In this document: one piece after another, positions 1 to 64,000 of the stretch
Position numbering within the stretch: position 1 is the stretch's first letter
How the letters are laid out: every line of letters starts with the position of its first letter
Source of the DNA: Bergeyella sp.
GTDB taxonomy: Bacteria; Bacteroidota; Bacteroidia; Flavobacteriales; Weeksellaceae
NCBI GenBank assembly: GCA_030263285.1
Contig: SZYB01000003.1
Location: 1 to 64,000, forward strand
DNA length: 64,000 nt
Direction: 5' to 3'
Translations under genes and position numbers: made by a program
The notes under the pieces: generated by a model
Told to the model about the DNA's origin: nothing
What the model saw: only the letters and a program-made list of their open reading frames with translations
Database searches by the model: none

Positions 1-400
1 CTGTTCCTTACGATTCTGTTGGGGGCGTGGTGTATGTTCGTGTGGAGAATGGGTTGACGGGTTGTTACAGTGTTGCGGACTTGCGTTTGCAGGTGAACAA
101 ACGTCCTCGGATAGAGCGGGGTTTTGTTCTTGAGTCTTGTGATTTGGGGGATGGCAAGGGTCGTTTTGATTTGAGGAGTGCTAGGGTTACGTCGGAGGAG
201 GGCATGGTTCTTCGTTATTATGTTACGCGATCGGGAGCGATGAGTGGGGATCTTGCTGAGGAGATAGACGGTTCTGTTCCTTACGATTCTGTTGGGGGCG
301 TGGTGTATGTTCGTGTGGAGAATGGGTTGACGGGTTGTTACAGTGTTGCGGACTTGCGTTTGCAGGTGAACAAACGTCCTCGGATAGAGCGGGGTTTTGT
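1..400 (+). repeat. Exact long tandem repeat inside the adhesin gene, period 273 bp
   Basis: Bases 1-127 are repeated base for base at 274-400, giving a period of 273 bp, or exactly 91 codons, so gain or loss of a unit keeps the frame. The first copy is cut by the window edge and the array probably continues to the left. Perfect identity implies recent duplication or gene conversion. Confidence 0.9.
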
Positions 401-1622
401 GTATACAGGTTGCGATACTGATTTCAAAGGATATATAGAGGTTACCTTGTCAGATATTACCCCACAGATTTTAAAAGATGCAGAGAAATTTGAGGTAAAG
501 TATTATGACTCGAAGTTTTCTGCGATGTTGGGTGGAGATGATAATCTACCAAATAAATGGCGATATGCTGAGGATCGTAAAGTTTACATGCGAGTGAACT
601 CTCTTGATGGTTGTCCATATGTGATGGAAAGTATAGATTTCAAATTGGGGCATCGTTTACCTATAGAAAAGGTAGAAAAGGTATCTCTTTGTAGTAAAGA
701 TCCGAATGAGACAAGTAAGCTTCTCAGTTTATCAGATTATGTCAGGTTTTTTACAACAGATGTTTCCGTAAGGGTAAGATATTATGATAATTTATGGAAG
801 GCACAAAAAGGTCGGGAAGATTTAGGGAGCAGTTGGGTAGAGGCAAAAAAGGGGATAACGGAGTATTACTTTCGCTTTGATAAATATGGAGTGTGTCCGC
901 AGATAGGCAGACTCAGTATTGAGGTGAAAGTACCAGAGCGTTCAGAAATTTTGAAGGATCAGAAGATTTGTACAGGATATACAACGAGGTTGGATGCAGG
1001 AGAAGGCTTTGATTCCTATAGGTGGAGCACTGGAGCTACCGACTCTTCCATTACTAATGTGGGAGTGGGTGATTATTGGGTAGATCTCACAAGAAATGGA
1101 TGTACATACAGACAAAATGTACAGGTAAGAGAGGTTTCAAGTCCAAGAATCGGTTCCGTTAGCGTAAAGGATAAGACGGTTACAGTGGAAGTAGCCGGGG
1201 GAGTTCCTCCTTACGAATATTCCTTAGATGAAGTGGTATGGCAAACTTCAAATGTGTTTCACAATCTTTATGACGGAAATTATATGATCTACGTTCGGGA
1301 TTCCAGTAAATGTAATTATGTGACAAAAAGTCATTTTACCATATTTAGTCTGATTAATACTATTACGCCCAATGGTGATGGATTTAATGATTATTTGGAC
1401 TATTCCCATTTGAGTCACAAGCGCAATTTTCAGTTTTACATTTACGATAGATACGGTACAGAAATATTTAAGGGAGATATGTTTAACCGATATATTTGGG
1501 ACGGAACTATAAGGGGGAGAACGGTATCCACTGCCACTTATTGGTATACCATTAGCTGGAGTGAGGGGAGTTCTGATACCTTAATAAGGCTCTCAAGCTG
1601 GTTATTGGTAAAAAATAGATAA
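1..1622 (+). CDS. Repeat-containing exported protein with type IX secretion/gliding-motility C-terminal domain (5' partial)
   Basis: The reading frame is already open at base 3, so the true start lies left of the window; about 540 residues are visible. The N-terminal half is a series of roughly 90-residue repeats. The first two copies are nearly identical and share motifs such as VYVRVENGLTGCYS, while two later copies are diverged (YYDSKFSAMLGG, YYDNLWKAQKG). Next come an Ig-like module (FDSYRWSTGATDSS) and a SprB-like module (GGVPPYEYSLD). The last ~90 residues match the CHU_C/type B sorting domain (ITPNGDGFNDY, IYDRYGTEIFKG, WDGTIRG, YWYTISW). Known for the family: this domain directs secretion by the type IX system and anchoring at the cell surface. 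I infer a surface adhesin or motility-associated protein. The first ~400 bases are unusually G/T-rich compared with the rest, consistent with recently amplified repeat DNA. The next gene is convergent. Confidence 0.85.
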   Translation, partial: VPYDSVGGVVYVRVENGLTGCYSVADLRLQVNKRPRIERGFVLESCDLGDGKGRFDLRSARVTSEEGMVLRYYVTRSGAMSGDLAEEIDGSVPYDSVGGVVYVRVENGLTGCYSVADLRLQVNKRPRIERGFVYTGCDTDFKGYIEVTLSDITPQILKDAEKFEVKYYDSKFSAMLGGDDNLPNKWRYAEDRKVYMRVNSLDGCPYVMESIDFKLGHRLPIEKVEKVSLCSKDPNETSKLLSLSDYVRFFTTDVSVRVRYYDNLWKAQKGREDLGSSWVEAKKGITEYYFRFDKYGVCPQIGRLSIEVKVPERSEILKDQKICTGYTTRLDAGEGFDSYRWSTGATDSSITNVGVGDYWVDLTRNGCTYRQNVQVREVSSPRIGSVSVKDKTVTVEVAGGVPPYEYSLDEVVWQTSNVFHNLYDGNYMIYVRDSSKCNYVTKSHFTIFSLINTITPNGDGFNDYLDYSHLSHKRNFQFYIYDRYGTEIFKGDMFNRYIWDGTIRGRTVSTATYWYTISWSEGSSDTLIRLSSWLLVKNR

Positions 1623-1680
1623 AGCAGTACTTTTGGGGGTATGGTGAGCAAAATATCGTATTATTTTATTACCGAAAAAA

Positions 1681-1718
1681 GGGAAGGCTCGGATTTTTTA
1701 ATCCGAGCCTTCCCTTTT
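1681..1718. terminator. Bidirectional intrinsic terminator
   Basis: A perfect 15-bp stem (1681-1695 with 1700-1714) with a TTTT loop is preceded by six A and followed by four T, so it can terminate both the adhesin gene from the left and the DUF1573 gene from the right. It lies between their convergent 3' ends. Confidence 0.9.
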
Positions 1719-1753
1719 GGTGTGTATGGAAAATATAATAATTACACCTTTGT

Positions 1754-1800
1754 TGTGGTGACCTTAAGAGTCAGATCAGGATCATTTTGCGGTCACCACA
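1754..1800. repeat. 10-bp inverted repeat over the 3' end of the DUF1573 gene
   Basis: TGTGGTGACC at 1754-1763 is the exact reverse complement of 1791-1800. The right arm lies in the last codons of the DUF1573 gene and the left arm just beyond its stop. There is no T-run, so it is not a classical terminator. It could stabilise the mRNA 3' end or be chance. Confidence 0.4.
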
Positions 1801-2153
1801 CCTTTTATGTAAACCACAGCCCTTCCGTTTTCCGGATCGTTAGAATACACTTCTATAAGTTTTTGAAAAGGACTTGGAGTACTGGTATCGTATTTCACTT
1901 CTATTTTTCCTGTTTTTCCGGGCAGGATGGGCTCTTTGCTCCAAGAGGGAGTGGTACATCCACAAGAGGGTTTTACGCTGGATATAATAAGGGGTTTATT
2001 GCCTATATTTTTTACTATAAACTCCCTGCTTCCATTACTTCCCTGTTTTACGGTTCCGTAGTCTATCGTAGGATTTTCAAAACTGATTTTTTGGGCTGAA
2101 ACATAGACCATTGATCCTCCTGCGAGAAACAGTCCGAATAAGATTTTTTTCAT
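1782..2153 (-). CDS. DUF1573 domain exported protein
   Basis: A 123-residue protein with an N-terminal signal peptide (MKKILFGLFLAGGSMVYVSAQ, probable cleavage near residue 20) followed by one DUF1573 module: a beta-sandwich with ISFENPTIDYGTV, then GNKPLIISSVKPSCGCTTP, ending IEVYSNDPENGRAV. The SCGC motif in the middle is the family hallmark. DUF1573 proteins are very common in Bacteroidota. They are thought to be periplasmic or surface immunoglobulin-like proteins, but no biochemical role is established. Length is normal for the single-domain form. The gene is transcribed divergently from valS and has a good promoter match (2215-2222). Confidence 0.9.
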   Translation of the reverse strand: MKKILFGLFLAGGSMVYVSAQKISFENPTIDYGTVKQGSNGSREFIVKNIGNKPLIISSVKPSCGCTTPSWSKEPILPGKTGKIEVKYDTSTPSPFQKLIEVYSNDPENGRAVVYIKGVVTAK

Positions 2154-2214
2154 GTCAATTAATAAATTAATTTGTTAATAATTGTGTTTTTTGGGAAAAT
2201 TCGAATCCCAGAAG

Positions 2215-2243
2215 CAAAAATAATTTTAAAATATCGGGGTCAA
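2215..2243 (-). promoter_or_regulatory. Candidate promoter for the DUF1573 gene
   Basis: On the minus strand, TATTTTTG (2222 to 2215) fits the Bacteroidota -7 consensus TAnnTTTG, with a TTG -33 element (2243 to 2241) 18 bases upstream. The start codon is about 60 bases further on. The spacing agrees with the known consensus. Confidence 0.6.
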
Positions 2244-2258
2244 ATTTTCTCATTATGC

Positions 2259-2266
2259 TATTTTTG
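2259..2266 (+). promoter_or_regulatory. Candidate -7 element for valS
   Basis: TATTTTTG fits TAnnTTTG, 46 bases before the valS start. No clear -33 TTG is seen at the expected distance. Confidence 0.45.
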
Positions 2267-2312
2267 CAAATACTAAGCCAAAGAATTAAATACACCTACA
2301 CCCCATACCAAG

Positions 2313-4922
2313 ATGTCGGAACAGTACAATCCAAAAATTTCAGAAGAAAAATGGTATAAATATTGGCAAGAAAACAAATATTTTCAGTCACAGCCTGACG
2401 AAAAACCTCCGTATACTTTGGTGATTCCTCCTCCCAATGTCACGGGGGTTTTGCATATGGGGCACATGCTCAACAATACCCTTCAGGATGTACTGGTAAG
2501 AAGAGCGAGAATGAAGGGTTATAATGCTTGTTGGGTGCCGGGTACGGATCATGCTTCCATCGCGACTGAGGCAAAAGTGGTAGCCAGACTAAAAGCGGAA
2601 GGAATAGAAAAGAAAGAACTTACAAGACTAGAATTTTTGCATCGTGCGTGGGCATGGACGGAGGAGTTTGGGGGGGCTATTTTGGAGCAACTGAAGAAAT
2701 TAGGCTGTTCCTGTGACTGGAGCAGGACTCGATTTACCTTAGAAGAAAAACTCTCGGAGCAAGTGGTAAAAAGTTTCGTAGACTTATACCGAAAAGGGTA
2801 CATTTACAGAGGATACAGAATGATCAATTGGGATCCGGAGGCAGAGACAAATATTTCTGACGAAGAAGTAATTTTTAGGGAACAACAAGGGAAGCTTTAT
2901 TACTTAAAATATAAAATCAAGGATTCGGAAGATTTTATTACGGTAGCTACCACAAGGCCCGAGACTATTTTTGGTGATACTGCATTATGTGTGCATCCGG
3001 AAGACGTGCGGCATTTTCGGTGGGTAGGCAGGAGGGTTTTGGTTCCCATTATTGGGCGGGAGATCCCCATAATAGCGGACGGATATGTAGATAAAGATTT
3101 TGGGACAGGTGTGTTAAAGATTACTCCCGCACACGATATAAACGATTATGAAATAGGAAAAAATCATCAACTCCCTTTCATAGAAGCTATAGACGAAAAG
3201 GGGAATATAAATGAACAGGGTAAGCATTATCGGGGAAAAGACAGATTCTTGGTAAGAAAATTATTGGCAAAAGAGTTGGAAGAGCAGAATCTTCTGCTTA
3301 AGGTAGAGGATTACATGCATAGTGTGGGGACATCTGAGCGTACAGGTGCGGTGATAGAGCCAAGAATCTCTAAGCAGTGGTTTTTAAGAATGGAAAAACT
3401 GGCAAAACCCGCGTTGGAAGCGGTGGAGAAGAATGAGATTCGGTTTTTCCCGGAGAAGTATAAAAACATCTACAGGCACTGGATGGAGAATATCCGGGAT
3501 TGGAATATTTCTCGTCAGTTATGGTGGGGGCAACAGATTCCGGCATATTATTACGGGGGAGGAGACGAGGACTTTGTCATTGCAGAGACCCGGGAGGCAG
3601 CACTCGAACTGGCACGAAAAAAATCGTGTAACTCCAACCTCGCAGATCAAGACCTGAGGCAGGACCCCGATGTTTTGGATACCTGGTTTTCTTCTTGGCT
3701 GTGGCCTATTTCTGTTTTTGATGGTCTTATAGATCCGAAAAACAGGGATATATCCTATTATTATCCTACATCAGATTTGGTTACAGGACCCGATATTTTG
3801 TTTTTCTGGGTAGCAAGGATGATTATGGCAGGAATAGCGTTTAGAGGAGAAGTTCCTTTCAAAAATGTTTATTTCACTGGTATTGTAAGGGATAAGCAAA
3901 GAAGAAAGATGTCCAAGTCGTTGGGCAATTCTCCGGATGCACTTGCACTCATAGAGAAGTACGGAGCCGATAGTGTGAGGGTTGGTATTTTGTTGAGTTC
4001 TGCTGCGGGGAACGATCTTTTGTTTGACGAAGATCTTCTCCTGCAGGGAAGAAATTTTGCCACCAAAATCTGGAATGCCCACAGACTTATTCTCGGCTGG
4101 AGTACGGAGGAAAAAGAAGCCAAAACTTCGGAACGAGAAATGATGAATTGGTTTGAAAATACGTTTAACAAAGTTACATTAGAGATAGACAAGCGGTTTG
4201 AGCAGTATCGTGTTTCAGATGCGTTACACCTTTTGTATAGGCTGATTTGGGATGATTTCTGTTCGTGGTATCTGGAGGGGATTAAGCCACAATACGGAGA
4301 AAAGCTTTCTAGAGAAACCAAAGAAAGATCGGTTACTTTTTTTGAAGATTTATTGAGGCTGCTTCATCCCTTCATGCCTTTTTTATCAGAAGAGTTGTGG
4401 CAAAAGATTGGTGAAAGAACACCGGAGGAAGCATTGATTATTTCTAGGCAAAAGGAGGCGGGGGCATTTGATCTGTCCGTCATAGAACGGTTTAATAAAA
4501 CAAAACAAATTATTACGGGTATCAGAAATTATAGACAAAGCAAGGGGATTTCCCCCAAGGAAAAGATCAAACTTTTTGTGGGGATTCCTTTTCTGGAAAA
4601 TGAGGAGGTGTTGAAAAAACTCGGAAATATTTCTCATATCTATTTTGGAGAGAAGTACTTAGGAGCTTCTTTCAGCTTTTTGGTAGAAGCCTGTGAGTTT
4701 TCTATTCCCTTAAGTGAAAGTATGGACTTAGCGGAAGAAAAAAATAAAATACAACAGGAGCTTGAATATCTCAGGGGGTTTTTGGCAAGTGTGGAGAAAA
4801 AACTCTCAAACGAAAGGTTTGTGCGGGGAGCTCCCGAAAAAGTAATAGAGATTGAGAGAAAAAAGCAAAAAGATACACAAGAGAAAATTTTTCTATTGGA
4901 GGAGCGGCTTAAAAACCTTTGA
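2313..4922 (+). CDS. valS: Valine--tRNA ligase
   Basis: Charges tRNA-Val with valine in the cytoplasm; class I aminoacyl-tRNA synthetase. The 869 residues are close to the usual flavobacterial length. The class I signatures are present: PPPNVTGVLHMGH at 39-51 (HIGH motif as HMGH, 48-51) and KMSKS at 532-536. Between them is the editing domain (TTRPETIFGDTA, near 210-220) that hydrolyses threonyl-tRNA-Val, then the anticodon-binding helical domain. The last ~65 residues form the charged coiled-coil tail typical of ValRS. The first ATG gives the expected N-terminus, MSEQYNPK. There is no Shine-Dalgarno, as is normal in this phylum. It stands alone, with the remains of an HD hydrolase gene downstream. 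Confidence 0.98.
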   Translation: MSEQYNPKISEEKWYKYWQENKYFQSQPDEKPPYTLVIPPPNVTGVLHMGHMLNNTLQDVLVRRARMKGYNACWVPGTDHASIATEAKVVARLKAEGIEKKELTRLEFLHRAWAWTEEFGGAILEQLKKLGCSCDWSRTRFTLEEKLSEQVVKSFVDLYRKGYIYRGYRMINWDPEAETNISDEEVIFREQQGKLYYLKYKIKDSEDFITVATTRPETIFGDTALCVHPEDVRHFRWVGRRVLVPIIGREIPIIADGYVDKDFGTGVLKITPAHDINDYEIGKNHQLPFIEAIDEKGNINEQGKHYRGKDRFLVRKLLAKELEEQNLLLKVEDYMHSVGTSERTGAVIEPRISKQWFLRMEKLAKPALEAVEKNEIRFFPEKYKNIYRHWMENIRDWNISRQLWWGQQIPAYYYGGGDEDFVIAETREAALELARKKSCNSNLADQDLRQDPDVLDTWFSSWLWPISVFDGLIDPKNRDISYYYPTSDLVTGPDILFFWVARMIMAGIAFRGEVPFKNVYFTGIVRDKQRRKMSKSLGNSPDALALIEKYGADSVRVGILLSSAAGNDLLFDEDLLLQGRNFATKIWNAHRLILGWSTEEKEAKTSEREMMNWFENTFNKVTLEIDKRFEQYRVSDALHLLYRLIWDDFCSWYLEGIKPQYGEKLSRETKERSVTFFEDLLRLLHPFMPFLSEELWQKIGERTPEEALIISRQKEAGAFDLSVIERFNKTKQIITGIRNYRQSKGISPKEKIKLFVGIPFLENEEVLKKLGNISHIYFGEKYLGASFSFLVEACEFSIPLSESMDLAEEKNKIQQELEYLRGFLASVEKKLSNERFVRGAPEKVIEIERKKQKDTQEKIFLLEERLKNL

Positions 4923-4976
4923 GAATTTTTCCAAACCAATTTTAGCAGGCAATTTTACTTAAGTATAGATGAAAAG

Positions 4977-5674
4977 ATGAGCAAAAAACTAATTTTTAAG
5001 AAGATTCTTCTCTGTGTGAGAAAACATTGGAAGGAGAGCAGGATGGGGCACGATTGGTTTCATACGGAACGTGCATAATCTGTGTAGAAAATCTTAAAAA
5101 ACAGCGAACCCACTCACTGGGTTGTAACCATTTGATAGTGGACTAGGGAGTTTTTGTGGCGTGATATTGCAGAAGCAAAATTCTACGGAGGGGACGAAGA
5201 AACAAAACTTCAAAAAAAATAAACCGAATTTTTGGAATTTCAGGGATTAGATTAAGGAAGCGCACAGAGGTAGTGATTTTTATTATCAAAATATTTCTTT
5301 TAAGAACAGAGAGAGGCATTTCCGGGATCTTCCCGCAGAACTAAAAATGGTTCAAGATGCAGGTCGGTTGGATGCAATGGGAGTCATAGGTACCATAAGT
5401 GTATTGCCAGGGCTTTTTGTTATGGAGGCTATAAAAACCAGGTGAGATCCTGTCATCCCATCCGGAAATCATTAGGGAAAGGAATTCTATTTAGAAGGGA
5501 ACGACCACATTAAATCATTTTATGAAAAGCTGCTTCTATATTATTGGAGGGGCTCATATGAATACGGATTTCAAAAAAATGTCGAGGGACAGACATGATT
5601 TTATTCATGCTTCGTTATCTTACGTAAATTCAGGAAAGAGTGGGAAAGCTTATCATTTACGGATTGATTCATAA
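4977..5674 (+). pseudogene. Decayed HD-domain phosphohydrolase (YedJ-like)
   Basis: No intact frame exists, but fragments in changing frames align in order with HD-superfamily hydrolases of about 210 residues. The fragments are MSKKLIFKKI near the start, GHDWFHTER (HD-like histidine motif), AKFYGGDEE, ELKMVQDAGRLDAMGVIGT at about 5340-5400 (the family's conserved VQDADRLDAIGAIG block), SFYEKLLLY and RHDFIH near the end. At least four frameshifts and several in-frame stops separate them. Members of this family are metal-dependent phosphohydrolases of uncertain substrate. Assignment to the family is firm from these blocks; loss of function is obvious. Confidence 0.8.
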
Positions 5675-5698
5675 AATACTTATTTAAACAGATAATTA

Positions 5699-5706
5699 TA
5701 ATTTTG
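5699..5706 (+). promoter_or_regulatory. Candidate -7 element very close to the next start codon
   Basis: TAATTTTG fits TAnnTTTG and ends only four bases before the ATG at 5711. If used, the mRNA would be essentially leaderless, or translation would begin at a later codon. Confidence 0.4.
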
Positions 5707-5710
5707 CCAC

Positions 5711-6319
5711 ATGGGGTTTATTCTGTTCTTAATTATTCTCATTCTTGTTTTATCCTTATTTTTTACGGTAACAAAAAAAGGCAGAGAGGGATGGATGGCA
5801 TTTGTTTTCAGGTGGGTATCAGTAATTTTCGGGAGTTTGTTTTTTTCCTATCTCTTTATAGAGAGAAGCATAGATCGGTTTCAGAAAGATGGTGTGGGGA
5901 TACAATTGATCAACACGTTGCCCCAAACGCTAGACTTCTACATTATTGTGCCCAGCCAGAAAGAAAATAAAACGGAATTTTACTCTAAACATATTGGTTC
6001 CATCCGCACAGACTATTATCGTCTGGATCATTTCAGGATAAAAAATTCAGATACTTATTGGGTAGCCGGGTTCATGGGAGAAAATTTGGCATATCTGTCC
6101 AGTCACCAGATTCCTAATAAGAATATGGATCAGGTAATCAGGGTGGATACCTATTCTATTGCGGGAGAAGATTCTATGGCAGAGTTGTCTAGGAGGTTGG
6201 TTGCCCAGAACAAAGCCAATGATAGGCATTCTGCCGTTTGGATCACCTATGCCCTGCTATTGCTATTTATAAACTTAGCTTTACTCATAAAAACTCTTCT
6301 TAAGAAAAGAGAAGCATAA
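5711..6319 (+). CDS. Uncharacterised three-helix membrane protein
   Basis: I do not recognise a named family. The 202-residue product has two N-terminal hydrophobic segments (about residues 2-20 and 30-48), a polar domain of about 120 residues (FYIIVPSQKENKTEFYSKH, RIDTY-like strands) and a C-terminal hydrophobic segment (about 174-194) followed by a basic tail LLKKREA. The topology therefore suggests an inner-membrane protein with one soluble domain between helices 2 and 3. The ATG at 5711 gives the complete first helix; an alternative start at 5795 (MAFVFRW) would remove it. It lies between a dead gene and nrdB with no operon partner. It appears intact, so it is probably expressed, but no function can be assigned. 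Confidence 0.65.
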   Translation: MGFILFLIILILVLSLFFTVTKKGREGWMAFVFRWVSVIFGSLFFSYLFIERSIDRFQKDGVGIQLINTLPQTLDFYIIVPSQKENKTEFYSKHIGSIRTDYYRLDHFRIKNSDTYWVAGFMGENLAYLSSHQIPNKNMDQVIRVDTYSIAGEDSMAELSRRLVAQNKANDRHSAVWITYALLLLFINLALLIKTLLKKREA

Positions 6320-6348
6320 AATTTTAGGGAAAGTTTCTCAGTTTTTTT

Positions 6349-6356
6349 TAAGTTTG
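6349..6356 (+). promoter_or_regulatory. Candidate -7 element upstream of nrdB
   Basis: TAAGTTTG fits TAnnTTTG. It would leave a leader of about 135 bases before nrdB, long enough to hold regulation. No clear NrdR box was found. Confidence 0.35.
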
Positions 6357-6496
6357 TAATCTTGCTTGGTAGAGCGGTTTTCTACATTTTGGTGTGAAAA
6401 AGATGGATTATCAGTTGTCTGATTTATAGGGAATTACGAATAATATTTGGGTATTTTTTCCACAAAGTTTAAGCAGAGAGAATAAACATAGTTTTC

Positions 6497-7471
6497 ATGG
6501 GGATTTTTGATAAAAGAGTAGGCTACAAGCCGTTTGAGTATCCGCAGGTAATGCAATTTGTGGAAGCCATTCATAAAGCATTCTGGGTGCATACAGAAGT
6601 AGATTTTACGGCGGACATTCAGGATTTTCATTCTCAGCTGGAGCCGCACGAGAAAAATGCGGTGAAAAATGCGCTTTTGGCCATTGCACAGATTGAGGTG
6701 TCGGTAAAGACGTTTTGGGGAAACTTATACAATCACTTTCCCAAGCCGGAGTTTAATGGGCTGGGGGCTACTTTTGCAGAGTGCGAATTCAGACACTCGG
6801 AGGCTTATTCCCGGTTGTTGGAGGTTTTGGGGTACAATCAGGAGTTTGAAAGCGTGGTGAAAATCCCTGCCATAAAAAAAAGAATAGATTTTCTTTCCAA
6901 TGTTCTCAGGCATGCGAATTCTGCCACTCCCAAAGAATATGTTTCTTCTTTGTTGTTATTTAGCATACTCATAGAGAATGTATCGTTATTTTCTCAGTTT
7001 GCTATTATTCTTTCTTTTACTAGGTTTAAGGGCTTTATGAAAAATGTTTCCAACATCATTGCCTGGACTTCCGTAGATGAGCAGATTCATGCCAATGCGG
7101 GGATTTATCTTATCAACAAAATAAGAGAAGAGCAGCCTGGCCTTTTGTCCGACGGAGACATAGAAGATATTTATACTCTGGTAGACCACTCAATAGAGTT
7201 GGAAGGAGAAATTCTTGGTTGGATATTCGAGTTGGGAGAGCTCAAGGAATTGTCGAAAGAAAATCTTCTTAATTTTATGAAGTACAGAGTAGATGACAGT
7301 CTTAAAAGAATCGGTATGTCGACTCGGTATAACATAACTCCTTTGCAATATCGCCCGATGGTGTGGTTTGAGGAAGAAGTTTTTGCTAATTCGTTAGATG
7401 ATTTTTTTGCCAAAAGACCTGTGGACTATACCAAACATGATAAGAGCATTACAGAAAACGACCTCTTCTAG
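6497..7471 (+). CDS. nrdB: Ribonucleoside-diphosphate reductase, beta (radical) subunit
   Basis: Small subunit of class I ribonucleotide reductase. It houses the diiron centre that generates the radical needed to make deoxyribonucleotides. Visible ligands and radical site: ExxH at E97/H100 followed by Y104 at the position of the radical tyrosine (ECEFRHSEAY), a glutamate in LLFSILIENVS, and the second ExxH in DEQIHANAG. The 324 residues are the usual length, and there is no N-terminal ATP-cone of the kind found in some Bacteroidota NrdB proteins. The C-terminal tail (TENDLF) is the probable docking peptide for NrdA. nrdA follows after 42 bases, so the two are co-transcribed. Confidence 0.97.
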   Translation: MGIFDKRVGYKPFEYPQVMQFVEAIHKAFWVHTEVDFTADIQDFHSQLEPHEKNAVKNALLAIAQIEVSVKTFWGNLYNHFPKPEFNGLGATFAECEFRHSEAYSRLLEVLGYNQEFESVVKIPAIKKRIDFLSNVLRHANSATPKEYVSSLLLFSILIENVSLFSQFAIILSFTRFKGFMKNVSNIIAWTSVDEQIHANAGIYLINKIREEQPGLLSDGDIEDIYTLVDHSIELEGEILGWIFELGELKELSKENLLNFMKYRVDDSLKRIGMSTRYNITPLQYRPMVWFEEEVFANSLDDFFAKRPVDYTKHDKSITENDLF

Positions 7472-7513
7472 GGAAATTGTCGTATTCAAGTTGTCCTAAA
7501 CTTAAAGTAAAGC

Positions 7514-9169
7514 ATGAAAGAAAATATAGATATCTGGTGGCTGAATGAAGAATCAGAACAAATGCTCAACCGTGGTTATCTTCTGAAGGGAGAAACGGTA
7601 GAGGGAGCGATAGACAGAATTACGACCGCAGCGGCAAGGCGTTTGTATAAACCAGAGCTTCAGCCTGCTTTCAAGGAGATGATCACCAAAGGATGGATCA
7701 GTTTCTCTTCTCCTGTTTGGGCAAATATGGGCACACAGAGAGGGCTTCCTATTTCCTGTTTTAATGTACACGTTCCGGATAGTATAGAAGGAATTACTCA
7801 TAAAATGGGAGAGGTGATCATGCAAACTAAAATAGGGGGAGGTACTTCGGGATATTTTGGTGAACTCAGAAATCGTGGAACAGCCGTGACCGATAATGGA
7901 AAGTCTTCTGGAGCAGTATCTTTTATGAAATTATTTGATACGGCTATGGATGTGGTATCTCAGGGGGGGGTACGAAGGGGAGCCTTTGCGGCTTATCTGG
8001 ATATAGATCACGGAGATATAGAAGAATTTTTATCTATCAAGGATATTGGAAGTCCCATCCAAAATTTGTTTACGGGGGTGTGTGTGCCGGATTATTGGAT
8101 GCAGGATATGATTGACGGGGATATAGACAAGAGGAAGATATGGGCAAGAGTGCTGGAGAGCAGACAACAAAAGGGACTTCCGTACATATTTTTTACCGAT
8201 AATGTAAACAGGAACAAACCGCAGGTGTACAAGGATCTGGGGCTCACCATTAATTCAAGTAATCTTTGTTCGGAGATTGTGTTACCTTCTTCTTTGGAAG
8301 AGTCTTTTATATGCTGTCTTTCCTCAATGAATTTGGAGCTTTTTGATGAGTGGAAAGATACGGATGCGGTAAAGTTGGCAATTTACTTTCTGGATGCCGT
8401 TCTCTCGGAATTTATTGAGAAGACGGAAGGTAATTATTATCTACGGGGTGCGAGAAACTTTGCCCTTAAACATAGAGCCCTTGGACTGGGCGCCCTAGGC
8501 TATCATTCTTATCTGCAAAAAAACGGTATTCCCTTTGAGAGCTTTGAGGCTTCTCAGTTTAATGCAAGAGCTTTTAAGCGTATAAGGGAGCAAGCGGATA
8601 TAGCCTCCAGAGAGCTGGCTAATATTTACGGAGAGCCGGATTTGCTCAAAGGTTACGGAATGAGAAATACTACACTCATGGCGATAGCTCCCACTACCTC
8701 TAGTTCTGCAATTTTAGGTCAAACGTCACCAGGCATAGAGCCTTTTGCTTCCAATTATTATAAGGCAGGTTTGGCGAAGGGGAATTTTATGCGTAAAAAC
8801 AAATACCTGAAAAAGCTGCTTGAAGAGAAGGGGCTAGATAATGAGGAGACATGGAGGTCTGTTATGCTTAATCATGGCTCTGTTCAGCATTTGGATGGAC
8901 TTACGGAAGAAGAAAAAGCGGTGTTTAAAACCTTTAAGGAGATTTCTCCTATGGAGATTGTCTCGCAGGCTGCTCAGAGGCAACAGTACATAGACCAGGC
9001 ACAATCACTCAATCTTCAGATACCTTCTACGATGCCTGTGAAGGATGTGAACTACGTACTCATTGAGGCGTGGAGGAAAGGAGTGAAAACGTTATATTAT
9101 CAGAGAAGCTCTTCGGTTTCTAAGGAACTTATGGTGAATTTTGTTTCCTGCTCTTCCTGTGAAGCATAG
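7514..9169 (+). CDS. nrdA: Ribonucleoside-diphosphate reductase, alpha (catalytic) subunit, short form
   Basis: Catalytic subunit that reduces ribonucleoside diphosphates. The barrel residues are all present: C82 in LPISCFNV and C267 or C268 in SFICCLSS form the active-site disulphide pair, N250-x-C252-x-E254 in NLCSEIVLP holds the thiyl radical cysteine, and the tyrosine pair is in TLYYQRSSS. The C-terminal shuttle cysteines are in CSSCEA. At 551 residues it is about 200 shorter than the E. coli enzyme because the N-terminal ATP-cone domain is absent; this compact form is, to my knowledge, usual in this flavobacterial group. Allosteric on/off control by dATP through a cone is therefore not expected. 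Translation probably starts at MKENIDIWWLN. Downstream lies decayed DNA. Confidence 0.97.
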   Translation: MKENIDIWWLNEESEQMLNRGYLLKGETVEGAIDRITTAAARRLYKPELQPAFKEMITKGWISFSSPVWANMGTQRGLPISCFNVHVPDSIEGITHKMGEVIMQTKIGGGTSGYFGELRNRGTAVTDNGKSSGAVSFMKLFDTAMDVVSQGGVRRGAFAAYLDIDHGDIEEFLSIKDIGSPIQNLFTGVCVPDYWMQDMIDGDIDKRKIWARVLESRQQKGLPYIFFTDNVNRNKPQVYKDLGLTINSSNLCSEIVLPSSLEESFICCLSSMNLELFDEWKDTDAVKLAIYFLDAVLSEFIEKTEGNYYLRGARNFALKHRALGLGALGYHSYLQKNGIPFESFEASQFNARAFKRIREQADIASRELANIYGEPDLLKGYGMRNTTLMAIAPTTSSSAILGQTSPGIEPFASNYYKAGLAKGNFMRKNKYLKKLLEEKGLDNEETWRSVMLNHGSVQHLDGLTEEEKAVFKTFKEISPMEIVSQAAQRQQYIDQAQSLNLQIPSTMPVKDVNYVLIEAWRKGVKTLYYQRSSSVSKELMVNFVSCSSCEA

Positions 9170-9316
9170 ATTCCTCTTATATTGTTCATACAAAGAAGCG
9201 GTAAGTATAACACGAAGATCTTTTCCAGGATGAGCTAAGTCTTTTTTAGCATATGTGAGAGTGATAATGAGAATTAATAAAAAAATTTTATTTTAAAATT
9301 CCTTCATAAGAGTTCA

Positions 9317-10069
9317 ATGAATACATGGAAACTCTATGTGGGACAGTCTTCAGGAAAACAATTAGAAGAAGATATACTGAATGCTAAATTAGAAGCTCTC
9401 ATTGTATCCCTTATGTAGAATGAGACGAGGATAGAAGATTTGATTCGGTTGAGAAACAGAAGTGTAAACGTGAGAATTGCATTTAGTTATCTCAACAAAA
9501 GGTAGGAGGTGTGCATACTAAAGAAGCTTATTCAGCGGCATAAGTATACAAACGAGAAGATAAAGCAAGAAAAGGAACGAAAGAAAATATTTTTTTATTC
9601 TTTTTGCTGTTGTGTTAAGTGTTTTGGTTTTTTCATTCATGCAGTATTTCTTTGCGGACACAAGAGAATATGGTTACCTCATCCTGTCGGTTTTTGCATC
9701 TGCTGTGTCCGTGTGGGTTGGTAAAAAAAGTCAGGGGATAGAAAAGAAGGTAGTTTATAGTTATGATTACAACGAAAAATTAAATTTTAAATACTTGAGG
9801 AGTAATTTTGGTGAATTTCGGTTTGTACATTCTAAAATTTATATAATAGACAGACAGGAGAATAGCTTACATGGGATCCATGAATTTTACAAAGGCTGGC
9901 TTTACATAAGATTTTGAGACTAGGGTTAGATTTACTCACCAAAGTAAAATAAAAAAGTTAGTCTAATTTGCTCATAACAGTTAACCTTAAATCTCACGAA
10001 ATTAATTTCCTAGGTAGGAAAGTTTATTCCGAAGAGATAAAGATACTAGCGAAAAATATTGTCAAGTAG
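9317..10069 (+). pseudogene. Decayed phospholipase D-like domain gene
   Basis: The remains read in order: MNTWKLYVGQSSGKQLEEDIL from 9317, an in-frame stop at 9416-9418, then RIEDLIRLRNRSVNVRI, a stop, LKKLIQRHKYTNEK, a two-helix hydrophobic stretch (VLSVLVFSFMQYFF, YLILSVFASAVSVWVG), FRFVHSKIYIIDRQ, AYMGSMNFTKAGFT, FETRVRFTHQSKIKKLV and finally YSEEIKILAKNIVK before TAG at 10069. HSKIYIID followed by GSMNFTKAG is the HxK(x)4D plus GSxN pattern of PLD-like proteins, and the order of the parts matches flavobacterial PLD-domain proteins with an internal membrane hairpin. At least three frameshifts and three stops make it non-functional. Confidence 0.78.
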
Positions 10070-10142
10070 CTAATTTTGTTTTTTTTAGGTTTGAAAAAGA
10101 CAATTATGAAGAATTGAGTCTGGACATAAGATAAAGTTTATG

Positions 10143-10150
10143 TATTTTTG
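10143..10150 (+). promoter_or_regulatory. Candidate -7 element for pfkA-gap
   Basis: TATTTTTG fits TAnnTTTG, 15 bases before the chosen pfkA ATG. This supports the ATG at 10166 over an upstream TTG, which would lie inside the promoter. Confidence 0.55.
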
Positions 10151-10165
10151 TTCTGGGTACTTTGT

Positions 10166-11155
10166 ATGAAAAATAGAAAAGTGGTAAGTAAAATTGCAGT
10201 CCTAACTTCCGGGGGAGACTCGCCTGGGATGAATGCGGCCATAAGAGCGGTGGTGAGAACAGCCAGTCATTTTAATCTGGAATGTTATGGTGTTATGGAG
10301 GGATACAACGGTCTTATTCACGATGATTTTGTAAGAATGGGTCCTCGTGCGGTAAAGCATATCATAAACCAAGGAGGAACCATTCTCAAGTCTGCCAGAT
10401 CACCAGAGTTCAGAACTAGGGAAGCCCGAGCAGAGGCACACAAAAATCTCGACAAGTATGGTATAGACGGTCTGGTATGCATAGGTGGAGACGGGACATT
10501 TACTGGGGCAAAGATATTTGGAGAAGAGTATGATACAAGGGTGATCGGCATACCGGGTACCATAGACAATGATATTTTTGGGACGGATAATACTATAGGC
10601 TACGATACAGCGCTTAATACGGCTGTGGATGCCATAGACAAAATAAGGGATACTGCCACTTCTCATAATAGGGTTTTTTTTGTGGAGGTGATGGGCAGAG
10701 ATGCGGGATTTATCGCGCTAAATAGTGGAGTAGCTTCCGGCGCTTTGGATATCTTGATTCCCGAACGAACAGACAGTCTGGAGGAAATGTTTAAGACTTT
10801 TCGTAAGGCGCACAAGACGGGTAAGTCATCCAGCATCGTGGTGGTGGCAGAAAGTGAGAAGTTGGGGGGGGTCTATGATTTAGCCAAAGCTACGGGAGAG
10901 GAGTTTCCGGATTTTGATATCCGTGTGACTGTTCTGGGACACATTCAGAGAGGAGGGTCGCCCAGTTGTGCCGACAGAGTGCTGGCAAGTAGATTGGGGT
11001 TTGGGGCAGTGGAGGGGCTTTTACGGGGAGAGAATAAAGTAATGGCAGGGCTTCGGTCCGGTAAATTGGTATTTACTCCCATAGCAGAGGCGATCAAGAA
11101 ACGCCATGAGATAGATGAGGAGTTGCTTAAGATTTCGGAAGTTTTAGCCATGTAA
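10166..11155 (+). CDS. pfkA: ATP-dependent 6-phosphofructokinase
   Basis: Phosphorylates fructose 6-phosphate to fructose 1,6-bisphosphate, the committed step of glycolysis. The 329 residues have the standard PfkA architecture: ATP-binding TSGGDSPGMNA near the N-terminus, IGGDGTFTGA, the catalytic PGTIDND loop, the substrate-binding VEVMGRDAGF motif and LGHIQRGGSPS near the C-terminus. GGDGT (glycine after GGD) is the signature of ATP-dependent rather than pyrophosphate-dependent enzymes. The ATG at 10166 was chosen because it gives MKNRKVVSKIAVLTSGGD and sits just after a promoter-like element. gap begins 34 bases downstream, so the two glycolytic genes form a transcription unit closed by the terminator at 12241. 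Confidence 0.97.
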   Translation: MKNRKVVSKIAVLTSGGDSPGMNAAIRAVVRTASHFNLECYGVMEGYNGLIHDDFVRMGPRAVKHIINQGGTILKSARSPEFRTREARAEAHKNLDKYGIDGLVCIGGDGTFTGAKIFGEEYDTRVIGIPGTIDNDIFGTDNTIGYDTALNTAVDAIDKIRDTATSHNRVFFVEVMGRDAGFIALNSGVASGALDILIPERTDSLEEMFKTFRKAHKTGKSSSIVVVAESEKLGGVYDLAKATGEEFPDFDIRVTVLGHIQRGGSPSCADRVLASRLGFGAVEGLLRGENKVMAGLRSGKLVFTPIAEAIKKRHEIDEELLKISEVLAM

Positions 11156-11183
11156 CATTTTTTAACATCATAAATAATTTTAG

Positions 11184-12194
<1,011 letters not shown>

Positions 12195-12240
12195 AAAATC
12201 ATATACAATTTATGTGCTTTTGAGGTACTTCGGAAGATCA

Positions 12241-12285
12241 AAAAACTCCCCAAAACCAAAGAGGTCTCGGGGAGTTTTTTTTCTT
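12241..12285 (+). terminator. Intrinsic terminator after gap
   Basis: AAAAACTCCCC (12241-12251) pairs perfectly with GGGGAGTTTTT (12269-12279), and T-rich sequence continues to about 12289. It ends the pfkA-gap unit before tig. Confidence 0.9.
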
Positions 12286-12324
12286 TTTTACTGTTTTCCA
12301 CGGCCTCTTTAGGAGAATTTTTTA

Positions 12325-12332
12325 TAATTTTG
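12325..12332 (+). promoter_or_regulatory. Candidate -7 element for tig
   Basis: TAATTTTG fits TAnnTTTG, 28 bases before the tig start and directly after the gap terminator. Confidence 0.5.
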
Positions 12333-12360
12333 CGCCTTAATTCTCAATAACTATTCATAA

Positions 12361-13698
12361 ATGAATGTAACGGCAAAAAACCACGATGAAGTAAGCGCTT
12401 TGCTTACAGTGACTTTAGAGAAAAAAGACTACGCGAACGAAGTAGAAAAACGGTTGCAGAAATATGCGAAGAGTGCTAAAGTTCCTGGTTTTAGGAAGGG
12501 TAAAGTACCTCTAAGTCTGGTGAAGAGACAATATGAGGCAGGGATTGCCTTTGAGGAGATTAACAAAAAAGTAAGTACGGCCCTTAATGATTACGTTAAG
12601 GAGAACAACATAAAACTGATGGGGCAGCCGATTCCTCGGCCTACAGAGAATTTAGATCATAATGCAGAGCAATTATCTGTATCTTTCGAAATAGGTTTTG
12701 AGCCTCAATTATCTATAGATATCTCAAAATACAAAGCACCATTTTATAGGGTAAGACCGTCCGACAAAGAGGTAGACCAAAGTGTGCGTAATATGCAAAG
12801 AAGGTTTGCAGATAAGCAGGTTGTAGAAACGATACACGACGAATCTCATGTTGAGGCAGAAGTTACTCTCACATCTATGCATAATGAAGAGAAGGGTCAT
12901 GTGCATCTCCCCAAAAACATAGAAGTTTCAAAGGAGCAAAAGGAGGCTTTTAAGCTTCTGAAGGCGGGCAAAGTAGGAGAGGTAATAAAGTTCTCCGCAG
13001 AAGTGCTGGGAAAGAATCAAGAGTTGGCAAAAGAATTGGGGATTTCATGGGAAGAGGTAGCTCATATGAAAAAAGATGAGTCGGTAGAGGTCAGAATAAA
13101 GGAAATATATGTTTTAAAACTCCATGAAGTAAATCAAGAGCTTTTTGATAAGGTATATGGAGAAGGAATTGTAAAGTCTGAAGAGGAACTCAAAGAAAAA
13201 ATAAAAGTGGAGTTGGAAGATTATTTTAAGTTCAATTCAGAAGCTTATTTTTTTAATAAGATTCTGGAAGATATTATTGCAGAGCAGGAGGTAAAACTCC
13301 CGGAAGAGTTTTTGGCTAAGTGGCTTTTATCTTCCAATGAAAATGTAAAAACGGAAGAGGAAGCAAAAGAAATTTTGGAGAAAGAAAAGGAACAGCTGAA
13401 GTACCAGATCATTGAGGGGAAGTTGATAGATGATCATAAAATCAGTATAGATTATGTGGAAGTTATGGAACAGGCGAAAGTTGCGGTTAAAAACCAGCTG
13501 GTGATGTACGGTATGCATAATCTCTCTGATGAAGAGATAGAGAAGTATGCGGTTGAGATGCTTAAACAGGAAGAGCAGGTAAGAAAAATATCTTCTGATG
13601 TGAAGAGGAATAAACTCAAAGCAATGGTGCTAAAGCATGCCGAAAGAGAATACAAGGAAGTGTCTCACGAAGATTTTTTAGAAATTTTGAAAAAATAG
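12361..13698 (+). CDS. tig: Trigger factor
   Basis: Ribosome-associated chaperone that binds nascent chains at the exit tunnel. The N-terminal ribosome-binding domain is clear: residues 30-60 contain the helix-loop-helix with PGFRKGKVP, the G-F-R-x-G-K signature that docks on ribosomal protein uL23. The middle region (about 150-240), where the FKBP-type isomerase domain normally sits, is present but poorly conserved, as is usual in Bacteroidota. The C-terminal helical substrate cradle (about 260-440) is rich in Glu and Lys. The 445 residues are the usual length. Single gene with its own promoter-like element. The ATG start gives MNVTAKNHDEVSA. Confidence 0.95.
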   Translation: MNVTAKNHDEVSALLTVTLEKKDYANEVEKRLQKYAKSAKVPGFRKGKVPLSLVKRQYEAGIAFEEINKKVSTALNDYVKENNIKLMGQPIPRPTENLDHNAEQLSVSFEIGFEPQLSIDISKYKAPFYRVRPSDKEVDQSVRNMQRRFADKQVVETIHDESHVEAEVTLTSMHNEEKGHVHLPKNIEVSKEQKEAFKLLKAGKVGEVIKFSAEVLGKNQELAKELGISWEEVAHMKKDESVEVRIKEIYVLKLHEVNQELFDKVYGEGIVKSEEELKEKIKVELEDYFKFNSEAYFFNKILEDIIAEQEVKLPEEFLAKWLLSSNENVKTEEEAKEILEKEKEQLKYQIIEGKLIDDHKISIDYVEVMEQAKVAVKNQLVMYGMHNLSDEEIEKYAVEMLKQEEQVRKISSDVKRNKLKAMVLKHAEREYKEVSHEDFLEILKK

Positions 13699-13723
13699 CA
13701 TCCTAAGGGTTTTTATTAGGATG
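13699..13723 (+). terminator. Weak hairpin after tig
   Basis: CATCCTAA (13699-13706) pairs exactly with TTAGGATG (13716-13723) immediately after the tig stop codon. No T-run follows, so termination would be weak. Confidence 0.35.
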
Positions 13724-13791
13724 TATAGGACGTATAGGATGTAAATCAGACTCATAAGCGAGGCTAATTTTGTGTTGTTTAAGAGCTCAAA

Positions 13792-14289
13792 TTACCTTCC
13801 AAAGTCGTCTTGTATCCTTACGATATCCTCTTCATCTGATGGATGAGTAGGGTCGGTATGTTGCCATATTTCTGCCACTATTCCCCAGTGATCCAAGCCA
13901 ATTAACCGGTGTCGTTCTCCCTGTTGTAGGGTTATTCGGTCTTTTGGAAAATAGATTTCCAGTTCACCTTCTTCATCAGTGTCGCTTTTTTTGATCCCTA
14001 CTTTTCCTTCTACCACTCGCCATACCTCTGCTCTTCGGCGGTGATATTGCCAGCTGAGTCTCGCTTTTGGGGCGACCAGAAGAATTTTGGGACTAAGTTT
14101 TCCTCCTATTTTCAGATTTTCGATGTCCACCCCGTCAAAATAATGATTGGCAAAATCCTGTGCCTGCCCCTCCTCAATAACAAAAAAACCACCCCAGGGA
14201 CGCGTATCATCTTTTGTGACCACAATAAACCCATGAGAATCAAGAATTTTTGCTATCCGGACAAATATTTCTGTTTTTTCTTTATTCAC
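13792..14289 (-). CDS. Cupin-domain sugar-phosphate isomerase-like protein
   Basis: A 165-residue single-cupin protein resembling the C-terminal domain of type II mannose-6-phosphate isomerase/mannose-1-phosphate guanylyltransferase. Relatives in flavobacteria are often labelled phosphoheptose isomerase. Recognisable parts are RPWGGFFVIEE (start of the isomerase-type domain), SWQYHRRRAEVWRVVEGK (the metal-binding cupin motif HxHxxxxE-type, here YHRRRAEVW) and GERHRLIGLDHWG (second cupin motif with H). WQHTDPTHPSDEEDIVRIQDDFGR is the typical end. I infer a role in mannose or heptose nucleotide sugar synthesis, not proven by context: its neighbour, a YigZ family gene, is unrelated. The start at 14289 is plausible because the N-terminal helix is complete. 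Confidence 0.75.
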   Translation of the reverse strand: MNKEKTEIFVRIAKILDSHGFIVVTKDDTRPWGGFFVIEEGQAQDFANHYFDGVDIENLKIGGKLSPKILLVAPKARLSWQYHRRRAEVWRVVEGKVGIKKSDTDEEGELEIYFPKDRITLQQGERHRLIGLDHWGIVAEIWQHTDPTHPSDEEDIVRIQDDFGR

Positions 14290-14385
14290 GATATCTCTCT
14301 TATTATGTTTTACAAGGTTATTTTGATGGTTTTTACAGCAATTTTTGGATAAACTTGAAGATTATTTAGGTTTAGCGGGGTATTT

Positions 14386-14985
14386 TTATTCTATTGTGTA
14401 TCTGACAGATTCCATTTGAGACAGATCTTTTATTAAAAACTCTTTTTCTGATAGTTTTATTTCTGCAATGATTTTGCAAGTTTTTTCGGGGTAGGAGCCT
14501 ATAACAGCCGCTCTGTACTTTTCCAAAAGTTTGTAAATAATATGCTGAAAAGAATAATCGGACTCTAATTTTATAATAAGAGTAGCTTCTCTGATAATAA
14601 TTTCTGCGTAGTCAAGGGTGAATTTTGCGGTGCTTTTATATGCTTTTATAAGTCCCCCAATGCCCAGTTTTGTGCCTCCAAAATATCGGACCACTACCAG
14701 TAAAACATGGGTTATATTGTGAGACAATAATTGGTTATAAATAGGTAGCCCAGCACTGCCGGTAGGCTCTCCGTCATCATTTATTCTATATGTTTCTCCA
14801 TAGGTGCCTAACCTGTAGGCATAACAGTGGTGAGTGGCTTTCGGATGATGAGTTCTAAGTTTTTCTATATAATTTTTTGCTTCACTTTCTGAATTAACGG
14901 GACAGGCAAAACCCAGAAATTTGCTGCTTTTTTCTTTCAGGAGAACGTTTGACACATTCTTTTTTATGGTTTTGTATCGTGACAA
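14386..14985 (-). CDS. YigZ/IMPACT family protein (UPF0029)
   Basis: The 199 residues match the YigZ family. The N-terminal domain has KSSKFLGFACPV, THHCYAYRLG, and NDDGEPTGSAGLPIYNQL followed by VVRYFGGTKLGIGGLIKAY, the family signatures that form an RNase PH-like fold. The C-terminal part (about 135-199) is the small ferredoxin-like DUF1949-type domain. Relatives include yeast/human IMPACT (N-terminal half), but the bacterial function is unresolved; translation-related roles are suspected. It is transcribed divergently from ruvX with a TAnnTTTG match 70 bases upstream. Confidence 0.9.
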   Translation of the reverse strand: MSRYKTIKKNVSNVLLKEKSSKFLGFACPVNSESEAKNYIEKLRTHHPKATHHCYAYRLGTYGETYRINDDGEPTGSAGLPIYNQLLSHNITHVLLVVVRYFGGTKLGIGGLIKAYKSTAKFTLDYAEIIIREATLIIKLESDYSFQHIIYKLLEKYRAAVIGSYPEKTCKIIAEIKLSEKEFLIKDLSQMESVRYTIE

Positions 14986-15054
14986 GTTTTAGTTAATTAT
15001 CAAAATAGGGCACAAAGATTTTTTTTCACAAAAAAGATCGGAAGAGTCCCAGCG

Positions 15055-15062
15055 CAAATTTA
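15055..15062 (-). promoter_or_regulatory. Candidate -7 element for the YigZ-family gene
   Basis: Minus-strand TAAATTTG fits TAnnTTTG. It is back to back with the ruvX element at 15076-15083. Confidence 0.4.
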
Positions 15063-15075
15063 TCTCAATTTTCAT

Positions 15076-15083
15076 TAGTTTTG
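15076..15083 (+). promoter_or_regulatory. Candidate -7 element for ruvX-def, near-leaderless
   Basis: TAGTTTTG fits TAnnTTTG and ends six bases before the ATG at 15090, so a transcript from here would be leaderless or nearly so. It also shows that a TTG at 15081 cannot be the start codon. Confidence 0.5.
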
Positions 15084-15089
15084 CAACTC

Positions 15090-15506
15090 ATGGGACAAAT
15101 CCTTTCTATAGATTATGGAAGAGCAAGATGCGGAATTGCTGCTACCGATGATGCCAAGATCATAGCCAGTGGGCTGGATACTGTAAAAACGGGTGACCTA
15201 ATGGAGTTTCTGAGGAGGTATGTCCGTGAGCATCTTGTAGACACAATAGTGGTGGGGTACCCCATGGATCTTAGAGGCAATATTTCTGAAATAGAAAGAG
15301 ATATCCTCTCCTTTATAGAAAAATTAAAAATAGAATTTCCTGCAATAGATCTTCGGCGTTATGACGAGCGATTTACTTCCAAAATAGCGGCGTATTATAT
15401 TAGCCAGAGCGGAAAGTCTAAAAAAAAAAGACAAGAAAAAAGCCTAGTAGATAAAGTAAGTGCTACTCTTATTTTGCAAAACTATCTAGAATACATAAAA
15501 AGATGA
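15090..15506 (+). CDS. ruvX: Putative pre-16S rRNA nuclease / Holliday junction resolvase-like YqgF
   Basis: The 138-residue RNase H-like fold protein of the YqgF/RuvX family is implicated in 16S rRNA 5' end maturation. Signatures: ILSIDYGRARCGIA with the first catalytic Asp, VVGYPMDLRGN, and DLRRYDERFTS with the second acidic pair near residue 95-97. The C-terminal VDKVSATLILQNYL helix carries the last Asp. Length is normal. The ATG at 15090 was preferred over an upstream TTG because MGQILSIDYG is the expected N-terminus. The stop overlaps the def start (ATGA), so the genes are translationally coupled. Confidence 0.93.
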   Translation: MGQILSIDYGRARCGIAATDDAKIIASGLDTVKTGDLMEFLRRYVREHLVDTIVVGYPMDLRGNISEIERDILSFIEKLKIEFPAIDLRRYDERFTSKIAAYYISQSGKSKKKRQEKSLVDKVSATLILQNYLEYIKR

Positions 15507-16075
15507 TATTACCCATACGTGCTTTTGGAGATCCCGTGCTCAGAAAAGTAGGGAAAGAGATAGACAAAAATTATCCGGCACTTTCCGGTCTTATAGAAAA
15601 TATGTACGAAACCATGTACAATGCCCAGGGTATAGGGCTTGCTGCACCACAGATAGGACTAGGCATTAGGCTTTTTATTGTGGATGTGTCTCCACTTGCA
15701 AAAGATGAAGAATACAGGGAAATTTCTGGGGAGCTTGCTCACTTTAAAAAAGTATTTATCAATCCGAGAATAGTTGAAGAGAAGGGAGAAGAATGGAAGT
15801 TTAATGAAGGGTGTTTGTCCATTCCGGAAATAAGAGAAGATGTGAGAAGAAAGAGAACGGTTACTCTAGAGTATTGGGATGAAAGTTTTCGTCCTTACCG
15901 GGAGACATTTTCTGATATTCGTGCGAGAGTTATCCAGCACGAGTACGATCATATTGAGGGAATTTTATTTACCGATCGTCTCGGGGTACTCAAGAAAAAA
16001 ATAATAAAAGGCAAACTCCAAAAAATAGCCTCTGGAGAGATTAATGTAAATTATCTTATGAGGTTTTATAAGTAA
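15503..16075 (+). CDS. def: Peptide deformylase
   Basis: Removes the formyl group from the N-terminal methionine of new proteins. All three PDF motifs are present: GIGLAAPQIG (residues 43-52), EGCLSIP with metal ligand C104, and QHEYDH with ligands H146 and H150 and catalytic E147. The 190 residues are normal for the flavobacterial enzyme, which carries an insertion (SPLAKDEEYREISGELAH, about 63-80) between motifs 1 and 2. The start codon overlaps the ruvX stop by four bases. Confidence 0.97.
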   Translation: MILPIRAFGDPVLRKVGKEIDKNYPALSGLIENMYETMYNAQGIGLAAPQIGLGIRLFIVDVSPLAKDEEYREISGELAHFKKVFINPRIVEEKGEEWKFNEGCLSIPEIREDVRRKRTVTLEYWDESFRPYRETFSDIRARVIQHEYDHIEGILFTDRLGVLKKKIIKGKLQKIASGEINVNYLMRFYK

Positions 16076-16106
16076 TTATGAATCATTTTCGGGATATAAT
16101 AAAATA

Positions 16107-16114
16107 TAAATTTG
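16107..16114 (+). promoter_or_regulatory. Candidate -7 element for the DUF5606 gene
   Basis: TAAATTTG fits TAnnTTTG, 43 bases before the start at 16158. Confidence 0.45.
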
Positions 16115-16157
16115 TCTTTGTTGTGCGTCACAAACTGGATCTATAGAAATATAAAGT

Positions 16158-16724
16158 ATGTTGTTAGAAAAAATAATATCGATATCTGGAAAGCCCGGAC
16201 TCTACAAGTTGGTGAGTCGGCTCAAAAATGGATTTATTGTGGAGGAGGTGATTACCAAGAAAAGACTGAGTATTGGCAATTCCTCTCAAGTGAGTTTGTT
16301 GGATAACATTTCTATGTATACACAAGAGAAAGAGGTACCTCTTTTTGATATTTTTGAGACCATTGCAAAAAATTATAATCATGAAGAGGCAATACATCAC
16401 AAATCTCCGGATGCAGAATTGAGAGATTTTATGGCGAAGTCTTTGCCTGGTTATGACAGTACAAGGGTGTATATTTCTGACATGAGAAAACTCGCCCAGT
16501 GGTATAATATTTTGCAAAAAGCGGGATATATAACACCGGAAAGTTTTTCTTCGTCTGAAGATGAAAAAGAGTTTCCCCAAAAAAGGGAGGCTGTAAACAA
16601 GGAAAGTATGGGGAAGCAGGCCTCTTCCAAAAAAGTAGTACCTAAAGTCACAAAGGGTGTGACGAAAGTAAAGAGTTCTGCTGCAAGTGGTTCTCGGAAA
16701 GGTACGCGATCCAAAAAAGGTTAG
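16158..16724 (+). CDS. DUF5606 domain protein
   Basis: A cytoplasmic protein of 188 residues found in Bacteroidota. The first ~135 residues are the conserved part: MLLEKIISISGKPGLYKLVS with strands suggestive of a small beta-barrel, LSIGNSSQVSLLDNISMYT, then a helical part PLFDIFETIA and PGYDSTRVYISDMRKLAQWY. The last ~50 residues are low-complexity and highly basic (repeated Lys/Ser with KKVVPK, RKGTRSKKG), suggesting nucleic-acid or ribosome contact. No function is established. In related genomes this gene lies between def and mazG; here the mazG that follows is destroyed. Confidence 0.85.
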   Translation: MLLEKIISISGKPGLYKLVSRLKNGFIVEEVITKKRLSIGNSSQVSLLDNISMYTQEKEVPLFDIFETIAKNYNHEEAIHHKSPDAELRDFMAKSLPGYDSTRVYISDMRKLAQWYNILQKAGYITPESFSSSEDEKEFPQKREAVNKESMGKQASSKKVVPKVTKGVTKVKSSAASGSRKGTRSKKG

Positions 16725-16738
16725 CGTTTTCCTGCTCT

Positions 16739-17390
16739 ATGGCGGATAACAAAAGAGCCGTGGAGACTTTTGATAAGCTTCTGAAACTCATGGACGAGTT
16801 TCGGGGGAGATTCTTGGGATAGAAAACAGACCTCAGTCGCTTAGGCAGTCGACTCTTTTTTGGGGGGGTATGAGTTTTCTGATGCGCTTTTCACAGAGAA
16901 ATTTACAGAAATAAAGAAAGAATCAAGAGATGTTTATTGTGCGGAAAATAACTGAAGAAGAAGTCTCTGAAAAATTGGGAAAAGCTTAAGTCAAAAGAGG
17001 GAAGCGCTTCTTTTTCCAGTGTAGCCAAAGCACTTTCAAGTCTCGTGAAATCGTATAGAATACAGAAAAAGCAAAGGGAATGGGTTTGATTTTCCCGGTG
17101 TGAATGAGGCTTGGAGAAAAGTAAAATGGGAAGAAGAACTTCTGGAGCCAAGGAAAGAAACCGAACCCTAAAAAAGGAAAAAGAACTGGGAGATGCTTTT
17201 TTTCCCGTGGTCAATTACGGCAGAACTTTGGGGCTAAATCCGGACGATGCACTGGAAAAGACCAACAAAAAGTTTATTTGAAAGTTTCAATAAATGAAGA
17301 CGTTTCGTAAAAACTCTTAAGACTTCACTGGAATTATTAAGCCAGGAAGAAATGGAGATACTTCGGGAGAAATCAAAAGGTAAAAAATAA
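16739..17390 (+). pseudogene. mazG: Decayed mazG (nucleoside triphosphate pyrophosphohydrolase)
   Basis: Fragments align in order with MazG of about 260 residues: AVETFDKLLKLMDEFRG at the start, NWEKLKSKEG in the middle, LVKSYRIQKK, WDFPGVNEAWRKV, KKELGDAFFPVVNYGRTLGLN, DDALEKTNKKFI, and SLELLSQEEMEILREK at the end before TAA at 17388. The first frame stops after 27 codons, and several frameshifts and stops follow. MazG normally degrades damaged or non-canonical dNTPs and is widely kept in flavobacteria, so its loss is informative. The identification is firm; functional rescue by frameshifting is not credible with so many lesions. Confidence 0.88.
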
Positions 17391-17391
17391 G

Positions 17392-17399
17392 TACATTTG
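17392..17399 (+). promoter_or_regulatory. Candidate -7 element for the UMP synthase gene
   Basis: TACATTTG fits TAnnTTTG. It begins two bases after the dead mazG stop and lies 24 bases before the ATG at 17424. Confidence 0.5.
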
Positions 17400-17423
17400 C
17401 GAGAGTAAAGCCCCTTGTTTGAG

Positions 17424-18788
17424 ATGATGAGCAAAGAAGATTTTTTCCTGGGATGTTATAATTTGGAGATAATAAAGTTTGGGAAATTTACCCTCAAGAG
17501 CGGAATGGAGAGTCCGTTTTATGTAGATTTACGCCCCTTGGTTTCCGATCCCAAAATTCTTAAAATTCTTGCCGGTCATCTGCTGAGGATAGTGTCACCG
17601 GATAATTTTGATCTCATTTGCGGAGTACCTTATGCTGCACTTCCCATGGCTACCGCGATGTCTCTGGAGAGTCATCTTCCGCTCATTTTAAAGAGGAAGG
17701 AGGTAAAGTCTTATGGTACAAAAAGGCTTATAGAAGGGCTTTATAAAAAAGGACAGAATTGTCTTCTCGTAGAAGATGTAATTACCTCGGGAAAATCTCT
17801 TATAGAGACTATAGAAGAAGTAGAACGTGAAGATCTGAAAGTAACCGATGTGGTGGTGGTTCTTGATAGAGAACAGGGCGGAAAAGAACTTTTGGAAAAG
17901 AAAGGGCTTCGGGTACACACGCTCTTTACCCTAACCGAAGCTTGTGAAATCCTTAAACGAAACAATTTGCTCTTCCCCGAAGACGAAAAACGCATAAAAG
18001 ATTTTCTTTCCGGAAATAAAGTTGAATTCTCGAACAAGAAAAGACTTTCTTATGCTCAGAAGTTAGAAAAGGTTTCTCATCCTGTAGCAAAAAAAATACT
18101 TGAACTTGCACTTTCCAAAAAATCTAATCTTATTGCATCGGCAGATGTCTGTTCAACAGTAGAACTTCTGGAGATTGCAGAAAAAATAGGTCCCTATATT
18201 GTAGCGCTGAAAACACATGTTGACATCCTCTCCGATTTTAAGTTTGATAGAACCATTCTTCCTCTAAGAGACCTTGCGGAAAAACATCAATTTCTCCTGA
18301 TGGAGGATAGAAAATTTGCAGATATAGGAAGCACACAAGAGCGGCAGTATAATCATGGCATCTATAAGATATCTTCTTGGGCAGATATTGTTACTTCTCA
18401 GGTGATAGGAGGCGCACCCGCTATGGATCCTTTTTTAAATTCTGGCGTGGTGGCTATACTCAGCATGTCGTCCAGTGGAGCGCTTACTCGTCGAGAATAT
18501 TTTCTTGAGGCGCAAAAAATTGCAGAAAGTCACCCCAATATTATTGGGGGGGTTACCCAGCATCCTTTGCAGCATGACTCACTTCTGGTCTTTACTCCGG
18601 GTGTACATTTGGAATCCAAAACGGATAAAAAGGGACAGCAGTATCACTCACCTCGGGAAGTTTTTAAGAGGATATATACCGATTTTATAATTGTGGGTAG
18701 AGGGATTTATGCAACCGAAAATCCCGTAAAAATGGCGGAAAAATACAGGATTATAGGGTGGGAAGCTTATTTAGAAGACCTCTCTTAA
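17424..18788 (+). CDS. Bifunctional UMP synthase: orotate phosphoribosyltransferase fused to OMP decarboxylase
   Basis: Carries out the last two steps of UMP synthesis in one chain of about 454 residues. The N-terminal half (about 1-185) is a PRPP-dependent transferase: FTLKSGMESPFYVDLR, CGVPYAALPMA and the PRPP loop LLVEDVITSGKS. The C-terminal half (about 210-454) is an OMP decarboxylase with IASADVCS, ALKTHVDIL, the catalytic MEDRKFADIG (D295, K297, D300), VTSQVIGGAP and VGRGIYA. The DRKFADIG form is that of eukaryotic-type OMP decarboxylases rather than the DxKRxDIP type usual in flavobacteria, and the order OPRT-OMPDC is that of animal and plant UMP synthase. Start is ATG 17424 or 17427. 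No other pyr genes are adjacent. Confidence 0.93.
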   Translation: MMSKEDFFLGCYNLEIIKFGKFTLKSGMESPFYVDLRPLVSDPKILKILAGHLLRIVSPDNFDLICGVPYAALPMATAMSLESHLPLILKRKEVKSYGTKRLIEGLYKKGQNCLLVEDVITSGKSLIETIEEVEREDLKVTDVVVVLDREQGGKELLEKKGLRVHTLFTLTEACEILKRNNLLFPEDEKRIKDFLSGNKVEFSNKKRLSYAQKLEKVSHPVAKKILELALSKKSNLIASADVCSTVELLEIAEKIGPYIVALKTHVDILSDFKFDRTILPLRDLAEKHQFLLMEDRKFADIGSTQERQYNHGIYKISSWADIVTSQVIGGAPAMDPFLNSGVVAILSMSSSGALTRREYFLEAQKIAESHPNIIGGVTQHPLQHDSLLVFTPGVHLESKTDKKGQQYHSPREVFKRIYTDFIIVGRGIYATENPVKMAEKYRIIGWEAYLEDLS

Positions 18789-19290
18789 TAACCTAACTGA
18801 CAAAATTTTTTTATGGCAGACATTAGGTGGAGGTATGTTTTTCAGTATGTATTCCTCCTTCTGATCTGGTATCCGATTCGTATCAGGGAGACCAATGTCC
18901 ATGTGATAAAATTGTCTGAGTAAAGAAATATTCTTACAATCCCTAGTGGGAAATCTGTTGGGAAGTAGTGGAAGAGGGATTAAAAAATCTGTGAATGTAT
19001 CCGGGAGTTTCGGTTTTCCGCGAGAATTCTGGTGTGCTGATTTTTTGTAGATCGTGTTTTGGGGTAAGTATTCCTTTCTTCAGTCCCTGAGAATAATATA
19101 ACAAGAGCACAAAATACAAAGCGGAGGAGTGGAGAAGAATCTCAATTTCACGTTTTTCCGAGAGTATAAACAGCATACATAGACAACAGAAATCCGATTG
19201 GTCAACATTCTCTGGGAATATCTCTGATACCATATGTCTCCCTCTCCTTTTATTTAAATTGAGTCTATTTTTTTATTCTATTCAAGGTTT
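18789..19290. other. Intergenic stretch without recognisable gene
   Basis: About 500 bases between the UMP synthase gene and the FabK-like gene. No frame gives a recognisable protein; a 96-codon minus-strand frame (18943-19233) is of unnatural composition. The size and general character resemble the decayed regions elsewhere in the window, so an old gene remnant is likely but unproven. No terminator or tRNA was seen. Confidence 0.5.
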
Positions 19291-20232
19291 TTATAAATCT
19301 TCAATTTTGGTTTTGTCATATTCTTTCAGAAGTTGGGCAAAAACTTCTTCTACCGAAAGCACCTTGTCTATAAGTGAGGATACTTGACCAATTTCAAGCT
19401 CTCCATGCTCCAGGTCTCCCAGGAACATTCCTTTTTTTGCTTTGCCTCTTCCCAGGGCTTCTTTCAGTTTTTCTAGGCTTCTTTCTTTTCGGTATATTTC
19501 TTCTATAGAATAAAAAAAATTATTTTTCACCAGTCTTACAGGGGCGAGTTCCTTCAGAGTGAGAAGGGTATCCCCTTCCTTCAGTTCTGTAATCCTGTTT
19601 TTCCATGAAATATGGGCACTTGATTCGTGCGTAGCGGCGAATCTTGTTCCCATTTGCACTCCCTCTGCCCCCAGAGCCATTGCTGCCTTTATTTGACTGC
19701 CCAGAGCTATGCCACCTGCCGCTATAAGGGGTAGGTTAACAGTCTTTCTTACCTCTGGCAAGAGACAAAATGTGGTGGTTTCTTCCCTTCCGTTATGTCC
19801 ACCTGCTTCAAAGCCTTCTGCCACCACAGCTTCTACACCCGCTTCTTGACATTTAATTGCAAACTTTGCCGAAGACACTACATGGGCTACAGTTAAACCT
19901 TCTTTTTTTAGATATTCCGTATAGGGTTTGGGGTTTCCCGCAGAGGTGAAAATGATTTTTACTCCTCCCGTAATAATCACTTGCAATAATTCTTCTAGGT
20001 CAGGATAGAGCATGGGAACATTGACTCCAAAAGGTTTATCCGTAGCTTTTTTACACTTTTGTATATGTTCTTTTAGTACATCGGGGTACATGCTCCCGGC
20101 GCCGATAAGCCCTAGTCCACCGGTATTTGAGACAGCCGATGCCAATCTCCAACCCGAATGCCATACCATGCCCCCCTGGATAATAGGATATTGGATTCCA
20201 AAAAGTTGACAAACTCTGTTTTTATCTTTCAT
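19291..20232 (-). CDS. FMN-dependent nitronate monooxygenase / FabK-like enoyl reductase
   Basis: The 313-residue TIM-barrel flavoprotein of the NMO/FabK family begins with FGIQYPIIQGGMVWHSG. Next come SNTGGLGLIGAGS, PFGVNVPML, the FMN-phosphate loop LIAAGGIALG and GAEGVQMGTRFAATHES. VAEGFEAGGHNG contains the H and G residues common to both branches. Family members either oxidise nitronates (detoxification) or, as FabK, reduce enoyl-ACP in fatty acid synthesis; sequence alone does not separate these. It lies about 100 bases downstream of bioA in the same direction, so it could be the last gene of the biotin unit, in which case an acyl-chain role would be attractive. A terminator between them is not obvious. 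Confidence 0.85.
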   Translation of the reverse strand: MKDKNRVCQLFGIQYPIIQGGMVWHSGWRLASAVSNTGGLGLIGAGSMYPDVLKEHIQKCKKATDKPFGVNVPMLYPDLEELLQVIITGGVKIIFTSAGNPKPYTEYLKKEGLTVAHVVSSAKFAIKCQEAGVEAVVAEGFEAGGHNGREETTTFCLLPEVRKTVNLPLIAAGGIALGSQIKAAMALGAEGVQMGTRFAATHESSAHISWKNRITELKEGDTLLTLKELAPVRLVKNNFFYSIEEIYRKERSLEKLKEALGRGKAKKGMFLGDLEHGELEIGQVSSLIDKVLSVEEVFAQLLKEYDKTKIEDL

Positions 20233-20331
20233 TTTAAAATGGTTTGACTTGTAAAATTTGGCTTTTTAAAAAAAAGACGGCCTCCTTCTTTTGCCTATTT
20301 CGCCTCTGGGGCAATTGTTGATGGTTTCTTT

Positions 20332-21609
20332 TTATTCAAAATCATTCAAAACCTCTATGGTATTGTCATAGACAAAGCGGAGTTCATCTTTTGTAGTACA
20401 GTAGGGCGGAACCAAATACAATACATTGCCTAAGGGACGCGTGAGGATACCCTTTCGTAAAAAAGCATCGTATACCCTTCTCCCAACTTCATTGAAATAG
20501 GATGTCTTATTTTCCGTTTTCAATTCCCAAGCCAGAATGGTTCCTGTTTGTCGGACACATTGGACAAGGGGGTGTTTTTCCAGTGTTTTTGCAAAACTTT
20601 CGTGCTCTTTGACGATCTGTCGGATGGACTGTTGGGTTTCTTCTTTCAACAAAAGTTCTAAACTTGCCAGTGCGGCGGTACAAGCAAGAGGATTTGCCGT
20701 AAAAGAATGTCCGTGAAACAGGGTTTTGTATTTATCGTCGGATAAAAACGCCTGGTATATTTCATCCGAGCATGTGGTGATCCCCAAAGGCATTGTCCCG
20801 CCGGTGAGACCTTTTGAAAAACACATGATATCCGGTTGTTCAGCAAGATATTGGGTAGCAAAAAGTTTTCCTGTTCTTCCAAATCCCGTGAATATTTCGT
20901 CCTGAATCATCACAATTTTTTTTTCTCTACAGAATTTCATCAGTTCACTGAGAGGTTCCGGTGGGTACATGAGCATTCCCGCAGCTCCTTGCACGAGAGG
21001 TTCATAAATAAAACAAGCTATTTCATCGGCAAAATGGTCAATTTGTGACTTTAGATTTTCTAGGTTCTGCGTACTGGGGGTATCGATAAAAGTAACATCA
21101 AACAGCATATCCCCGAAAGGTTGTGTCCAGATGCTTCTGCCACTTACAGCCATTGCACCAAAGGTATCTCCATGATAGGCGTTTTTAAGGGCAAGAACCC
21201 TACTTTTTTTTGTCCCTCTATTGTAGGCGTATTGTATACACATTTTGAGCGCAACTTCTACCGCGGTAGAGCCATTATCAGAATAAAAAACTTTCTGTTG
21301 TTTTTCGGGCAACAGATTTAATAGATTTTCAGAAAGCTTTATAGCCGGTTCGTGCGTGAAGCCCGCAAAAATCACCTGCTCTAGAGTATTCAGCTGTTCA
21401 CCAACCCGCTGGGCAATATAAGGATGCGCGTGACCATGCAGCGTAACCCACCACGAGGAAACGGCATCTATGTATTTTTTCCCCGTTTCATCGTAGAGGT
21501 ATACTCCTTTCCCTTTTACTATGGGGAGAGCATCCCCGGCGGTTTTCATCTGGGTATAAGGATGCCAGTTAACAGCTCTGTCTCTTCTTTTTAGTTCATC
21601 ATTCATCAC
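20332..21609 (-). CDS. bioA: Adenosylmethionine--8-amino-7-oxononanoate aminotransferase
   Basis: PLP enzyme converting KAPA to diaminopelargonate in biotin synthesis. Signatures: WHPYTQMK at the N-terminus, YIDAVSSWWVTLHGHAHP, YSDNGSTAVEVALKM, KNAYHGDTFGAMAV, and the PLP Asp in MIQDEIFTGFGRTGK followed by the Schiff-base lysine in CFSKGLTGGTMPLG. WWV is typical of BioA rather than other class III aminotransferases. The 425 residues are normal. It follows bioB after 13 bases and is the last of the tightly packed biotin genes. Confidence 0.97.
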   Translation of the reverse strand: MMNDELKRRDRAVNWHPYTQMKTAGDALPIVKGKGVYLYDETGKKYIDAVSSWWVTLHGHAHPYIAQRVGEQLNTLEQVIFAGFTHEPAIKLSENLLNLLPEKQQKVFYSDNGSTAVEVALKMCIQYAYNRGTKKSRVLALKNAYHGDTFGAMAVSGRSIWTQPFGDMLFDVTFIDTPSTQNLENLKSQIDHFADEIACFIYEPLVQGAAGMLMYPPEPLSELMKFCREKKIVMIQDEIFTGFGRTGKLFATQYLAEQPDIMCFSKGLTGGTMPLGITTCSDEIYQAFLSDDKYKTLFHGHSFTANPLACTAALASLELLLKEETQQSIRQIVKEHESFAKTLEKHPLVQCVRQTGTILAWELKTENKTSYFNEVGRRVYDAFLRKGILTRPLGNVLYLVPPYCTTKDELRFVYDNTIEVLNDFE

Positions 21610-21622
21610 AGGCAGAACAAAG

Positions 21623-22657
21623 TTAACCCATTTCGGAAATGGTTTTGGCGTAATTGCTGTTTTTTCGGTTCCCCGAAGTTTCTGCCTTTGAGCCCTGCAT
21701 AGGTTTAAGTCCTAGAGTATTGAGCATTTGAATGTCTTCGGAAATTCCGGGGTTTGGTGTAACGAGCAGAGTTTCCCTCTCTCCGGTAAAAATAGAATTG
21801 GCTCCAGCCATAAAACACCATGCCTGTTCTGATTCTGTCATTTCGATTCTACCGGCACTCAGACGTACCATAGAAGAGGGAAGAACGATTCTGGCAGTGG
21901 CTATCATTCTTACCATTTCCCAAGCTTCTACTTTTGGATTGTCCTCTAATGGAGTCCCTTTAACCCTCGCTAACGCATTGATGGGTACCGACTCTGGGTG
22001 TTTTGACATGGTTGCCAGGGTAAGAAGCATAGAGATGCGGTCCTGGTGCGTCTCTCCCAGCCCGATGATTCCCCCTGAGCATACTGTAATCCCTGCTTTT
22101 CTCACATTATTTATCGTATTGATCCGATGATCGAAAGTACGGGTAGAGATAATTTCTTCGTAATATTCTTCCGAAGTATCCATATTATGGTTGTAAGCAT
22201 ACAGACCTGCTTCTTGCAGTCGTTGCGCTTGTGCTTCGGTTAGCATCCCTAAGGTACAGCAAACTTCCATGCCCAGAGCATTTACACCTTTTACCATGTC
22301 AATCACGCGGTCAAAGTCCCGATTATCCCGGACTTCACGCCATGCAGCAGCCATACAAAACCTTGAAGCCCCTGCCTCCTTTGCTTTTTGCGCATGTTCA
22401 ATCACTTTTTCTGTAGGCAGTAAGGCCTGCACTTCGATGTCTGTATGGTAACGCGCCGCCTGTCCGCAATAGGAACAATCTTCCGGACATCCTCCTGTTT
22501 TTATGGATAATAAGGTAGAAATCTGGACTTCTGATGGGTCATGCCATTCTCGGTGAACATTCGCTGCTTTATAAACAAGTTCCAACAAAGGCAGGTTATA
22601 AATTTCCTCTATTTCTTCTTTGGTCCAGTCGTGTCTTATCTGTGATTTTTTACTCAT
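21623..22657 (-). CDS. bioB: Biotin synthase
   Basis: Radical-SAM enzyme that inserts sulphur into dethiobiotin. The 4Fe-4S cluster cysteines are C57, C61 and C64 in [12 protein letters not shown]. The auxiliary 2Fe-2S ligands lie in [11 protein letters not shown] and VCCTLGML, with the remaining cysteine/arginine ligand region around [19 protein letters not shown] is the conserved substrate-binding block. 344 residues, typical. One base separates it from bioD. Confidence 0.98.
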
Positions 22658-22658
22658 T

Positions 22659-23273
22659 TTATAAATATTTTAAATCATTTGTGACGATCTTGATTTTTTC
22701 TTTTGTCTTTGATTCCATGTGGGGAATGTTAATAATCTTGGTGCCTTTTTCTGTGTGGTGTCTGATGATCTTTTCTGTAGCAACAGGAAAAGAACCGTTG
22801 AAGACTACGTACTCCAAGTTTAACCCTTTATTTTTGAGCGCTGTCATCGACAGCAAGGTATGATTTATACAGCCCAAATAATTTTTAACAACCAAGACTA
22901 CCGGAAACTGTAGTTTTACCATCAAATCTATCATCAATTCGTTAGGAGAGAGTGGAACCATAAGACCTCCCGCACCTTCCACAATTAGTGGTCTTGTAGT
23001 TTTGGGAGAATGAATATCGTGAACCCTTATTGATATCCCTTCCTCTGCGGCTGATTGGTGGGGAGAAGCCGCCAATTTCAACCGGAATGATTCTTCATGG
23101 CAGTGTATGCTTGTGTCTGTCAATTTTTTAACCTTCATGCTATCGGTATCATGTAAATCTCCCGATTGTATAGGCTTCCAGTAATCTGCCTGAAAATACT
23201 GTACCAAGATGGCCGAACAGATTGTTTTTCCCACCCCGGTTCCTATACCAGTTACGAACAGCTTTTTTTGCAT
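22659..23273 (-). CDS. bioD: Dethiobiotin synthetase
   Basis: ATP-dependent carboxylase closing the ureido ring of dethiobiotin. P-loop GIGTGVGKT at residues 8-16, the substrate-binding YWKPIQSG, and [11 protein letters not shown] are all present. 204 residues, slightly shorter than E. coli BioD but complete. It is separated by one base from both bioF and bioB, so translation is probably coupled. Confidence 0.96.
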
Positions 23274-23274
23274 T

Positions 23275-24399
23275 TTATTGGGAGTTAAAATTCTTGATGG
23301 TTTGTGTAAGCTCTACGATTTTTCTCTCCGAGTTGAAGCTATGCAAACAGACACGAAGTCGTTCGGCGCCTTCTTTTATCGTAGGGCTGCATACGGCGTA
23401 AGTGATGAGTCTTTTTTCTTGCAGTTCTTGCTGTAACGCTTTAATTCGTTGGTTGTTAGGAACTAAAATAGACTGAATAGGGCTATATTGAGAAGAAGGG
23501 GTTTCAAGTCCCTGACTCCTGAAAAACCGAATGTTTCTCTGCAGATCTTCACAAAGCGATTGGTTTTTTTCCAAAAATTCGTATCCCGTTTTTATTGTCA
23601 TCCATTGTATGTCTTGTGCCGAAGTGGTGTAAATAAATGGAGAAGAAAAATTAACCAGATAGCTTTTGATCAGGCTGTTTGTTAATACAGCAGCGCCATG
23701 CGCACCAAGCGCTTTCCCATAAGTAATAACGGTAGCCAAAACCCGATCCTGTAATTGATGTCTTGCAACCAGCCCATACCCAAAAGTACCCAGAGCATGT
23801 GCTTCATCCACAAGCAAATGGGCGGAGTATTTTTCTGCAAGCCGAGCAATTTCTGCAAGAGGGGCAAAGTCCCCTTCCATGGAGTACAGACTTTCTACGG
23901 CTATATAGCAATTTCCGTGAGTGCGTCGAAGTTTATCTTCCAGATTGTCGAGATGGTTATGATAAAACTTCAATTTTCTTGCATGGGTAATACGACAGGC
24001 ATCGTGTACAGAACGGTGGATATGTTCATCAACGATAACCGTATCTCCTCGTCTAAGGAGGGCAGAAAACAAAGCTAAATTAGCCTGGTACCCGGAAGAG
24101 AAAAGAAGCGCACAGGGGTATTGGTGTTTTTGTGCGATGCAGGTTTCTGTTTCTTCCACAAGTGAGCTGTTTCCGCTAATAAGTCTCGACCCCGTACTTC
24201 CAGATAACAGTCGAGGATTTTGTTGAATTCTTTCAAGCAAAAGTTGCCTGAGTTCATCATTTCTCGCAAATCCCAGATAGTCATTCGAATAAAAATCGAA
24301 GCCCTTCGGGCGGGGTTTTAAAGACCGAAAAATTCCCTCTTCTTTCCTCTTTTCTAATGTGCGGTGGAAATGGTCCAATCGGGGTGGCTGCATTCTCAA
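23275..24399 (-). CDS. bioF: 8-amino-7-oxononanoate synthase
   Basis: PLP enzyme condensing a pimeloyl thioester with alanine. Signatures: DFYSNDYLGFAR near the N-terminus, STGSRLISGNSSLVEETE, LLFSSGYQANLA, HLLVDEAHALGTFG with the PLP-binding Asp, and the Schiff-base lysine in TYGKALGAHGA. 374 residues, normal. It starts four bases after the stop of the diiron-like gene and precedes bioD in the operon. Confidence 0.96.
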   Translation of the reverse strand: MRMQPPRLDHFHRTLEKRKEEGIFRSLKPRPKGFDFYSNDYLGFARNDELRQLLLERIQQNPRLLSGSTGSRLISGNSSLVEETETCIAQKHQYPCALLFSSGYQANLALFSALLRRGDTVIVDEHIHRSVHDACRITHARKLKFYHNHLDNLEDKLRRTHGNCYIAVESLYSMEGDFAPLAEIARLAEKYSAHLLVDEAHALGTFGYGLVARHQLQDRVLATVITYGKALGAHGAAVLTNSLIKSYLVNFSSPFIYTTSAQDIQWMTIKTGYEFLEKNQSLCEDLQRNIRFFRSQGLETPSSQYSPIQSILVPNNQRIKALQQELQEKRLITYAVCSPTIKEGAERLRVCLHSFNSERKIVELTQTIKNFNSQ

Positions 24400-24402
24400 T
24401 AA

Positions 24403-25008
24403 TTATGCTGTTTCTCCTGCAATAGAAGTAATCCATTGGTCGTGCAATTCCTGTTCTGTCTTCATAACGTGATCTGCATGTGATTTCCAATCTTCCGAAA
24501 AATTGTTCAGTTGGCCGATCATTTCTTCCAGATGTCCTTCTTCTTCCAGAATAATAGACTTTACCATTATCTTGGAAGCCGCTTTTGTGAGAATATTCTG
24601 ATAGACAGGATAAAGTTCGTCCGCCCGCATCTCTATTGCATAGGTGACAAATAGGTAGGCAGCATATTTAAGCCCTTCTCCGGCCAGGTTAAGTGTGTTT
24701 TTCAAATACTTGCAGGTGCGGATATCCAAAGCATGCAGATATTGTCTTGTAGCCACGGGAGCCAGCAATTCATTTTCTTGGTAGGTTTTGCACCAATCGG
24801 GATGGATTTTCCCTATTTGTTTTTTCAGATAATGGGCGTGTCTGTGTTCTTCAGCAGCGTGCTTTAGCTGTATTTGAGTCACCTGAGTGGGGTGCTCGCA
24901 AGCAGAGATTTTTCTCGCCCCCGCATTTTCCATGAAAGAAAGCGTGTTGAGCCACTTGGCATGAAGTACATCGTTCTTTACAATATTTTCTAGTAAAGGG
25001 TAAAACAT
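24403..25008 (-). CDS. Ferritin-like diiron protein, first gene of the biotin operon
   Basis: I do not recognise a named family. The 201-residue protein is predicted to be all-helical, and its acidic and histidine residues fall exactly as in ferritin-like diiron carboxylate proteins: E27, then E54-x-x-H57 (AAEEHRHA), then E126 (YAIEMRADE), then E156-x-x-H159 (LEEEGHLEE). Spacing within each helix pair (27 and 30 residues) also fits. There is no signal peptide or membrane segment. The stop is three bases before bioF, and bioF, bioD, bioB and bioA follow without gaps, so it belongs to the biotin unit. No bioC, bioH, bioI or bioW is in the cluster. I infer an oxygen-dependent step supplying or trimming the pimeloyl precursor; a storage or redox role is an alternative. 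Confidence 0.85.
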   Translation of the reverse strand: MFYPLLENIVKNDVLHAKWLNTLSFMENAGARKISACEHPTQVTQIQLKHAAEEHRHAHYLKKQIGKIHPDWCKTYQENELLAPVATRQYLHALDIRTCKYLKNTLNLAGEGLKYAAYLFVTYAIEMRADELYPVYQNILTKAASKIMVKSIILEEEGHLEEMIGQLNNFSEDWKSHADHVMKTEQELHDQWITSIAGETA

Positions 25009-25028
25009 AGCTCGGTATTTTTTTGCTA

Positions 25029-25036
25029 CAAAGGTA
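25029..25036 (-). promoter_or_regulatory. Candidate -7 element for the biotin operon
   Basis: Minus-strand TACCTTTG fits TAnnTTTG, 20 bases before the first gene. A second match (TACATTTG, 25117 to 25110) lies further upstream. No clear biotin-repressor operator was recognised. Confidence 0.4.
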
Positions 25037-25133
25037 ATGTATCTTCCCGCTACCTCGTAAGAATGAAACCTGAAAATAGAGAGATATTTTTTTGCTAAGA
25101 CAGCTAGATCAAATGTATCTGGGTAAGATCAAT

Positions 25134-26468
25134 TTATTTTTGTATGTTACACTTTTCGTATCGTTTGTTGACAGAAAGAAACGTTTTGGGCAACTCTTCT
25201 TTCACCCATCTGTCCATTACTTCACTTTTTTTCTTGTTAAGTGCTAAAGTTTTTATTTTTTCGTAGTCCGTCACCAGGTTTAGTTTATGAGATGGGATAT
25301 CGTCTATTATTTTTATGATATTCAATGTTTTTTTATTGTTGTTTTCCTCTTCAAAGACCTCTACGATGTCCCCTTTCTTATGACCAGCAATTTGATAGGC
25401 AACAATGGCCGGCAGACTGGCTTTTTCCAGCTTATTTCCGCCTGCAGGAGAGGATAATACCCCTGCATTAAACTTTGTGGCCTTATCATCGGAAAACCTG
25501 TAGGCAGCTTCTTTGAAAGTCATTTTTCCCCCTATAATAAGTGTACGAATGCTATCCAGTTCTTTTTTTGCAGTTAAAACTTCTTCCCGGTCAGGTTTGG
25601 AGAGAAGGAGTATATGTCTCGCATCATACTCTTTTCCTGATTTTTTTACGAGCTGAATAAGATGAAAACCATAGTCTGACTCCACAGGCTCTGAGATCTC
25701 TCCTTCTTGCAGGTTGAGAGCAGCTGCCTCAAAAGGTTTTACCATTTTTCCCTTGGAAATATTTTTGTAAAGTCCTCCGTTAGAAGCAGAACCAGGGTCT
25801 TCGGAGTAGATTCTGGCCATATTTTCAAAACTTTCCCCCTCTTTTTCTATTCTTTCCTTTATCCTGTTTAATTTGTCTATAAGCTCTTGTTTATGTTTTT
25901 CTTTGAGTTTGGGATATATCTGTATCCGGGCCAGAATAACCTCGTCTTTGGCATCCGGGAGTTGATCTTTATATTGATTGTAAAAGTCTTTTACTTCGTT
26001 AGGGGTGACATCCACATTACCGGTAATTCTGGAAAATTTTTCTTGTCCATAGTAGTTGTCCGTGTCTATCTTCTCAATGGCTTTCTTCATTTCATAAGAG
26101 GTACGAAAATTATACACTTTAAGCATTTGTTTTTCATCTGGAAATTGGGAGAGAATCTGGTCATATTTTTGGTTTACCATCTCTCTTATGGCATCGGCTC
26201 TTTTTTCTATAAGAGTATCTTTTTTTGCTTTATAGATCATAAGCTTGTTGTTGACCAAGGTCCTTAGAAACTCGCATACGTCATCCACTTTGCCTCCTTG
26301 CTGTTTACTATAATTAATCTGCTCTTGGAGTTCTGATTCCAGAACTATCTCATCCCCTATTACCGCAGTAATTCCGTCCACAAAGTCCCCCGGTTTTATT
26401 TGGGCCTTTGTGAAAGAGAAAGCACATAAAAGAACTACATTCAAAAATATTCCAAAATTTCTAACCAT
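25134..26468 (-). CDS. SurA-like periplasmic peptidyl-prolyl isomerase/chaperone
   Basis: A 444-residue exported protein: signal peptide in the first ~22 residues (VVLLCAFSFTKAQ), a SurA N-terminal domain (VDGITAVIGDEIVLESEL, residues 30-47), and two parvulin domains. The first contains ARIYSEDPGSASNGG and GFHLIQLV (about 220-280); the second begins at YDARHILLLS (about 285) and contains AAYRFSDD. SurA assists outer-membrane protein folding in the periplasm. The gene follows the larger parvulin-type gene in the same direction after 81 bases, so the two probably work together in envelope biogenesis. Confidence 0.92.
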   Translation of the reverse strand: MVRNFGIFLNVVLLCAFSFTKAQIKPGDFVDGITAVIGDEIVLESELQEQINYSKQQGGKVDDVCEFLRTLVNNKLMIYKAKKDTLIEKRADAIREMVNQKYDQILSQFPDEKQMLKVYNFRTSYEMKKAIEKIDTDNYYGQEKFSRITGNVDVTPNEVKDFYNQYKDQLPDAKDEVILARIQIYPKLKEKHKQELIDKLNRIKERIEKEGESFENMARIYSEDPGSASNGGLYKNISKGKMVKPFEAAALNLQEGEISEPVESDYGFHLIQLVKKSGKEYDARHILLLSKPDREEVLTAKKELDSIRTLIIGGKMTFKEAAYRFSDDKATKFNAGVLSSPAGGNKLEKASLPAIVAYQIAGHKKGDIVEVFEEENNNKKTLNIIKIIDDIPSHKLNLVTDYEKIKTLALNKKKSEVMDRWVKEELPKTFLSVNKRYEKCNIQK

Positions 26469-26549
26469 ACCGGTGTGTACAATTTAATTTGCAAAAATAA
26501 AAATTCCCCTATTCTCTATCCTATAACTGTTTATTTTTTTGTTTACTAC

Positions 26550-28382
26550 TTATTTATTAAATCTCTCTTCTAATTTTTCTATAAAACCATTTTGCATCTG
26601 TATTTTCGTTTTGGCGCTTTGTTCTTCTATGAGATCATGTACCAACATTTCTGTCACATGATTTTTTATCAGATCATGTACTTCTTCCTCTTTCATCATC
26701 CTGGGGGGTAAGATGTCATCTATGGCGATTACCATGTCTCGGTCGTCAATTTTGGTATGGTAAACTCCTTTGCGAAAAGGGATCTTGTTTTTCACAAAAA
26801 TATCTGCGTCCTCAAACATTTCACCTTCCCTAAAGTGAACCAGAATATCTCCTTCATTATTTAACTTTCCGTAGTATTCCTCTTTAAGATGATCCCAGTT
26901 CTCTTTGTTTCTTATTTTTTTTTCTATATAGTTTTTTGTTTTTCCTTCTCGCAATATGGCTGCTCTTCCGCTCGCTCTTTTTCTAAAAAAATATTTTTCT
27001 TTGTTTTTATTGTAGTATTCGGTAAACTTTTCGGGACGTCTTTTTAGTTCTCCTTTTATGTAGACGGAGTAGATATATTCCGATAAGAGCGCATTCTTTC
27101 TCTCCTCTAGTTTTCTCTTAATTTCGGGGTGTTTTTCAAGATTTTCATCGTAACTCCTGAGGATAAAATCATCGATTTCCAAATTGATAGGCAATGGCCA
27201 ATTTTGTAGTTCTGCCAAATTTACGTACCGTTCTTCTATCTGTTTTTTTAGGGTTTTGTACGAGAGTGAGACTGTTCCGTATTTTACCAAGATTTTATTT
27301 AGATTTCTGAATGACTTAAACCTCTTATAGGATGATTTTATATTTCCGAGTGCCCGGGATTCTGTATAACTGTCAGAATTTTTAATTTCCTCAAGAAGCC
27401 TTGCTTCTAGTTTTTCTGCATAATTCGTATTAAGCATTTCGTTTCTGAAGAGGTTTGTCCGGTGGTCAGAAGAAACCTCGTAGGGAAAAAGTTGATAGAC
27501 ATTGAATATATAATAGTGATCGTTGATGAGTACAGGAGAGGTATACTCCCCCGCCTTTTTTCCCGCAAGTACCTTATATGCTTTTTCGGGAAGAGTGGGT
27601 GAGCCCATAATTACTCCGCCGTTATTTTTTTCGTTTTCTGTAGAACCGTGCTTTGCGGCAACCTCCCGAAAAGATTTTCCAGAGGCAAGATCCTTACATA
27701 TGGCCTTTTTTCTTTCTTCTCCTTCCTTGTTTTTCTTGAAGGAAAGGGCTCCGAAAATAATATACCCCAGACTCGGTCGGGTATCTATGAGTTTTGCAAA
27801 CATTACGTGCGAAGGGGTCTCTACAAGTCTAGAGAAATCTCCCTTTTTTGCTTTTATTATGTCCTGATCTATCTCAGGTTCCAAGAGACCGGGTTTTATG
27901 TAGTAGGTTTTGGATTTTCTTCCGGTATATTGTTCTATTGCTTTTTCCATACCGAGCTTTCCGGAGGTTACCTCCTTATATATCTGTCTATAATTATTTT
28001 TGTCTCCCTCTTTTTTTTCTTTGAGGAAAATAAGGACATTTCGTTCTGTCTGATTGTCCTTTATGTATTGGGCAGTGACTTCTGATAAAATCTGGGCAGG
28101 GTAATAAAAAATTTCTTTAAGTCTTTTTTTCTCCTTTGTCATTTCGTGTTTGAAAAAGTTTAAGGTATCCACTTTCTTATCCAGAGCCCACTGCCGGAGT
28201 AAAAGGAAGTCTTTGGCATTTTTGAGGGTTTTATTTATTCCTAGTTTCTCCAAATTGTGTTTATAGGTTTCTTGAAAATCGGATACGCTTATGCTGTCCT
28301 TATCCACTATCAGATATTGCGAATGGAATGATTGAGCAAAAAGCAATATGATTATTATGAGATTACAAGAACTTTTGATCAT
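26550..28382 (-). CDS. Large parvulin-type peptidyl-prolyl isomerase, exported
   Basis: A 610-residue protein with a signal peptide (NLIIIILLFAQSFHSQ) and a parvulin domain around residues 205-310 (KDLASGKSFREVAAKHGS, NGGVIMGSP, YYIFNVYQL), flanked by long charged helical regions. The C-terminal part resembles another degenerate parvulin module (EGDILVHFREGEMFEDA, KGVYHTKIDDRDMVIAI). Proteins of this layout precede SurA-like genes in flavobacteria and are thought to act on outer-membrane or secreted proteins. Most of the chain outside the first module is poorly conserved, so its partners are unknown. Confidence 0.85.
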   Translation of the reverse strand: MIKSSCNLIIIILLFAQSFHSQYLIVDKDSISVSDFQETYKHNLEKLGINKTLKNAKDFLLLRQWALDKKVDTLNFFKHEMTKEKKRLKEIFYYPAQILSEVTAQYIKDNQTERNVLIFLKEKKEGDKNNYRQIYKEVTSGKLGMEKAIEQYTGRKSKTYYIKPGLLEPEIDQDIIKAKKGDFSRLVETPSHVMFAKLIDTRPSLGYIIFGALSFKKNKEGEERKKAICKDLASGKSFREVAAKHGSTENEKNNGGVIMGSPTLPEKAYKVLAGKKAGEYTSPVLINDHYYIFNVYQLFPYEVSSDHRTNLFRNEMLNTNYAEKLEARLLEEIKNSDSYTESRALGNIKSSYKRFKSFRNLNKILVKYGTVSLSYKTLKKQIEERYVNLAELQNWPLPINLEIDDFILRSYDENLEKHPEIKRKLEERKNALLSEYIYSVYIKGELKRRPEKFTEYYNKNKEKYFFRKRASGRAAILREGKTKNYIEKKIRNKENWDHLKEEYYGKLNNEGDILVHFREGEMFEDADIFVKNKIPFRKGVYHTKIDDRDMVIAIDDILPPRMMKEEEVHDLIKNHVTEMLVHDLIEEQSAKTKIQMQNGFIEKLEERFNK

Positions 28383-28449
28383 TGACTAGGTTTGTATTTT
28401 TTTGGGAACTACTCTCCCGAATATCTATTATAGGCAGGCAAAAAAAGAT

Positions 28450-29373
28450 CTACACAGTAAGGGATTCAAAAGCAGTCAGCCCTTGAAATTGTTTTATTCT
28501 TTCCTTCAGCTCTTCATTGGTATAATTCTCTATGCTTTTTGTCCCAAATTTTTCTACCGTGCGAGACGCCATAGCAGATCCTACCACAATAGCCTTTTTC
28601 ATGTTTTCAAAACTTAAATCTTCTGTTTTTGTCAGGTAGGCAGCAAAGCCTCCGGCAAAGGCATCTCCTGCACCTGTAGGATCAAAAACTTCCTCCAAAG
28701 GCAAGGCAGGCAAGGCAAAAATTTCATCTTTATAAAATAAAATAGCGCCGTGTTCTCCTTTTTTTATAATTACATATTTCGGTCCCATGGCATGGATTTT
28801 TTTTGCGGCTTTTATGAGAGAATATTCTCTTGAAAGTTGTCTGGCCTCTTCATCGTTTATCGTAATAACGTCTGTTTCTGCAATTACCTTCATTAGGCTA
28901 TCCCATGTAGAATTCATCCAAAAATTCATGGTATCTAAAATGACCAGCTTGGGACGTTTTTTCATTTTGTGCAAAACCGAAAGCTGTACTTTAGGATCCA
29001 GGTTCCCCAAGAGAAGAACTTCAGATTCGGAGCCATGAGGAGGGATTTTGGGATCAAAATCTGCCAAAACGTTAACTTCTGTAATCAGTGTATCTCTTGT
29101 GTTGAGGTCTAGGCTGTATTTTCCACTCCAGAAAAAACTCTTCCCCCCCTTTACTATTTCCACTCCCTCTATATTGATATTTTTTCTTTCGAACATCTCT
29201 AGATATTCTCTATGAAAATCTTCCCCTACTACTGTAACAAGACTTACATCAACTTTCATCACGGAAGCGGCGAGTCCTATATAAGATGCCGCTCCTCCCA
29301 AAATTTTGTCTGTTTTCCCAAAGGGGGTTTCTATGGCATCATACGCCATGGACCCTACTGCCAAAAGTTTCAT
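28450..29373 (-). CDS. PfkB-family carbohydrate/nucleoside kinase
   Basis: The 307-residue ribokinase-like fold is clear from the N-terminal GGAASYIGLAAS (residues 26-37, substrate-binding glycines) and the C-terminal PfkB signature DPTGAGDAFAGGF at 231-243, which includes the catalytic base D237 and anion hole. Substrate cannot be deduced; the family includes kinases for ribose, adenosine, fructose and inosine. It sits between gldD and the isomerase genes in a minus-strand run, with short gaps, so it is probably co-transcribed with envelope and repair genes unrelated to it. Confidence 0.92.
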   Translation of the reverse strand: MKLLAVGSMAYDAIETPFGKTDKILGGAASYIGLAASVMKVDVSLVTVVGEDFHREYLEMFERKNINIEGVEIVKGGKSFFWSGKYSLDLNTRDTLITEVNVLADFDPKIPPHGSESEVLLLGNLDPKVQLSVLHKMKKRPKLVILDTMNFWMNSTWDSLMKVIAETDVITINDEEARQLSREYSLIKAAKKIHAMGPKYVIIKKGEHGAILFYKDEIFALPALPLEEVFDPTGAGDAFAGGFAAYLTKTEDLSFENMKKAIVVGSAMASRTVEKFGTKSIENYTNEELKERIKQFQGLTAFESLTV

Positions 29374-29401
29374 TGATCATGTATAATGTATAAAAAGTTG
29401 T

Positions 29402-29983
29402 TTAATTCTTCCATTCAAAGGTACTGAGAAGATGCACTATATCTTTTTTTATATAATTAATTGCCGGAGCTAGAGAATCGGGTTTGGGACGAACGTTGAA
29501 ATATAAATTACCGGTAACGAAGTGTTTTGTGCTATCGGTTACATAAAATTGTGCGTTAGAGGCAGTATTTCCATACAACTCATAAAATTTACCGTATACT
29601 TTTTTTCTGGGGTAGTCAAATGATTTTGTCTCTATTGCGCTCGCCTTTATTGTGTGTTCGTAAACCATTTTTTCTGCTTCCTTTATGTGTAAAGATAAGT
29701 CGTTACACAAAGGGAAATAGGTAATAAAAATTTTAGCTTTCATATGGGGGTAGTTTATGTAACGCCAACACAGGGTGTTGTTTCTACTTACCGATGTCCT
29801 GACCTTTTCTATCCTGGATAAGTCCGAATACTCAAAACTATATCCACAGTCTGCATTCCATTTTCTGTAGTTAGGCTTTGGGTATTCGAGTCTCAGCTCT
29901 CCGTAGGGTTTAGGAGAGGGTTTTTCTGCACATCCCCCCAACAGAAAAAATACTCCGAGACCAAAAAATGCACTTTTCCTCAT
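29402..29983 (-). CDS. gldD: Gliding motility lipoprotein GldD
   Basis: A 193-residue lipoprotein with a signal peptide ending in the lipobox LLGGC, so C18 would be lipidated after cleavage. PKPYGELRLEYPKPNYRKW is the conserved GldD block, and the rest matches the family to the end (FYVTDSTKHFVTGNLYFN, IKKDIVHLLSTFEW). The start at 29983 (MRKSAFFG) was chosen over 30001 because it places the signal peptide normally. GldD is required for gliding and acts with the GldE membrane protein in Flavobacterium; it is also associated with the type IX machinery. Here it follows mutY directly, without gldE or ssb between them. Confidence 0.93.
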   Translation of the reverse strand: MRKSAFFGLGVFFLLGGCAEKPSPKPYGELRLEYPKPNYRKWNADCGYSFEYSDLSRIEKVRTSVSRNNTLCWRYINYPHMKAKIFITYFPLCNDLSLHIKEAEKMVYEHTIKASAIETKSFDYPRKKVYGKFYELYGNTASNAQFYVTDSTKHFVTGNLYFNVRPKPDSLAPAINYIKKDIVHLLSTFEWKN

Positions 29984-30013
29984 TCTCTCGCAAAGGTACA
30001 AATAATCATTTTT

Positions 30014-31069
30014 CTATAGTGTTAAAGCTTCCAGGAGGTTTTCTATATACCGTTCCAATGGTCTAGGAAGGGAAATTTTTTTGTGGTTGTGGAAGGGTAT
30101 TATTTGACAAGCATTTTCTCTTGCAAATTGAGAAAAATTTTCACCGGTTTTCATATAAACGTGATGAATGGTAATCATAAGTCTTTTGTGGGTAAGTTGG
30201 TGAAAAATTGTCGAAGGCTTTCTTTCTAAGATGATGGTCGACGAATCCATACTCGGAAGTTCTGGAGGGAATTCATAAAGATTTTTCCATATGGAGTTGT
30301 CGTTTCTTTTTTTTGCAAGAAACTGGTTCTGATATTCTATAAAATAGTAAGTAAGGCTTTCATTTTTTTGGTGTGTTTTCTTTGATTTTACCGGATAAAA
30401 TTCTACGTTATTATTGGCAAAAGCCAAACAGTCCCCATGTATAGGACATTGTTTGCACAAGGGTTTTTTGGGTTTGCATATCACCGAGCCCAGATCCATA
30501 ATTGCCTGATTAAGGTCTCCTGTATTCCCTTCAGAAAATAGTGGCATTGAGATTTCCGAAAAGTGCTTGTAGGCTCCCGTTTTGGATATGTCATATTCAC
30601 TGGCAAGAAATCTGGACATCACTCGGTAAAAGTTACCATCTATAGCAGGATACCTACCAGAAAAACAAATACTGGATATTGCAGCTGCAGTATATTTTCC
30701 TATACCTTTAAGTTTTAGGATATCCTCATAGGCATTGGGAAATTTACCTCCAAAATCGTTCATTATTTGTAATGATGCTTTATAAATGTTGTGGGCACGA
30801 GAATAATACCCTAGTCCTCTCCAGTAGACCAATATTTCGTCTAGGTCTGATTGTGCCAATTCCTGCACATTGGGATATCTCTGTATAAATTTTTCGTAGT
30901 GCGCTATTCCCTGAGAAATTCTGGTCTGCTGAAATACAATTTCACATATCCAGATTTTGTAGGGATCCCTTGTTTTCCTGAAAGGAAGGTCACGGGCAGA
31001 ACGGGCATACCAACACAGTATTTTCTTATTAATATCAAGAAAATCAAGCTTTTGTTTTTTGCTTATCAA
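30014..31069 (-). CDS. mutY: A/G-specific adenine glycosylase
   Basis: Removes adenine mispaired with 8-oxoguanine in base-excision repair. Domains in order: the glycosylase with PFRKTRDPYKIWICEIVFQQT near the N-terminus, the helix-hairpin-helix LKGIGKYTAAAI and catalytic Asp in PAIDGNFYRVMSRF, the 4Fe-4S loop C-x6-C-x2-C-x5-C in CKPKKPLCKQCPIHGDC, and a C-terminal Nudix-like domain (about 225-350). No ATG exists near the start; TTG at 31069 is the best start because the TTG at 31096 lies inside the -7 element. About 351 residues, normal. Confidence 0.94.
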   Translation of the reverse strand: MISKKQKLDFLDINKKILCWYARSARDLPFRKTRDPYKIWICEIVFQQTRISQGIAHYEKFIQRYPNVQELAQSDLDEILVYWRGLGYYSRAHNIYKASLQIMNDFGGKFPNAYEDILKLKGIGKYTAAAISSICFSGRYPAIDGNFYRVMSRFLASEYDISKTGAYKHFSEISMPLFSEGNTGDLNQAIMDLGSVICKPKKPLCKQCPIHGDCLAFANNNVEFYPVKSKKTHQKNESLTYYFIEYQNQFLAKKRNDNSIWKNLYEFPPELPSMDSSTIILERKPSTIFHQLTHKRLMITIHHVYMKTGENFSQFARENACQIIPFHNHKKISLPRPLERYIENLLEALTL

Positions 31070-31088
31070 AAAATATCTCTTATATTTG
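31059..31088 (+). promoter_or_regulatory. Promoter of hup, overlapping the mutY promoter
   Basis: TTG at 31059-31061 and TATATTTG at 31081-31088 are separated by 19 bases, a good fit to the Bacteroidota -33/-7 consensus. The hup ATG is 31 bases downstream. The start region overlaps that of the opposite-strand element at 31094-31101. Confidence 0.65.
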
Positions 31089-31093
31089 CAGAC

Positions 31094-31101
31094 CAAATTT
31101 A
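31094..31101 (-). promoter_or_regulatory. Candidate -7 element for mutY
   Basis: Minus-strand TAAATTTG fits TAnnTTTG, about 24 bases before the TTG start at 31069. Its predicted start point falls within the hup -7 element, so the two promoters would compete for the same DNA. Confidence 0.55.
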
Positions 31102-31119
31102 AAAAAACATAGCATAAAA

Positions 31120-31413
31120 ATGACGAAGGCTGAACTTATTCACACCATTTGTACTAAACTTGGGACCGAAAAAAATGACACCCAAAAGATAGTAGAGGCT
31201 CTTATGCAGGAAATCAAGACTTCTCTTTGTTCCGGAGAGAATGTTTATTTGAGAGGTTTTGGGTCTTTTATTATAAAAACCAGAGCGGCTAAAACGGGGA
31301 GAAACATCTCCAAAAATACAGCCATAGATATTCCGGCCCATAATATACCTGCCTTCAAACCGGCAAAGACTTTTGCAGAGAAAGTGAAAAGTAAAGTGGC
31401 GGTAAAAAAATAA
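31120..31413 (+). CDS. hup: HU-family DNA-binding protein
   Basis: A 97-residue nucleoid protein that bends DNA as a dimer. MTKAELIHTICTKLG begins the helical dimerisation region; VYLRGFGSFIIKTRAAKTGRN is the conserved core and start of the DNA-binding arm (GFGSF signature), and DIPAHNIPAFKPAKTFAEKV is the rest of the arm and the C-terminal helix. The typical proline at the arm tip is in DIPAHNIP. It is followed by the small basic protein gene after 42 bases and precedes rng, the usual flavobacterial order. Confidence 0.96.
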   Translation: MTKAELIHTICTKLGTEKNDTQKIVEALMQEIKTSLCSGENVYLRGFGSFIIKTRAAKTGRNISKNTAIDIPAHNIPAFKPAKTFAEKVKSKVAVKK

Positions 31414-31455
31414 TCCCTGTAAGATATTTTAAGAATAAAAAAATCATTATAGACT

Positions 31456-31545
31456 ATGCCAAGCGGAAAAAAAAGGAAGAGACATAAGGTAGCTACTCAT
31501 AAAAGAAAAAAAAGAAGAAGAGCGAATAGACATAAGAAAAAATAG
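31456..31545 (+). CDS. 29-residue highly basic protein between hup and rng
   Basis: A short gene, ATG at 31456 to TAG at 31543-31545, coding for a product with 20 Lys, Arg or His residues out of 29 (begins MPSGKKRKRHKVATHKRKK). I recall near-identical sequences at the same place in other Bacteroidota, which argues for a real gene. The composition suggests an RNA-binding or ribosomal role, possibly one of the small Bacteroidota-specific ribosomal proteins seen in structures, but I cannot verify which. It is encoded 42 bases after hup and before rng. Confidence 0.85.
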   Translation: MPSGKKRKRHKVATHKRKKRRRANRHKKK

Positions 31546-31574
31546 TTTTTTTTCTTTACAATGAATGCATTAAA

Positions 31575-31612
31575 TGTAGTTATTGAATGGGCGTTCATTA
31601 ACTATATTTTTG
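31575..31612 (+). promoter_or_regulatory. Hairpin plus candidate -7 element before rng
   Basis: AGTTATTGAA (about 31578-31587) pairs with TTCATTAACT (31594-31603) with one mismatch, and TATTTTTG (31605-31612) fits the -7 consensus. This implies that rng has its own promoter in addition to read-through from hup, with the inverted repeat as a possible regulatory site. Confidence 0.45.
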
Positions 31613-31646
31613 TTTTTAATCTTTGCTGTTCCTTACTTTTTATTCT

Positions 31647-33203
31647 ATGAAGAAAGAACTTATTGTCTCGCATGAAGACGGCCGTACAAAAATTGCTCTT
31701 TTAGAAGAGGGCAGACTCTTTGAGCTTCATGAAGAAGAGGAGAAGAGTCAGTTTGTGGTAGGAGATCTGTTTCTGGGGAAAATAAAAAAGCTTGCCCCTA
31801 ACCTTAACTCGGCGTTTGTAAATATAGGATACGAAAAAGATGCGTTTCTCCATTATCAGGATCTCGGACCCGATTACTTGAGCTATAAAAAATATCTCAA
31901 GGACGTTTTTTCGAAGAGATATCTTGTGCCGGAACTTAAAAATTTTGAGACGCAGAGAGAGATCAATAAAAATGGCAAGATACAGGATGTTCTGGCAAAG
32001 GATGATGTGGTGCTTATACAGATTACGAAGGAGCCCATTTCTACCAAAGGACCCAGAATCTCTACACAAATTTCCATTACAGGGAGATTTATGATATTGA
32101 TCCCCTTTGATTCTAAAGTATCCGTATCCAAGAAGATTACCAGCTCTGAAGAGAAAGAGAGGCTAAAAACTCTGATAGAAAGTATAAAGCCCGAGGGTTT
32201 TGGAGTCATCATCCGTACGGTGGCCGAGGGGAAAAAAGTAGCCGATTTGCATAATGATATGGATGCTTTGGTGAGTAAATGGGGAAAAGTTTTTAAGAAT
32301 CTACAGAGCAGGAAAATCCCTTCTAAAGTATTGAGTGAGGAAGACAAAGCCTCTGCTATCTTAAGAGATAATTTCAATCAAGATTTTGTGAGTATTATCT
32401 GTGATGATGAAAAAATGGTAGAGGACATGAGAGCCTACATAGAGCTGATAGCACCCGAAAGAAAAAATATAGTACAGTTTTATGATTCTCACCTCCCACT
32501 TATGGAATACTATAATGTGGAGAAGCAGCTAAAACAAAGTTTTGGTAAGCATGTGAATATTCCCAGCTCAAAAGGAGCCTATCTCGTGATAGAACATACA
32601 GAAGCCTTACATGTAATTGACGTAAATTCGGGACCTAATATATCGGTTTCTACGTCCAACAAAGAACATGCGCTGACGGTAAATAAAACCGCCGCTACAG
32701 AAATTGCCCGTCAGCTGAGATTAAGAGATATGGGTGGGATCATTGTAGTGGATTTTATTGATATGCCCAGTGCCGAGCACAGGAAGATCCTCTATGATCA
32801 TCTCAAGGAAGAGATGTCTAGGGATAAGGCCAAACATAAAATACTTCCGCCCAGTAGATTTGGGCTTATACAGATCACCAGGCAGCGCGTAAGACCAGAG
32901 ATAAAAATAGAAACCAAAGAAGAAAATCCCAATATAGACGGGGAAATTTTAGCCCCCATAGTGGTGGTTGAAAGAATGGAAGAGGCTATTCGTAATATAA
33001 TGACGGGTGAGAAAGGTAAACTTTATCTTCACGTGCATCCCTTTGTGGAGGCCTATCTTACCAAAGGATTTCTCAGTATACAGGTAAAGTGGTTTTTGCG
33101 TTACAAAAAATGGGTGACTATTATTCCGAGAGATTCTTTTAAATATTTAGAATACCGGCTATACAACGGAACCAAAAAAGAACTGATGAGTTATTCTAAC
33201 TAA
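31647..33203 (+). CDS. rng: Ribonuclease G/E family endoribonuclease
   Basis: Single-strand-specific endonuclease for rRNA and mRNA processing. The 518 residues contain an S1 domain (VGDLFLGKIKKLAPNLNSAFVNIGYEKDAFLH, about residues 36-67), the RNase H-like catalytic core with LHVIDVNSG (metal-binding Asp) and GGIIVVDFIDM (second Asp), and the KHKILPPSRFGLIQITRQR segment. It lacks the long C-terminal scaffold of E. coli RNase E, so it is the RNase G type. The ATG at 31647 (MKKELIVSHED) was chosen over an upstream in-frame codon as the usual N-terminus. Confidence 0.96.
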   Translation: MKKELIVSHEDGRTKIALLEEGRLFELHEEEEKSQFVVGDLFLGKIKKLAPNLNSAFVNIGYEKDAFLHYQDLGPDYLSYKKYLKDVFSKRYLVPELKNFETQREINKNGKIQDVLAKDDVVLIQITKEPISTKGPRISTQISITGRFMILIPFDSKVSVSKKITSSEEKERLKTLIESIKPEGFGVIIRTVAEGKKVADLHNDMDALVSKWGKVFKNLQSRKIPSKVLSEEDKASAILRDNFNQDFVSIICDDEKMVEDMRAYIELIAPERKNIVQFYDSHLPLMEYYNVEKQLKQSFGKHVNIPSSKGAYLVIEHTEALHVIDVNSGPNISVSTSNKEHALTVNKTAATEIARQLRLRDMGGIIVVDFIDMPSAEHRKILYDHLKEEMSRDKAKHKILPPSRFGLIQITRQRVRPEIKIETKEENPNIDGEILAPIVVVERMEEAIRNIMTGEKGKLYLHVHPFVEAYLTKGFLSIQVKWFLRYKKWVTIIPRDSFKYLEYRLYNGTKKELMSYSN

Positions 33204-33687
33204 CGTTTCTGTTTTCTCCGCAATCGGTATATACCCACCTAAATGCGCTCATGCAATTAAAAGGAAAAATAGTACCGGGTCACTTTTAGGGGGATTAGCT
33301 TTTGTGTGGACGGTGATTCTGTTTTTGTTGGGGGCAGCTTATTAGGATTTATTTATTATTTTCAGATAAAGGCTTTGTGGCGGCACTATTGTAGTGGTGA
33401 AATAGTCTATAGGACGGATCAGAAATCCGAGGTATAATAAAAGTTTTGATGGTATGCATGCCCCGATGGAGCCACAAATATCAATTATCGTGTTTCTCCT
33501 TAAACCATGAAGTGTAGAATCAGTCGCCATGGAGCGAATACACTGCCTGGGCCGGTAAAAATATACCAGACGGTCAAATCGGGCACTCTCTGCATCTTAA
33601 TTTATGTAAGAAATATACATTGTAGTTTGTAAAATTTGTTTTTATTAAATTGGTATTGTATTTATAGACCCTAATGTTTTTACGAAA
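33204..33687. other. Intergenic stretch, possible gene remnant
   Basis: About 480 bases between rng and the Nudix gene. Near 33255-33345 one frame encodes a basic stretch followed by a hydrophobic segment (STGSLLGGLAFVWTVILFL) ending in GAAY and a stop, like the last helix of a small membrane protein, without a usable start. Nothing recognisable in the rest. It looks like old degraded coding DNA. Confidence 0.45.
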
Positions 33688-34311
33688 ATGGGTAGTGGCA
33701 TTTTACAACAACTGAGGAGTGTGACACTTTCCGGGGAAAGATCTCATTTGAGGTATGCACCTTCTTTTCGTCCGGTGCTTTCTACAGAAGAAATACGGAA
33801 TAAAAATCCCAAGCTGGCTGCAGTAAATATTGTGCTCTACCAAAAAAACAATCAGTGGTTCTTTCCTCTTATTGTGAGAAGCTTCAATGAAAAAGACCGG
33901 CACAGTGGACAAATATCGTTGCCGGGAGGCAAAAAGGAAGAGACTGATCTATCTTTTGCACAGACGGCCGTGAGGGAAACGCATGAAGAGTTAGGGATAG
34001 AAAAACATTATGTACGTGTGCTACGGGAAATTTCTCCCATATATGTTCCTCCCAGTAACTTTTACGTGCGTGCGTTTATTTCTTACACCAAAAGAAACCC
34101 TCGTTTTATTTTACAAAAATCTGAGGTCAATGCCGTGATAGAGTTTCCTTTGGAGCGCATTGTTTTTCTGGAGGAGATTCCGGAATTGGTTTCTTTGCAA
34201 CTGAATGATCAAGAGATAAAAGTCCCTGCGATAAAGTTTGGAGAGTACACTATATGGGGAGCTACTTCCATGATCCTTAGTGAGCTTCGGGACTTGTTGA
34301 AAAAATTGTAA
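33688..34311 (+). CDS. Nudix hydrolase, CoA pyrophosphatase-like
   Basis: A 207-residue protein with the CoA-pyrophosphatase-type Nudix signature: ISLPGGKKEETD followed by the Nudix helix RETHEELGI at residues 96-104, which holds the metal-binding glutamates. VPPSNFYVRAFISY and VNAVIEFPLE downstream are also typical of this subgroup. These enzymes hydrolyse CoA or its esters to phosphopantetheine and 3',5'-ADP. The acyltransferase gene follows after 42 bases in the same direction. CoA as substrate is an inference from the subgroup motif. Confidence 0.9.
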   Translation: MGSGILQQLRSVTLSGERSHLRYAPSFRPVLSTEEIRNKNPKLAAVNIVLYQKNNQWFFPLIVRSFNEKDRHSGQISLPGGKKEETDLSFAQTAVRETHEELGIEKHYVRVLREISPIYVPPSNFYVRAFISYTKRNPRFILQKSEVNAVIEFPLERIVFLEEIPELVSLQLNDQEIKVPAIKFGEYTIWGATSMILSELRDLLKKL

Positions 34312-34353
34312 ATTCGGGCGCTTGTACATTTAAAACTCGTACATCACTTAAAG

Positions 34354-35151
34354 ATGGCAAAAAAAAATATCTTTGTGGATGCCTTTGGCACCCCTTATTT
34401 CCTGAAAAGGTTGGTAATTTTTATTTTTGGCCTTATTTCATACAGAAGATTTAATGGTTTTAATAAACTCGAAATAACGGGTTCTGAAAATCTTTTGGGT
34501 CTCCCGAATACCAATGTGCTTTTTGTCTCAAATCATCAGACTTATTTTGCGGATGTAGCCGCAATGTACCATGCATTTTGCTCGATAAATAACGGTTATC
34601 TCAATACCATAAAAAACCCTATTTATCTGCTGAATCCCAAGGTAGATTTCTATTATGTTGCGGCCAAAGAAACGATGAATAAAGGGTTGCTTTCCAGAAT
34701 TTTTAAAATTGCGGGCGCTGTGACGGTAAAAAGAACATGGAGGTCTGAGGGTAAAAACGTTAATCGGATGGTAGACATGAATGAGGTGGAGAATATTATG
34801 AAGGCGCTGGATAACGGCTGGGTGATTACCTTTCCTCAAGGGACGACTTCTGCATTTGCAGAGGGAAGAAAAGGTACAGCAAAGTTGATAAAGAACCAGA
34901 GGCCCATAGTAATCCCTATAAAAATAGACGGATTTCGGCGGGCTTTTGATAAAAAGGGACTTATACTGAAAGTGACGGGACAGAAACCCACAATGGAGTT
35001 TAAAAAGCCATTGGAGATTGATTACGAAAAAGAAAATCCCAAACAAATTCTCGAAAAAATTATGTTTGCCATAGAGCAAACTCCGGATTTTAACCTCTTG
35101 CATGAATATGACGAAAAAAGAGGAAGCGCTCAGCCAGATGCAAGAGTATAG
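34354..35151 (+). CDS. PlsC-like lysophospholipid/glycerol acyltransferase
   Basis: A 265-residue membrane-associated acyltransferase with a hydrophobic N-terminal helix (LKRLVIFIFGLISY, about 17-30). The catalytic histidine motif is SNHQTYFADV: H61 and D67 are separated by five residues rather than the four of the canonical HX4D. The substrate motif usually written FPEGTRS reads FPQGTTS (160-166), with Gln in place of Glu. GAVTVKRTW and VIPIKIDGFRRAF are the other conserved blocks. I recall close relatives in Chryseobacterium with the same variants, so this appears to be a subfamily, not a damaged enzyme. Its substrate pair is unknown. Confidence 0.85.
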   Translation: MAKKNIFVDAFGTPYFLKRLVIFIFGLISYRRFNGFNKLEITGSENLLGLPNTNVLFVSNHQTYFADVAAMYHAFCSINNGYLNTIKNPIYLLNPKVDFYYVAAKETMNKGLLSRIFKIAGAVTVKRTWRSEGKNVNRMVDMNEVENIMKALDNGWVITFPQGTTSAFAEGRKGTAKLIKNQRPIVIPIKIDGFRRAFDKKGLILKVTGQKPTMEFKKPLEIDYEKENPKQILEKIMFAIEQTPDFNLLHEYDEKRGSAQPDARV

Positions 35152-35674
35152 GACCCGTTTATTTATATACGGATTGGATCCCTGCATGAAAGAACTCATC
35201 CTACACATTTTAAAATTTAATAACAATAACGTGGAAGAAGGAGGTTTTCTTTCTGGGATTCCCGGTGCGCTTCTCGGAGATTACACAATTTTAGAAAGTG
35301 ATATCTTGGCCCCTGCGGTTTCTTTTCGTCCAAATATTGTTTTTGTAGGGAGTGCTGTGCTGCCGGAAACGTATTCACCGCTCATAGAGAGCATAGTTCC
35401 CGGAGGTGTGTTTATTTTCCATTCTTCCCTTCGGGTTATCAAGAGTGGTCCTTTGGTTACAGAAAATTATTTTCGTAAGATCCCGTACGAGGTACCTTTG
35501 GTAAAAAGGATAAAAAATTCTCTTTATCTGCAAACCGATTATGGAGAAATTCCTACTTCTGCTACGGATATAAGCAAAATAAGGGACTTGGAAGGAGTGC
35601 GGATATTTATGCAACAACTGGGCATTATGGAAGATACTTTTTATGAAGCGTTTGCCTGTTTTAGTTTGAATTAA
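35102..35674 (+). CDS. Uncharacterised 190-residue protein overlapping the acyltransferase gene
   Basis: I do not recognise a family. The product has an alpha/beta character: a first strand with RLFIYGLDP, then FRPNIVFVGSAVLPE and GGVFIFHSS, resembling a Rossmann-like nucleotide-binding fold, and a C-terminal part ending FYEAFACFSLN. No signal peptide or membrane segment. If it starts at ATG 35102 it overlaps the acyltransferase gene by 50 bases; later in-frame starts at 35108 or 35138 (MQEYRTRLF) reduce this to 44 or 14 bases. The tight overlap implies translational coupling. Confidence 0.7.
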   Translation: MNMTKKEEALSQMQEYRTRLFIYGLDPCMKELILHILKFNNNNVEEGGFLSGIPGALLGDYTILESDILAPAVSFRPNIVFVGSAVLPETYSPLIESIVPGGVFIFHSSLRVIKSGPLVTENYFRKIPYEVPLVKRIKNSLYLQTDYGEIPTSATDISKIRDLEGVRIFMQQLGIMEDTFYEAFACFSLN

Positions 35675-35730
35675 AATATATGAAAAACACCATTTTTTAC
35701 GTACCTTTAGGCTTCCCAATCAGTGGTAAC

Positions 35731-36195
35731 ATGAAAAAGCGTACCGGTTTGTTCTTCTTGTTTTTTGTCTTATTTTTTGCGAAAAGTCAGCTCTCAGCAA
35801 TAGATTCTTATCTTAACAAAATGGAAGATTCTGAGAGGGAGACTATAGAAAAGCTTAAAAATACAAGTCTGGAGGATAAAAAATTTACCCTTATCAAGCA
35901 GTTCAAGGATCATCTGGAAAGAAGTGTTGTGATATTCGAAGGAAATGAAGCTGTCCTCGTGGAACTTTTTGATGACAAAAAGAGCGGGGAAACAACGGCA
36001 AAAATATTTACGGGTGATTTTGTGAGGACGGAAAACAATATCATTTCCGTCCGATGCGATCAACTGGAAGGTCAAAAGATTCCGATACCTGTTACCAAAA
36101 CTTTCCTTCTCTCCGAAAAAAGAGGTGTCCTCTATCTTATTGATATCAATAGAAAAAAGGAGAGATGGATCGATCAATCGGCCATCAAAAAATAA
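35731..36195 (+). CDS. Small exported protein, uncharacterised
   Basis: A 154-residue product with a clear signal peptide (MKKRTGLFFLFFVLFFAKSQ) and a mature part of about 134 residues made of alternating helix and strand (ERETIEKLKNTSLEDKKF, then strands VVIFEGNEAVLVELF, SVRCDQLEG, FLLSEKRGVLYLIDIN). No lipobox cysteine or known domain was recognised. The start at 35731 was preferred over an upstream in-frame ATG at 35680 because it places the signal peptide at the N-terminus. It follows the preceding unknown gene in the same direction. Confidence 0.7.
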   Translation: MKKRTGLFFLFFVLFFAKSQLSAIDSYLNKMEDSERETIEKLKNTSLEDKKFTLIKQFKDHLERSVVIFEGNEAVLVELFDDKKSGETTAKIFTGDFVRTENNIISVRCDQLEGQKIPIPVTKTFLLSEKRGVLYLIDINRKKERWIDQSAIKK

Positions 36196-36282
36196 GACAA
36201 AGGTAATATGATCGGATTTTATTACCGGTTTTATACACCCATTTCCTCTCGGTCAGATTCAGACGCCCTAAAAGAGTCCTCT

Positions 36283-36972
36283 TCACTGTCTTCTGTCCCC
36301 CGTCAGCATGGAGGCAAAGTAGAGAAGTTGTGCCAGTGATCCTAAGGCAGCTACCACATAAGTTCTTGCAGCCCACTTAAGGGAGTCTTTTGCTCCATTG
36401 TATTCTTCCGGAACCACGGCGCCAGAATTTTTGAGCCACTTTAGGGCCCTGTTGCTGGCGTCATATTCTACAGGTAATGTGATAAAGGCAAATAGGGTAG
36501 TTACCGCAAAAAGTACCACCCCTATGGTAAGCAGTGTTTTGTTTCCACTAGACGCCATCACCATAATCCCGGCAAGTAGAATAAACTGAAGAAGTTTAGA
36601 CGAAATATTCACCATAGGCACCATTTTCGATCTCAGTTGTAACATAGAGTAGCCCACCGCATGTTGTACGGCGTGACCCACCTCGTGTGCGGCGACGGCT
36701 GCTGCTGCGGCATTCCTTTGCGTATAGACCCCCTCAGAGAGATTTACAGTTTTGTTGAGGGGGTTATAATGATCGGTAAGCTGTCCGGGTACGGAAATGA
36801 CTTTTACATCTAATATTCCGTTGTCTTTCAGCATTTTCTCCGCAATTTCTTTTCCCGAAAGACCATTTTTCAAGTAAACTTTAGAATAGTACTCGAATTT
36901 GGATTTGAGCCTGTTTTGCACAATGAGACTTACGATAAATATGGCACCCAAAATTAAATAATATCCTGACAT
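36283..36972 (-). CDS. YugP-family zinc metallopeptidase, membrane
   Basis: A 229-residue membrane protein with HEVGH at residues 96-100, the zinc-binding motif, and a membrane anchor at the N-terminus (YYLILGAIFIVSLIV). Two more hydrophobic segments follow (about 125-145 and 148-170), then YDASNRALKWL, where the third zinc ligand is expected near the conserved E/D. It matches the neutral zinc metallopeptidase family found as YugP in Bacillus, whose targets are unknown. The gene is transcribed toward the preceding small exported protein gene and divergently from the GNAT gene. Confidence 0.92.
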   Translation of the reverse strand: MSGYYLILGAIFIVSLIVQNRLKSKFEYYSKVYLKNGLSGKEIAEKMLKDNGILDVKVISVPGQLTDHYNPLNKTVNLSEGVYTQRNAAAAAVAAHEVGHAVQHAVGYSMLQLRSKMVPMVNISSKLLQFILLAGIMVMASSGNKTLLTIGVVLFAVTTLFAFITLPVEYDASNRALKWLKNSGAVVPEEYNGAKDSLKWAARTYVVAALGSLAQLLYFASMLTGDRRQ

Positions 36973-37044
36973 TTTTTTGTGTTTTTATTCTGCTTGTATG
37001 GCATCAAAATCATGCCAAACTTCTAACTATTCATTCAATTAGGT

Positions 37045-37052
37045 TATCTTTG
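37045..37052 (+). promoter_or_regulatory. Candidate -7 element for the GNAT gene
   Basis: TATCTTTG fits TAnnTTTG, 18 bases before the chosen ATG at 37071. Confidence 0.5.
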
Positions 37053-37070
37053 TCGTTCGTAAATTTCAGA

Positions 37071-38213
37071 ATGAATAAAATCATTATAAAAGAAGTCCGT
37101 TCAAAGAAAGAACTCTCTGACTTTATAAAGTATCCTCTACGGCTGTATAGGGACAACCCTTATTATGTTCCTCCTATTATAGAAGGAGAGAAATCAACTT
37201 GGAACAGAAAAAAAAACCCCGCTTTTTATTATTCGGATTTTCGGCTTTTCCTCGCTTTAAGAGATCAAAAAATAGTAGGAAGGGTAGCGGCAATCCTGAA
37301 CAGGAAAGAAGCAGAAGAGTTAGGGGTAAAGAAGGTTCGTTTTGGCTGGTTTGATTTTATAGACGATTTGGAGGTTTCCAAAGCACTCATAGAGAGCGTA
37401 ATTACTTATGCCGGAGAAAATGCTATAGACAGAATAGAAGGTCCTATGGGCATTACCAATCTGGATAAGGCTGGGATGCTTACTTTGGGGTTTGATCAGC
37501 TGGCTACCATGGTGGGGCTGTATAACTTCCCCTATTATGTAGAGCATATGGAGAGAATGGGATTTGAAGAAGAAAAAAAATGGGTAGAGTATAAAATAAA
37601 ATTTCCGGAAAAACTCCCAGAAAAAGTGCTGAAGTTTAATGATGTTATTCTCAAAAAATACGGGCTGAATCTCATAAAATTTCGTCGTAAGAAAGATATT
37701 TTGTCCTATGTGAGTCCTATTTTTAAGTTGCTGGATGTCACCTATAGAGAACTCTCTACCTATACTCCCATAACGAAAGAGCAGATCCATGCTTACAAAA
37801 AAAAGTATTTTGGTTTTGTGGATAAAGAATATATTGTGTGCATAGAAAACAAGGTTCAAGAATTGGTGGCCTTTGCCATTACCATGCCTTCCTATTCTAG
37901 GGCACTGCAAAAGTCCGGAGGAAAGATTTTTCCCTTTGGGTGGTTGCACTTTCTTAGGGCCAGGAAAATAAATGATACCGCCAATTTTTACCTTATCGGG
38001 GTACATCCTGATTATCAGAAAAAAGGAATTACTTCCATTATTTTCAAGGAAATTTATAAGGTATTTAAGAAAAAAGGAATCAAGTTTCTTGAAACCAATC
38101 CGGAATTGGAGGAAAACAAAGAGATACAACTGCTATGGCAGCAATATGATGCGACTTTGCATAAAAAAAGAGCGACCTACAGCCTTGACATAAAAAAGGA
38201 AAAAATGGCATGA
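37071..38213 (+). CDS. GNAT-superfamily N-acetyltransferase-like protein
   Basis: A 380-residue protein of a Bacteroidota family with the acyl-CoA binding region near the C-terminus: FYLIGVHPDYQKKGITSIIFKEI has the Q/RxxGxG/A-type pyrophosphate loop (QKKGIT). The N-terminal half (FIKYPLRLYRDNPYYVPP, ALRDQKIVGRVAAIL) resembles a second GNAT-like module. Substrate unknown. ATG 37071 was chosen because the promoter-like TATCTTTG overlaps the earlier TTG candidate. Its stop overlaps the next small gene by four bases. Confidence 0.85.
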   Translation: MNKIIIKEVRSKKELSDFIKYPLRLYRDNPYYVPPIIEGEKSTWNRKKNPAFYYSDFRLFLALRDQKIVGRVAAILNRKEAEELGVKKVRFGWFDFIDDLEVSKALIESVITYAGENAIDRIEGPMGITNLDKAGMLTLGFDQLATMVGLYNFPYYVEHMERMGFEEEKKWVEYKIKFPEKLPEKVLKFNDVILKKYGLNLIKFRRKKDILSYVSPIFKLLDVTYRELSTYTPITKEQIHAYKKKYFGFVDKEYIVCIENKVQELVAFAITMPSYSRALQKSGGKIFPFGWLHFLRARKINDTANFYLIGVHPDYQKKGITSIIFKEIYKVFKKKGIKFLETNPELEENKEIQLLWQQYDATLHKKRATYSLDIKKEKMA

Positions 38214-38398
38214 AAAAAAACATAGCCATTTATCTGGTGCTTATCCTCTTGTATGTATATTACAATTTATTTTTTCCAGCTGCAGAAAATAGAATCCGTA
38301 CAGCGGTAAATTTACTGATAGGGAGTTTCCTGATGGCGTACATGGCTTGTATAGCCTATTCTTATCTCAAGAATCCCGAAAAAAAAAGGAAAAGATGA
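38210..38398 (+). CDS. 62-residue two-helix membrane protein
   Basis: A short gene whose ATG overlaps the stop of the GNAT gene (ATGA), implying coupled translation. The product has two hydrophobic helices (IAIYLVLILLYVYYNLFF, residues 5-22; about 33-53 with LLIGSFLMAYMACIAYSYL) and a basic tail KNPEKKRKR, so the tail is probably cytoplasmic. Unknown function. It could be real or a fortuitous frame; the coupling and the clean topology favour real. Confidence 0.65.
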   Translation: MKKNIAIYLVLILLYVYYNLFFPAAENRIRTAVNLLIGSFLMAYMACIAYSYLKNPEKKRKR

Positions 38399-38497
38399 GT
38401 TTGAGGAATATTATTTACACTCGTTATAAATTAGCTTTTTGCTTACTTAAGGTCTGTTATTTGGGCAGACATTTTTTTACCTGTAGCAAGATTTCCG

Positions 38498-38505
38498 TAA
38501 ATTTG
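38498..38505 (+). promoter_or_regulatory. Candidate -7 element for the nuo operon
   Basis: TAAATTTG fits TAnnTTTG, 20 bases before the nuoA ATG. This is the only good match in the 127 bases before nuoA. Confidence 0.5.
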
Positions 38506-38525
38506 CTGCCAATTTTGTTTGTGCC

Positions 38526-38897
38526 ATGAATCTTCCTAGTGATTACCTTCCTATTCTTATTCAGGCGGCGGTAGCTTTGGCTTTCATAGCGGTTTCTCTT
38601 TTAGGTGCTCATTTTTTGGGACCTAAACAAAAAAAGAATGCCGTGGTCAAGAATCAGACTTTTGAGTGTGGAGTGAAAGTGGAAGGGAACGCCAGAACTC
38701 CTTTTTCGATAAAATACTTTCTTACGGCTATTCTCTTTGTTCTGTTTGATATTGAGATTATATTTTTTTATCCTTATGTTCTGAATTTCAGAGAATTTGG
38801 TATAGAGGGTTTTTTGGCAGTGCTTACTTTTGTGAGTATTTTTTTTATGGGTTTTTTGTATGTGCTCAGGAGGGGAGCTTTAGACTGGAGCAATTGA
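38526..38897 (+). CDS. nuoA: NADH-quinone oxidoreductase subunit A
   Basis: A 123-residue membrane subunit of complex I with three helices (about 8-30, 64-84 and 92-112). The family block between the first and second helices, NQTFECGVKVEGNARTPFSIKYFLTAILFVLFDIE, is complete, with the conserved acidic end at FDIEIIFFYP. It helps form the junction near the quinone site. First gene of a 14-subunit operon. Confidence 0.96.
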   Translation: MNLPSDYLPILIQAAVALAFIAVSLLGAHFLGPKQKKNAVVKNQTFECGVKVEGNARTPFSIKYFLTAILFVLFDIEIIFFYPYVLNFREFGIEGFLAVLTFVSIFFMGFLYVLRRGALDWSN

Positions 38898-38943
38898 AAA
38901 AAAACTTTGGAGAAAGACCGGGTTAAAAACGAAACAATAAGCT

Positions 38944-39501
38944 ATGTCAGACAATAGTCCTATTATAAGAACAGATGCACCTGCACCCGCGGGATATGAG
39001 GGAGAGGGTTTTTTTGCCACAAGGTTGAGTAGTGTTGTAGGGTTGGCCAGAAAATATTCTCTTTGGCCGCTTCCCTTTGCAACGTCTTGTTGTGGTATAG
39101 AGTTTATGGCTACCCTAAACCCGAATTACGATGCGTCCAGATTTGGTATAGAGAGAAACTCTTTTTCTCCAAGGCAGGCGGATATGCTTATGGTATGTGG
39201 TACAATTTCGAAAAAGCTGGCTCCCGTTCTCAAGGAGGTATATACACAAATGGCGGAACCTAAATGGGTAATTGCTGTGGGGGCATGTGCTTCCAGTGGG
39301 GGAATTTTTGATACTTATTCTGTTTTGCAGGGTATAGATAAGATTATTCCTGTAGACGTATATGTTCCCGGATGTCCTCCTAGACCGGAACAAATCATAG
39401 AGGGCGTTATTCAGGTGCAAGAGCTTGCGCAGGGAGAAAGCCTCAGAAGAAGAGATTCTGAAGAGTACCAGCAGTTGCTGGATTCTTATGGAATAAAATA
39501 A
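38944..39501 (+). CDS. nuoB: NADH-quinone oxidoreductase subunit B
   Basis: A 185-residue peripheral subunit carrying cluster N2, which passes electrons to quinone. Ligands: the CC pair in TSCCGIEFMA, the cysteine in VGACASSGG, and the cysteine in VPGCPPRPEQ. The flanking GTISKKLAPVLKEVYTQM and DVYVPGCPPRPE are typical. Gap of 46 bases from nuoA. Confidence 0.97.
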   Translation: MSDNSPIIRTDAPAPAGYEGEGFFATRLSSVVGLARKYSLWPLPFATSCCGIEFMATLNPNYDASRFGIERNSFSPRQADMLMVCGTISKKLAPVLKEVYTQMAEPKWVIAVGACASSGGIFDTYSVLQGIDKIIPVDVYVPGCPPRPEQIIEGVIQVQELAQGESLRRRDSEEYQQLLDSYGIK

Positions 39502-39565
39502 ACAGATTCAGGACAGTATTGTAGAGAGTAAATAGAGTAAAATATTATTATAGACCACCGCAGAT

Positions 39566-40060
39566 ATGACAAGCGAGTTAGTGCTAGAGGCTATAAACAG
39601 AGAATTTCCGGATAAAGTTCTTCACCATTCTTTGCCTTACGGATTGTTAACGGTAGAGGTGAAGAGAGAGGCACTCAAAAAGATAGTGCATTATCTTAAG
39701 GTTTCCTGCCTAAAGTTCATTTTTTTGACCGACATCTGTGGGATTCATTTTCCGGAAAACAAGGAAAAAGAGATCGGGGTAGTTTATCATTTGCATAATT
39801 TGGAGGACAATATAAGGGTAAGGCTTAAAGTTTTTATGAGAAGGGAAGAGGCGGAGGTAGATTCTTTGGTGGACATTTTTTACGGTGCAAACTGGATGGA
39901 GAGAGAGACTTATGACTTTTATGGGATAAAATTTACGGGACATCCTGATCTGAGACCGATTCTCAACATGCCGGATTTGGGTTACCACCCTATGCTCAAA
40001 GAGTACAGACTAGAAGATGGTACCAGAACAGATAAAGATGATAAGATGTTTGGTAGATAA
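39566..40060 (+). CDS. nuoC: NADH-quinone oxidoreductase subunit C
   Basis: A 164-residue peripheral arm subunit. The conserved second half has NWMERETYDFYGIKFTGHPDLRPIL, the subunit C signature (ERExxDxxGxxFxGHPDLRR). Separate from nuoD, as usual in Bacteroidota. It lies 64 bases after nuoB and 19 bases before nuoD. Confidence 0.96.
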   Translation: MTSELVLEAINREFPDKVLHHSLPYGLLTVEVKREALKKIVHYLKVSCLKFIFLTDICGIHFPENKEKEIGVVYHLHNLEDNIRVRLKVFMRREEAEVDSLVDIFYGANWMERETYDFYGIKFTGHPDLRPILNMPDLGYHPMLKEYRLEDGTRTDKDDKMFGR

Positions 40061-40079
40061 TATGAGGTAGTATAAAATT

Positions 40080-41303
40080 ATGAAGGATAGAGAGTTATCA
40101 GATCTTTTAGGTTATTATGATGCCCAAGAGCAGTCGGATGGTCAGCTTTATACGCTCAATTTAGGACCCACCCATCCGGCGACTCATGGGATTTTTCAGA
40201 ATGTGCTCACCATGGATGGCGAAACGATTCTGCATGCTGAGCAAACGGTGGGCTATATCCACAGAGCGTTTGAGAAAATTTCTGAAAGAAGGAATCTTGC
40301 ACAGATTACCACGCTTACGGATCGACTCAATTATTGTTCGGCACCTATCAATAATTTTGGTTGGCACATGACGGTGGAGAAACTTCTCGGTATAGAAGTG
40401 CCAAAAAGGGTAGACTATATGCGTGTGATTATAATGGAGCTTGCGAGAATAGGAGATCATCTGATATGTAATGGGGTTACGGGCATGGATTCCGGTGCGA
40501 TTACGGGACTCACTTATATGTTCCAAGACAGAGAGCGTATCTATGATATGTATGAGCAGATTTGTGGAGCGAGGATGACCACCAATATAGGTAGAATTGG
40601 TGGATTTGAGAGGGATTTCAACACAAAATTTCACGAACTTATAGAGCACTTTATAGAGACTTTTCCGCAGAGGTTTGGCGAGTTTTGTACTTTGCTGGAG
40701 AGAAATAGGATCTTTATGGACAGGGCAATTGGTGTGGGAGCTATCTCTGCAGAGCGGGCTTTGAGTTATGGCTTTACGGGGCCTAATCTTCGTGCTTGCG
40801 GAGTAGATTATGATGTAAGGGTTTCAGAACCCTATTCGTCTTACGAAGACTTTGATTTTATTATACCTGTAGGTACATCGGGAGACACCTATGACAGATT
40901 TATGGTAAGACAACAGGAGGTATGGGAGTCCATAAAAATTATAAAACAAGCGTATGAGAATTTACCTTCTGGGGACTTTCATGCAGATGTTCCCGATTTT
41001 TACCTTCCGGAAAAAGCGGATGTATATTCGAAGATGGAGGCGCTTATTTATCATTTCAAGATTGTCATGGGAGAAATGGATATTCCGAAGGGCGAAGTTT
41101 ATAAGGCGGTAGAAGGAGGAAACGGAGAACTCGGATTTTATTTGGTGAGTGATGGGGGTAGAAGTCCTTACAGACTGCATTTCAGAAGGCCTTGTTTTAT
41201 TTACTACCAAGCGTATCCGGAAATGATTAAAGGATCTGTAATATCAGATGCTATTTTGACGATGTGCAGTATGAATATCATTGCAGGGGAGTTGGATGCA
41301 TGA
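40080..41303 (+). CDS. nuoD: NADH-quinone oxidoreductase subunit D
   Basis: A 407-residue subunit related to the large subunit of [NiFe] hydrogenase, forming much of the quinone pocket with NuoB. GPTHPATHGIFQNVL, with the His/Thr residues near the quinone site, is at residues 29-43. VGYIHRAFEKISE, NFGWHMTVEKLLG, CGARMTTNIGRIGG and GELGFYLVSDGG-like blocks follow. Length is normal. Confidence 0.97.
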   Translation: MKDRELSDLLGYYDAQEQSDGQLYTLNLGPTHPATHGIFQNVLTMDGETILHAEQTVGYIHRAFEKISERRNLAQITTLTDRLNYCSAPINNFGWHMTVEKLLGIEVPKRVDYMRVIIMELARIGDHLICNGVTGMDSGAITGLTYMFQDRERIYDMYEQICGARMTTNIGRIGGFERDFNTKFHELIEHFIETFPQRFGEFCTLLERNRIFMDRAIGVGAISAERALSYGFTGPNLRACGVDYDVRVSEPYSSYEDFDFIIPVGTSGDTYDRFMVRQQEVWESIKIIKQAYENLPSGDFHADVPDFYLPEKADVYSKMEALIYHFKIVMGEMDIPKGEVYKAVEGGNGELGFYLVSDGGRSPYRLHFRRPCFIYYQAYPEMIKGSVISDAILTMCSMNIIAGELDA

Positions 41304-41388
41304 GTTAATATAGTGATGACGTAGGGGATATGTGATACAGTGTCTCTTATAACGGAACAAAAGTATAAGATTTAGAATACCTGATACA

Positions 41389-41898
41389 ATGAGCAAAAAG
41401 GTTGCGTTTAAGCTAGAAACACTTGATAAGGCACAGGAGATTATTCGGCGGTATCCGGAGGGGAGACAAAAATCTGCGCTTATTCCCATTCTTCATCTTG
41501 CGCAAAAAGAGTTTGGAGGATGGCTGGATGTGCCCGTGATGGATTATGTGGCGGGTCTCTTGGGGATAAAGCCTATTGAGGTATATGAGGTAGCCACGTT
41601 CTATACGATGTTTAATATGAAACCGGTGGGGAAGTATGTTTTGGAAGTATGCAGAACGGGTCCCTGTATGCTCAATGGGAGTGAGAAAATATTCGAACAT
41701 ATAAGAAAAAAATTGGGAATAAAGGAAGGGGAAACAACAGAGGATGGTCTGTTTACCCTTAAGCCCGCCGAGTGTTTGGGGGCATGTGGTTATGCGCCCA
41801 TGATGCAACTGGGAAAGTTTTACCACGAAAATTTAACCATAGAAAAAGTAGACAGAATCCTTGATCTTTGCAAGCAGGGAGCGATTACATTAGACTAA
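41389..41898 (+). CDS. nuoE: NADH-quinone oxidoreductase subunit E
   Basis: A 169-residue thioredoxin-like subunit holding 2Fe-2S cluster N1a. The four cysteine ligands are in VCRTGPCMLNG and in ECLGACGYAPMM. The helical N-terminal domain (KSALIPILHLAQKEFGGWL) is as expected. It follows nuoD after 85 bases, one of the larger gaps in the operon. Confidence 0.97.
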   Translation: MSKKVAFKLETLDKAQEIIRRYPEGRQKSALIPILHLAQKEFGGWLDVPVMDYVAGLLGIKPIEVYEVATFYTMFNMKPVGKYVLEVCRTGPCMLNGSEKIFEHIRKKLGIKEGETTEDGLFTLKPAECLGACGYAPMMQLGKFYHENLTIEKVDRILDLCKQGAITLD

Positions 41899-41917
41899 GG
41901 AAATCTTAACGTAAAAA

Positions 41918-43264
41918 ATGAGTAAAAAACTTTTACTTAAAAATGCTCATGTGGAGGGAATCGGAAAGTTTGAGGTATACCGACAGCATGAGGGATACCA
42001 AGCGGCAGAAAAGGCTCTTAAAATGTCGCCGGAGGAGATTTTGGAAGAGGTAAAAACTTCGGGTCTTAGGGGTCGGGGAGGAGCGGGTTTTCCCACGGGG
42101 CTTAAGTGGAGTTTTCTGGCAAAGCCCGAGGGGGTTCCCAGACATTTGGTAGTAAATGCAGACGAGTCTGAGCCGGGAACTTTTAAAGATCGTTATCTTA
42201 TGGAAGTGCTTCCCCATCTACTTATAGAAGGGATGATTATTTCTTCCTATTGCTTGGGTTCCAATACTTCGTTTATCTATATAAGGGGGGAATATGCATG
42301 GATTCCCGACATACTGGAAGAAGCAATAGCGGAGGCCAGAGCGGCAGGATTTCTGGGAAAGAATATTCTGGGTTCTGGTTTTGATTTGGATATATATGTC
42401 CAGAGAGGGGCGGGGGCTTATATATGCGGAGAAGAAACAGCCCTTCTTGAATCTTTGGAGGGAAAAAGAGGAAATCCGAGACTTAAGCCTCCTTTTCCTG
42501 CAGTTAAAGGTCTATGGGAAAGACCCACTGTAGTCAATAATGTGGAGTCTATAGCGGCGGTAGTTCCTATCATCGGAATTTCTGGGGCAGAATATGCAAA
42601 GATAGGAATGGGAAAATCTACGGGAACCAAGCTCATTTCTGCTTGTGGGAATATCAATAAGCCTGGCGTTTACGAGATCGACATGACCATGACCGTAGAG
42701 GATTTTATATTTTCGGAGGAGTATTGCGGGGGTATCCCTAATCACAAGGCGTTTAAGGCTTGTATTCCGGGGGGCAGTTCGGTTCCTATCCTACCTGCGA
42801 ATTTAATGTTGAAAACGAGTAAGGGAGAACCTAGGTATATGAATTATGAATCTCTTTCAGAGGGCGGTTTTGCTACGGGTACCATGATGGGATCGGGAGG
42901 ATTTATCGTTTTGGATGAAGATCAATGTGTGGTAGAACATACCATGACTTTGGCGAGATTTTATAATCATGAAAGTTGCGGACAGTGTACCCCTTGCAGA
43001 GAAGGGACAGGCTGGATGTACAAAATTCTTAGAAAAATAGAAAACGGAGAGGGTTCTCTCAGGGATATTGATCTTTTATGGGACATACAGCGTAGAGTAG
43101 AGGGAAATACCATTTGTCCGCTGGGAGATGCTGCGGCATGGCCGGTGGCATCGGCAATCAGACACTTTAGAGATGAGTTTGAATGGCATGTAAAGAATAG
43201 AGAATTATGCCGAAAACAAAATTACGGATTGGGAAAATATGCAGATCCTATAACCGTTAATTAA
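41918..43264 (+). CDS. nuoF: NADH-quinone oxidoreductase subunit F (NADH-binding)
   Basis: A 448-residue subunit that oxidises NADH. Signatures: the NADH/FMN glycine-rich loop RGRGGAGFPTGLKW, NADESEPGTFKDR, the FMN site GAGAYICGEETALLES, and the N3 4Fe-4S ligands in ESCGQCTPCREGTGW plus the later cysteine in GNTICPLGDAAA. Ends with the usual helical C-terminus. Immediately followed by a frameshifted gene for an outer-membrane protein. Confidence 0.98.
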   Translation: MSKKLLLKNAHVEGIGKFEVYRQHEGYQAAEKALKMSPEEILEEVKTSGLRGRGGAGFPTGLKWSFLAKPEGVPRHLVVNADESEPGTFKDRYLMEVLPHLLIEGMIISSYCLGSNTSFIYIRGEYAWIPDILEEAIAEARAAGFLGKNILGSGFDLDIYVQRGAGAYICGEETALLESLEGKRGNPRLKPPFPAVKGLWERPTVVNNVESIAAVVPIIGISGAEYAKIGMGKSTGTKLISACGNINKPGVYEIDMTMTVEDFIFSEEYCGGIPNHKAFKACIPGGSSVPILPANLMLKTSKGEPRYMNYESLSEGGFATGTMMGSGGFIVLDEDQCVVEHTMTLARFYNHESCGQCTPCREGTGWMYKILRKIENGEGSLRDIDLLWDIQRRVEGNTICPLGDAAAWPVASAIRHFRDEFEWHVKNRELCRKQNYGLGKYADPITVN

Positions 43265-43282
43265 TTAATTTATTCTATATCT

Positions 43283-44141
43283 ATGGCCAAATCTATTTTT
43301 TTTATAATTTTTTTGTCGGTTTCTTCTTTCGTTTTTTCTCAGGAAAATGGGCAAGAACAGTTTCAAGAAACCGAGACACAAAAATCCCTGACAAGAAAAA
43401 AACAAATGTTTGTTTTTTGGGGTTGGAACAGAGCGGTTTATACAATATCCGATATTTCTTCTAGGGGAGGTGGGGGTAGTTTCGCGCTCAACAGCTTGGC
43501 CGCTCCGGATATTTTTACTTCATTTACCGTTGAGGATTATTTTGGTTTGGAGAACCTTATCATTCCGCAGACTAATGCCAGAATTGGGTGTTTCACAAAA
43601 GATAACGTGGCTTTGGTGTTGAGATTAGATCATATGAAATGTGTGAAATATGTAATGAGGCAAAACCAGACGGTAGACTTTGGGGGACAAATTGGGGATC
43701 CTAAATGTGTAGCAATGGTAAAGGGGGGAAGGGTTGATCTCTCCGATGGGCAATTTCTTACCTTTGAGCACACCGATGGGCCTAATTGTGCAAATATAGG
43801 GATAGAGAAGTATTCTGTTCTGCACGTTTCAAGGTATTTTGATCTCAATTGGTCGTGTGGTGGGGGAGCGGGTGCGTTTATCCCGAAGACTAACGCAAAG
43901 TTATTTGGTTTTGAGGGAAGTGATCGGCTTCATCTGGCGGGTTTTGGTCTTGATATGAGAAGCCTTTAATGCGATATTTTAAACACATTATGTTGAGGTT
44001 TGAGGTAAGAGGGGGATATAATATGTCGATATGCCGGATATAGAGACGACACCCGATAGGATTGATAAAGCTTGCCAAGATTTTTTCTTTGGAAACATAG
44101 AATTTCTTCTTTGTGTTAAAAAACCGAGTCTTAGGTGGTGA
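43283..44141 (+). pseudogene. Frameshifted exported outer-membrane protein gene inside the nuo operon
   Basis: The first frame gives 228 residues with a signal peptide (FFIIFLSVSSFVFSQ) and FWGWNRAVYTISDI, VLRLDHMKCVKYVMRQNQTV, FLTFEHTDG and GAFIPKTNAKLFG, all familiar from a flavobacterial family of beta-barrel-like exported proteins. It stops early at 43967-43969. The expected C-terminal part is still readable in other frames: RYFKHIMLRFEVRGGY (about 43971-44018), then a second shift and MPDIETTPDRIDKACQDFFF down to a stop at 44139-44141. Thus two frameshifts remove the last ~55 residues, including the expected final strand. The gene may be inactive, or one or both shifts could be sequencing errors. 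It separates nuoF from nuoG but is not a complex I subunit. Confidence 0.8.
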
Positions 44142-44156
44142 CAAAAGAAAAATAAA

Positions 44157-45188
44157 ATGAGTGAAGAAATAAAAAAGATAAAGATTACCATAGATGGTAA
44201 AACTACAGAAGTTTTGCCCGGTACTTCTATACTGGAAGCAGCAAGACAAATAGGAGGAAGAGAAGTGCCGCCTGCCATGTGCTATTATAGTAAGTTGGAG
44301 TCTAGTGGTGGGAGATGCAGGACGTGTCTCGTAGAGGTTTCCAAGGGGTCTGAGGCAGATCCAAGACCCATGCCCAAGCTGGTAGCAAGTTGTAGGACTT
44401 ATGTGATGGATGGCATGGAGGTAAAGAATCTGAGTTCGGAGAGAACACGAGAAGCAAGGAAAGCGGTTACAGAGTTTTTACTTATTAATCACCCGTTAGA
44501 TTGTCCTGTGTGTGATCAGGCCGGAGAGTGTAGTTTACAAGATTTGGGTTATGATCATGGGGCGGAACAGACCAGGACGGAGTTTGAGAGAAGGACTTTT
44601 GATGCAGATGACATAGGACCGAACATAAAACTTAATATGAACAGGTGTATCCTTTGTGCTCGTTGCGTGCTCACGGCCAGCCAGATTACCGAGAGCAGAG
44701 AACATGGGATTTTGTTTAGGGGGGATCGTGCAGAGATTTCTACCTATCTCAATAAGGCACTTGACAGTGATTTTGTTGGGAATATTATAGATGTTTGTCC
44801 TGTGGGTGCTCTTACAGACAGAACCGCCAGATTTTTGAGCAGAGTTTGGTTTACCAAACCCATGAATGCACACTGCGCCTGTGAAAAATGTTCCGGAAGG
44901 GCGGTTTTATGGATGAAGGGAGACGAGATTGTAAGGGTAACGGCCCGAAAGAACCAGTGGAATGAGGTGGAAGACTGGATTTGTGATACATGCAGGTTTG
45001 AGAAGAAAGAAGCTGAAAAGTGGACAATAGAGGGTCCTAGACACGTAGACAGACATTCGGTAATATCGCTTAATCATTATGAAAATCCGGAGTATGAGCA
45101 TCGGCTTTTGGATAATCCTGATGCAAAAGAAATATCGGGTAGGGATGAGGAGGACATAAAAGCGAAAAATACTTTTCCCAACGTATGA
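44157..45188 (+). CDS. nuoG: NADH-quinone oxidoreductase subunit G, short form
   Basis: A 343-residue subunit carrying the N-terminal iron-sulfur domains of NuoG but no molybdopterin-type C-terminal domain (E. coli NuoG has about 900 residues). Order: 2Fe-2S ferredoxin (MCYYSKLESSGGRCRTCLVEV), the N5-type site HPLDCPVCDQAGECSLQDL, 4Fe-4S ligands RCILCARCV and DVCPVGALT, then the beginning of the next cluster-binding segment, HCACEKCSGRAV with WICDTCRF. The shortened form is, to my knowledge, normal for flavobacteria. It begins 16 bases after the frameshifted gene's end. Confidence 0.95.
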   Translation: MSEEIKKIKITIDGKTTEVLPGTSILEAARQIGGREVPPAMCYYSKLESSGGRCRTCLVEVSKGSEADPRPMPKLVASCRTYVMDGMEVKNLSSERTREARKAVTEFLLINHPLDCPVCDQAGECSLQDLGYDHGAEQTRTEFERRTFDADDIGPNIKLNMNRCILCARCVLTASQITESREHGILFRGDRAEISTYLNKALDSDFVGNIIDVCPVGALTDRTARFLSRVWFTKPMNAHCACEKCSGRAVLWMKGDEIVRVTARKNQWNEVEDWICDTCRFEKKEAEKWTIEGPRHVDRHSVISLNHYENPEYEHRLLDNPDAKEISGRDEEDIKAKNTFPNV

Positions 45189-45240
45189 GAAATAGAGTTC
45201 GCAAAAATAACATGGTACAGAAAGAACACAAAAACGATAA

Positions 45241-46302
45241 ATGGAGTTATTAATTTTTAAACTGATACTGGTTTTAGCTTTGTTTTTGCTTTCCCTCACG
45301 GTGGCAGCCTATTCTACGTGGGCAGAAAGAAAGGTAGCGGCTTTTATGCAGGACAGGATAGGGCCCAACAGAAGTGGACCGTGGGGACTTTTACAGCCTT
45401 TGGCAGACGGGGGTAAATTTTTTTTCAAAGAGGATTTTACTCCGGCCAATGCAGAGAAGTTTTTGTTTATTATGGGGCCTTCTATTGTGATGTTTCTTTC
45501 TTTGCTTACTGGGGCGGTAATTCCTTGGGGTAGGGCTTTGGAGATTGGTGGAAAAGTGTTTGATCTTCAGGTGGTCAGCATAGATGTGGGGGTACTTTAT
45601 ATTATGGGATTGGCTTCTGTTTCTGTGTACGGAATGATGTTGGGTGGATGGGCTTCCAATAATAAATATTCTCTTCTGGGTGCCATACGGGCGAGTTCCC
45701 AGATGATTTCATACGAGCTTGCTATGGGTTTGTCCTTGCTCTCTATTATTATGATGAGTGGTTCTCTGGATCTTAAGCATATAGTGGAGCAACAAGGGGA
45801 AGGAAAGATATGGGGAATTTTGCCTGAAATTTCTGGGCTTAATTGGAATATTTTTTATCAGCCTTTTGCCTTTGTTATATTTTTTGTAGCCGTTTTGGCA
45901 GAATGCAATAGACATCCGTTTGATCTCCCGGAGTGTGAATCTGAACTGGTGACAGGGTACTCCACAGAGTATTCTTCCATGAAACTGGGTCTTTATCTTT
46001 TTGGAGAATATGTGAACATGTTTATTTCAAACGCCCTTTTGGTCTGTTTGTTTTTTGGAGGCTATAATTATCCGGGAATAGAGTGGGTAGCAGAAAACTG
46101 GGGAGAAAATATATCCAGCGTTCTTAGCGTATTTTCCTTTTTAGCCAAGACTTTTTTGGGGATTTTTATTTTTATGTGGATACGGTGGACAATTCCCAGA
46201 TTTCGCTATGATCAGCTCATGCATCTGGGGTGGAAAAAACTTATCCCCTTCGCCCTTATTAATCTGATGGTTACAGGGGCTGTTATGTTATTATGTTTAT
46301 AA
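45241..46302 (+). CDS. nuoH: NADH-quinone oxidoreductase subunit H
   Basis: A 353-residue membrane subunit with about eight helices at the interface of the peripheral and membrane arms. Family blocks: WAERKVAAFMQDRIGPNRSGPWGLLQPLADGGKFF at about 27-61, MISYELAMGLSLL, and AECNRHPFDLPECESELVTGY (about 222-242), which includes the conserved acidic E-channel residues. It lies 52 bases after nuoG. Confidence 0.97.
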   Translation: MELLIFKLILVLALFLLSLTVAAYSTWAERKVAAFMQDRIGPNRSGPWGLLQPLADGGKFFFKEDFTPANAEKFLFIMGPSIVMFLSLLTGAVIPWGRALEIGGKVFDLQVVSIDVGVLYIMGLASVSVYGMMLGGWASNNKYSLLGAIRASSQMISYELAMGLSLLSIIMMSGSLDLKHIVEQQGEGKIWGILPEISGLNWNIFYQPFAFVIFFVAVLAECNRHPFDLPECESELVTGYSTEYSSMKLGLYLFGEYVNMFISNALLVCLFFGGYNYPGIEWVAENWGENISSVLSVFSFLAKTFLGIFIFMWIRWTIPRFRYDQLMHLGWKKLIPFALINLMVTGAVMLLCL

Positions 46303-46350
46303 ATTTAAATTGTGGAGACAGAAAAAACGAGTTGTTTTTTTAATTGAAAA

Positions 46351-46893
46351 ATGAAACTTACAGATAGATCAAAAGTAGTCTCAAATAAAAAGATGACTTT
46401 TACGGAGAAGCTCTATTTTCCAGCTATAATAAAGGGAATGGGCATCACCTTAAAGCATTTTTTTAAAAAATCCGCTACTGTTTCTTACCCGGAAGAGGAG
46501 AGACCCAGGGCTAAGGTATGGCGAGGAATGCATGTCCTGAAGAGAGATCAGCAGGGCAGGGAGAGGTGCACGGCCTGTGGGCTTTGTGCAGTAGCCTGTC
46601 CCGCAGAGGCTATCACGATGACAGCGGCAGAAAGGACAAAACAGGAAAAATCGCTGTACAGAGAAGAAAAATATGCAGCGGTATATGAAATTAATATGCT
46701 TCGATGTATTTTTTGCGGAATGTGCGAGGAAGCCTGCCCTAAGTCGGCTATTTACCTTACCGATAGGCTGGTGAACGTGGAATCGCATAGAAGCTCTTTT
46801 ATTTATGGGAAAGATAAATTGTTGGAAAAGACGGGTGCCTCTATAGATATATCCGAGAGACAGAGTGAAAAACAAAGAAAAACGATGAGATAG
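46351..46893 (+). CDS. nuoI: NADH-quinone oxidoreductase subunit I
   Basis: A 180-residue peripheral subunit with two 4Fe-4S clusters (N6a and N6b): CTACGLCAVACPAEAI and CIFCGMCEEACPKSAI. These link the iron-sulfur chain to N2. The N-terminal helical part (TLKHFFKKSATVSYPEE) anchors it near the membrane arm. nuoJ starts two bases after its stop. Confidence 0.97.
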   Translation: MKLTDRSKVVSNKKMTFTEKLYFPAIIKGMGITLKHFFKKSATVSYPEEERPRAKVWRGMHVLKRDQQGRERCTACGLCAVACPAEAITMTAAERTKQEKSLYREEKYAAVYEINMLRCIFCGMCEEACPKSAIYLTDRLVNVESHRSSFIYGKDKLLEKTGASIDISERQSEKQRKTMR

Positions 46894-46895
46894 GT

Positions 46896-47390
46896 ATGGA
46901 ACAAATTATTTTTTATTTCATTTCCGGGATTACGGTTCTTAGCGCACTTTTTTTTGTTTTTTCAAGGAATCCCCTGTATGCAATATTATCCTTGATAGTG
47001 ACTTTTTTTTCTATAGCGGGTCTGTACGTTCTGCTCAACGCCCAGTTTTTGGCCATTGTTCAGGTTATAGTCTATGCAGGTGCCATCATGGTTTTGTTTC
47101 TCTATATCCTAATGATGCTCAACCTCAATAAAGAGAACGAGTCCAAAAAACATGTTTTTTACCAATGCCTGGGAGTTTTGGCTACGGGTATTCTTTTTCT
47201 TGGGATTCTTTCTGCATATAAAGGGATCACCAGAGAAACTTTTGCGACAGATGCAGACCCGTCTGTAGGACTCACCGAAAATCTCGGAAAATTATTGTTT
47301 AACGAGTATGTTTTGCCTTTTGAATTTGCTTCCATACTGATTCTTGCCGGTATAGTGAGCGTTGTTTTAGTAGGAAAAAAAGACTTATAG
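46896..47390 (+). CDS. nuoJ: NADH-quinone oxidoreductase subunit J
   Basis: A 164-residue membrane subunit with five predicted helices. The family block FLAIVQVIVYAGAIMVLFLYILMML is at residues 50-74, and the C-terminal helix has FEFASILILAGIVSVVLVGKK. Part of the proton-translocating arm. It overlaps no neighbour and is two bases from nuoI and 11 from nuoK. Confidence 0.96.
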   Translation: MEQIIFYFISGITVLSALFFVFSRNPLYAILSLIVTFFSIAGLYVLLNAQFLAIVQVIVYAGAIMVLFLYILMMLNLNKENESKKHVFYQCLGVLATGILFLGILSAYKGITRETFATDADPSVGLTENLGKLLFNEYVLPFEFASILILAGIVSVVLVGKKDL

Positions 47391-47401
47391 ATAAGATAGC
47401 C

Positions 47402-47734
47402 ATGGAAAATAATATAAATCTCTTCACCCAGAGCATTCCACTGGAGCACATTGTTATATTGTGCACCTTTTTGTTTTGTCTTGGGGTTATGGGAGTACTT
47501 TTGAGGAAAAACGCAATTGTCATATTGGGTTGTGTAGAGCTGATGCTAAATTCTGTCAATTTGTTATTGACTGCTTTCTCTGCCTATAAGGGGAGCGGTG
47601 AAGGGCAGATTCTTGTGTTTTTCATTATGGTGGTTGCTGCTGCTGAGGTTGCTGTAGGCCTGGCCATTATCTCTATGATATACAGAAATACACGGTCGGT
47701 TGATGTGAGTATATTTAATAAATTAAGAGGTTAG
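47402..47734 (+). CDS. nuoK: NADH-quinone oxidoreductase subunit K
   Basis: A 110-residue subunit with three helices. CVELMLNSVNLLLTAF contains the conserved membrane glutamate (E in VELMLNS), and FFIMVVAAAEVAVGLAI holds the second. Antiporter-related subunit of the proton-pumping arm. Confidence 0.96.
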   Translation: MENNINLFTQSIPLEHIVILCTFLFCLGVMGVLLRKNAIVILGCVELMLNSVNLLLTAFSAYKGSGEGQILVFFIMVVAAAEVAVGLAIISMIYRNTRSVDVSIFNKLRG

Positions 47735-47739
47735 AAAAA

Positions 47740-49662
47740 ATGAATACGGAAATTTTAACATATATCCTCATTCTTTTTCCATTAGTGGGGTTTTTTTTGA
47801 GTGGACTTTTAGGAAAATTCTTACCGAAAGTAGTGGTAGGAAGTTCTTCCACTTTAGTGGTTTTTTTATCTTTTTGTCTGGCTTCTGTAATTTTTTCAAG
47901 AATAAATTCGGAGAGTCCGCCCATCGTTGTGAACGCTTTCAAGTGGTTTACTATAGACGGAATACAGATTGATTTTGGCTTCCAAATAGATCAGCTTTCC
48001 ATCATGATGACCATGATTATTACGGGGATAGGAAGTCTTATCCATCTGTATTCTATAGGATATATGAGCCAAGATAAAGGTTTCTGTAGATTTTTTGCCT
48101 ATCTCAATCTCTTTGTTTTTTCTATGCTTCTTTTGGTAATGGGGAGTAATTATCTCATTTTATTTATCGGGTGGGAAGGTGTGGGAGTTTGCTCTTACTT
48201 ACTGATAGGCTTTTGGTTTGAGAATTGGGAATATGGAAAGGCTGCAAGAAAAGCGTTTATAATGAATAGGATAGGAGATTTGGGTTTGCTCATCGGGATT
48301 TTTCTTTTGGCAAAAGAGATGCAAACATTAGATTATATTTCGGTGAACGAAAATGCTTCAAAATTCTCTTTGGACGGTCCCATGATTTTATTTATAACCG
48401 TTAGTTTATTCATCGGTGCAGTGGGGAAATCAGCTCAGGTACCTTTGTATACCTGGCTTCCGGATGCAATGGCGGGACCCACTCCGGTGTCTGCTCTCAT
48501 ACATGCTGCTACCATGGTAACGGCAGGTATATATCTTGTGGTGAGGTCAAATGCGTTGTACTCTCTGGCTCCTTCTGTCCAGGAAGGTATTTTTTTTATA
48601 GGGTTGCTTACGGCAGCACTTGCCGCCTTTTATGCGCTGAGACAAAATGATATAAAAAAAGTTTTGGCCTATTCTACAGTGTCGCAATTGGGTTTTATGT
48701 TTGTCGCTTTGGGGCTCGGGGCTTATACTACTGCAATGTTCCATTTGATGACTCATGCTTTTTTCAAGGCATTATTGTTTTTGGGCTCAGGATCCGTTAT
48801 CCATGCAATGGGAGGAGAACAAGATATGAGATATATGGGCGGATTGAAGAAGTTTATTCCTGTCACACATATCACTTTTTTAATAGGTACGCTGGCTATT
48901 TCCGGAATGCCTTTGTTTTCCGGAATGATTTCGAAGGATGAGATCCTTACGGTGGCGTTCGTCCATAACGGGTTTTATTGGGTCATTCTCTTCATTATAG
49001 CGGCCATGACGGCAACTTATATGTTCAGGCTTTATTTTCTCGCGTTTTGTGGGGAATTTAGAGGCACCCGGGACCAAAAAGACCATTTACATGAGAGCCC
49101 GGCTAATATGACTCTGCCTCTCGTGATTTTGGCATTTTTATCTGTGGTGGGTGGTTTTATAAATCTGCCTCACTTTGTAGCGAACGGAAAATGGTCAAAA
49201 CTTTCACTTTGGCTTGACCCTCTTATAAATGAAACGGCAAAGAATAAATTTGAAGCCGATATGACTTCCCTCAGTATAGGAACAGAAATGGGGCTCCTGA
49301 TATCCACTGTCGTGATGTTTTTTTTGGTGGGGTATCTGGTGAGGCATTTTTACGTAACAAAGAAACAGCTTCCACTGCCGGAGAATGAATACAGAGGATG
49401 GGAAAGGTTGTCGGCTAATAAACTGTATATAGATGAGATCTACAATGTTCTGTTTGTGAAAACAGCGGAAGGTTTGGGAAAAGCAGGAAGGATGTTTGAT
49501 AGGGATATTTTGGATAAATCACTTGACTGTGTGGGTATTGGTGCAGAGAATACGGGAAATGCACTGAGGAGATTCCAGAATGGAAAAGTAGAGACTTACC
49601 TGTTGATTATGTCATTCACTATAGGGATAATATTAGTAATAAACTTTTTGGTTTTCTCATGA
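47740..49662 (+). CDS. nuoL: NADH-quinone oxidoreductase subunit L
   Basis: A 640-residue antiporter-like subunit at the far end of the membrane arm. Family signatures: GVGVCSYLLIGFWFE (with the conserved E just before, in GWEG), VGKSAQVPLYTWLPDAMAGPTPVSALIHAATMV (about 226-258), MTHAFFKALLFLGSGSVIHAMGGEQDMR and the long amphipathic C-terminal helix region. 5 bases after nuoK; its TGA overlaps the ATG of nuoM. Confidence 0.98.
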   Translation: MNTEILTYILILFPLVGFFLSGLLGKFLPKVVVGSSSTLVVFLSFCLASVIFSRINSESPPIVVNAFKWFTIDGIQIDFGFQIDQLSIMMTMIITGIGSLIHLYSIGYMSQDKGFCRFFAYLNLFVFSMLLLVMGSNYLILFIGWEGVGVCSYLLIGFWFENWEYGKAARKAFIMNRIGDLGLLIGIFLLAKEMQTLDYISVNENASKFSLDGPMILFITVSLFIGAVGKSAQVPLYTWLPDAMAGPTPVSALIHAATMVTAGIYLVVRSNALYSLAPSVQEGIFFIGLLTAALAAFYALRQNDIKKVLAYSTVSQLGFMFVALGLGAYTTAMFHLMTHAFFKALLFLGSGSVIHAMGGEQDMRYMGGLKKFIPVTHITFLIGTLAISGMPLFSGMISKDEILTVAFVHNGFYWVILFIIAAMTATYMFRLYFLAFCGEFRGTRDQKDHLHESPANMTLPLVILAFLSVVGGFINLPHFVANGKWSKLSLWLDPLINETAKNKFEADMTSLSIGTEMGLLISTVVMFFLVGYLVRHFYVTKKQLPLPENEYRGWERLSANKLYIDEIYNVLFVKTAEGLGKAGRMFDRDILDKSLDCVGIGAENTGNALRRFQNGKVETYLLIMSFTIGIILVINFLVFS

Positions 49663-51158
49663 TCAATCTATTATCAGCATTATTGTTTATCCCTCTTTTA
49701 GGGGCTTCTATTGCGTTTATTTTCAGGGGTGCCTGTGTTCGGTTTTTGGCCTTTGTCTTTGCTCTGTTGCAGATGTTTTTCACTTTCTATCTGTTGGCGT
49801 GTTTTAATTTTTCCCCTACGGTAGATGATACCCTGCAGTACGAAATTCAATGGCCATGGTCGAATTACCTCAGGAGTTCCGTTCATTTCGGTATAGACGG
49901 CATGAGTATGCTGATGGTACTTCTTACCAATATTCTCATACCACTTATTATTCTTTCTTCTTTCAATGAGAAAAAACCTTACAGCCATAATTTTTATGCA
50001 TTGATTTTACTCATGCAATTCGGTTTATTAGGGGTTTTTACCGCTTTGGATGGAATATTGTTCTATGCATTTTGGGAAATTACGCTGATCCCGATATGGT
50101 TTATTGCAGGAATTTGGGGACAGAAAGATCAGAAATTTAGGTTTACCACCAAGTTTTTTGTATACACATTTGCAGGATCATTATTCATGCTGGCGGGTCT
50201 CATATATGTGTATGCTTTGCCGGATACGGCTTCTTTTGCCCTTACAGACCTCTATAATGCGAATCTTACGTATGGAGAGCAGGTTATTGTGTTTTTTTGT
50301 ATTTTCTTTGCTTTTGCAGTAAAACTTCCGATATTTCCCTTCCATACCTGGCAGCCGGATACCTACACTTTTTCTCCTACTCAGGGTTCTATGCTTCTTT
50401 CTGGTCTTATGTTGAAAATGGCTGTTTATGGCCTGCTCAGATATTTATTACCTGTAACGCCGGAGGCCATTGCAGGGACCGCGGGGGGCATTGTAATCAT
50501 GTTCTGCGTGTTCGGGGTCATTTATGGAGCGCTTATTGCGGGGATACAAAATGATGTAAAAAGGCTTATCGCTTATTCTTCACTTTCTCATGTAGGTCTT
50601 ATTACGGCAGGAATTTTTTCTTCCGCTTTACTTAGTCTTAACGGAAAATTTACCACAGAAGGGGGCAGTGGTGCCATGGTACAGGCTTTTGCACACGGAA
50701 TAAATGTGGTAGGATTATTTTATTGTGCGGATATTTTAGAAAAAAGATTTGGAACTCGGGACATAAGAAAAATGGGGGGATATGCAAAGGTAGCTCCTAA
50801 ATTTTCCGTTTTATTTATATTGATTTTGTTTGGCTCTCTCGGGGTACCGCTTACCAATGGTTTTGTGGGAGAATTTATACTGATAAAATCGGTTTTTGAT
50901 TATAGTACTCTTCTGGGCATCATTTCAGGTCTCACGATTATACTCGCAGCGGTGTACCTTCTCAGACTGTTTGCAAAAACTATGTTGGGCAGGGGGGAAG
51001 AAAAAGTTCTTGGCAGATTACGGGATATATCCGGAGTGGAGTTTTCCGTTTTGGCTAGTTTATGTGTTTTTGTAGTACTGTTGGGTATATTTCCTCAACC
51101 TATACTAGAGATGGTAGATACCTCTTTGAGGTTTATATATTCATCTATGATAAAATAA
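49659..51158 (+). CDS. nuoM: NADH-quinone oxidoreductase subunit M
   Basis: A 499-residue antiporter-like subunit. FHTWQPDTYTFSPTQGSMLLSGLMLKMAVYGLLR is the central motif with the conserved Lys on the following helix, and FYAFWEITLIPIWF contains the conserved glutamate. VKRLIAYSSLSHVG and GEFILI are further family blocks. The start overlaps nuoL by four bases. Confidence 0.97.
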   Translation: MINLLSALLFIPLLGASIAFIFRGACVRFLAFVFALLQMFFTFYLLACFNFSPTVDDTLQYEIQWPWSNYLRSSVHFGIDGMSMLMVLLTNILIPLIILSSFNEKKPYSHNFYALILLMQFGLLGVFTALDGILFYAFWEITLIPIWFIAGIWGQKDQKFRFTTKFFVYTFAGSLFMLAGLIYVYALPDTASFALTDLYNANLTYGEQVIVFFCIFFAFAVKLPIFPFHTWQPDTYTFSPTQGSMLLSGLMLKMAVYGLLRYLLPVTPEAIAGTAGGIVIMFCVFGVIYGALIAGIQNDVKRLIAYSSLSHVGLITAGIFSSALLSLNGKFTTEGGSGAMVQAFAHGINVVGLFYCADILEKRFGTRDIRKMGGYAKVAPKFSVLFILILFGSLGVPLTNGFVGEFILIKSVFDYSTLLGIISGLTIILAAVYLLRLFAKTMLGRGEEKVLGRLRDISGVEFSVLASLCVFVVLLGIFPQPILEMVDTSLRFIYSSMIK

Positions 51159-51179
51159 TTTTTATAATAAAAATAAAAG

Positions 51180-52562
51180 ATGACAGTTTTAGTTGTTATT
51201 TTTCTTACTGCAGTGGTAGCGTTATTTTCGGGAACGTATGGCAAGGGAAAGTTTTCCAGAAATATTGGGATTTTGGGTTTGGGTTTGGCTTTTGGTGGAA
51301 GTTTTTTCCCAGATAGTTTTGTCTTTCAGCGTTATGCTTCTATGTATATTTTTGGGGCGAATGCGGCCTTGTTTTCAAAAATATCAATACTTATCACCTT
51401 GCTCATTTTTATTTTATCGGATTTTTCATTTGGTAGCCATCGGTCTTATCAGTCGGAACTTTATGCTCTTATGTTATTTTCTTTGTGTGGTGGGATAATA
51501 CTTTTTGGGTTCCAAAATCTTATCATTGTGTTTTTGGGCATAGAGATATTGTCTATTCCGCTTTATGTAATGGCAGGAAGCAAAAAAACAGAGCTTAGAT
51601 CCATAGAATCTTCATTGAAATATTTTCTCATAGGAGCGTTTGTTACAGGGTTTTTACTTTTTGGGATAGCCCTTGTATACGGAAGTGTGGGAAGTTTTGA
51701 CGTATATAGAATCCGAACTTACGGAGAGATCAATCCTCTGGACAGGGGATATACTATGGGAGCGATATTGATTCTTTCGGCTTTGGCTTTCAAGGTTTCT
51801 TTAGTTCCTTTTCATATGTGGAGTCCGGATGTTTATCAGGGAACGCCTTCCATAATTACGGCTTTTATGTCCAGCGTGGTAAAAGTTGCTGCATTTTATA
51901 CTTTTTTTAAGTTGATGACTCTTTGTTTTCCAGGTATTTTCTCGGTTTGGATTTCCGTCTTGAGTGTTTTGGTGATTGTCACTCTTCTTGTTTCTAATAT
52001 CATGGGGCTGGTTCAACATAACGTGAAGAGAATGCTGGCTTATTCTTCTATATCACATGCGGGGTATCTGTCTATTACCTTTTTCGGGATGACCAATCTT
52101 TCTCTGTATATTCTGGCGTTTTATCTATTTGCTTATGCAATATCTACTGTGGGTATTTTTGCATGTCTTACCTGGGTGGAAAAGGAAAAGGGGGACCTGT
52201 CTCTTAAGGCTTTTAGTGGGCTGGGAAAAACCAGACCCCTTCTGGCTGTCACGGCAGCGGTCTCCTTATTTTCTATGGCGGGTATTCCTATTACCGCAGG
52301 ATTTATAGGAAAGTTAGGATTGTTTTCTCAGGCGATAAGGACATCGCCACTTGTTATATTGGTAGCGGTTTTAGGATCAGCAGTATCTATAGCTTATTAT
52401 CTAAAAGTCATTAGGGCGATGTTTTTCTCTGCGGGATACACGGAAAAAAAAGCACCAAAGACGTCCCTCCCTTACACCATAGTCGCCCTGTTTACTACAG
52501 TTACCATAGTAGTCATGGGAGTTTGTCCGGATGCTTTTGCCTTTTTGTTTAATCTGCGTTGA
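51180..52562 (+). CDS. nuoN: NADH-quinone oxidoreductase subunit N
   Basis: A 460-residue antiporter-like subunit. Family blocks: FLGIEILSIPLYVMAG with the conserved Glu, KVSLVPFHMWSPDVYQGTPSIITAFMSSVVK (about 205-235), NVKRMLAYSSISHAGYL and GKLGLF. It is the last gene of the operon and overlaps the 3' end of the convergent rhodanese gene by 14 bases. Confidence 0.97.
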   Translation: MTVLVVIFLTAVVALFSGTYGKGKFSRNIGILGLGLAFGGSFFPDSFVFQRYASMYIFGANAALFSKISILITLLIFILSDFSFGSHRSYQSELYALMLFSLCGGIILFGFQNLIIVFLGIEILSIPLYVMAGSKKTELRSIESSLKYFLIGAFVTGFLLFGIALVYGSVGSFDVYRIRTYGEINPLDRGYTMGAILILSALAFKVSLVPFHMWSPDVYQGTPSIITAFMSSVVKVAAFYTFFKLMTLCFPGIFSVWISVLSVLVIVTLLVSNIMGLVQHNVKRMLAYSSISHAGYLSITFFGMTNLSLYILAFYLFAYAISTVGIFACLTWVEKEKGDLSLKAFSGLGKTRPLLAVTAAVSLFSMAGIPITAGFIGKLGLFSQAIRTSPLVILVAVLGSAVSIAYYLKVIRAMFFSAGYTEKKAPKTSLPYTIVALFTTVTIVVMGVCPDAFAFLFNLR

Positions 52563-52845
52563 TATTCTGTATTTGTTCCTTCAGAGCTTGCCATCCGCCA
52601 CCGTTATATCCTTCTTTAAGTCCCGCTTTTGTGAGATATTCCAGGGCTTTTCCGCTTCTGTTACCACTTCTGCAAAAGATAATTAAGGGAACATCATAGG
52701 AAAGCAACTCTTCTTTCCGCTCTTCTATAGAACCCAAAGGAATATTTTCGGCTTCCCCAATACTTCCGTCCATGTCGAGCTCTATGGGTTCTCTTACGTC
52801 GATGAGTTTGTATTTTCCGGATTTTAGAATAGTGTCTATACCCAT
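52549..52845 (-). CDS. Rhodanese-like domain protein
   Basis: A 98-residue single rhodanese domain. The active-site loop is FCRSGNRSG, with catalytic C58, and KLIDVREPIELDMDGSI is the first conserved block. Cytoplasmic; such proteins move sulphane sulphur, but the partner is unknown. The start at 52845 (MGIDTILKSG) was chosen because it matches relatives; ATG 52875 would add ten residues and cannot be excluded since the promoter-like element lies upstream of both. Its 3' end overlaps nuoN. Confidence 0.88.
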   Translation of the reverse strand: MGIDTILKSGKYKLIDVREPIELDMDGSIGEAENIPLGSIEERKEELLSYDVPLIIFCRSGNRSGKALEYLTKAGLKEGYNGGGWQALKEQIQNINAD

Positions 52846-52897
52846 TTTATTTTTTTTTAAGGTTACGTACAGCATGCGAATATGTCATGCACGAGGC

Positions 52898-52905
52898 CAA
52901 AGTTA
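52898..52905 (-). promoter_or_regulatory. Candidate -7 element for the rhodanese gene
   Basis: Minus-strand TAACTTTG fits TAnnTTTG, 22 bases before the ATG at 52875 and 52 before that at 52845. Confidence 0.45.
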
Positions 52906-54190
52906 ACGATAATAAGGGCTAAAAAAGAATATTTTTACCGTTGCACGTCATAAAAAAGGGACAGACTCTTCCGTTTAAGTAAATTTTTATTTGAAGAAAA
53001 TTGTATATAAGTTGTAACATGTATGTACAAAACCTCCGGTTACTGGAAAGTTTTCATCTGAAAATGTCAAGTTTTTCTTTAGGGGCAATAGTAAAAAAAC
53101 AGGAAGTGATTATGTTCTGTTGGGTGATAGTTACTTTCTCCTTCCCGGCTTGAGGAGGTAAAGTATAAGGGTGGTTATTTCCGAATATTATACAAACCAC
53201 AAAAAATAGGCTCTCGATACACTAGCTCATCCTGTGACCAATATACCTTCGATGGTAGACTAAAATAAGATTTTTCCGCCAATGACGTGGGTGTTTATGC
53301 GGGATCGCGAGTTAGTTTCTATTATTATATATATTATGGGCGATGGTGAGATATATCTATTTTTTTGACTTAACAAAGGATAGAAAAACTATTAAAAAAT
53401 TGTTATATAAGAGAGGCGATACGCCATGGGAGTCTGGTACGAACATCGGTTTTATAATGCGAAAAAAGGACAGTCTACCCAGGGGATCCCGCTATGGGTT
53501 CAATTATCCCTATATATAGAATTTGTAAATGGTAGTGGAAACAACTCAAGTATGTGACTGGTAGGAGGGGGAGGCAGATGATCAATCTGGTATTGTACCG
53601 GTCTGCAGATATTGCTATTCATGAGATACATGCATTGGGTTGTCCCATGAACAAAGTGCAAACAGCAGGGATGATTTACGAAGGTCAATTAATCAAATAT
53701 AAATATAAGAGCGGGAGCAATACATAACTTGGGTAAAGTTAGGAGTAGTTATATCCAGATAGATGGGTTATACAGATTTTAATTCTGTTATGATATTCCC
53801 CTTGGTTTGATCCTTCAGTAGTTATGATATATTTACCCCTGCTAGCCAGAAAAGATGGTAGCATTTGGGATGCGGCTACCGCTTTATCTCAAACGTATAG
53901 GAAATGGGTTAATCAATTTTATCCCCCCATACTTCCAGATCTTATACATACAGGGAGTTGGCAGGGTTGTGTATAAATATGATAATACGGTTATGACTCC
54001 ACGGGAAAGATTAAATTTACGGGCGAGATTAAACCATGGAAATCCAGATCCGCCCGTCGGAGGTAGAATTGTTTCTTCGGTCCAGAGAGAGATTGTTTTA
54101 CTTCTGTCTTTATTCAAAAAAAATCACTAAATTTGTCCCCGTTTTTCACCTTAAGGGGATTTGCTTAACAGTTTCAATAATACAGGAGTA
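52906..54190. other. Long decayed region, contents unrecognised
   Basis: About 1.3 kb with no intact gene. Plus-strand fragments look like former coding sequence (for example GSDYVLLGDSYFLLPGL near 53113-53163, NDVGVYAGSRVSFYYYIYY near 53282-53340 and LYIEFVNGSGNNSSM near 53510-53552), with the Gly/Ser/Asn and aromatic pattern of secreted or outer-membrane proteins, but they are broken by many stops and I cannot name a family. No tRNA, repeat or transposase trace was seen. It lies where related genomes would have rplL or other ribosomal protein genes before rpoB. Confidence 0.55.
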
Positions 54191-54194
54191 TTAC

Positions 54195-54226
54195 CTTCCC
54201 GGGTTTTCCGGGGGGTCTTTTTCTGT
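54195..54226 (+). terminator. Intrinsic terminator upstream of rpoB
   Basis: CTTCCCGG (54195-54202) pairs with CCGGGGGG (54208-54215) through eight pairs, two of them G-T, with a GTTTT loop, followed by TCTTTTTCTG. It would stop transcripts from the decayed region, so rpoBC needs a promoter between 54226 and 54451. Confidence 0.6.
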
Positions 54227-54424
54227 CTGTAATAGATAAGCGATCTGTCACCTTAAGTTTTTTTGCACTACTCCGTGAAAAGATATATCGGCGTTGCAGT
54301 TTTAAATAAGTTTTTAAAATGGGAGTAGCGTAAATTACCGGGCAAGTTTTTGTGAATATTTTCCTTGAGTACGCTTTTTTCTCCATTTTTGTATTGTATG
54401 CAAAAATTTTGAACACCAAAAAAG

Positions 54425-54431
54425 TAGTTTG
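54425..54431 (+). promoter_or_regulatory. Imperfect -7-like element before rpoB
   Basis: TAGTTTG is one base short of the TAnnTTTG consensus and lies 20 bases before the rpoB ATG. It is the best candidate between the terminator and the gene. Confidence 0.3.
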
Positions 54432-54451
54432 TAATCTTTTTCTAAAATTTT

Positions 54452-57400
54452 ATGAGTAAAACAACGGCAAAAGCTCAGGAAAATCAGAGAATTAATTTTT
54501 CTTCTGTAAAAGGCAAGATCGTAACGCCCGATTTTTTAGATGTGCAGATAGAGTCATTTAAAGAATTTTTTCAGTTGGATACACTTCCTGAGGACAGAAA
54601 AAAGGAAGTGCTTTATAAAACTTTCCAGGAAAATTTTCCCATTACAGATTCCAGGAATAATTTTGTACTGGAGTTTTTAGATTATCTCATCGACTCACCA
54701 CGCTACTCTATAGAAGAGTGTGTGGAGAGGGGGCTTACCTATTCTGTTCCACTTAAAGCCAGACTCAAGTTGTACTGTACAGACCCGGAACACGAAGATT
54801 TCCAGACTGTAATTCAGGATGTGTACTTGGGACCTATACCCTATATGACTCCGTCGGGATCGTTTATTATCAATGGAGCAGAACGGGTAATTGTAACACA
54901 ACTTCATAGGTCTCCGGGAGTGTTTTTTGGGCAAACTTATCATGCCAACGGAACCAAGTTGTATTATTCTAGAATAATACCGTTTAAGGGGTCTTGGATG
55001 GAGTTTACCACAGATATCAACAATGTCATGTATGCCTACATAGACCGAAAGAAAAAGCTCCCTTTTACCACTTTACTCCGGGCGATTGGTTATGAGTCTG
55101 ACAAAGATATACTTCAGTTATTTGATTTAGCAGAAGAGGTAAAAGTATCAAAAGCGGCTTTAAAAAAAATAGAGGGCAAGACTCTGGCAGCAAGAGTGCT
55201 CAACACTTGGTTCGAAGACTTTGTAGATGAAGACACAGGAGAGGTAGTTTCTGTAGAAAGAAATGAGATTGTTCTTGACAGGGAGACAATTCTGGAAAAG
55301 GAACAGATAGAGATGATTCTTGACTCTGGGGTAAAATCCATTTTGATACATAAGGAAAACACAAACGAGTTTTCCATAATACAGAACACGCTGCAGAAAG
55401 ATCCGACCAATTCGGAAAAAGAAGCTGTAGAGTATATTTATCGACAGTTGAGGAACGCAGATCCGCCCGATGAAGAAACGGCTAGGGGGATTATAGAAAA
55501 ACTTTTCTTTTCGGAGCAAAGATATTCCCTTGGGGAAGTAGGGAGGTATAGGCTTAATAAGAAATTAGGACTCAATATACCCATAGATACAGAAGTACTC
55601 ACCAAAGAGGATATCATTGCTATTGTGGCCTATCTTATAGAATTGGTTAATTCAAAAGCAGAGGTAGACGACATCGATCACCTCTCCAACAGAAGAATAA
55701 AAACGGTAGGTGAGCAGCTTGCGGGTCAGTTTGGAGTAGGACTTTCCAGAATTGCCAGGACGATTAGGGAAAGAATGAATGTAAGAGACAACGAGATTTT
55801 CACTCCCGTAGACCTTGTAAATGCAAAGACGCTTACTTCCGTCATTAACTCTTTCTTTGGTACCAATCAGCTTTCTCAGTTTATGGATCAGACCAATCCC
55901 CTATCCGAGATTACCCATAAAAGGAGACTTTCTGCTCTGGGACCTGGTGGGCTTTCCAGAGAGAGAGCAGGTTTTGAGGTGAGAGATGTTCACCATACAC
56001 ATTACGGCAGAATTTGTCCTATAGAGACACCTGAGGGACCTAATATTGGACTTATTTCTTCTCTGGGAATCTACGCAAAAATAAATAAGCTGGGCTTTAT
56101 TGAAACCCCGTATAAAAGAGTAGAAAAAGGAAAAGTGGATCTGAAGGCAGAGCCTGTATACCTCAATGCGGAGGACGAGGAATCTAAAGTGATTGCGCAA
56201 GCCAATGTAGAATTGGACGAAAAAGGAAACTTTAAGACAGAGAGAATTATCGCTAGGCTAGATGGAGATTATCCTGTAGTAGAGCCTTCGCAGGTAAATC
56301 TCATGGATATTGCACCGAACCAAATTTCTGGGATTTCGGCCTCACTCATTCCCTTTTTGGAGCATGATGATGCCAACCGGGCACTTATGGGCTCAAACAT
56401 GATGCGCCAGGCAGTTCCTTTATTACAGCCTCAGGCGCCCGTGGTGGGTACCGGGCTGGAAAAACAAGTAGCGGTAGACTCGCGTATACTCATCAATGCA
56501 GAGGGCAAAGGAGTGGTGGAGTATGTAGATGCTGATAAGATTGTCATAAAATACGATAGAAGCGAAGATGAGGATTTGGTATCTTTTGAATCGTCCGACA
56601 GGACTTATAAACTTCCTAAGTTTAGGAAAACTAATCAGAGTACTACCATTACCCTAAAACCCATTGTGAAGGTAGGGGATATTGTGGAGAAAGGTCAGGT
56701 GCTCTGTGGTGGGTACGCCACAGAGAATGGCGAGCTTGCATTGGGAAGAAACTTGGTCGTGGCTTTTATGCCGTGGAAGGGGTATAACTTTGAGGATGCT
56801 ATTGTGATCAACGAAAAAGTGGTGCGAGAAGATTGGTTTACTTCTATTCATGTGGATGAATATTCTCTAGAAGTAAGGGATACAAAACTCGGTATGGAAG
56901 AACTCACAGCGGATATTCCCAATGTATCCGAAGAGGCCACAAAAGATCTGGACGAGAATGGGATGATCCGTATAGGCACAGAGATTAAACCAGGAGATAT
57001 CATGATTGGCAAGATTACCCCTAAGGGGGAGTCGGATCCTACACCGGAAGAAAAGCTTTTAAGAGCAATTTTTGGGGATAAGGCAGGCGATGTAAAGGAC
57101 GCTTCTCTTAAGGCGGATTCTTCGCTAAGAGGGGTGGTAATAGATAAAAAACTCTTTTCCAGAAATATCAAAGACAAGAAAAAAAGAACGGAGGAAAAAC
57201 TTAAGTTAGAGCAGATCGAAAATGACTACAAAAAAAAGTTTGACGATCTGAGAGCTACCCTCATAGGGAAACTCTTGGTTCTTGTAAACGGTAAAACCTC
57301 CCAGGGAATAAAAAATGACCTGGAGGAAGAGGTAATTTCCAAAGGGGTGAAGTTTACTCAAAAACTTTTACAATCGGTAGAGGATTATATCAACATCATC

Positions 57401-58273
57401 GGATCAGATTGGACTGTAGATCAAGAGAAAAACGAACTTATCAAGCAGCTTATTCACAATTATAAAATCAAGTATAACGAGCTTTCTGGAATTAAAAACC
57501 GTGAAAAATATGCAGTATCTATAGGGGATGAACTTCCTGCGGGTATTATGAAGTTGGCAAAAGTATACGTCGCCAAAAAACGCAAACTCAATGTGGGAGA
57601 TAAAATGGCGGGACGTCACGGGAACAAAGGAATTGTGTCCAGAATTGTGAGGGAAGAAGATATGCCATTTTTGGAAGACGGAACACCGGTGGATATTGTG
57701 CTTAACCCCCTTGGGGTGCCTTCTCGTATGAATATTGGGCAGATTTATGAAACCGTGTTGGGATGGGCAGGACAAAAGCTTGGGCTTAAATTTGCGACGC
57801 CTATTTTTGATGGAGCGACCTTGGAAGAGATTACGGAATATACAGACAAAGCGGCACTGCCTAAATTTGGGAATACCTATCTGTATGATGGGGGCACGGG
57901 GGAGCGTTTTACCCAGCCGGCTACCGTGGGGGTTATCTATATGCTCAAACTGGGGCATATGGTAGATGATAAAATGCATGCGAGATCTATAGGGCCTTAT
58001 TCTCTTATTACGCAGCAGCCATTGGGAGGTAAAGCCCAGTTTGGAGGACAGAGATTCGGGGAGATGGAGGTTTGGGCTTTGGAGGCTTTTGGTGCTTCCA
58101 ATATCCTCAGAGAAATTCTTACGGTAAAATCTGATGATGTTATCGGTAGAGCAAAAGTTTATGAAGCGATAGCCAAGGGAGATGCAATGCCGGAGCCGGG
58201 GATACCAGAGTCATTCAATGTACTTTTACAGGAATTGCAGGGGTTAGGTTTGGATATAAGACTTGAAGAGTAA
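54452..58273 (+). CDS. rpoB: DNA-directed RNA polymerase subunit beta
   Basis: A 1273-residue core polymerase subunit. The rifampicin-pocket region (about residues 470-520) reads [19 protein letters not shown], then [13 protein letters not shown], with Asp, His and Ser at the positions corresponding to the main resistance sites, so it is wild-type there. [25 protein letters not shown] follows. Further on are [48 protein letters not shown] and the C-terminal [19 protein letters not shown] with the switch region. Length is normal for flavobacteria. It precedes rpoC but is not preceded by rplL. Confidence 0.99.
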
Positions 58274-58304
58274 TCTAAGGTATCAGTTCGGTAGCGTAAT
58301 CTAA

Positions 58305-58344
58305 ATTTTAGTTCATTGGATAATGAATTTTTTAAAACTAAAAT
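58305..58344 (+). repeat. Nested inverted repeat between rpoB and rpoC
   Basis: ATTTTAGTT (58305-58313) pairs with AACTAAAAT (58336-58344), and inside it TTCATT (58312-58317) pairs with AATGAA (58322-58327) around a GGAT loop. The two forms share bases and are alternatives, a possible mRNA processing or regulatory structure just before the rpoC start. Confidence 0.4.
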
Positions 58345-58353
58345 CAAAACAAA

Positions 58354-61300
58354 ATGTCAAATAAGAATAAATCGAGCAGATTTAATAAAATAACCATAGG
58401 ACTTGCTTCTCCAGAGTCTATACTACAAGAATCCAGAGGAGAGGTACTCAAACCCGAAACTATTAACTACAGAACGCACAAACCGGAAAGGGATGGTCTG
58501 TTTTGTGAGAAGATTTTTGGTCCTATCAAGGACTATGAGTGCGCTTGTGGGAAGTACAAGAGAATTCGGTATAAAGGAATTGTCTGTGACAGATGTGGTG
58601 TAGAGGTTACAGAGAAAAAGGTAAGAAGAGAGCGTATAGGGCATATCAATTTGGTGGTGCCTGTGGCGCATATTTGGTATTTCAGATCTTTACCGAACAA
58701 GATAGGTTATTTGTTGGGGCTTCCTTCCAAGAAGCTGGATATGATCATTTATTATGAGCGATATGTAGTAATACAGCAGGGAATTGGCAAAAAAACTGAT
58801 GGATCGGATTTTGAAGACAAAGAATTTTTGACGGAGGAGGAATATCTGGATATCATAGAAACGCTTCCGAAGGAGAATCAGTATTTAGATGATTCGGACC
58901 CTAATAAATTTATTGCCAAAATGGGTGCAGAGGCGGTAGAAGAACTACTGAAAAGAATAGACCTGGATGCACTTTCTTTCGATTTAAGACACAGGGCGCA
59001 TAACGAGGGTTCAAAGCAGAGACGGACGGAGGCTTTAAAGAGGCTTAATGTGGTGGAAGCCCTTCGGGGAGCCAATACAAGAATGATCAACCGTCCGGAG
59101 TGGATGATCATGCGGGTGCTCCCCGTGATCCCTCCGGAGTTAAGACCCCTTGTTCCACTGGACGGAGGGCGTTTTGCCACTTCGGATCTCAATGATCTGT
59201 ACAGAAGGGTCATTATTCGTAATAATCGTCTAAAGAGACTTCTGGAGATCAAAGCCCCCGAGGTGATTTTAAGAAACGAGAAGCGTATGCTTCAGGAGTC
59301 TGTAGACTCTCTTTTCGATAACACAAGGAAATCTTCTGCGGTAAAATCCGAATCCAACAGACCTCTGAAATCTCTTTCGGATTCTCTAAAAGGGAAGCAA
59401 GGAAGATTTCGTCAGAATTTGTTAGGGAAAAGAGTAGATTATTCCGCACGTTCGGTGATTGTGGTAGGACCGGATCTTCAACTTCATGAGTGTGGACTCC
59501 CCAAAGACATGGCTGCAGAACTTTACAAGCCATTTATTATAAGAAAACTTATAGAGAGAGGAATTGTAAAGACAGTAAAATCTGCCAAAAGAATTATAGA
59601 CCGAAAAGAGCCTGTGGTTTATGACATCCTGGAAAATGTGATGAAAGGACACCCTGTCCTCCTCAATAGAGCCCCTACGCTCCACAGATTGGGGATACAG
59701 GCCTTCCAGCCTAAGATGATAGAGGGGAAAGCAATTCAGCTTCATCCGCTGGTAACTACTGCCTTTAATGCAGACTTTGATGGAGACCAAATGGCGGTGC
59801 ATTTGCCCCTAGGTCCGGAAGCTATATTGGAAGCCCAACTCCTTATGCTCGGTTCTCAAAATATATTAAATCCTGCCAATGGATCTCCTATTACGGTACC
59901 ATCTCAAGATATGGTGTTGGGTCTTTATTTCATGACAAAAGAAGCACATTCTACGGAAGATTATAAGGTAAAGGGTGAGGGATTGGTATTCTATTCTCCA
60001 GAAGAAGTAGAAATTGCGTATGCAGAAGGACAGGTATCTCTTAATGCAAAAGTAAAATGTAGACTTCCAGTAAAGGAAGACGGAGAGTTACACACAAAAC
60101 TTGTCGAGACTACGGTAGGAAGAATTTTGTTTAACCAGATTGTTCCTAACGAGGTGGGATATATAAATGAGCTTCTCACAAAAAAATCGCTAAGAAATAT
60201 CATCGGAAAAATACTTGCAGAAACGGATTTCCCCACTACGGTGAAGTTTCTGGACGATATGAAAGATCTTGGGTATTTTAATGCCTTTAAGGGAGGGTTG
60301 TCTTTTAGTCTTGGAGATATAGCAATTCCGGAAGAGAAGAAAAAAATGATTTCTCAAGCGGTGAAAAATGTAGACGAAATCAAGGCCAACTACAATATGG
60401 GACTTATCACCGATACAGAGCGCTACAATCAGGTGATTGATGTATGGACAAATACCAATGCAGGACTTACCGAGATGATCATGAGCAGAATGAAAACCGA
60501 TCAAGGAGGGTTTAATTCTGTGTACATGATGCTGGATTCTGGTGCGAGAGGATCCAAAGAGCAGATCCGTCAGTTATCGGGGATGAGGGGGCTTATGGCA
60601 AAACCTCAAAAAGCAGCAGGGGGGGCAGAAATTATAGAAAATCCTATTGTGGCAAATTTTAAAGAAGGACTTTCCATTCTGGAGTATTTTATCTCTACCC
60701 ATGGGGCGAGAAAAGGACTAGCAGACACTGCTTTAAAAACTGCCGATGCGGGGTATCTCACCAGAAGGCTTGTGGATGTGGCTCAGGATGTGATTATCAC
60801 GGAAGATGATTGTGGTACTTTGAGAGGGGTAGAGGTAATGGCGCTTAAGAAAAATGATGAAATTGTAGAAAAAATATCAGAAAGAATCTTAGGGAGAGTA
60901 TCATTACAGGATATTTATCATCCCGATACCGATGAGGTTATTGCACGGGCAGAAGAGTTGATAGATGAAGAAATCGCCCAAAAAATAGAGGAAATAGGTA
61001 TAGAATCTGTGGAAGTGAGGTCTCCACTCACCTGTGAGGCAAGAAAGGGTATCTGTGCAAAATGTTATGGTAGGAATTTGGCTACGGGTAAGATGATCCA
61101 TATGGGGGAAGCGGTAGGTGTAATTGCGGCACAATCCATAGGAGAACCGGGAACGCAGCTTACTCTTAGGACTTTTCACCAGGGGGGTACAGCGGGGAAT
61201 ATATCAGAAAATCCTTCTATTGTGGCGAGAAGGGACGGTATTGTAGAATTGGACGAGGTAAGAACTGTTATTTCTGAGGACGAGAATGGGCAGAAGCAAG

Positions 61301-62616
61301 AAGTGGTAGTCTCCCGATCTACAGAATTCCGTCTTATGCCAAGTAGTGAGACCAAAGCGCCGCTTATGGTAGCGAATATACCGTATGGTTCTGTGCTTGC
61401 GGTAAAACCAGGAGATAAGGTAAAAAAGGGTGATCTTATCTGTAGATGGGATCCTTATAATGCAGTAATTATTGCGGAAACTTCTGGTAAGGTAGGATAT
61501 GAAGATATTGTGCAGGGGGTTTCTTTCCAGCTGGAGATAGATGAGCAAACAGGTTTTGAAGAAAAGGTTATTTCTGAATCCAGAAATAAAAAAGCGGTCC
61601 CCACTCTAAGGGTGGTAGACGCAAAAGGGGTAGAGCAAAAGGCTTATAACCTTCCTGTGGGCGCTCACCTTATGGTGAATGACGGTGAAAAGATAAAAGC
61701 GGGTAAAGTACTTATAAAGATTCCCAGAAAGTCTGCCAAAGCAGGAGACATCACGGGAGGTTTGCCAAGAGTTACCGAGCTTTTTGAAGCCAGAAATCCA
61801 TCAAATCCTGCAGTAGTAACAGAGATAGATGGTGTGGTGTCTTATGGAAAAGTAAAAAGAGGAAATCGGGAGCTTATTGTAGAGGCAAAAACGGGAGAAA
61901 GAAAGATTTATCTGGTAAAGCTTTCCAACCAGATTTTGGTGCAAGAGAATGACTTTGTACGTGCGGGAACTCCTCTTTCCGATGGCTCCATCACTCCAGA
62001 AGATATCCTGAGAATAAAAGGGCCTACGGCAGTGCAGGAGTATCTGGTAAACGAAATTCAGGAAGTGTACCGTTTGCAGGGGGTGAAAATAGATGACAAG
62101 CATTTTGAGATTATCGTGCGTCAGATGATGACCAAGGTAGAGATAGTGGATGCTGGAGATACTCGGTTTTTGGAGAATTCTTTGGAACATAAGTATGATT
62201 TCCTGGATGAGAACAATAGGATTTTTGGTCTTAAGGTGGTGGTGGATGCTGGGGATTCAAAAGAGTTTAAGGCGGGGCAAATGATCACAGCACGAGAGTT
62301 GAGAGACGAAAATTCCAAGCTGAAACGTGAAGACCAAAAGCTGGTGGAGGTGCGTGATGCGCTTTCTGCCACGGCGACACCTGTGTTACAGGGAATCACA
62401 AGAGCGGCACTTCAGACCAGGTCATTTATGTCTGCTGCTTCGTTTCAAGAGACGACCAAGGTACTTAATGAGGCGGCAGTTTCTGGGAAGGTAGATGAGC
62501 TTAACGGTCTTAAGGAAAACGTAATTGTGGGACACAGAATCCCTGCAGGTACTGGACTTAAGGAGTATCAGGACATCATTGTGGGTTCCAAAAAGGACTT
62601 TGAAGAATTGAAATAA
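58354..62616 (+). CDS. rpoC: DNA-directed RNA polymerase subunit beta'
   Basis: A 1420-residue core polymerase subunit. The N-terminal zinc finger is [20 protein letters not shown], the catalytic Mg motif NADFDGD is at residues 472-478, the trigger-loop region contains [26 protein letters not shown]-like sequence ([21 protein letters not shown]), and the second zinc site lies in [32 protein letters not shown]-type sequence ([21 protein letters not shown]) follows. Normal length for the phylum. It lies 80 bases after rpoB. Confidence 0.99.
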
Positions 62617-62634
62617 GGGTAAGTAATCGCTTTA

Positions 62635-62691
62635 TCACCAAGACTTAGGATCTGAAAAAAATAAGTGAATATTTACCCCAAGTCTTAGTGA
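62635..62691 (+). promoter_or_regulatory. Large imperfect hairpin between rpoC and the DUF3467 gene
   Basis: Bases 62635-62648 pair with 62678-62691 in 12 of 14 positions (arms TCACCAAGACTTAG and CCAAGTCTTAGTGA) around a 29-base loop. There is no T-run. It ends 26 bases before the DUF3467 start at 62718 and could be an RNA-processing or attenuation site in the rpoC mRNA. Confidence 0.5.
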
Positions 62692-62717
62692 CGGCTAAAA
62701 TTTTTTATAAAACAAAA

Positions 62718-63026
62718 ATGGAAAATAACAGTCAGAATCCGGATCCCAATAACATTAATATAGAACTTAACGAGGAAGTGGCTTCGGGAGTGTACTCAAA
62801 TCTTGCGTTGGTTAATCATTCTCCTTCAGAATTTGTTTTGGATTTTATACAGTTGATGCCTGGAGTCCAGCAGGCGAAGGTGAGGAGCCGGGTGATTTTG
62901 GCTCCCTTGCATGCCAAGAGGATTTTAGCCGCTTTGGAACAGAATATCTCAAATTATGAGCAACAGTATGGAGAGATAAAAGAGCTGGAGCCTTTTATTT
63001 TAGGATCTAGTAATGTACAGGCCTAG
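62718..63026 (+). CDS. DUF3467 domain protein
   Basis: A 102-residue protein matching DUF3467: INIELNEEVASGVYSNLALVNHSPSEFVLDFI, then a hydrophobic/basic strand MPGVQQAKVRSRVILAPLHAKRILAAL. This small protein follows rpoC in essentially all flavobacteria I recall. Its function is unknown. Start ATG 62718 (MENNSQNPD) was chosen over GTG 62688, which lies in the hairpin arm. The terminator at 63055 follows. Confidence 0.92.
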   Translation: MENNSQNPDPNNINIELNEEVASGVYSNLALVNHSPSEFVLDFIQLMPGVQQAKVRSRVILAPLHAKRILAALEQNISNYEQQYGEIKELEPFILGSSNVQA

Positions 63027-63514
63027 GGCAAAGGTTCTTTTTAGTATAATTAGGAATAAGTCCCAGTTTTCCGGGATTTATTTTTATGGAATAGCGCAAA
63101 AATATAACCTATGTAGACTAAAAGCGCAGGCGATAAGTATATTTCTGCGGCTGGTCTTGTCTTTGCGAACGAACAGAAATTTCCTCCCCCGGAAGACACG
63201 CCCCCTATTAAAAATAAACAAGCATCTCCCAAAAATAGTTTCTGCAAAAGAAATGAGAAAAGGTGGATATAGGAGGATTTCAGGCTCAGCTTTTGTAGAA
63301 AGTAATAGAACTCATCTTCTGTCCTGTGTGTGAGAGCAGAAAAAAAATGAAAAACCCTGGAGAGAAAAATAGCGAGGTTAGAAAATAATTCTGAAAAAAA
63401 CGTTCGTTAGGAATTAAGAGGCTTAGGAATAAGCTGGAGGCATTTCCCAGTGGCAAATAAATTGCTGTATTCGGGAGATTCTTTTTTTGTGCAATGTAAA
63501 AAATCTGATCTTTC
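63027..63514. other. Intergenic stretch without recognisable gene
   Basis: After the terminator at 63055 there is about 430 bases with no convincing gene. A minus-strand frame (63050-63247) and a plus-strand frame (63013-63333) have neither usable start context nor recognisable domains, so both were left out. The composition resembles decayed DNA. Confidence 0.5.
63055..63085 (+). terminator. Intrinsic terminator after the rpoBC-DUF3467 unit
   Basis: AATAAGTCCCAG (63055-63066) pairs with CCGGGATTTATT (63071-63082) around TTTT with one mismatch and one G-T pair, and further T residues follow (TTTATGG). Confidence 0.75.
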
Positions 63515-64000
63515 ATGAAAAATATCTTTGCAAAAATTTTGTTTTTCGCTTTGGTTGTCTGTACGATATCTTGTAAAAAAACAGCTGCCAAAGAAGAGAA
63601 AAACAAAATTTTTCAAAACTCGAAAGAAAACTTTGTCTTTATAGATTCTTTAAGGGTGAGAGACTCTGTACAGATAAATAAAAACCTGAGGGCACTATAT
63701 GATGAGGGTCTGCTGGTTTTTCCCAATCTTAGAGATAAAAGGCTTTTAGACAGTTTGTATTTTTTTGCGGGAAACAAAATAAAGGATTATTCTTACGGAG
63801 GACTTAAAAGTTATCTGGAACAGGATAAAAAAGAGTATTTCGAGGGTATAGAAAAAACAGAAAAAGAATGGAGGGATGACCTGACGTCTGGGCAGGAGTG
63901 GTTTCAGAATTTTAGGATGAAAAAGAAACTTCTTACTCGGAATTTTCTGCATATCGAGTATTATACTTATTCCTATGAAGGGGGAGCCCACGGAAATTAT
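63515..64000 (+). CDS. DUF3298/RsiV-type lipoprotein (3' partial)
   Basis: An open frame of 162 codons runs to the window edge. The product begins with a lipoprotein signal peptide (MKNIFAKILFFALVVCTISCKK, lipidation Cys at residue 20 in the ISC context). It continues with a helical region (SLRVRDSVQINKNLRALYDEG), and at the edge YYTYSYEGGAHGNY matches the DUF3298/RsiV-type motif (YxGGAHGN). Function of these periplasmic proteins is mostly unknown; some in this superfamily bind lysozyme. The ATG at 63515 gives the intact signal peptide. Confidence 0.75.
   Translation, partial: MKNIFAKILFFALVVCTISCKKTAAKEEKNKIFQNSKENFVFIDSLRVRDSVQINKNLRALYDEGLLVFPNLRDKRLLDSLYFFAGNKIKDYSYGGLKSYLEQDKKEYFEGIEKTEKEWRDDLTSGQEWFQNFRMKKKLLTRNFLHIEYYTYSYEGGAHGNY

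What the first reader, a model, noticed from the sequence alone, without database searches (positions are those of the whole stretch)
24403..25008. Diiron-like protein encoded as the first gene of the biotin operon
The 201-residue product carries E27, E54xxH57, E126 and E156xxH159, the six-ligand pattern and spacing of ferritin-like diiron oxidases. It starts the unit (diiron protein, bioF, bioD, bioB, bioA) with gaps of one to thirteen bases. Known pimeloyl-supply genes (bioC, bioH, bioI, bioW) are absent from the cluster. Oxygen-dependent C-C or C-O chemistry on an acyl-ACP to make the pimeloyl group (as the P450 BioI does) is an attractive idea and would be a new route. Context and ligands are seen; the reaction is inference.
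Basis: partly seen in the sequence, partly recalled or inferred. Interest (0 to 1): 0.78.

Follow-up and report, generated by a model that had tools for sequence, protein, structure and literature searches.

The report
BioE diiron enzyme heads biotin operon

Summary
No Pfam or NCBIfam model recognises the protein, but it matches BioE, the diiron oxygenase of Elizabethkingia, Chryseobacterium and Chlamydia reported in 2025 (PMC12915131; first described in PNAS 2025, cited there). All six reported EmBioE iron ligands (E26, E53, H56, E125, E155, H158) fall on E27, E54, H57, E126, E156, H159, a constant +1 shift, and 16 of 17 functional residues named for EmBioE are identical. Identity to Chryseobacterium bioE is 70-78%. 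BioE cleaves long-chain acyl-ACP/CoA between C7 and C8, using O2, to give pimeloyl-ACP/CoA. The genome (1.68 Mb, 99.99% complete) has no BioC or BioH over cut-off, no BioW, no P450 (so no BioI) and no BioY, so BioE is the only pimeloyl source recognised. New here: BioL, adjacent to bioE in 80 of 80 relatives, is absent; no GntR-domain protein reaches Pfam's cut-off anywhere in the genome, and the operator-like sequence is gone. Interpretation supported, but not new. Interest about 0.2.

The parts
24403..25008 (-). bioE: ferritin-like diiron oxygenase, 201 aa, ligands E27, E54, H57, E126, E156, H159
   Evidence: PMC12915131
23275..24399 (-). bioF: 8-amino-7-oxononanoate synthase (TTG start as listed; ATG two codons downstream is possible)
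   Evidence: TIGR00858 281 bits (below its 426-bit cut-off); 45-67% identical to bioF at the same place in relatives
22659..23273 (-). bioD: dethiobiotin synthase
   Evidence: TIGR00347 over cut-off
21623..22657 (-). bioB: biotin synthase (radical SAM)
   Evidence: TIGR00433 over cut-off
20332..21609 (-). bioA: adenosylmethionine-8-amino-7-oxononanoate transaminase
   Evidence: TIGR00508 over cut-off
25009..25133 (-). 125-base region upstream of bioE, presumably holding the promoter; lacks the CCGGACTATC / ACTGGCAC sequences found upstream of bioE in most Chryseobacterium; no bioL next to it

Best explanation
The gene is bioE. Its product is a ferritin-like diiron oxygenase that binds a long-chain acyl group carried on ACP (and probably CoA), activates O2 at a two-iron site held by E27, E54, H57, E126, E156 and H159, and breaks the C7-C8 bond to leave pimeloyl-ACP/CoA, which BioF, BioA, BioD and BioB of the same operon turn into biotin. 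Shown here: orthology, ligands, fold, operon, absence of other recognised pimeloyl routes in the genome. Shown elsewhere for close relatives: the reaction. Inferred: that this protein does the same; that it accepts acyl-CoA as well as acyl-ACP (it has the Elizabethkingia-type residues R32, K33, R88, Q89, H92, not the Chlamydia-type K, K, K, Y, D); that the operon is no longer controlled by BioL in this genome.
For: Constant +1 register with the six EmBioE ligands, and 16/17 EmBioE functional residues identical. 70-78% identity over essentially the full length to bioE of 80 loci, nearly all Chryseobacterium and including C. indologenes (72-73%), a species in which BioE's repressor was deleted experimentally. 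About 62-65% to the genus I take to be Elizabethkingia, whose BioE has exactly the published EmBioE numbering. All 80 loci have bioE-bioF-bioD-bioB in this order, 79 also bioA. AlphaFold2 model pLDDT 89.8; best structural matches are aldehyde-deformylating oxygenase variants (Z 16.4, rmsd 2.5, 174 aligned) and tRNA hydroxylase MiaE (Z 16.1, rmsd 2.4, 170 aligned), both ferritin-like diiron oxygenases. In the 99.99% complete genome: BioC best 49.8 bits against cut-off 184.95, BioW none (34), P450 none (35), BioH best 57 against 207 (36), BioY none (51), a biotin/lipoate ligase-family gene present (63). In 296 Bacteroidota genomes no genome has both BioE and a strong BioC (11 and 93 genomes).
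Against: No activity measured for this protein. One listed EmBioE residue (K46) is Q47 here, but it is Q in all 80 relatives and in the presumed Elizabethkingia sequences too, so it does not separate this protein from BioE. No Pfam/NCBIfam/PDB sequence match confirms the family. Atomic distances between the six ligands in the model could not be measured with these tools. Absence of BioL is surprising given that deleting bioL makes Elizabethkingia a biotin auxotroph.
Confidence: 0.95

Rival explanations
1. The protein is a MiaE-type tRNA hydroxylase that happens to sit in the bio operon.
For: MiaE is among the best structural matches (Z 16.1, rmsd 2.4, 170 aligned) and has a similar length.
Against: Only 15% identity to MiaE in that superposition; no MiaE family match in Pfam or NCBIfam; 62-78% identity and residue-by-residue match to BioE; linkage to bioF in all 80 related loci.
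Confidence: 0.01
2. An aldehyde-deformylating-oxygenase-like or fatty-acid-decarboxylating enzyme that makes hydrocarbons or another product, with pimeloyl made elsewhere.
For: Closest folds are ADO variants.
Against: About 13-14% identity to ADO; no other recognised pimeloyl route in the genome; the tested relatives make pimeloyl (PMC12915131).
Confidence: 0.02
3. A BioE that is present but has drifted out of use, as expected in a shrinking genome that lost the regulator.
For: BioL absent and genome only 1.68 Mb.
Against: All ligands and lipid-pocket residues kept, intact reading frames for all five genes, tight operon, no BioY uptake gene.
Confidence: 0.03

Closest known systems
BioE of Elizabethkingia meningoseptica (EmBioE) and Chryseobacterium
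   Same: Six ligands at the same spacing (+1 register), 16/17 named functional residues, about 62-65% identity to the presumed Elizabethkingia and 70-78% to Chryseobacterium orthologues, bioE-F-D-B-A linkage, no BioC/BioH needed
   Different: No BioL gene or conserved operator-like sequence; E-F-D-B-A is one unit with gaps of at most 13 bases, whereas the paper treats bioEFD and bioBA as separate BioL-repressed units
BioE of Chlamydia psittaci (CpBioE)
   Same: Six ligands (-14 register), most stearate-pocket residues, also without BioL
   Different: CpBioE is monomeric and acyl-ACP-only; at the carrier-binding face the window protein has R32, R88, Q89, H92 where CpBioE has K46, K102, Y103, D106
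BioI (cytochrome P450) of Bacillus subtilis
   Different: Haem enzyme, unrelated fold; no P450 in this genome
Cyanobacterial aldehyde-deformylating oxygenase (ADO) and MiaE
   Same: Ferritin-like diiron fold (Z 14-16)
   Different: About 13-15% identity, other substrates and reactions

Membership tests
BioE (diiron oxygenase of biotin synthesis) | Six iron ligands at the EmBioE positions and spacing | tested here: met
   all six at constant +1; invariant in 81 sequences
BioE (diiron oxygenase of biotin synthesis) | >40% identity over >85% of the length to known BioE (criterion of PMC12915131, where EmBioE was the template) | tested here: met
   72-73% to C. indologenes bioE over about 200/201 residues; about 62-65% to presumed Elizabethkingia (genus inferred)
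BioE (diiron oxygenase of biotin synthesis) | Hydrophobic acyl pocket and carrier-binding residues | tested here: met
   EmBioE lipid residues 4/4, CoA-face residues 6/7; CpBioE pocket 9/11 at fixed register
BioE (diiron oxygenase of biotin synthesis) | Ferritin-like diiron fold | tested here: met
   model pLDDT 89.8, ADO/MiaE Z about 16; distances between ligands not measured
BioE (diiron oxygenase of biotin synthesis) | Linked to bioF/D/B/A, other pimeloyl routes absent | tested here: met
BioE (diiron oxygenase of biotin synthesis) | Makes pimeloyl-ACP/CoA from long-chain acyl-ACP/CoA and rescues E. coli bioC/bioH mutants | not testable with these tools
   Shown for EmBioE and CpBioE in PMC12915131
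BioE-BioL module | MocR-type repressor BioL near bioE or elsewhere in the genome | tested here: not met
   only a 22% match to the aminotransferase domain (class I/II aminotransferase); no GntR domain over the cut-off in the genome; no BioL in the locus, present in 80/80 relatives
MiaE tRNA hydroxylase | Sequence match to the MiaE family | tested here: not met
   No MiaE model in Pfam or NCBIfam scans; fold shared only
BioC/BioH, BioI/BioW routes | Genes in the genome | tested here: not met

The most novel reading that the evidence does not exclude
This genome is a natural bioL-minus state carrying an Elizabethkingia-type BioE (the form that is harmful when unregulated), so either its BioE has lower or narrower activity or another control has replaced BioL.
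Probability: 0.45. Interest if true: 0.35.

Novelty: new member of a known kind. Interest (0 to 1): 0.2.

Why it matters
The remaining value is small but testable: outside Chlamydia, a BioE operon without BioL and its operator-like sequence asks how unregulated BioE is tolerated, since deleting bioL in Elizabethkingia causes biotin auxotrophy. Pfam and NCBIfam do not recognise the family yet, so many BioE genes are probably annotated only as hypothetical.

Tried and rejected
Pfam, NCBIfam and PDB sequence searches gave only weak ferritin/rubrerythrin-like scores. Viral contigs and plasmids hold no relative. The original PNAS paper is not in the held library, so its content is taken from the follow-up paper. 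A Chlamydia BioE sequence could not be fetched; comparison with it uses residues listed in the paper. Foldseek alone gave no match with E below 0.001; the VIA-align second look gave the useful ranking. Searches for the conserved Chryseobacterium upstream words found them in the window no more often than chance, and none upstream of bioE. The MiaE idea was considered and rejected because of low identity and no family match.

Full report
OBSERVATION. The ORF at 24403-25008 is real but lies on the minus strand; read on the plus strand it has five stops. It encodes 201 residues from an ATG. E27, E54xxH57, E126 and E156xxH159 are present. Going down the minus strand the order is this gene, bioF, bioD, bioB, bioA. 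bioD, bioB and bioA score over their NCBIfam equivalog cut-offs; bioF has TIGR00858 as its best family (281 bits, under the 426-bit cut-off), and the bioF model PRK05937 is second.

FAMILY. Pfam and NCBIfam hold no model that matches, and no solved structure is related by sequence. A literature search for biotin, diiron and pimeloyl found PMC12915131 (Adv Sci, Dec 2025), on BioE, a diiron oxygenase. That paper attributes the discovery to Xu et al., PNAS 2025, 122, e2501226122 (reference 37; the PNAS paper is not held). As reported there, BioE cleaves C7-C8 of long-chain acyl-ACP/CoA to pimeloyl-ACP/CoA, needs O2 and reductant, carries about two irons, gives undecanoic acid as co-product from C18-ACP, rescues E. 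coli bioC/bioH mutants, and loses function when any of the six ligands is changed. The desaturation-hydroxylation-cleavage sequence is that paper's hypothesis, not shown.

ORTHOLOGY TEST. The published EmBioE ligands E26, E53, H56, E125, E155, H158 map to window E27, E54, H57, E126, E156, H159 with a constant shift of one. Of 17 EmBioE residues named as ligand, lipid-pocket or CoA-face, 16 are identical; the exception K46 is Q47 here. Position 47 is Q in all 80 relatives and in the presumed Elizabethkingia sequences, so the difference is not peculiar to the window. With CpBioE at a fixed shift of 14, all six ligands and 9 of 11 pocket residues match. A scan of genome contigs found 462 relatives; the best 80, nearly all Chryseobacterium with a few other Bacteroidota, are 70-78% identical. 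Two handles coincide with named contigs by length (G277 = C. defluvii, G012 = C. cheonjiense), so the window's family is that of Chryseobacterium (Weeksellaceae). Genus g161 (genomes mostly 4.0-4.4 Mb) has a BioE of 209 aa with exactly the EmBioE numbering; I take it to be Elizabethkingia, which is an inference. All six ligands are invariant in 81 sequences.

STRUCTURE. The AlphaFold2 model (11-sequence alignment) has mean pLDDT 89.8 and pTM 0.87, all helical, with the ligands on the expected helices (E27 in 13-36, E54/H57 in 45-68, E126 in 110-142, E156/H159 at the 150-170 pair). VIA-align ranks ADO variants (Z 16.4, rmsd 2.5, 174 aligned) and MiaE (Z 16.1, rmsd 2.4, 170 aligned) first; helical bundles can reach about 13 without relationship, so the margin is moderate. 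Ligand distances could not be measured.

GENOME CONTEXT. The genome is 1,682,202 bases in 30 contigs, 99.99% complete. BioC: best 49.8 bits against a cut-off of 184.95, which also makes the BioC-dependent esterases (BioH, BioG, BioJ, BioK, BioV) irrelevant as a route. BioH: 57 against 207. BioW: none. P450: none. BioY: none. A biotin/lipoate ligase-family gene is present. BioZ was not searched for. Among the same 296 Bacteroidota genomes, 11 have BioE and 93 a strong BioC, none both; about 3.5 shared would be expected if independent, but the genomes are related, so this is weak support. Within the family 146 of 296 sampled genomes have bioE, in 8 of 33 genera.

WHAT DIFFERS. In 80 of 80 related loci, and in the presumed Elizabethkingia, a divergent MocR-type gene (BioL) sits next to bioE. 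The window has none: upstream of bioE is a 125-base gap and a SurA/PpiC-type gene. Genome-wide, C. indologenes BioL finds only a 22% match to a class I/II aminotransferase, and no GntR domain reaches Pfam's cut-off. The words CCGGACTATC and ACTGGCAC occur upstream of bioE in 60 and 70 of 80 relatives; none of the 25 commonest upstream 8-mers occurs in the window's upstream region, and relaxed searches find only chance-level matches elsewhere. That these words are the BioL operator is an inference. The operon is also compacted: bioB-bioA is 13 bases here, median 161 in relatives. Since deleting bioL makes Elizabethkingia a biotin auxotroph, this genome is a natural counter-example comparable to Chlamydia, though its carrier-face residues are of the Elizabethkingia type (R32, K33, R88, Q89, H92).

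VERDICT. This is a new member of a known kind; the absence of BioL is a minor new point.

Noticed in passing
window 25009-25133 and whole genome G000: The repressor BioL and the conserved operator-like sequence found with bioE in Chryseobacterium are missing; no GntR-domain protein reaches the Pfam cut-off in the 1.68 Mb genome.
   Followed up: partly
L139 and L140 (genus g159): Two further Weeksellaceae genomes have bioE-F-D-B-A without BioL in the fetched stretch; whether BioL lies elsewhere was not tested.
   Followed up: no
L142 and L144: In two more distant Bacteroidota bioE is not at the head of an E-F-D-B-A unit: in L142 it faces a bioF-like gene on the opposite strand, in L144 it follows bioA.
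   Followed up: no
G302:C1:249473-249709: A 1.6 Mb, 83% complete family member has only a 79-residue bioE-like piece (54% identity, open frame 123 aa), perhaps a decaying or cut gene.
   Followed up: no
window 19291-20232 (-): The gene after bioA is related to FabK-type enoyl-ACP reductase (TIGR03151, below cut-off); it is not next to the bio operon in the relatives' loci, so a functional link is doubtful.
   Followed up: partly
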